From a virus, in the IMG/VR virus record IMGVR_UViG_3300049255_000570, positions 1 to 20,210 of that record: a DNA stretch of 20,210 bases; one strand, 5' to 3'. Every line of letters begins with the position of its first letter. The first letter of the stretch is position 1. Under the pieces are notes generated by a model that searched no databases, had not been told where the DNA came from, and saw only the letters and a program-made list of their open reading frames with translations. The translations under genes were made by a program, and so were the position numbers. This document shows, piece after piece, positions 1 through 20,210 of this stretch.

Positions 1-222
1 TCACTTCTCTGTCTCCGCGTTGACCGAGGCTGGCGCTGACGCGGCGAAGATCGGCGTCGAGGTCGCGGCGCGAAGACCGATCATGACGATGCCGATGAGG
101 GTCGCGGCGTTGGGCGACAGGCCTAACGTCTTGACGAAATCGAAGCTCGAGACGAAGCTGATCGCCTGGGGAAGCACGGCGAGGCCGAGGCCCACCGCGA
201 AGGTCTTAAAGCCAGAAAACAT
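1..222 (-). CDS. small two-TM membrane protein, holin candidate
   Basis: A 73-aa protein beginning MFSGFKTFAVGLGLAVLPQA, with the ATG at 222 preceded by a strong GAGGTG site 5 nt upstream. Two hydrophobic segments are visible, residues ~6-26 and ~39-61 (AATLIGIVMIGLRAATSTPI), separated by a short polar loop (SFDFVKTLGLSPN). Size, two segments and the RAATSTP ending resemble small holin-like proteins found at the end of alphaproteobacterial prophage tail clusters. With the amidase and exported peptidase nearby, release of the endolysin is the likely job. The family assignment is by pattern only. Confidence 0.62.
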   Translation of the reverse strand: MFSGFKTFAVGLGLAVLPQAISFVSSFDFVKTLGLSPNAATLIGIVMIGLRAATSTPIFAASAPASVNAETEK

Positions 223-254
223 GAAATCACCTCGGGGAAGCCGCCGGGACGAGG

Positions 255-294
255 ACGCGCGCCGGCCTGACGGCGGCGGAAAAGCCGCGCGCGT
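255..294. other. hairpin-forming inverted repeat in the 113-nt gap before the holin candidate
   Basis: Arms 255-266 (ACGCGCGCCGGC) and 284-294 (GCCGCGCGCGT) pair with a single bulge around a 17-nt loop. The minus-strand transcript would pass through it between the peptidase gene and the small membrane protein gene. No U-run follows on the minus strand, so it is not a clear intrinsic terminator. Confidence 0.35.
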
Positions 295-335
295 GTTTGA
301 TTGTTCCGTGATTTGAGTTGGCGTGGTAGCGGCGG

Positions 336-842
336 TCAGGCCGGGCGAATCCACGCCACGACCGCGCGGACATCGTAGCGCGAGTACTGAACGACGTGGT
401 TTTGGTTGCCGCCGAGGCCGATGAAACCATCGGCGCCGGCGAAGTTGACGAAGAACGTGATATGCCCGCGCATGACCGCGAGATCGCCGGCGCGCGGCGT
501 CGCGACGCGCGCTCCGGCGGCGAGCCCGTCGAGCGCGAGGCGGCCGGGCAACGCGCGATGACCGGTCCGGCGCAAGACGAAGGATACGAAATCGGCGCAC
601 CACGGCCCGGCGGTTCCGGTCGGGTTGCCGCCGCCGAGCCAACGCGCCGCCTCGGCGAGAGTATCGATCACGCCGCCGCCGGGACGCGGCTGATCGGCCT
701 CCGCCGGCTTGAAGACGCAGAGGAATAGGAGGGCGAGCAGCGCCGGCGCCGCGATGGAACGCGGCGCGGGTCCCTCGCGGCATCGAAAGGAAACGACACG
801 GGCGCGCGCGACCGCGCCCCGCCGCGGGCGAGGTTTTGTCAT
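336..842 (-). CDS. exported CHAP/NlpC-like peptidoglycan hydrolase (TIGR02594-type)
   Basis: A 168-aa protein with a cysteine-peptidase core resembling TIGR02594/CHAP proteins: DTLAEAARWLGGGNPTGTAG then PWCADFVSFVLRRTG with the catalytic Cys, AGDLAVMRGHITFFVNFAGA with the catalytic His, and GFIGLGGNQNHVVQYSRYD with a third polar residue. I choose the ATG at 842 (AGGG 7 nt upstream). The N-terminus is basic and long, with a hydrophobic stretch at ~50-66 (AAPALLALLFLCVF then KPAEADQ), a signal peptide or anchor with an extended n-region. It lies between the tailspike and the holin candidate, so it may act in lysis as a second, Sec-exported peptidoglycan hydrolase beside the amidase. A cell-wall hydrolase of other purpose remains possible. 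Confidence 0.72.
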   Translation of the reverse strand: MTKPRPRRGAVARARVVSFRCREGPAPRSIAAPALLALLFLCVFKPAEADQPRPGGGVIDTLAEAARWLGGGNPTGTAGPWCADFVSFVLRRTGHRALPGRLALDGLAAGARVATPRAGDLAVMRGHITFFVNFAGADGFIGLGGNQNHVVQYSRYDVRAVVAWIRPA

Positions 843-862
843 GGCCGATCCCTCTGGGAGAT

Positions 863-3800
863 TTATTGTTCGCGTTGCCAGGCCGCGGCCGTCGCGTCCC
901 ATCTGACGCGCACGCCCGTATTCGCGGCGAGCGGCGAGCCGTTGGTCCAGCCGGCGACGCCCGGCGAGAAGGTCAGCGCGGTCACCGCGCCCGCGTAGTT
1001 GACGAACTGGATCGGCTGGCCGTCGGCGAGGGCGGCGGGGAGCGTCACCGTCGCGGCGCTCACCGTTCCCGATTGCGTGAAGCGCACGAGATCACAGTTG
1101 GCGGGAACCGTGTAGCCCGCCGTGGTCAACGTGTAGCGAACGCCTGTCGCGTCGATCAGCGCGCCCGAATGGGTGACAGGCGACCCGGAACTCCCCGCGA
1201 TCCCCATCGTCACGCCGCCGGCCAGATTGATGAGGTTGGACGCGAGAGACGCCGTGACGGGTCCGCCGTTCGAAGACGTCGCTTGGAACGTGGGAGAGAA
1301 CCCGACCGTGGGGGCGGTCGTATAGCCGACGCCACCAGCGATCACATTGATAGTCGATTTCAATCCCCCGCCACTGTTCGAAAGCGCCCAGACGACATTG
1401 ATGTAGCCACCAGATGAGGGAAGAGTAGGAAGCGTCGTGCAAGTCGAGGATTGCTTTGACAAAGCGGTGGCGGAAGACCACGGCTTCGCCCAGAGATAAG
1501 CGTTGTTCGCGGTGGAACTGTAAGTATAGGTCGCCACGGCGCCGCCGCTCACCGTGTTGATGGTGTAGAGGCCGTTGCCCCCGCCCAGCACACCGCCTCC
1601 GGATTGCGGGTCGATCAAAAGGAGCGTGTCGTTCATTGAGCAGCCCGCTCCGCCCGAAAGAGCCGGAGGACCGGCGAGGACGAGACCCGTGAGGGCGGCG
1701 CTAGCGCCTCCTCCCGCCGCCGCCGAGAATACGACGGCGGGAAGCGACCCCGCGAGCTGTCCGTTGCCCCAGTTGTCGATAGGGCTCGTCGTAGGCGTAC
1801 CGACAGTGACCGCCGTCACGCTTCCCGTGTTCTGCACCGTCGCTACGTTCAGCGTCGGGAACGTTCCCGCCTCGGGGCTCGTCGCGCCGATGACCGATCC
1901 GTTAATGCCGCCGGAGCCCCACGTGCCTCCGTCGACACCAGTAAGAGCATTCCCAATTGTGATTCCAGGTGTCCCGAGAGACGCCGTGACGGGTCCGCCG
2001 TTCGACGAAGTGCTCGCGAAGGTTGGAGAAAAGCCGACAACGGGAGGGCTGATATAGCCTGCTCCGCCGGAGGCGACGCCGATCGTAGCTTTGAGACTTC
2101 CGCCGTTGTTCGACAAGGTCCAGACAACGCTGGCATATCCACCGGTCGTAGGAAATGTTGGAAGAGTAGTACAGGATGAGGATAGTATAGCGAGTGCTGT
2201 CTGGTAGGACCATGGTTTCGCCCACAGATAAGCATTATTTGCTGTCTGACCGAAGTTGGCTCCTGTCACATTGCCGTTTGTACCGATGCTCGTAACAGTG
2301 TATGTGGCATATCCGCCGCCATATAAACCACCTCCGCTTTGAGGATCATTAATGTAAAGAACATCTCCTACGACACATCCTGCTCCTCCGGATATCGTGG
2401 GAGCGCCAGCAAGAACAATATTCACGAGCGCCGCGCTCGCGCCGCCTCCAGTCGCCGCCGAAAAGGCCGGGACCGGGAGTGACCCCGCGAGCTGGCCCGT
2501 GGTCCACGAGTTGATCGGGCTCGTCGTCGGCGTGCCGACAGTGACGGCCGTCACGCTTCCGGCGTTCTGCAGAACGGAGGCGTTCAGTGTCCCCGCGGAG
2601 ATGGACGGAGATGCGACCGACGACGGCGAAAGAGCCCCAGCCGCGATGCTCCCGAGAGTTCCCGAATACAGACACGTCGATGTGCATAATTCGCCGGACC
2701 AAGACGCGGGCGCGCTCCAGTTCATCGAGCTCGGAATGGAAACGTGTCCCGACACAGTCCAAAGAGAGGGTGAACCGAAGACTTGGGCCGCGTTGTAGTT
2801 CGTGAACGCGGCGACATCCAAACTGAAGTCCGCCGCGGTCACTCCCGTGACGCCCGTGTCGGTCTTCAAGACGGAGTTCTGGCACTCGGAGGCGTGGTCT
2901 CGATAGGAAAAGCCGTTGAGCGTGGGAGTGGCGTTCGGACCCGTCACGAAAAAGCAGTCGTTCACCGAGTTGGTCTCGATATGAATGTCCGCGTGGAGCA
3001 TCGTGTTGCTCACGGTCTGGTCACTCGAATAAAGAACAACGGCTTCACCGGCGCCCGCGATGTAGGAGCCGATGTATCGGTGCCGCTCGGCGCCCGACAT
3101 CCATATTCCCGATCCGTATCCCTCGAAGTTGGCCGTCAAAAAGGTGTTCTCGTTGAAGCTCTCGAACGTATCGATGGGAGTGGACACGGTCTGATAGGGG
3201 CTCGACCAGTTCCAATGGTTCGACCCGTCCTGGATCAATTCGTAAGTTCCGCCGCTCGTATTGTTGTTGCTGAAAAACGGATGATCGAATGTCAGCGTCT
3301 CCGAGGCCAGATTGTAGAAGCTCGAGAGCGCGAAACAACCGCCGATCGTGGGATGGGAGAAGTCGAAGTCGTCGGCGGAGGTTCCGCTCGACGTCCTCCC
3401 GATCGCCATGCCGGCATTCGGCATGGTCGACGAACTCGTGCAGTCCCCGTAAATGCTTATGTCCCTCCAGTGAACGAATCGATTTCCCATCGCGTCGACA
3501 GCCGCGCGCCCGGAAATCGAGGCCACGGGAACGCTGAATCCGGTGACGCCTCCGATCGTCCCGCTCGCGGCCGAAAGGGTGTCGCCCTTGGCGTAGGCCG
3601 TTCCCGCCGCGCCGCAACCGCCGGCCGGCAAGGTGATCGACGTGACGCCCCCGCCGCTGACCGCGACGCTCGCCGCCACGCAGCCCGATCCCGATCCGCC
3701 CGTCAGCGGGACATTGGTATACGTCCCGGACGCGCCGCCTGCCCCCGGCGTGATCGTCCCCAGAGTTCCGATCAACCCGCGCGGCGAGAACGACGCGAAC

Positions 3801-4189
3801 ACGTTCATGCCATCCACGACCTGCCCCGGCTGAGCGGACGTGCTGATTTGCGTGAAATTCAAAGGCGCCGTGACCTTGCAGGCCAGACCGTTCCGAGGAA
3901 ACGCCAGCGTGGCCGGTCCATAAGCGCCGGCGGTTCTCCACGCTCCGATCGCCGCGTTGATCGCGGCGGTGTCGTCGGTCCCGCCCACCGGGCTGGCGGC
4001 GTTCGTGTTGCACTTCGCGCCGAAGTCGACGACGTTGATGATGGCGGGCGGCGTGGACGAGAGCGGGCCGGTCGGCGATACCGCGACGCCCGGGACCATC
4101 GCGTTCGCCGGCATCGGCTGTCCGGCGGACGGGCCGGACGCCGAGGCGGCGAGCAAGACCGCCGCGAGGAGAATGGGAACGGTTCTCAT
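863..4189 (-). CDS. pectate-lyase-fold tailspike-like protein with signal peptide and internal tandem repeat
   Basis: An 1108-aa beta-helix protein, probably a polysaccharide-binding or depolymerising tailspike. The frame is open to 4360, but the ATG at 4189 is preferred: it overlaps the preceding stop (ATGA) and begins a signal peptide, MRTVPILLAAVLLAASASGPSAG. Residues ~52-500 have the Pectate_lyase_3 start INVVDFGAKCNTNAAS...GGTDDTAAINAAI, then beta-helix coils (HWRDISIYGDCTSSS, FLTANFEGYGSGIWM, TMLHADIHIETNSVNDCFFV). Residues ~541-745 and ~785-985 are a tandem duplication starting QN.GSVTAVTVGTPTTSPI. The C-terminal ~100 residues (VTLPAALADGQPIQFVNYAG ... RVRWDATAAAWQREQ) are a fibre cap domain. 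Catalytic acids cannot be assigned by eye. Base composition drops to ~48% GC inside the first repeat copy (2161-2400). Confidence 0.8.
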   Translation of the reverse strand: MRTVPILLAAVLLAASASGPSAGQPMPANAMVPGVAVSPTGPLSSTPPAIINVVDFGAKCNTNAASPVGGTDDTAAINAAIGAWRTAGAYGPATLAFPRNGLACKVTAPLNFTQISTSAQPGQVVDGMNVFASFSPRGLIGTLGTITPGAGGASGTYTNVPLTGGSGSGCVAASVAVSGGGVTSITLPAGGCGAAGTAYAKGDTLSAASGTIGGVTGFSVPVASISGRAAVDAMGNRFVHWRDISIYGDCTSSSTMPNAGMAIGRTSSGTSADDFDFSHPTIGGCFALSSFYNLASETLTFDHPFFSNNNTSGGTYELIQDGSNHWNWSSPYQTVSTPIDTFESFNENTFLTANFEGYGSGIWMSGAERHRYIGSYIAGAGEAVVLYSSDQTVSNTMLHADIHIETNSVNDCFFVTGPNATPTLNGFSYRDHASECQNSVLKTDTGVTGVTAADFSLDVAAFTNYNAAQVFGSPSLWTVSGHVSIPSSMNWSAPASWSGELCTSTCLYSGTLGSIAAGALSPSSVASPSISAGTLNASVLQNAGSVTAVTVGTPTTSPINSWTTGQLAGSLPVPAFSAATGGGASAALVNIVLAGAPTISGGAGCVVGDVLYINDPQSGGGLYGGGYATYTVTSIGTNGNVTGANFGQTANNAYLWAKPWSYQTALAILSSSCTTLPTFPTTGGYASVVWTLSNNGGSLKATIGVASGGAGYISPPVVGFSPTFASTSSNGGPVTASLGTPGITIGNALTGVDGGTWGSGGINGSVIGATSPEAGTFPTLNVATVQNTGSVTAVTVGTPTTSPIDNWGNGQLAGSLPAVVFSAAAGGGASAALTGLVLAGPPALSGGAGCSMNDTLLLIDPQSGGGVLGGGNGLYTINTVSGGAVATYTYSSTANNAYLWAKPWSSATALSKQSSTCTTLPTLPSSGGYINVVWALSNSGGGLKSTINVIAGGVGYTTAPTVGFSPTFQATSSNGGPVTASLASNLINLAGGVTMGIAGSSGSPVTHSGALIDATGVRYTLTTAGYTVPANCDLVRFTQSGTVSAATVTLPAALADGQPIQFVNYAGAVTALTFSPGVAGWTNGSPLAANTGVRVRWDATAAAWQREQ
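1244..1836 (-). repeat. tailspike internal repeat, copy 2
   Basis: Second copy of the ~200-residue tailspike module, beginning QNTGSVTAVTVGTPTTSPI and ending SSNGGPVTASL. The edges are almost identical to copy 1 at DNA level (for example GCCGTGACGGGTCCGCCGTT), whereas the centre has diverged. Confidence 0.8.
1976..2569 (-). repeat. tailspike internal repeat, copy 1
   Basis: Encodes about 200 residues beginning QNAGSVTAVTVGTPTTSPI and ending SSNGGPVTASL. The same landmarks (GQLAGSLP, GGGASAAL, DPQSGGG, TANNAYLWAKPWS, SSNGGPVTASL) recur in the copy at 1244-1836. Matching nucleotide landmarks lie 732-735 nt apart. GC is lower here than in the flanks. Confidence 0.8.
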
Positions 4190-4560
4190 TGAAAATACTC
4201 CACGTCGAGCGTTCCCGCCGCCGAGATCGCCTTGAAGTTCGCGAGCGCCGCCGCGCCGGAAAGCGCCATGCAGGCCCCCGCCGCGAGCGGCATGCCGACG
4301 GTGGCGGTCGGCGTCGTGATTCCATCCGTCGTGTATTTGACGGCCGCCGTCGACGCGCACACGGTGGCGTACCGCGCGCCGCTCGGTACATTAAGGCCGG
4401 TAGCCGACGCCGGCGCCAGGTTGTGCTGGCCTGGTGGCAACGGCGCGTAGGCATAGGGCAGGGGGATCACGCCCGGCACGACCGTGCCCCCGCTGTCCCG
4501 ATAGGTTTGCGCGGAAGCCGAGGCGCCGAAAGCGCAGAGCAGCAGAAGAATCCTCTTCAC
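4186..4560 (-). CDS. small exported protein with YRDxGGTxVPG motif
   Basis: A 124-aa protein with a Sec signal peptide: GTG-initiated MKRILLLLCAFGASASA then QTYRDSGGTVVPGVIPLPYA. I start it at the GTG at 4560, which overlaps the upstream stop (GTGA) and has GAGAGG just upstream; the ATG at 4599 would put a charged extension before the signal peptide. The mature N-terminus matches that of the protein at 7045-7677 (Q.YRD.GGT.VPG..PL), while the rest differs: SGARYATVCASTAAVKYTTD and a C-terminal ALANFKAISAAGTLDVEYFQ strand, a compact beta domain. The stop overlaps the tailspike start (ATGA), so a partnership with the tailspike is likely. Function unknown. Confidence 0.68.
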   Translation of the reverse strand: MKRILLLLCAFGASASAQTYRDSGGTVVPGVIPLPYAYAPLPPGQHNLAPASATGLNVPSGARYATVCASTAAVKYTTDGITTPTATVGMPLAAGACMALSGAAALANFKAISAAGTLDVEYFQ

Positions 4561-4991
4561 GACCTCTCTCCCAGCGCCTGCTTGACGAGTTCGTCCCACG
4601 CCGGCGGGGGCGGTAGAAACGCATGGTCGACGCAGCCGGCATGGACCAGCGCGATCTTGGTCTGGCCCGGGACCGCGATGACGAGAATGATTTCGTCGGC
4701 ATAGGCGGAGACGGGGGGTAGGGCGTTGAGGGCCGCGAGGATTTTCGCTTCGTCATCCCCGGAATATTCGACGTAGTTCGCGCCGTCGTTGTCTCTCGCG
4801 TTGGTCGCGATCGCGCGCGCGGATTCGAGGGTGAGTTCGCAGACGGGAGCCGCCGCGCCCTCCGCCGACGATGGGCTGGCCGCCGCGGCTTCCGGCCCGC
4901 GCGGGTGAGAGGCCCAGACGATGGCGGCCGCGATCGCGAGACCGGCGCAAAGGCGCGAGTTGGCGCCCCGCGAGAAGCGAGCGTTTTGCAT
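4557..4991 (-). CDS. small exported or membrane-anchored protein of unknown function
   Basis: A 144-aa protein I do not recognise. The ATG at 4991 has GGAG 8 nt upstream. Residues ~12-28 (SRLCAGLAIAAAIVWASHP) are a hydrophobic segment after a basic start, a signal peptide or N-terminal anchor, followed by an Ala/Pro-rich spacer. The soluble part has two cysteines (PVCELTL and HAGCVDH), which could form a disulfide if exported, and ends FLPPPPAWDELVKQALGERS. The region NDGANYVEYSGDDEAKILAA looks like a small alpha/beta domain. Its stop overlaps the next gene's GTG start (GTGA). It lies between two fibre-type genes, so it may be an accessory protein or a moron gene. Confidence 0.6.
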   Translation of the reverse strand: MQNARFSRGANSRLCAGLAIAAAIVWASHPRGPEAAAASPSSAEGAAAPVCELTLESARAIATNARDNDGANYVEYSGDDEAKILAALNALPPVSAYADEIILVIAVPGQTKIALVHAGCVDHAFLPPPPAWDELVKQALGERS

Positions 4992-5021
4992 TTTCGGACT
5001 CCGTGGGTTTGAAGCTTAGGC

Positions 5022-7040
5022 TCAGGCGACGCCGTAGCGGCGGGCGGCGATGTAATTGACCTTGATCACGGCGGTCGCCGAACCGGCGGCCCCCGACGCG
5101 TTGAAGCCCATGACCAGGGTCGTCTGGAAGTCGACGATGTTGGGCGGCAGGATCACGGGACCGGCGCGCAGGTAGAGCTTGCCGCCGTTGGGCCACGTCA
5201 GCGGGTCGCCGCTGGTCGCGCAGAGTTCCTCGCCCGCGCCGCCGAGGTTCGGCCCGCAGACGACGCTGATGTTCGTGTCGCCGCCCGCGCCCGAGAGATA
5301 GAGCTGGGTCAGATTGACCATGCCGGAGACTTCGAGCTCGGCCTCGAACTCGAATTGCGCGACCCCCAATTCGCTGGATTGAATGTTTTCCGACGTGACG
5401 GTGTCGGAGAACGACATATAGAGCGCCCATTGCTCCGTGGCCGTTCCCGATCCGAGCGAGAACGTGAGCGTCTGGCGCTGGCCCTTCTGGCCGTTGCTCC
5501 AGGGACTTTCGATCGCGGCGGCGATGGTTCCCGCCGCCGATCCGCCGTAGCGCGAGAGGCCCCAGCCGGTCGCGTAGGAACCCGAGATCGTCACGCTTCC
5601 GACCGTCGCTGACGCGCTGGCCGCCGCCGAGCCGAAGACCGACACCTTGGCGGTCTTCATATAGGCCCAGGTCACCGAGCCGTCGGTGATCGACGATGAG
5701 GACCCCGTTGGGCCACCGCTAGAAGCCGACGTGCCGGCCACCGTGCAACGATAGACGCTAGTGGCGTTGAAGACCTGTTGCCCCACGGCATAGGCGGTCG
5801 ACGCTTTCCAGGCGACGCCCTCGTAGATATTGCCGCCGGGATTGAGCACCGGGTCGAAGCCGTCGTCGGCGCAGTAGGGGCGCGGGGAGTAGCCGAGCCC
5901 CTGGGGGAAGAACTTCTGCGCCGCCTGGACGATTTCATAGCCCCAATACATCGCCCCGCGCTGTGAAGGGTGCAGGCCGTCTTGGGTGACCGCGTTCGCG
6001 ACGCCGCCCGTTCCGCCGATCGGCCAGAACGTCCCGTTGGTCCCGTCGGTCATGTAGCCGGTCGGGTCGGCGATCATGATCTGGTTGAAGCCGCGCGGGT
6101 TCGCCCAGGTCTCGCCCCGGCAATAGGCTCTGATCCAGCGGTTGACGCGGTGAATGTAGGCGGCGACCGTGCCGGTGAGGAGGGTCGCGCGCGGCGTGAT
6201 GGGGGAGGCGATCACGCGCTTGCCCGCCGCCATCAGCGTCTCGTAGCAGGTCTGCAAATTGGCGATCGTCGTCGCGACCGTGATCGCGCCGTTGGTCGCG
6301 TCGTTGGTCCCGCCGTTGACGAGGAACAGGTCGATCGAACTCGCGAGGCAGTCGGGCAGCCGCGCGACCATGTCGGAGGTCAGACAGCCCGGCACGCCGA
6401 AGGTGCCGGTGCCGCCGTTGACGAGGCTGAGCACGGCGCCCGAGCCGGTCGACGTGTTGATCGTATAGGTGAAGGTGTTGGTCGAGGAATAGCCGGGATT
6501 GGTGACCGTCGCCGCCTTGATGACGCCGCCGGCGATCGTGAGCGTCGCCGTCGCGCCGCTGCTCAGCGTGACGGTGTCGCCGGCGGAATAGCCGGAACCC
6601 CCGGAGACGACGATGATCTTCAGCAGCGAGAGGGCGTATCCGCCGTAGCCTTGCGCCATGTCCCAGTTGAGCGTTCCGAGCGAGAAGGCCTCCGCCCACG
6701 TCAGCATCGACGTGCCTTGCTTCACGACCTTCAAGCTCGGCTGATAGGCCCATGTCACCGAGCCGTCGGTAATCGTATTGGAGGTCCCGCTCGGGCCGCC
6801 GGAGCCCGCCGAAGTCCCCGCCGCCGCGCAGCGATAGGCGTAGCCGCCGTTCTTGACGACCGTGTTGAGCGCATAGGCGGTCGAGGCGGTCCAGGCCGGG
6901 ATGTTGCTCGCGAGCTGCGCCTGGACGGCGATCGAATTGTAGATTGCGTAGAGCGACTGGCCGCCGATGATGGAATCGCCGAGCCCGTTGATCTTGAGGA
7001 CGGATCGATTGAAATCCGAGAAGGGAGGGAGCGCGCTCAT
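5022..7040 (-). CDS. SGNH/GDSL-type esterase tail fibre with two repeated carbohydrate-binding-like modules
   Basis: A 672-aa receptor-binding protein candidate. The SGNH hydrolase blocks are visible: block I NGLGDSIIGGQS with nucleophile S23, a probable block II glycine in DMAQGYGGYAL (~128-136), block III LVNGGTNDATNG with N246, and block V TQDGLHPSQ with D354/H357. A CBM5/12-like module (AWTASTAYALNTVVKNGGYAYR ... ITDGSVTWAY, ~49-100) is inserted between blocks I and III, and a near copy (AWKASTAYAVGQQVF ... ITDGSVTWAY, ~410-460) follows the catalytic domain. Residues ~142-205 hold a VSGGSGYSAGDTVTLSS module. The C-terminal ~200 residues are a beta-rich lectin-like domain. The likely role is deacetylation of cell-surface polysaccharide during adsorption. 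There is no signal peptide, unlike its neighbours. The start at 7040 has a GGGGGA-type site upstream. Confidence 0.8.
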   Translation of the reverse strand: MSALPPFSDFNRSVLKINGLGDSIIGGQSLYAIYNSIAVQAQLASNIPAWTASTAYALNTVVKNGGYAYRCAAAGTSAGSGGPSGTSNTITDGSVTWAYQPSLKVVKQGTSMLTWAEAFSLGTLNWDMAQGYGGYALSLLKIIVVSGGSGYSAGDTVTLSSGATATLTIAGGVIKAATVTNPGYSSTNTFTYTINTSTGSGAVLSLVNGGTGTFGVPGCLTSDMVARLPDCLASSIDLFLVNGGTNDATNGAITVATTIANLQTCYETLMAAGKRVIASPITPRATLLTGTVAAYIHRVNRWIRAYCRGETWANPRGFNQIMIADPTGYMTDGTNGTFWPIGGTGGVANAVTQDGLHPSQRGAMYWGYEIVQAAQKFFPQGLGYSPRPYCADDGFDPVLNPGGNIYEGVAWKASTAYAVGQQVFNATSVYRCTVAGTSASSGGPTGSSSSITDGSVTWAYMKTAKVSVFGSAAASASATVGSVTISGSYATGWGLSRYGGSAAGTIAAAIESPWSNGQKGQRQTLTFSLGSGTATEQWALYMSFSDTVTSENIQSSELGVAQFEFEAELEVSGMVNLTQLYLSGAGGDTNISVVCGPNLGGAGEELCATSGDPLTWPNGGKLYLRAGPVILPPNIVDFQTTLVMGFNASGAAGSATAVIKVNYIAARRYGVA
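5652..5813 (-). repeat. carbohydrate-binding-like module, copy 2 (coding)
   Basis: Encodes residues ~410-463 of the SGNH fibre, just after the catalytic domain. It is the partner of the module at 6735-6896, with the same aromatic and SGGP/ITDGSVTWAY landmarks. Confidence 0.75.
6735..6896 (-). repeat. carbohydrate-binding-like module, copy 1 (coding)
   Basis: Encodes residues ~49-102 of the SGNH fibre. It shares AW.ASTAYA, YRC..AGTSA.SGGP.G and ITDGSVTWAY with the copy at 5652-5813 and interrupts the esterase domain between its GDS and GTND blocks. Confidence 0.75.
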
Positions 7041-7044
7041 CGGC

Positions 7045-7677
7045 TCAGTCCCCCATCACGGCGACGAAAGCGGTCGAGGACGCCGCGTAGATTTGCAGCC
7101 GGCCCTTGAAGGTGTTCGAAGTCCAGGAGCCGCCCTGCGCGCCCGGCTGCGCGCCGCCCGACAGCGCGAAGACGCTCGCGTTGGCCGGCGCGGACCCGGA
7201 GGAAGCCGTGCCGTCGTCGCGCATAATCGCGATCTGCGCGCCCGACGTGTTCTCGACGTCGATATTGACGCGTGTCGCGCTCGCCGCGATGGTTTTGATC
7301 AGAACGTAGTTCGCGTACACGCCGGTCGAGCCAAAATTCGACCCCACATTGGGCAACGCCGGCGCGTTGGCGCTGAAATCTCCCCCCGTCGAGCCCGGCG
7401 TGTTCGTGATATGCGCGAGCGCGCCGCCGTCGCCGTTGATCGCCGGCTGAAGCGCCGCGGTAGCGGCGCCGGCGGGGAGCGGCAGGCTCGAGACCCCCAC
7501 CGGCAGAGGATTTGACGCACTGACGGGTCCTGAACAATTTCCCGTAGGCGTGCAACCCACCAGCGGGGCCAGTCCCGGCACGAGCGTTCCGCCCGCGTCG
7601 CGATAGCTCTGCGCGAGCGCCGGCGCGGCGGCGCAGGCGAGGGAAAAGGCGCCGGCAAGACGGATAAGCTGTTTCAT
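7045..7677 (-). CDS. exported protein with YRDxGGTxVPG motif (paralogue of the gene at 4186-4560)
   Basis: A 210-aa protein of unknown function with a clear Sec signal peptide: MKQLIRLAGAFSLACAAAPALA followed by QSYRDAGGTLVPGLAPLVG. The start at 7677 is supported by GGAG about 8 nt upstream; a longer open frame upstream has no such support. The mature part is Gly/Ala/Ser-rich, with ALAHITNTPGSTGGDFSANA and a C-terminal beta domain (GVYANYVLIKTIAASATRVN, DVENTSGAQIAIMRDDG, FKGRLQIYAASSTAFVAVMG) like small phage fibre or decoration domains. The stop is 4 nt before the SGNH fibre gene, so they are probably co-translated. A Sec signal is unusual for a tail component built in the cytoplasm. It may be a periplasmic or surface protein made on induction, or a fibre accessory. 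Confidence 0.7.
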   Translation of the reverse strand: MKQLIRLAGAFSLACAAAPALAQSYRDAGGTLVPGLAPLVGCTPTGNCSGPVSASNPLPVGVSSLPLPAGAATAALQPAINGDGGALAHITNTPGSTGGDFSANAPALPNVGSNFGSTGVYANYVLIKTIAASATRVNIDVENTSGAQIAIMRDDGTASSGSAPANASVFALSGGAQPGAQGGSWTSNTFKGRLQIYAASSTAFVAVMGD

Positions 7678-7698
7678 GCGAAAGGCTCCGCCTATGTT

Positions 7699-7722
7699 GC
7701 GACGGTCCGGGACCGGCGTCGC
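7699..7722. other. imperfect palindrome in the 92-nt gap after the endolysin gene
   Basis: The gap 7678-7769 holds a near-palindrome of 24 nt with GCGAC/GTCGC outer arms and GGTCC/GGACC inner arms separated by one base. No U-run follows and I see no convincing -35/-10 pair. It could be a processing or attenuation hairpin between the endolysin gene and the exported-protein gene, or chance in GC-rich DNA. Confidence 0.3.
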
Positions 7723-7769
7723 GAGGTCTCGGGGCGCCGCGCTGACATCCGTGGGGCGTCCGAGCGGGT

Positions 7770-8615
7770 TCACTCGGCGTGCGCGAGCGCGGCTTCGATG
7801 GCGCCGCGGGTTTCGACCCCCACCCATCCGTCGACGAAACAATGATGCCCGGCTTGGAAGCTCTTGACAGCCGCCACCGTCGCGGGGCCGCAGTCGCCAT
7901 CGACCGCCAGCGGCGGATGCGCGCCCAGCCGGTTCAGCGCGGCCTGGATGTCGTCGACGCTGAGGATTTTCGGCTGCGCTTCGTGGTCTTCATGGGCGGT
8001 TTGGAGCGGCGGCGGCGCGCTCGCGACGGGCGCCGCAGGCGCCGCGCCCCGCAGCGATTCGACGCGCGCCAGCATGTCCGGCTTGGACACTTTCGATCCC
8101 GGGCACGCGTGGTGATCGCGCGCGCAGTCATGATGGAAATGCAGGCCGCGCTCCCCGCTCACGAAGTCCGAAAGGTCGCCCCAAGCGAATTTTTCGCTCA
8201 AGGCGGCGAGGACCACCGCCGCGTTGTCGCGCACCTTCGCGCCCTCGCCTGACGCGAAATCATCGCCGCCGACCTCGTAATTGCCGACCATCTCAATGCC
8301 GAACGTCTCCGAGTTCCAGCAAGAGACGGAAACGCCCGATTTCGTGAGGTCGCAGAGCGCCCAGACATAGTCGGGGCACACGACGAGATGTGGGCCGGCG
8401 TGCCAACCCATGCCCTGATAATAGCGGTTGAGATTTCCGCCCCATCGCTCCTGCGGCGTCGCGCCCATGCCGAGCCATTGTTTGAGCGAGGGCACGCCGG
8501 TGTTGTGAAGCGTCGGGAATCGCGGCAGCCACTCGCCGAGCGGGAGCCGCGCGAGCATCGCGCGGAATTCACTTACCGTATAATGCGTGGGCGGGTTGAG
8601 GAACGTCGGAGTCAT
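7770..8615 (-). CDS. N-acetylmuramoyl-L-alanine amidase endolysin with C-terminal peptidoglycan-binding domain
   Basis: A 281-aa modular lysin. Residues ~30-175 are an amidase_2 zinc domain: TLHNTGVPSLKQWLG with zinc ligand H37, WHAGPHLVVCPDYVWALCDL, NSETFGIEMVGNYE with E108, and GLHFHHDCARDHHACPG with ligands around H161 and C171. A Pro/Ala linker (~190-205) leads to a PG_binding_1 domain (~218-278): VDDIQAALNRLG, LAVDGDCGPATVAAVKSFQA, GWVGVETRGAIEAAL. It would cleave the amide bond between MurNAc and L-Ala at lysis. The ATG at 8615 has GAGAGG 6 nt upstream. There is no signal peptide, so release would need a holin; a candidate lies at 1-222. It sits inside the appendage gene block rather than beside the holin. 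Confidence 0.92.
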   Translation of the reverse strand: MTPTFLNPPTHYTVSEFRAMLARLPLGEWLPRFPTLHNTGVPSLKQWLGMGATPQERWGGNLNRYYQGMGWHAGPHLVVCPDYVWALCDLTKSGVSVSCWNSETFGIEMVGNYEVGGDDFASGEGAKVRDNAAVVLAALSEKFAWGDLSDFVSGERGLHFHHDCARDHHACPGSKVSKPDMLARVESLRGAAPAAPVASAPPPLQTAHEDHEAQPKILSVDDIQAALNRLGAHPPLAVDGDCGPATVAAVKSFQAGHHCFVDGWVGVETRGAIEAALAHAE

Positions 8616-8631
8616 GGCGGCCTCTCGCGGC

Positions 8632-9378
8632 TCAGCGTTCGATGGTCGTGATGACGGGTTCGAACTGCGGCGCCGTCGTCGCGCCGGCGAAGAACGCGTG
8701 CAGGATCAGCATCCAGCCGGGCGCGATGATGAGCGGCTCCATGTGGCGGACGATCGTCGACGCGGTCGAGGCCGAGATCGAGCCCGACGGCTGCGCGGCA
8801 TTGGAGAATCTGAGAATGAACTCATCGTTGACGACGGGCGCCGCGCCCTTGAGAACGCATTGACCGATGATGCGCTTGTTTCCGGTCGCCGCGCCGGGCA
8901 CGAGGTTTCCTATCACGCCCTGGCTGATCGAACCCTGCTGCGAGCCGATGTTGCTGGACGCGCTGAACGCGAGCGCCGTTCCGCCCGGCGAAGCCGGCCA
9001 GCGCGAGAGCGAGTCGAGCACCGCGACGACGCGCATCGCGGTGACGCCCGCGCCGGCGTTCGAGCAGATCAACTTGATCGTATCGACGCGCACGCCGAGC
9101 GGGGCGCCCGCGGTCGCGGCGGCGCTCTTGAGCATCAGCATTGCCGACGTGTCGGAGAAGGAAGTCTGCGCGGCGGCGGTGAAGCCCGTGCCCGCGACAT
9201 AACCGGACATCACGCCCGAGTAATACGAGCCCTCGTTGAGCGCGACGTCGAGCCCGTCGGGGCTCGCGACCTGATTGATGCTCTCGCCGTAACCGTTCCC
9301 GCGAGGCGCGACCTCGGAGGGGCCATCGGTGGTCTTGGCGGGGCGCTGCGTGAAGGAGGAGACGAAACCATTCAACAT
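8632..9378 (-). CDS. unknown phage structural protein
   Basis: A 248-aa protein of unknown function. It begins 3 nt downstream of the preceding stop, with GGAG about 8 nt before the ATG at 9378. The composition is Gly/Ala/Ser-rich and predicted mostly beta, with no signal peptide and no enzymatic motif. Segments such as NQVASPDGLDVALNEGSYYS, GVRVDTIKLICSNAGAGVTA and MEPLIIAPGWMLILHAFFAG look like jelly-roll strands of phage appendage proteins. Its place between a fibre-type protein and the endolysin suggests a tail appendage or fibre partner. I cannot name a family. Confidence 0.6.
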   Translation of the reverse strand: MLNGFVSSFTQRPAKTTDGPSEVAPRGNGYGESINQVASPDGLDVALNEGSYYSGVMSGYVAGTGFTAAAQTSFSDTSAMLMLKSAAATAGAPLGVRVDTIKLICSNAGAGVTAMRVVAVLDSLSRWPASPGGTALAFSASSNIGSQQGSISQGVIGNLVPGAATGNKRIIGQCVLKGAAPVVNDEFILRFSNAAQPSGSISASTASTIVRHMEPLIIAPGWMLILHAFFAGATTAPQFEPVITTIER

Positions 9379-9381
9379 TTG

Positions 9382-10164
9382 CTAGGCTCCAATGTAATTG
9401 AGGGTGAGAAGGACGCGGGCCGCCTGCGAGGGCGCGACGCGGCCATCCAGCGTGGTCACGATGGCGAGGGCGTCGAACTTGCCCGGCGCGAATCCAGTCA
9501 AGGTCACGCCTGCGATGACGCCGTTGCGCGCGGCATAGGGATTGAGCGGCGAGATGACCGGGCGCATCCCCGATTTCAGACGCGGCTCCGAAATCGAAAA
9601 GGGCGTGACCGGCTGCGAAAGCCCGATCGTCGCCTGCCCGGAGAAGGCGGAGGAGATCGACGCCGGCGCGTTGGACGAGACGAAGCCAGATGTCGCGGCC
9701 GCGCCGTCGGATAGGGTCCATTGACCCGCGCCGTTGCTCTCGAACTCGAGGAAGCCATAGGGGGCGCTGATCGTCGTGGAATAGAGGCCGGCGACGACAT
9801 CCGTGCCCTGGGGCATGGCGACGATGGGCTTGGCGAAAGAAGCCGTTCCGGTCTCGTCGATGATCAGCAGCCGCGCGCCCGCCTGGAAGCTCGCCGCGGC
9901 GGGCAAGGTGACGAAGATCGGCGATACGATGGAGACGATCGCGATCAACCGGTCCGTCGTCAACGCGGAATAAGACGCGGAGATCGCGGCACGCGTCACC
10001 TTCGAGACTTCCGACAGTTTCGCCGCCGCCCAACCGCCGGGCGTGACGCCGTCCTGAACCACCAGACGGTTGTTGGTGATGTCGACCACGGTCTCGCGTT
10101 GGGGACCGGTGTAGGCCGCGACATTGGCCGCCGTGTCGCCGCGCAGGCGGAGTTGTTCGCTCAT
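9382..10164 (-). CDS. tail fibre / appendage protein with Mtd-type N-terminal motif
   Basis: A 260-aa structural protein. Residues 1-53 (QLRLRGDTAANVAAYTGPQR, then NNRLVVQDGVTPGGWAAAKL) match the short N-terminal attachment motif found in many tail fibres and in the phage major tropism determinant. Residues ~60-155 (SYSALTTDRLIAIVS ... VTLPAAASFQAGARLLIID ... LEFESNGAGQWTLSDG) form a beta-prism-like module common in fibre proteins. The C-terminal part (SGMRPVISPLNPYAARNGVI, GVTLTGFAPGKFDALAIV) I do not recognise. It directly follows the hub with an ATGA overlap, so it likely attaches to the baseplate. No enzymatic motif is visible. Confidence 0.7.
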   Translation of the reverse strand: MSEQLRLRGDTAANVAAYTGPQRETVVDITNNRLVVQDGVTPGGWAAAKLSEVSKVTRAAISASYSALTTDRLIAIVSIVSPIFVTLPAAASFQAGARLLIIDETGTASFAKPIVAMPQGTDVVAGLYSTTISAPYGFLEFESNGAGQWTLSDGAAATSGFVSSNAPASISSAFSGQATIGLSQPVTPFSISEPRLKSGMRPVISPLNPYAARNGVIAGVTLTGFAPGKFDALAIVTTLDGRVAPSQAARVLLTLNYIGA

Positions 10165-12539
10165 GACGTGAGGTTCCCGAGGTCGAGAGAAGCGGCCGGC
10201 GCCGTCGAGAGATTTCCGAAATCATCGGCGACGTCGCTCGGAATCGAGACGAGCCCGAGATCGACGGGAAAGCCGCTCTCGAGTTGCGCCGCGATCGGCG
10301 ACGTGTCACCCCCGCCCGACGGAATGTATGAGTAGACCGCGCAGGCGGCGAGGCTCTGCGATCCGCCGCCGAAGACGTTGAAGCTCTGAAACTTGAAATA
10401 GAGCGTCTGGCCGATATAATTGGCCGGAAGCGTGTAACTGACGACCGCGGAGTCCAATCGCGCGAAAGGCGCGCCCGCGGCGTGGGCCGAGCTCGCGGTC
10501 CCATAGATGCCGCGCTGCAATCCCGTTAGATTGTAGGCGTTCGGCGCGACGAGCGTCGCGCTCTCGTAGGACAGCAACTCGCCGTCGACCAGCGAGCGAG
10601 TCGCGCCGTTTTGCGCCCCCACCAGCGAAGTGCCGGTCAACGCGCCGCCGCTCTCCGACAGGTTCACGGACAGCGTATCCGCCGAGTCCCAACCCGTCGC
10701 TTGCGTCAGCGCGGCCGTCAGGACGCCCTGGCGCAAGGCTTGCGTGATCGTCGCGATCTGCGAATAGGTGACGTCGTCGAGCGAGACCCAGACGGCCGCG
10801 CCGCCCCAGTTGGGATCGGCTACGCCGCCCGATCCGCCGGAAGCGCCGGCCCAGATTTGCGAGGCGCCCCCGGTCAAAGCGGGCGGCGGCTCCCAGATCA
10901 GCGGCGTATTGACGGGGCTCACCGCGACCGCCTGGTTGGGAAGAAAGCCGGATGGGCCGTTGTTTGGATAAAGCGCCGGGGTCGAGACGCCCACGGTGAG
11001 TTCCTCCGCCGTTACAGTGAGCAATCCCTTGTCGTCCTCCTCGATCGTCGTGATCCGGACGGGATAGTTGGCGAGGCCGAGGTTCGCGTCCGTGATCGTG
11101 ACGATGTCCATGGGATCGAGCAGGCCGTATTCCCAGGACAATTTGAACGTGAAGCGTGCTCTGACATAAAGCCCGCGTTGCAGAATCGTTTGCGCGACGA
11201 TGGGTCCGATATTCACCTCGTCGCAAATTTCGTGGGCCTGGATGGTCGAGCCGACACGCGGGCCGTAGAGCTCGATCTGCGATTGGTCGCGCGCCTCGAC
11301 CGGCGTCGCGCCATATTGATTGGCGCGGGATAGGCATTCGACGCGCTGGATGGTGGGCAGCGAGAACGGATCGAGGCGCGCGGCCTGCACGGGGTCCGTA
11401 TTGCCCTTCTCGTCGACGAAGTCGCTGTCGGTGAGGTTGTAGACGGGCGTGAGGTCCGGGACGTAGCTCGTCGGGATCGCGTAGGTATAGGTGATCGAGA
11501 CGACTTGATCCTCGTCGCCCGCCGCGAACAGATAGGTTCCCTCCGGCGACAACCCGTAGCTTCCCGCCCCCGAGGGCGCGATGGCGCCGATATAGGCGAG
11601 CGCGCCGCCCGTGAAGGCGTATGTAACGCCGCCGTCGGCGACGAATTGCGCGGGAGGGCAGACCGTGATCGAAGGCGGCGGCGTTACGCCGGAGCTCGCC
11701 TGCGCGGGCGTAGGCACGGGGAACTGAACCGTTCGCGCGACGTCCCCCGCCGCGACGGCGGCGTCGCCGAAGGGGATGAATTTCAGTTGGCCGCCGCTCC
11801 AGACCGCCCCGCAATTGAGGATTTGCAGCCAGCGCGAAAGGATGCTCGAACCCTGTTCCTGATCGACGAGGGCGGGGCTGAACGCGAGCCCCATCGCCTT
11901 GCAATAGGTTTGCAGCGAGGCGTCGCCGCCCGATCCGAACAGGGTCGTCGCGTCGATGCTCGCGGCGGAAAAGCCGGCGCCGTATTGCGCGTTCGTCAGG
12001 AAGTCGTTGACGACCAACGCGGGGTCGGCGTCGACGCCATTGACGCCCGAGCCCGCGAGCGCGCCGAGAATCTCGAAATTGTGGTTGCCGATATTCGCGT
12101 TGTCGCCGAGCTGATAGCTCGCCGCGCAGACATAGCAAGTGCCCTGATAGGCGAGGGCTTGCGCGGGGTATTTTGATGAGAGATAGCCCCAGACCGCCTG
12201 CGGCGTGGTCCCGTTGAACAGGCTGAGCCCGAGCTGCGCGATTGTATAGGTCGATTGGTCCTTCCAGATGATTCCAATCCCCGAGATGGGGCCTTCGCAC
12301 AGCGCCATGATGAGGTCGGCGGTATAGGTGTAGGTCGAGGCGCCTGGGCTCCCGAACAATCCGCCCTTGCCGCCGCCTCCACCGCCCTGAGTCTGGAAAT
12401 TCTGATACCAGATGACGTTGGCCGCCGCTTTCGTTTGCCCCCAGACGATCGGCACCGGCAGCGTGTTGACCGAGGTCTGGAGTTGCAGGCCCGTGTAATC
12501 CGGCTTGGTCGAGGCCTTGGACGCGCGGAACCAACTCAT
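10161..12539 (-). CDS. central tail hub / tip protein, Phage-tail_3 family (RcGTA gp15 C-terminal part-like)
   Basis: A 792-aa hub protein, counterpart of lambda gpJ and of the non-TIM part of RcGTA gp15. N-terminus: NTLPVPIVWGQTKAAANVIW, then a Gly-rich loop (QGGGGGGKGGLFG, 51-63) and TADLIMALCEGPISGIGIIW, all typical of these hubs. Residues ~170-260 carry NDFLTNAQYGAGF and RWLQILNCGAVWSGGQLKFI. Residues ~298-353 are an inserted beta module (FVADGGVTYAF ... GTYLFAAGDEDQVVSITYTY) resembling one in the tail tube. Middle: RVECLSRANQYGATPVEARD and WEYGLLDPMDIVTITDANLG. C-terminal beta domains include DGELLSYESATL and LTGLQRGIYGT. There is no TIM barrel; that domain is encoded separately at 14590-17061. 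It starts by ATGA overlap with the peptidase gene and ends by ATGA overlap with the next gene. Confidence 0.88.
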   Translation of the reverse strand: MSWFRASKASTKPDYTGLQLQTSVNTLPVPIVWGQTKAAANVIWYQNFQTQGGGGGGKGGLFGSPGASTYTYTADLIMALCEGPISGIGIIWKDQSTYTIAQLGLSLFNGTTPQAVWGYLSSKYPAQALAYQGTCYVCAASYQLGDNANIGNHNFEILGALAGSGVNGVDADPALVVNDFLTNAQYGAGFSAASIDATTLFGSGGDASLQTYCKAMGLAFSPALVDQEQGSSILSRWLQILNCGAVWSGGQLKFIPFGDAAVAAGDVARTVQFPVPTPAQASSGVTPPPSITVCPPAQFVADGGVTYAFTGGALAYIGAIAPSGAGSYGLSPEGTYLFAAGDEDQVVSITYTYAIPTSYVPDLTPVYNLTDSDFVDEKGNTDPVQAARLDPFSLPTIQRVECLSRANQYGATPVEARDQSQIELYGPRVGSTIQAHEICDEVNIGPIVAQTILQRGLYVRARFTFKLSWEYGLLDPMDIVTITDANLGLANYPVRITTIEEDDKGLLTVTAEELTVGVSTPALYPNNGPSGFLPNQAVAVSPVNTPLIWEPPPALTGGASQIWAGASGGSGGVADPNWGGAAVWVSLDDVTYSQIATITQALRQGVLTAALTQATGWDSADTLSVNLSESGGALTGTSLVGAQNGATRSLVDGELLSYESATLVAPNAYNLTGLQRGIYGTASSAHAAGAPFARLDSAVVSYTLPANYIGQTLYFKFQSFNVFGGGSQSLAACAVYSYIPSGGGDTSPIAAQLESGFPVDLGLVSIPSDVADDFGNLSTAPAASLDLGNLTS

Positions 12540-12988
12540 GCGCCGGGCCTCCCATAGCTTGCGTATTTCGCGGCCGGCAGCCGCGCCGCGATTTCGGCGT
12601 TGCGCGCGACCTCTTCCTCCAGCACGACGCGGGCGGGATGGAAGGCGTGAACGATCGTGAGCGGATCGGCGTGGGTGACGATCCCGCCATGGCTGTAGCA
12701 GCGGCCGTATTTGAACAGGATCACGTCGCCGGGGAGCGGGGCGGCGACCTCACGCGCGCGGGCGAGGAGAAAGCCGAGATAGCGCTCCTCGCTCCGATGC
12801 AGGTGCCAGTCCCGGACATAGGGGCGCGGGTCGAACGGCTCAACGAGGCCGAGGTCGCAGAACACGCGCACCAGCAGCATCGCGCAATCGCAGCCGGCGC
12901 CTTTGACGTCGGCCATGTGATGATAAGGCGTGCCGATCCAGTCGCGCGCGGCGGCGACGATGGCGGCGCGGTCGGGGGCGGTGGGCAT
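12536..12988 (-). CDS. NlpC/P60 tail peptidase (RcGTA gp14-like)
   Basis: A 150-aa cysteine peptidase expected to cut peptidoglycan peptides during cell entry, carried on the tail tip. Family pattern: ARDWIGTPYHHMADVKGAGC then DCAMLLVRVF with catalytic Cys35, LPGDVILFKYGRCYSHGGIV with His100, and a third polar residue near TIVHAFHPAR (His114 or His117). The length matches the phage/GTA NlpC family. I choose the ATG at 12988 because GGAG sits 7 nt upstream; an in-frame ATG at 13006 would add six residues but has AAGG directly abutting it. The stop overlaps the hub gene start (ATGA). The upstream gap is filled by a palindromic repeat. Confidence 0.9.
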   Translation of the reverse strand: MPTAPDRAAIVAAARDWIGTPYHHMADVKGAGCDCAMLLVRVFCDLGLVEPFDPRPYVRDWHLHRSEERYLGFLLARAREVAAPLPGDVILFKYGRCYSHGGIVTHADPLTIVHAFHPARVVLEEEVARNAEIAARLPAAKYASYGRPGA

Positions 12989-13011
12989 GGGGGAACTCCG
13001 CCTCATCCTTT

Positions 13012-13085
13012 GCGGGAGAAGGTTGCGGTGAGGGGCGGGTCGTGATGATCCGGAGGCGACCCCTCATCCCCAACCCTCGTCCCGC
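13012..13085. repeat. REP-like palindromic intergenic element
   Basis: Between the DUF2163 and NlpC/P60 genes lie two inverted arms, 13012-13035 and 13060-13085, which pair over ~24 bp with two one-base bulges and two mismatches. An inner GGGTCG/CGACCC pair can extend the stem around a short loop. The CCCTCATCCCCAACCCTC... GCAAGGGGAGAAGGGGG wording is of a type I associate with dispersed chromosomal repeats in Hyphomicrobiales. No U-run follows, so it is not an obvious Rho-independent terminator. Copy number in the genome cannot be seen from this window. Confidence 0.65.
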
Positions 13086-13109
13086 AAGGGGAGAAGGGGG
13101 CAATGCCCG

Positions 13110-13979
13110 TCAATACGCGATCTGGGGCGGGGGCACGAAGGGGAAGCCGCGGAAGTTGGCGAGGTTGTTGAAGCGGCTCTGGCAGGTCGCGCGCGTATGA
13201 TCGCAGCCGGCGTAGACCGTGAAGGCGTCGCCCGCGGCGGACGGCGAGGGCAGGGGATAGACCAGCGTCATCGACACGCCGGCGGCGACGCTCTTGACCG
13301 TCGCGCGCGTGTTCGCGTTCACGCCCGAGGTGAAGACGATCGAGCCCTGGGCCTGGCTCGCGAGGGCGCCGGCGAATGCGATCACGCTCGCCGTCGAGCC
13401 CGCGCCCACGCTTCCCGCGGTCGCGTAGGTTCCTCGCACGACGCCGCAGCCGGCGTCGTAATGCGTGTGCAGGCAGGTCGGCGAATAGAGGTTCCTCGGC
13501 ATGTCGTAGTCGAGCACGACGAGGTCCGAGGCGATCGTCAGCGTCGCGCTGGTGCGGCCGACCCGATCCACCGTCGACACGCGGCCGTGGAACAGCGTCA
13601 CGCCACCCACGGGAGTCTGGCCCAACGCCGTCATGAAGACGCGGTCGCGCCGCACGGTCGCGCCGTCCATGGCGCCATCCCGCAACGCATTGAGGAAAGG
13701 CGAGCCGTTGAGGAGATCGGCCGGGCGCGCCGCGATCGTGATCTGTTGCTTGTCGACCTCCAGTCCGACCGAGGCCTTGTATTTGAGGCCCTGGACGAGC
13801 GGGCCGCTCGCGGAAAAGGTGAACCCGTTGTAGACGACGGGCTGATCCACGTTGGTGTAGGTCAGCACGATCCCGGTCGAGAGCGTGAAGGTGAAACAAT
13901 CGGCGAAGGCGATCGGCGCGTCGGGATCGGCGCGCGCGGCGTTGAGGAACGCGATGAGAGCGGTCGAGGCGGTTTTCAT
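13110..13979 (-). CDS. DUF2163 / phage_BR0599 baseplate hub protein (RcGTA gp13-like)
   Basis: A 289-aa protein of the DUF2163 family, the RcGTA gp13 hub layer beneath the distal tail ring. The N-terminal half has DCFTFTLSTGIVLTYTNVD and NGFTFSASGPLVQGLKYK; the central part YDMPRNLYSPTCLHTHYDAG; and the C-terminus the signature GCDHTRATCQSRFNNLANF then RGFPFVPPP. Cysteines at C169, C178, C259 and C266 sit in two C-x(6-8)-C pairs typical of this family. Lambda gpL, a functional counterpart, binds an iron-sulfur cluster through cysteines, so metal or cluster binding is plausible here but is inference. The start at 13979 is by ATGA overlap. Downstream the run of overlapping genes is broken by a ~100-nt palindromic repeat before the peptidase gene. 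Confidence 0.9.
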   Translation of the reverse strand: MKTASTALIAFLNAARADPDAPIAFADCFTFTLSTGIVLTYTNVDQPVVYNGFTFSASGPLVQGLKYKASVGLEVDKQQITIAARPADLLNGSPFLNALRDGAMDGATVRRDRVFMTALGQTPVGGVTLFHGRVSTVDRVGRTSATLTIASDLVVLDYDMPRNLYSPTCLHTHYDAGCGVVRGTYATAGSVGAGSTASVIAFAGALASQAQGSIVFTSGVNANTRATVKSVAAGVSMTLVYPLPSPSAAGDAFTVYAGCDHTRATCQSRFNNLANFRGFPFVPPPQIAY

Positions 13980-14593
13980 GACGTCCGCACCGAGCGGAAT
14001 TTGAGGCTCTCGACCTTCCAGAGATTGGCCATCACATTCTCGAAGTCGAGGTTGTCGTCGTCGAACCGGCATTCGAAGGCGTAGCTGAACGACGCGGCGA
14101 TCGCCGCGCCGCTCGCCGGGGCGGTCGCGAAGACGAGGCTGTTGGGCGTCGCGAGCGACCAGCCCGAGGCTTGCGCGACGCCGCCGACGGTGACTTGCGA
14201 GACGGCTGTCACCCAGCCGGCCGGCTCGACGAAACCGCCGAGCGCCCTGACGAAAGTGAAGCTGGTCGTCGCGCCGTCGCCGATCGCGAGCGTCTGGCCG
14301 GCGATCGCATTGTCCGACGGGTCCGTGTAGAGGAACGTGCCGAGGGAGCCCTGGCATTGCAGGAACAGCCCCATGAGGCTCTGTAGCGACTGCGCGCCGA
14401 GCCCGGGATACGAGGTCGAATCCGAGCCGAGCCCGTCGAACGTCGCCTCGAATTGCCAGATCGGATACTGGTAATTGGCGTAACGGACCTCGCGCCCCGA
14501 AACATGGGGGGCGACGATCGTCGACCACGTGGGCTTCTTGTGGACGCTCCAGCCTTGGCCGGGAAGCGTGGGGAAGACGGGCGGCGTGCTCAT
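13976..14593 (-). CDS. DUF2460 distal tail protein (RcGTA gp12-like)
   Basis: A 205-aa stand-alone DUF2460 protein. In RcGTA the homologue gp12 forms the distal tail ring that joins the tube to the baseplate hub. Diagnostic segments are PVFPTLPGQGWSVHKKPTW at the N-terminus, SGREVRYANYQYPIWQFEA, AIAGQTLAIGDGATTSFTFV near the middle, and FECRFDDDNLDFENVMANLW at the C-terminus. It aligns along its whole length with the C-terminal ~200 residues of the preceding TIM-barrel fusion (FPT.../FPA..., GQTL.GDGAT.SF, DF..FMA.L-like ending), so the two are paralogous. It starts by ATGA overlap with the fusion gene and ends by ATGA overlap with the DUF2163 gene, suggesting coupled translation. Confidence 0.88.
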   Translation of the reverse strand: MSTPPVFPTLPGQGWSVHKKPTWSTIVAPHVSGREVRYANYQYPIWQFEATFDGLGSDSTSYPGLGAQSLQSLMGLFLQCQGSLGTFLYTDPSDNAIAGQTLAIGDGATTSFTFVRALGGFVEPAGWVTAVSQVTVGGVAQASGWSLATPNSLVFATAPASGAAIAASFSYAFECRFDDDNLDFENVMANLWKVESLKFRSVRTS

Positions 14594-17061
14594 GGGCGCG
14601 TCGTCACCAGCTTCACGATGCGCAGTTCGAACAGCATCGCCATGAACTCCTCGAAATCGACCACGTCGTGCGCGAAGCGGCAGAGCCACAGCGCGCCGAA
14701 GTCGGCCGAAACGATCGCGCCGGCCTCGGGCGGGCTCGCGAACAGAATCGCGGGCGCGTAGCCCGGCGTGACCGACCAGGCCGAGCCGGGCAGGGCGGCG
14801 CCGTTCACATAGACCGCCGTCACGCCGGACGTCCCGGCGACGGGCTCGAAATAGCTTCCGAACGATCGCATTAGCGGGAAGCTCGCCGTCGCGCCGTCCC
14901 CGACGCCGAGCGTCTGGCCGCTGAAGATCGAGAGGCCGGGCGGAGCGAGCCAAAAGGGCGCAGCGGCGCCGGCGGCTTGATTAAAGAAGCCCGCGATCGC
15001 CTGCATTTCGAGATCGACGGCGCCGGAGCGCAGGAGATCGTAGGTCAGTTCGATATCATAGAACGCCGCGGCGAAGCGCGGCTGGCGCGTCGATCGGCCC
15101 GATACATGATCGACGGCGCCGGTCGCGAAGCGCGGCTTCAAATGCGTCGACCAACCCAGCGTCGCGATCGCGGGAAAACTCGGATACGCCCCCGGGGACG
15201 GCGCCGGCGAGGCCGCGAGCGGCGGCAGCGCGGGGCCGCGGCCGTTCAGCCAGTTGCCCGCCTGCCAGTCGCCCGCGTCGCCCCATTGGCTCGCCAGAAT
15301 GGGAAAGACGGGGAACGGCCGCGCGTCCCAGTTCCAGACGCAGCTAAACGCGAATTGCAGCATCGCGACGCCGCTCGCGGAGACGGCGTTGTTCGCATCC
15401 GTCACCCAATATTGATAGATCGCTTGCAGCGCCAGGGTCGAGATCGTGTCGTCGCGTCGCGGGATTTGGCCGCCGCCGGGGATCGGCTGCCAGATCGACC
15501 AATAGGGCGTCGCGCTCTCGACCGATTTCGCGTCGAAGAACACGTTGGGCTGATTGGTTCCCTTGTCGCAGGAGGGGATGCCGTATTCGATGAAGGCGAT
15601 CGACTTGGATTGAGGAACCCATTCGGTCGCGGGCCCATGCGGCGCCCAGCCGAGGCCGTCGCCCGCGTCGTAGATCGCCTGATGCGTATTGTTCCACCAC
15701 CAGCGCAACTGCTTGTTGGCGAGGATCTGTTGGCCGGCGAAATAGGGGTTCCGCGCCTGAGCGAGCCGATCGCCCTCGGGGAGTGAGACGATGAGATCGG
15801 AGCCGGCGGGATCGAGCCCCGCGCCCCCGTTGGCGCCATCGGAATAGTACCAATCGAATTTCTCGCCGCCCTCTATGTTGGCTTGCAAATAGGGAATCGA
15901 ATATATCGTAGGGGCGCCGGAGAGCCCGAGACCGGTCTGTTGCGCCGGCGGCCAGGAGCCGCCCGGCGCGGGCGCTAGCCAGTTGACGGCGTCCAATCCG
16001 CCGTCGCCCGTCGTCCAGTCCGACAGCGGGAGATAATTGTCGAAGCCGGCGATATCGATATCGGGCGACGCCCATAGGGAGTCGAGATGCGGCCATTGGC
16101 CGTTCGCGTTCTCGTGCTGATAGCCCATCCAATCCGACCAGTCGGCGGAATAGGCGATCAGGTTCGTCAGCGCCGTCAGGTTCTTGGTCAGGCCCTGCCC
16201 ATCGAAAATCGAGCGGACATCGCTCGCGAGCTGGACGAGGCCCGCGACAAAGGGATAGTCCCAGACCGCGTTCCCCGACGCGCCGGCCGTGCCGGCCGGC
16301 GTCCAGCCGGGTCCCCGGATCGTTTCCAGCCCGCGCAATTCCGAGCCGAGCAGGAACAGGTCGACGCCGCCCGCGACCACGCAGAGCCATGCGTAATGCA
16401 GGATCATGCGCCGATACGTATAATCCGCCGCCGCGCCGGCGTAGGCGACCGTCAGATTGACGGCGTCTGGGGTGAATTGCGAGGGCGCCGCCGAGCCGAG
16501 GAACGCGTTCGCGGCGCTGGCCGCCGCCGCGCTGACGTCGGGCGCATAAGTTATCAAGCCGCGCCAGGGATATCCGGGCGCCGTCATCAGCAGGAACGGA
16601 TAGAACACGACCTTGAGGCCGCGCGACTTCAGATCGCGAATGCAGCGAACGACGCTCTGATCCGAGGGCGTGCCGCCGTAGACGAAGCTCGAGCCGTTCA
16701 TCGGGATGGGTATCAGCCCCGTCGAGTTCTGGTTCAGACTCGACACACGCCAGAGGTCCGCGCCGCCCGCGCTCTGCTGGAACGCGCCGCCGATATAGGT
16801 GGTCGAGGGATAGACATGGCACGCGCCGGCGGCGAGCGAATCACAGAACCACGCGCAGACGATGGAAACGGTCGCGCATTCGGGATGCGCGGCCTGGAGT
16901 TGATCGATCGCGTAGCTGTAGTCGGTCTTGGCGCCGCCCGGCGCGAAGAACGTGTTGAGCGGCGATAGGCTCGCGCCCAGGCGCGCGCCCTCATGGGCTA
17001 CCGTGTCATAAGTGAACTCGCCGGTGGCTGGCAGCAGGTGGACGCCCGGAATATAGCCCAT
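14590..17061 (-). CDS. GTA-type TIM-barrel protein fused to a C-terminal DUF2460 distal-tail domain
   Basis: This is an 823-aa two-part baseplate protein. Residues 1 to ~600 match the glycoside-hydrolase-like TIM barrel of GTA gp15 (GTA_TIM): TGEFTYDT at 13-20, FVYGGTPSDQSVV, GLKVVFYPFLLM (148-159), GVDLFLLGSELRGLE (232-246), NLIAYSADWSDWMGYQHENA and FIEYGIPSCDKGTNQPN (490-506). E241 and E492 lie where clan GH-A enzymes have their two catalytic acids, but activity is unproven. After a Pro-rich linker (~605-628) residues ~627-823 form a DUF2460 domain, a distal-tail ring protein, with GWSTHLKPRF, GQTLGVGDGATASF and DFEEFMAMLFELRIVKL. The start at 17061 is supported by GAGG overlapping the tape measure stop. 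In RcGTA the barrel instead belongs to gp15 at the end of the cluster, so this is a rearranged architecture. The stop overlaps the next start (ATGA). Confidence 0.88.
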   Translation of the reverse strand: MGYIPGVHLLPATGEFTYDTVAHEGARLGASLSPLNTFFAPGGAKTDYSYAIDQLQAAHPECATVSIVCAWFCDSLAAGACHVYPSTTYIGGAFQQSAGGADLWRVSSLNQNSTGLIPIPMNGSSFVYGGTPSDQSVVRCIRDLKSRGLKVVFYPFLLMTAPGYPWRGLITYAPDVSAAAASAANAFLGSAAPSQFTPDAVNLTVAYAGAAADYTYRRMILHYAWLCVVAGGVDLFLLGSELRGLETIRGPGWTPAGTAGASGNAVWDYPFVAGLVQLASDVRSIFDGQGLTKNLTALTNLIAYSADWSDWMGYQHENANGQWPHLDSLWASPDIDIAGFDNYLPLSDWTTGDGGLDAVNWLAPAPGGSWPPAQQTGLGLSGAPTIYSIPYLQANIEGGEKFDWYYSDGANGGAGLDPAGSDLIVSLPEGDRLAQARNPYFAGQQILANKQLRWWWNNTHQAIYDAGDGLGWAPHGPATEWVPQSKSIAFIEYGIPSCDKGTNQPNVFFDAKSVESATPYWSIWQPIPGGGQIPRRDDTISTLALQAIYQYWVTDANNAVSASGVAMLQFAFSCVWNWDARPFPVFPILASQWGDAGDWQAGNWLNGRGPALPPLAASPAPSPGAYPSFPAIATLGWSTHLKPRFATGAVDHVSGRSTRQPRFAAAFYDIELTYDLLRSGAVDLEMQAIAGFFNQAAGAAAPFWLAPPGLSIFSGQTLGVGDGATASFPLMRSFGSYFEPVAGTSGVTAVYVNGAALPGSAWSVTPGYAPAILFASPPEAGAIVSADFGALWLCRFAHDVVDFEEFMAMLFELRIVKLVTTRP

Positions 17062-17070
17062 CGCGGCGCC

Positions 17071-18390
17071 TCAGGGTCCCGCGAGGCGCCGCGTGCCCAG
17101 ATGGGCGCCGTGCCGCACCGCCTCGTCAATCGCCTTCATCATGGTCGAACTGTTGGCCTTCATCCATTGCGCGACCGAGCCGGAATCGACCGCGGAGATG
17201 TGGAAATGCGTCGCCGGATTCACGTTGACCGTCGCCCGCGCGGGCGACGCGCCCGGCGAGGCCTCGCCCGACAGCATTTCGCGGAACGCGCCGGCCTGCG
17301 CGGCGGGCATGACGAGCTCGTTGTGGTGGACCAGCGTCAGCATGTCCTGGGGCACGCTCCACATGCCGATGTCGGCCGAGGCGACGGAACTCGCGACGGC
17401 GGCGACGGTAGCCTGCGCGCCCGCGGCGGGCCCGGCGGCGAAGGGGCCCATGACCGGGGCGAGAAAGCCGAACACGCCCGCGAAGGCCTCGGCGGCCGAG
17501 GACAGGATCGAGCGGATGATGGTCGCGCCTTGCGTCGCGAGAGAGGCGCCGGCGCCGGCCTGCTCGGCGCCGGTCCGCGCGGCGACCCCCGCGGTCGTCG
17601 CCGAGGTCTTCGCCGCCTCCCCAGCGACATATTGCGCGAGGCTCCGCTCGCACCATTCGATGAATTTGATCAGCAAATCCTCGAGCGTGCTTTTGAAGGC
17701 GGTGTGCCAACTCTCCGTGCCCGAGAGCAGGCCGCGGAGTTGGGAATTGAACGCGCCCGTTATCGTATTTCCGAACGCCTCGTAGTCGCGCTGTTGCGCG
17801 TCGAGCGCCTGTCGCGTGATCGAACTCATCTGATCCTGATGCCGCCGCTCGGCGTCGAGAATCTGGTCCTGTACGCGCTGCTTCTGCGCGAGCTTTTGTC
17901 CATCGAGCGCGCCCTCGCGTTGCAACAGCGCGAGTTCGGCCGCGTATTCCTCGTCGAGCGCGGAGCGCGAGAGCGCGGTCTTCTGTTGCTCGGTGATTTG
18001 ATGCTGACGCGCCTCGCTGGCGTAGAGCGCGAGTTTCTGCTTGAGCCCATCCTGGACGGCCTTGATCTCCTCCGTGATCGCCTCGCGCGCCGCGCGCATC
18101 GCGTCGGCGTAAGAGGCGTCATCGCCAGAGCGGATCGCAGCCGCGGCTTGTGTGTGAGCCGCGGCGAGCGAGGCTTCCAGCGAGGCCGACGCCGACAGCG
18201 CGGAATTGTATCCGCTGAGGTGCGCCGGATCGAAGGCGCGGCCGATCGAGGCGCCGAGCGCGGCATACTGGCCGTTCAACTGCTCGAACGGCGCGGAGAG
18301 GCCGGCGAGCGCGTCGCGCGCGTCGGCGACGCCCGCGACGAGATCGGCGACCGAGGCCGTGAAATTGACGGCGACATTGGCGTCGGACAT
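17071..18390 (-). CDS. tail tape measure protein (lambda C-terminal type)
   Basis: This 439-aa protein fits a short tape measure protein, which fills the tube lumen, sets tail length and is ejected on infection. Residues ~95-205 are a charged, Gln-rich helical stretch (for example AITEEIKAVQDGLKQKLALY and ERRHQDQMSSITRQALDAQQ), a likely coiled coil. Residues ~203-255 (YEAFGNTITGAFNSQLRGLL then LEDLLIKFIEWCERSLAQY) match the pattern of the lambda tape-measure C-terminal family. Residues ~290-345 are hydrophobic and Ala/Gly-rich, a possible membrane-inserting part. The end has VPQDMLTLVHHNELVMPA, common in these proteins. The ATG at 18390 has AAGG about 8 nt upstream. It follows the chaperones by 19 nt and precedes the baseplate genes. 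It is much shorter than lambda gpH, implying a short tail. Confidence 0.82.
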   Translation of the reverse strand: MSDANVAVNFTASVADLVAGVADARDALAGLSAPFEQLNGQYAALGASIGRAFDPAHLSGYNSALSASASLEASLAAAHTQAAAAIRSGDDASYADAMRAAREAITEEIKAVQDGLKQKLALYASEARQHQITEQQKTALSRSALDEEYAAELALLQREGALDGQKLAQKQRVQDQILDAERRHQDQMSSITRQALDAQQRDYEAFGNTITGAFNSQLRGLLSGTESWHTAFKSTLEDLLIKFIEWCERSLAQYVAGEAAKTSATTAGVAARTGAEQAGAGASLATQGATIIRSILSSAAEAFAGVFGFLAPVMGPFAAGPAAGAQATVAAVASSVASADIGMWSVPQDMLTLVHHNELVMPAAQAGAFREMLSGEASPGASPARATVNVNPATHFHISAVDSGSVAQWMKANSSTMMKAIDEAVRHGAHLGTRRLAGP

Positions 18391-18409
18391 CGCGGAGCCT
18401 TTCTCATAT

Positions 18410-19011
18410 TCACAATCGCCCGCCCGGGAACGCGGCGCGCAGCTCGTCGAGGGTCGGCGCGCGCGAGGGGGGCGGGGCCTCTTCGGGCGCGCGATATTTG
18501 AGCGCGCCCGCGAGCAGCCAATGCGCGGGCGGGCGGGCGCGCCATTCCGCCTTCAGCGCGGCGAAGCGCGGCAGCGTCAGCCCGTCGAGCGCCTGATCCC
18601 AGGTCCACCCGGTGGCGGCGACGACCTGGGCGATCAGCGCGTCGAAGTCTATTTTCCCGGCGGCGGCGACGCCTCCGGCGTCGCGTCGCTCGCCCGCGCG
18701 CGCAGGCCCGCCGCCTTCGCGACCGAGGGGAAAGCCTGAATGAGATCGCCGACCGAGAAGGGCAGGCTCAGAAAATCCTCGAACGTCAGCGCGGGATCGA
18801 CGTGGGCAATCGCGCGCCAGGTCGCCTGCGCGAGGCGCTCGATCTGCGCCTCGCCGAGCGCGGCGACGCTGGCCGTCGTGATCGCCTCGCCGCCCGCCTC
18901 GGCGTAAACTTGGAACAGCGCGGGCTGGATCGCCTTGATCGCGCGGAACGGCAGATGCGGCAGCGCCCACGATCGCCCCGCGAGCGAAACCGCGAAGGTC
19001 TCCTCGCTCAT
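18410..19011 (-). CDS. tail assembly chaperone, gpGT-like -1 frameshift fusion (200 aa)
   Basis: A -1 slip at GGGAAAA (18658-18652) would extend the 120-aa chaperone by 80 residues read from 18651 down to the TGA at 18410. The extension begins IDFDALIAQVVAATGWTWDQ and contains LTLPRFAALKAEWRARPPAH, a pattern of short downstream tail chaperone (gpT-type) ORFs in alphaproteobacterial phages. The extension has no ATG, GTG or TTG near its start, so it needs the slip to be translated. In lambda-like tails the gpG:gpGT ratio set by frameshifting is essential for assembly, the T part binding the tube protein. The tape measure gene follows after 19 nt, matching the conserved order. Frameshifting is inferred from sequence only. 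Confidence 0.72.
18649..19011 (-). CDS. tail assembly chaperone, gpG-like (0-frame product)
   Basis: This 120-aa protein sits between the tail tube and tape measure genes, the position of lambda gpG and its analogues, which bind the tape measure and recruit tube subunits during tail assembly and are not in the finished virion. Its ATG at 19011 overlaps the tail tube stop (ATGA). The sequence is small and soluble (FAVSLAGRSWALPHLPFRAI near the start, FEDFLSLPFSVGDLIQAFP near residues 77-95) and ends in a Pro-rich tail SPPPGK. I assign the role from position, size and the frameshift site at its end rather than from a specific family motif. The last two sense codons GGA AAA lie within a GGGAAAA heptamer followed directly by TAG. 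Confidence 0.72.
   Translation of the reverse strand: MSEETFAVSLAGRSWALPHLPFRAIKAIQPALFQVYAEAGGEAITTASVAALGEAQIERLAQATWRAIAHVDPALTFEDFLSLPFSVGDLIQAFPSVAKAAGLRARASDATPEASPPPGK
18652..18658 (-). promoter_or_regulatory. -1 programmed ribosomal frameshift slippery site GGGAAAA
   Basis: On the minus strand the 0-frame reads CCG GGA AAA TAG, so the heptamer G GGA AAA is in the correct X XXY YYZ phase with a stop codon immediately after the A-site codon. Slippage gives GGG AAA ATA, joining the downstream 80-codon ORF without a gap. Lambda uses the related GGGAAAG at the same place. I did not model a downstream stimulatory hairpin. Confidence 0.75.
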
Positions 19012-19742
19012 GCCGCGTCTCCGAAGTTGAGCTGGCAGACCTGACCCGCCGCGTTGGCGAAGCACTGGAAGTCGAGTTCGGGCACCACGAAATCCTCGAG
19101 TTTCGTGCCCAAGGCGAGTTTCTCGGCGACGCAATTGTAGAGCCACAGCGAGAATTGCTTGCCGGTGGTCGGGTCGCTCGCGAAAAGGTTCGCCGAGAAC
19201 GTGATCGCGGGGCCGATCAAGGTCGAGGCGACCGCGATGGTCTCGCCGCTCGACGTCACCGTGTAGGTGTAGGAGATCAGCACCGGAGCGCCCGCGTCGC
19301 CCGCCGCGAATGTATAGACGCCGGCGGACACCGAATATTGGCCGGTCGTGGGGCTCGTTGCCACCTGTTTCAGCGGCAGCGCGCTCGAGGCGTAGACGAC
19401 GCCCTGGTCGGCGACGAAGGTCGAATGAAAAGCCGTCGAATAGGTGTAGGGCGAGGACGCGGGCACGCTGGCCGTCTCGCCGTATTGCGTCTGCGTTCCT
19501 CCCGGCGTGGGCGCGAAGCCGAAGAACAGATTGCCGAGCGCCTGACCGGAAATGCGCGCGAGCTTGCATTTGCCCGTCATCTTGCGCGTGCCCGAGCCGA
19601 TCGCGACGGGAAAGTTGCTCTGTCCGTAGAGCGCCTTCGTGGTCGATGAGATGTTGAGCGAAATTTCTTGCGCGAGGCCGAAATTGATCGGCGTCCCGCC
19701 TTGCGGCGTGCCGATCAGCACGCCGGAGCCAAAGACGAACAT
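19008..19742 (-). CDS. major tail tube protein
   Basis: This 244-aa protein is the likely tail tube subunit of a siphovirus-like tail, stacking in rings around the tape measure. The open frame continues upstream into the portal fragment, but I place the start at the ATG at 19742 because GGAGA lies about 6 nt upstream and MFVFGSGVLIGTPQGGTP is a typical tail-tube N-terminus. Residues 23-75 carry the LAQEISLNISSTTKALYG...KMTGKCKLARISG pattern seen in alphaproteobacterial tail tube proteins. Residues ~108-162 form an inserted beta module (STFVADQGVVY ... YTFAAGD ... ISYTYT). The C-terminus (LEDFVVPELDFQCFANAAG) fits the family. The stop overlaps the next start as ATGA. It lies directly upstream of the tail chaperones and tape measure, as expected for this gene. 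Confidence 0.82.
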   Translation of the reverse strand: MFVFGSGVLIGTPQGGTPINFGLAQEISLNISSTTKALYGQSNFPVAIGSGTRKMTGKCKLARISGQALGNLFFGFAPTPGGTQTQYGETASVPASSPYTYSTAFHSTFVADQGVVYASSALPLKQVATSPTTGQYSVSAGVYTFAAGDAGAPVLISYTYTVTSSGETIAVASTLIGPAITFSANLFASDPTTGKQFSLWLYNCVAEKLALGTKLEDFVVPELDFQCFANAAGQVCQLNFGDAA

Positions 19743-20210
19743 GGGGGTCTCCGTGGGGTAGGGAAGGGGAGGGCGGGCGCGGCCCTGCGGACGCGGGCGC
19801 CGCGCTGTTGAGGCGGGCGATGACCGCGTGGGTCGAGCCGGGCGAAACTCTCCGAGAGGTCGTAGCGAATGAGCGCGATCGGCCGCCGCGGCTGACAGCG
19901 CGCCGCCGTTCGTGCGCGGCGGATCGACCGCGTCGTCGGCGACCCGGGCGGTTTCGAGATCGGGCTGGCCAAGATGGACGTGCGCGATCTCGTCGAGCGC
20001 GCGCTTGACCCACGCCTTCAGCGGAACCTCTCGCGTCGCCTGCACGCGCGGCGTCACCGGCGTCGCGCGGCTGACTTGGCTGACGAAGGGGGAGGCGGGG
20101 ACGGAGAAGGCGTGGCAAATGATCCGCGCGAGCCATTCATCGTATTGATCCTTCAGCGGCGGCTCGCGCGTCTGCGTCAGTTCGAAGTCGGCGGGCATGA
20201 ACTTGACCAT
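19743..20210 (-). pseudogene. portal protein, 3' fragment (truncated, no own stop)
   Basis: The first ~98 codons read like the C-terminal part of an HK97-type phage portal protein, the dodecameric ring at the head vertex through which DNA passes. Visible hallmarks are FMPADFELTQTREPPLKDQ, DEWLARIICHAFSVPASPF, VSQVSRAT and PLKAWVKRALDEI followed by GQPDLE. The fragment runs off the right edge, so the N-terminal part is not visible and the ATG at the edge is probably an internal Met. The usual stretch between RAT and PLKAW looks shortened and scrambled. After about 19917 similarity fades into low-complexity Arg/Pro-rich sequence that stays open without a stop up to the tail tube ATG at 19742. 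Normal portals end with their own stop and are followed by protease and capsid genes, which are absent here. I infer a deletion remnant; a divergent intact C-terminus is less likely. Confidence 0.7.

Follow-up and report, generated by a model that had tools for sequence, protein, structure and literature searches.

A GTA-type TIM barrel on one of two adjacent DUF2460 proteins suggests a mixed distal tail ring in phages of Hyphomicrobiales

In RcGTA, a hexamer of the distal tail protein (Dit) lies under the tail tube, above a baseplate in which hub and megatron are arranged with threefold symmetry (PMC7296036), and in R4C the subunit counts are likewise six for Dit and three each for hub and megatron (PMC10276861). 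In both, genes for Dit (gp12), hub (gp13), peptidase (gp14) and megatron (gp15) follow the tape measure, the ring is a homohexamer of a single DUF2460 protein, and a TIM barrel is part of the megatron. A tailspike of RcGTA contacts the insertion domain of Dit as well as the barrel of the megatron; the function of this type of barrel has been described as unknown (PMC13420450). JBD30 passes from sixfold to threefold symmetry in another way: gp49, with two Dit-type domains per chain and extra N-terminal domains, assembles as a trimer into a pseudo-sixfold ring (PMC11445458).

The window analysed here, a stretch of 20,210 bases, is an IMG/VR virus record rather than a GTA locus in a genome, and its tail gene set is entirely on the minus strand (Table 1). 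From the head side, the order is tape measure, GTA_TIM-DUF2460 fusion, stand-alone DUF2460, DUF2163, NlpC/P60-type peptidase and central hub. The window thus shares with RcGTA and R4C the protein families and their order after the tape measure, the barrel and the DUF2460 fold, but has its barrel on a second DUF2460 and its hub is barrel-less. The initial annotation had proposed a GTA-type barrel with a C-terminal DUF2460 domain directly after the tape measure, and a hub without a barrel; profile searches bore out each of these points, and none of the three outcomes it had listed against itself (no DUF2460, no GTA_TIM, a barrel in the hub) was found. It had overlooked the stand-alone DUF2460 gene, whose ATG overlaps the TGA of the fusion gene (ATGA at 14590-14593). 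A second DUF2460 gene adjoining the fusion changes how the locus is to be interpreted.

Table 1. Baseplate genes of the window and parts of the fusion protein.
Feature	Position	Strand	Evidence
Tape-measure protein, 439 aa, directly upstream of fusion gene	17071..18390	-	phrog_2854 tail length tape measure, E 1.2e-14
GTA_TIM-DUF2460 fusion protein P0001, 823 aa	14590..17061	-	Pfam GTA_TIM E 5e-103, DUF2460 E 2.6e-24
TIM-barrel part (megatron peripheral domain), residues 1-608	15238..17061	-	NF048004 and RcGTA gp15 alignment
Glu241 codon, putative catalytic residue, acid/base position inferred	16339..16341	-	Invariance and RcGTA gp15 alignment
Glu492 codon, putative catalytic residue, nucleophile position inferred	15586..15588	-	Invariance and RcGTA gp15 alignment
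Pro/Ala-rich linker between barrel and DUF2460, residues 609-628	15178..15237	-	Gap between profile matches; low pLDDT
C-terminal DUF2460 (Dit-type) domain, residues 629-819	14605..15177	-	Pfam DUF2460; R4C Dit fold match
Stand-alone DUF2460 distal tail protein P0003, 205 aa	13976..14593	-	Pfam DUF2460 E 5.9e-44
DUF2163 baseplate hub protein (gp13-like; attachment domain and BR0599)	13110..13979	-	TIGR02218, PF09931, PF09356
NlpC/P60-type cell wall peptidase (gp14-like)	12536..12997	-	TIGR02219 E 3.2e-18, under its cut-off
Central hub/tip protein P0002, 792 aa, without TIM barrel	10161..12539	-	Phage-tail_3 E 4e-31, Rcc01698_C E 5e-17

GTA_TIM (PF13547) matches fusion residues 214-587 over its full profile (1-299; 345 bits against a gathering threshold of 27), and DUF2460 (PF09343) matches the C-terminal domain over profile positions 5-202 of 205 (86 bits against 30.4). 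A chance DUF2460 call was ruled out by that score and by independent matches in 29 of 30 relatives. Columns 214-756 of the NCBIfam GTA_megatron profile (NF048004) correspond to fusion residues 4-609, the entire peripheral domain, and RcGTA gp15 residues 222-772 match the barrel part with E 1.7e-75. The fusion is nevertheless no full GTA megatron: this equivalog describes a single protein with adhesin, peripheral (TIM), central and fibre-binding domains scoring above 800 bits, and the fusion reaches 448. Against the RcGTA-type Dit profile (TIGR02217), fusion and stand-alone protein score 24 and 30 bits, respectively, both under the cut-off of 136.65. Both putative catalytic glutamates are kept, as had been proposed: E241 and E492 are unchanged in all 30 diverse fusions aligned, opposite the E of 'GTEM' and the E of 'FTEMG', respectively, in RcGTA gp15. 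The linker between the profile matches is 15-20 residues long with 38% Pro across 99 fusions, and has pLDDT below 35 in an AF2 model of the fusion (overall pLDDT 75). The best PDB matches of the modelled barrel are the R4C megatron (Z 30) and GH113 mannanases (Z about 20), and the C-terminal domain matches the R4C distal tail protein in fold (8gtc_G, E 2.4e-8). The Pfam GH113 profile gives 20.5 bits on the window fusion, under its gathering threshold of 27, and matches 28 of 30 relatives at E <= 0.01; a sequence-level alignment to GH113 was sought for the numbering of E241 and E492, and none came up.

Among the other baseplate proteins, the stand-alone DUF2460 scores 150 bits (gathering threshold 30.4), and the DUF2163 protein, over the TIGR02218 cut-off with E 1.2e-29, is homologous to the DUF2163 proteins of JBD30 and Chi. 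The hub matches the GTA megatron profile with 150 bits, through residues 8-158 (columns 47-201) and a C-terminal part, with nothing in the barrel; the Pfam search found no GTA_TIM in it, and no second barrel was found anywhere in the window. Barrel-less hubs from phages of Brevundimonas, Acinetobacter and Pseudomonas align with 78-95% of its length at 33-44% identity, whereas its resemblance to megatrons covers only 18-20%. The hub's lack of an N-terminal 'iris' at first seemed of note, a point dropped because a 2026 preprint assigns those helices to the tape measure.

We then surveyed relatives. A first search with the fusion retrieved 61 viral and 7 genome loci, and an alignment-based scan added more; with near-copies removed there were 99 non-redundant fused ORFs, a count of loci retrieved with this protein and no measure of abundance in nature. 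A separate DUF2460 is present in the same locus for 93 of these, frequently with the ATGA overlap seen in the window, and none of the 67 hub-containing loci of the survey has a barrel in the hub. Among the genomes that carry the fusion are those of Methylocapsa sp. S129, Beijerinckia mobilis and Roseiarcus fermentans, the last with two barrel loci, each in a fusion-sized frame, and hence the hosts are assigned to Hyphomicrobiales near Beijerinckiaceae. In scans of about 400 genomes from the order and about 400 from the class, the whole fusion profile was matched, among the matches listed, only in the seed Methylocapsa genome, and the other long barrel matches listed were mostly frames of ~1300 aa, that is, megatrons. 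Searching INPHARED phages by tblastn gave no match to the fused DUF2460; barrel matches there stop at residue 608, and the siphophage records examined have the canonical barrel-in-megatron gene order. No description of 'GTA TIM' and 'DUF2460' together was found in the open-licence PMC papers searched.

A clue to how the two DUF2460 proteins are arranged comes from a relative, L047, in which barrel, DUF2460 and DUF2460 lie in a single open frame, a single chain that sets the two DUF2460 domains at 1:1. We modelled this DUF2460 tandem with AF2 (pLDDT 78, pTM 0.70) from an alignment in which nine rows join both genes by in-frame stop read-through and supply homologous residues only; these were chosen since stand-alone DUF2460 rows seemed to align onto the first DUF2460 of the tandem. 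Its best whole-chain Foldseek matches are the Chi distal tail protein (8vjh_B, E 9e-11) and JBD30 (8rk3_D, E 7e-9), at TM-scores of 0.30-0.33 and a whole-chain rmsd of ~9 A, so that domain order and fold agree and the relative orientation is not fixed. R4C Dit matches the second domain of the tandem (Z 13.7), and the DUF2460 profile reaches the Chi distal tail protein by sequence (E 0.002). The window thus resembles JBD30 and Chi in its DUF2163 partner and, through L047, in having two Dit domains per chain, and resembles JBD30 also in carrying an N-terminal accessory domain on a Dit protein; in contrast to both, its two Dit domains come from separate genes (L047 alone has the single chain) and its accessory domain is a GH-like TIM barrel.

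The best explanation, which we regard as somewhat probable, is a mixed 3+3 Dit ring of two DUF2460 paralogues displaying three GH113-like barrels. The tail would end in a Dit ring built from the products of the adjacent genes, one copy plain and the other with its N-terminal barrel on a Pro-rich linker of ~20 residues. The copies would alternate three and three in one pseudo-sixfold ring that couples the tail tube, with its sixfold symmetry, to the threefold baseplate of DUF2163 and hub, and the three barrels, surrounding the tail end, would bind and probably cut host surface polysaccharide at adsorption. Homologues of known structure make it likely that the barrel protein belongs to the Dit ring and, given that location, JBD30 and Chi make a 3+3 arrangement moderately likely: a separate DUF2460 in the same operon makes such a ring likely, and by analogy with the JBD30 tandem the window proteins should alternate. 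A fuller proposal is offered tentatively, its chances being close to even: a hetero-oligomeric 3+3 ring as the two-gene counterpart of the JBD30 tandem, with the barrel clade joined to Dit rings through at least three Dit-type domains (the fused paralogue, a stand-alone-type Dit and a phrog_1302-type Dit).

The six barrel-DUF2460 chains could instead form an extra ring, with six barrels, between the tail tube and a stand-alone DUF2460 hexamer. The gene order tape measure, barrel-DUF2460, DUF2460, DUF2163 would then match the order from head to tip, the Dit proteins of RcGTA and R4C are homohexamers, and the single-copy variants described below show that a homomeric barrel-bearing ring is possible. 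We consider two stacked homohexamers unlikely, however: JBD30, with a homologous baseplate and a tandem Dit among the closest fold matches, has one ring of three tandem chains, and the single chain of L047 would need to span both layers.

Variant architectures bear on whether the fused DUF2460 is a ring subunit at all. In L040, L042, L106 and L149, the barrel-DUF2460 ORF is the sole DUF2460 detected in the locus, and a ring of barrel-bearing subunits with six barrels is hence also possible there; these loci count against the 3+3 ring, as does L107, which has a single plain Dit and no barrel. The fused domains of L040, L149 and L050 (a near-copy of L042) were placed in the stand-alone Dit clade of the tree, so that in these the sole Dit itself bears the barrel; those of L040 and L050 carry extra inserted domains, and inserts within DUF2460 are also present in relatives. 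In L058, a barrel of the same clade is joined to a Dit domain of another family, matching phrog_1302, which is annotated as distal tail protein and whose gene lies directly after the tape measure in phiPSA1 and PY54. Several loci, including L065, L067 and L039, have a fused DUF2460 without the insertion domain and with the core retained, and since L065 lies apart from the other insertion-less rows in the tree, the insertion was probably lost at least twice. On the sequences compared, the ring core of the fused DUF2460 is kept by selection, the insertion domain alone being lost in some copies. These variants weigh against the idea that the fused DUF2460 merely docks, clipping at most three barrels to the outside of a normal stand-alone hexamer. 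Such an arrangement would suit a copy that is dispensable, being missing in L107 (a single plain Dit, no barrel), and that has shed its insertion domain in several lineages, but it is improbable given that the part retained is the ring core and the part lost is peripheral, and that the barrel is also found on the sole Dit of four loci and on the other-family Dit of L058.

The initial annotation had proposed that the barrels would lie at the distal tail ring if DUF2460 rings form as in gp12, a placement supported by the Dit-type fusion, the variants with a barrel on their sole Dit, L058 and the retained ring core. Its corollary of a changed copy number and geometry is doubtful, as the 3+3 ring would likely keep the number of barrels at three, the number present in RcGTA and R4C. 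In RcGTA the barrel already lies near the Dit ring, and the window may thus differ less in where the barrel sits than in its being covalently attached.

The history of the two domains was traced in trees. In a DUF2460 tree of 84 domains, whose bootstrap is not fully settled, 32 of 33 fused copies fall together in a clade (98/98) whose sister group contains the stand-alone copies (93/71), and the single DUF2460 of barrel-in-megatron phages forms its own clade (100/100). The fused copies therefore appear to trace to one duplication, and the simplest reading is one duplication followed by co-inheritance of the pair. In a midpoint-drawn tree that does not itself give direction, the fused barrels likewise group as a single clade (100/100), and none of the 16 megatron barrels tested falls within it. 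The barrel had been described as moved upstream; with the hub in a barrel-less family and the fused barrels separate from all megatron barrels, this is unsupported. In Pseudomonas phage KT1 the tape measure is followed by a plain DUF2460, DUF2163, NlpC and a barrel-less hub, and a barrel gained by a duplicated Dit in such a barrel-less baseplate seems more likely than one cut out of the hub. A split megatron, its barrel excised and transplanted to Dit so that six ring barrels replace three tip barrels, would agree with barrel protein and hub jointly covering the megatron profile with little overlap, yet is very unlikely with barrel-less hubs of other phages as the closest hubs, fused barrels not nested among megatron barrels, and a separate DUF2460 present.

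Modules other than this barrel also occur on DUF2460. In L061 and L062, which have no barrel, the two DUF2460 proteins bear other modules, one of them glycine-rich and one with a weak SPRY match, and Brevundimonas phage Polewnik has a glycine-rich module N-terminal to DUF2460. GTA-like clusters L203 and L204 have an NCTSP TIM barrel-DUF2460 fusion, in which a TIM barrel likewise lies N-terminal to a DUF2460, here the sole copy detected in the genome, but the barrel is of another family (PF23845) and a second DUF2460 is lacking. From these comparisons, DUF2460 looks like a platform for added modules, with a conserved ring core and exchangeable cargo. The barrel-DUF2460 fusion is a Dit with an added domain, as an evolved Dit is defined, and the pair is a variant of the evolved-Dit principle. 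As in the evolved Dit (evoDit) of phages of lactococci and other Gram-positive bacteria, the Dit ring would display sugar-active modules; unlike those carbohydrate-binding modules, the module here is an enzyme-like barrel, N-terminal on a duplicated Dit, in alphaproteobacterial phages.

Host-surface polysaccharide is the likely substrate of the barrel, which plausibly binds and cuts it, as its GH113 fold and glutamates suggest, and probably helps the phage to remove, or hold on to, the sugar layer around soil bacteria. With the barrel uncoupled from the hub, it could be deleted, swapped or purified in this system without breaking the central tip. The fusion may also account for the glycoside hydrolase annotation of plain DUF2460 proteins. 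The DUF2460 gene pair is also relevant to how tails reconcile a sixfold tube with a threefold baseplate. Altogether, the analysis suggests a general role for Dit as a carrier of added modules in alphaproteobacterial phages.

The L203 and L204 proteins, each with NCTSP_N, a TIM barrel and DUF2460, are a barrel-on-Dit (distal-tail) fusion of independent origin. Their barrel is that of the non-contractile tail sheath (PF23845, E 8e-166), and their C-terminus is the sole DUF2460 found in each of the two bacterial genomes, with DUF2163 and hub genes adjoining the fusion gene. In L058, a barrel of the same clade as the window-type fused barrels is joined to a Dit from a different family (phrog_1302), and the fusion gene follows the hub, not the tape measure as it does in the window. 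GTA_TIM also occurs as stand-alone genes of ~730 aa (L201:6278-8479, L202 and L207), near which no other tail domains were detected within the stretch examined; a cytochrome b561 gene lies near that of L201.

Coordinates of features in the window and in compared loci (L-numbers)
Locus	Position	Feature
L203	5222-7504	NCTSP_N, TIM barrel, DUF2460
L204	6047-8395	NCTSP_N, TIM barrel, DUF2460
L058	10001-12472	Barrel, phrog_1302-type Dit
L061	1461-3149, 5171-6838	DUF2460 pair, added modules
L185	2152-4602	DUF2460, glycine-rich N-terminus
L002	4578-5534	Stand-alone DUF2460, insert
L016	5213-6175	Stand-alone DUF2460, insert
L020	3590-4705	Stand-alone DUF2460, insert
L045	1846-3099	Stand-alone DUF2460, insert
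L072	5381-6007	Plain DUF2460, 'glycoside hydrolase'
L103	3372-4001	Plain DUF2460, 'glycoside hydrolase'
Window	5022-7040	GDSL lipase/acylhydrolase, two CBM_5_12 stretches; amid tail genes
Window	7770-8615	Endolysin (amidase_2, peptidoglycan-binding domain)
Window	9382-10164	Tail protein, Mtd_N (major tropism determinant N-terminal)

Non-barrel modules are found in L061 and L062, each with two DUF2460 proteins, as a C-terminal glycine-rich region and an N-terminal SPRY-like domain with repeats, and in an isolated phage, Brevundimonas phage Polewnik (L185), whose glycine-rich N-terminus is ALK_LTK_GRD-like. The inserts in stand-alone DUF2460 (~110-210 aa) lie in its insertion-domain region, and gave no Pfam match in L002, L016 and L020 and a weak one in L045. 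The 'glycoside hydrolase' label on plain DUF2460, likewise given to the plain DUF2460 proteins of phrog_2913, is possibly a carry-over from barrel-DUF2460 fusions.
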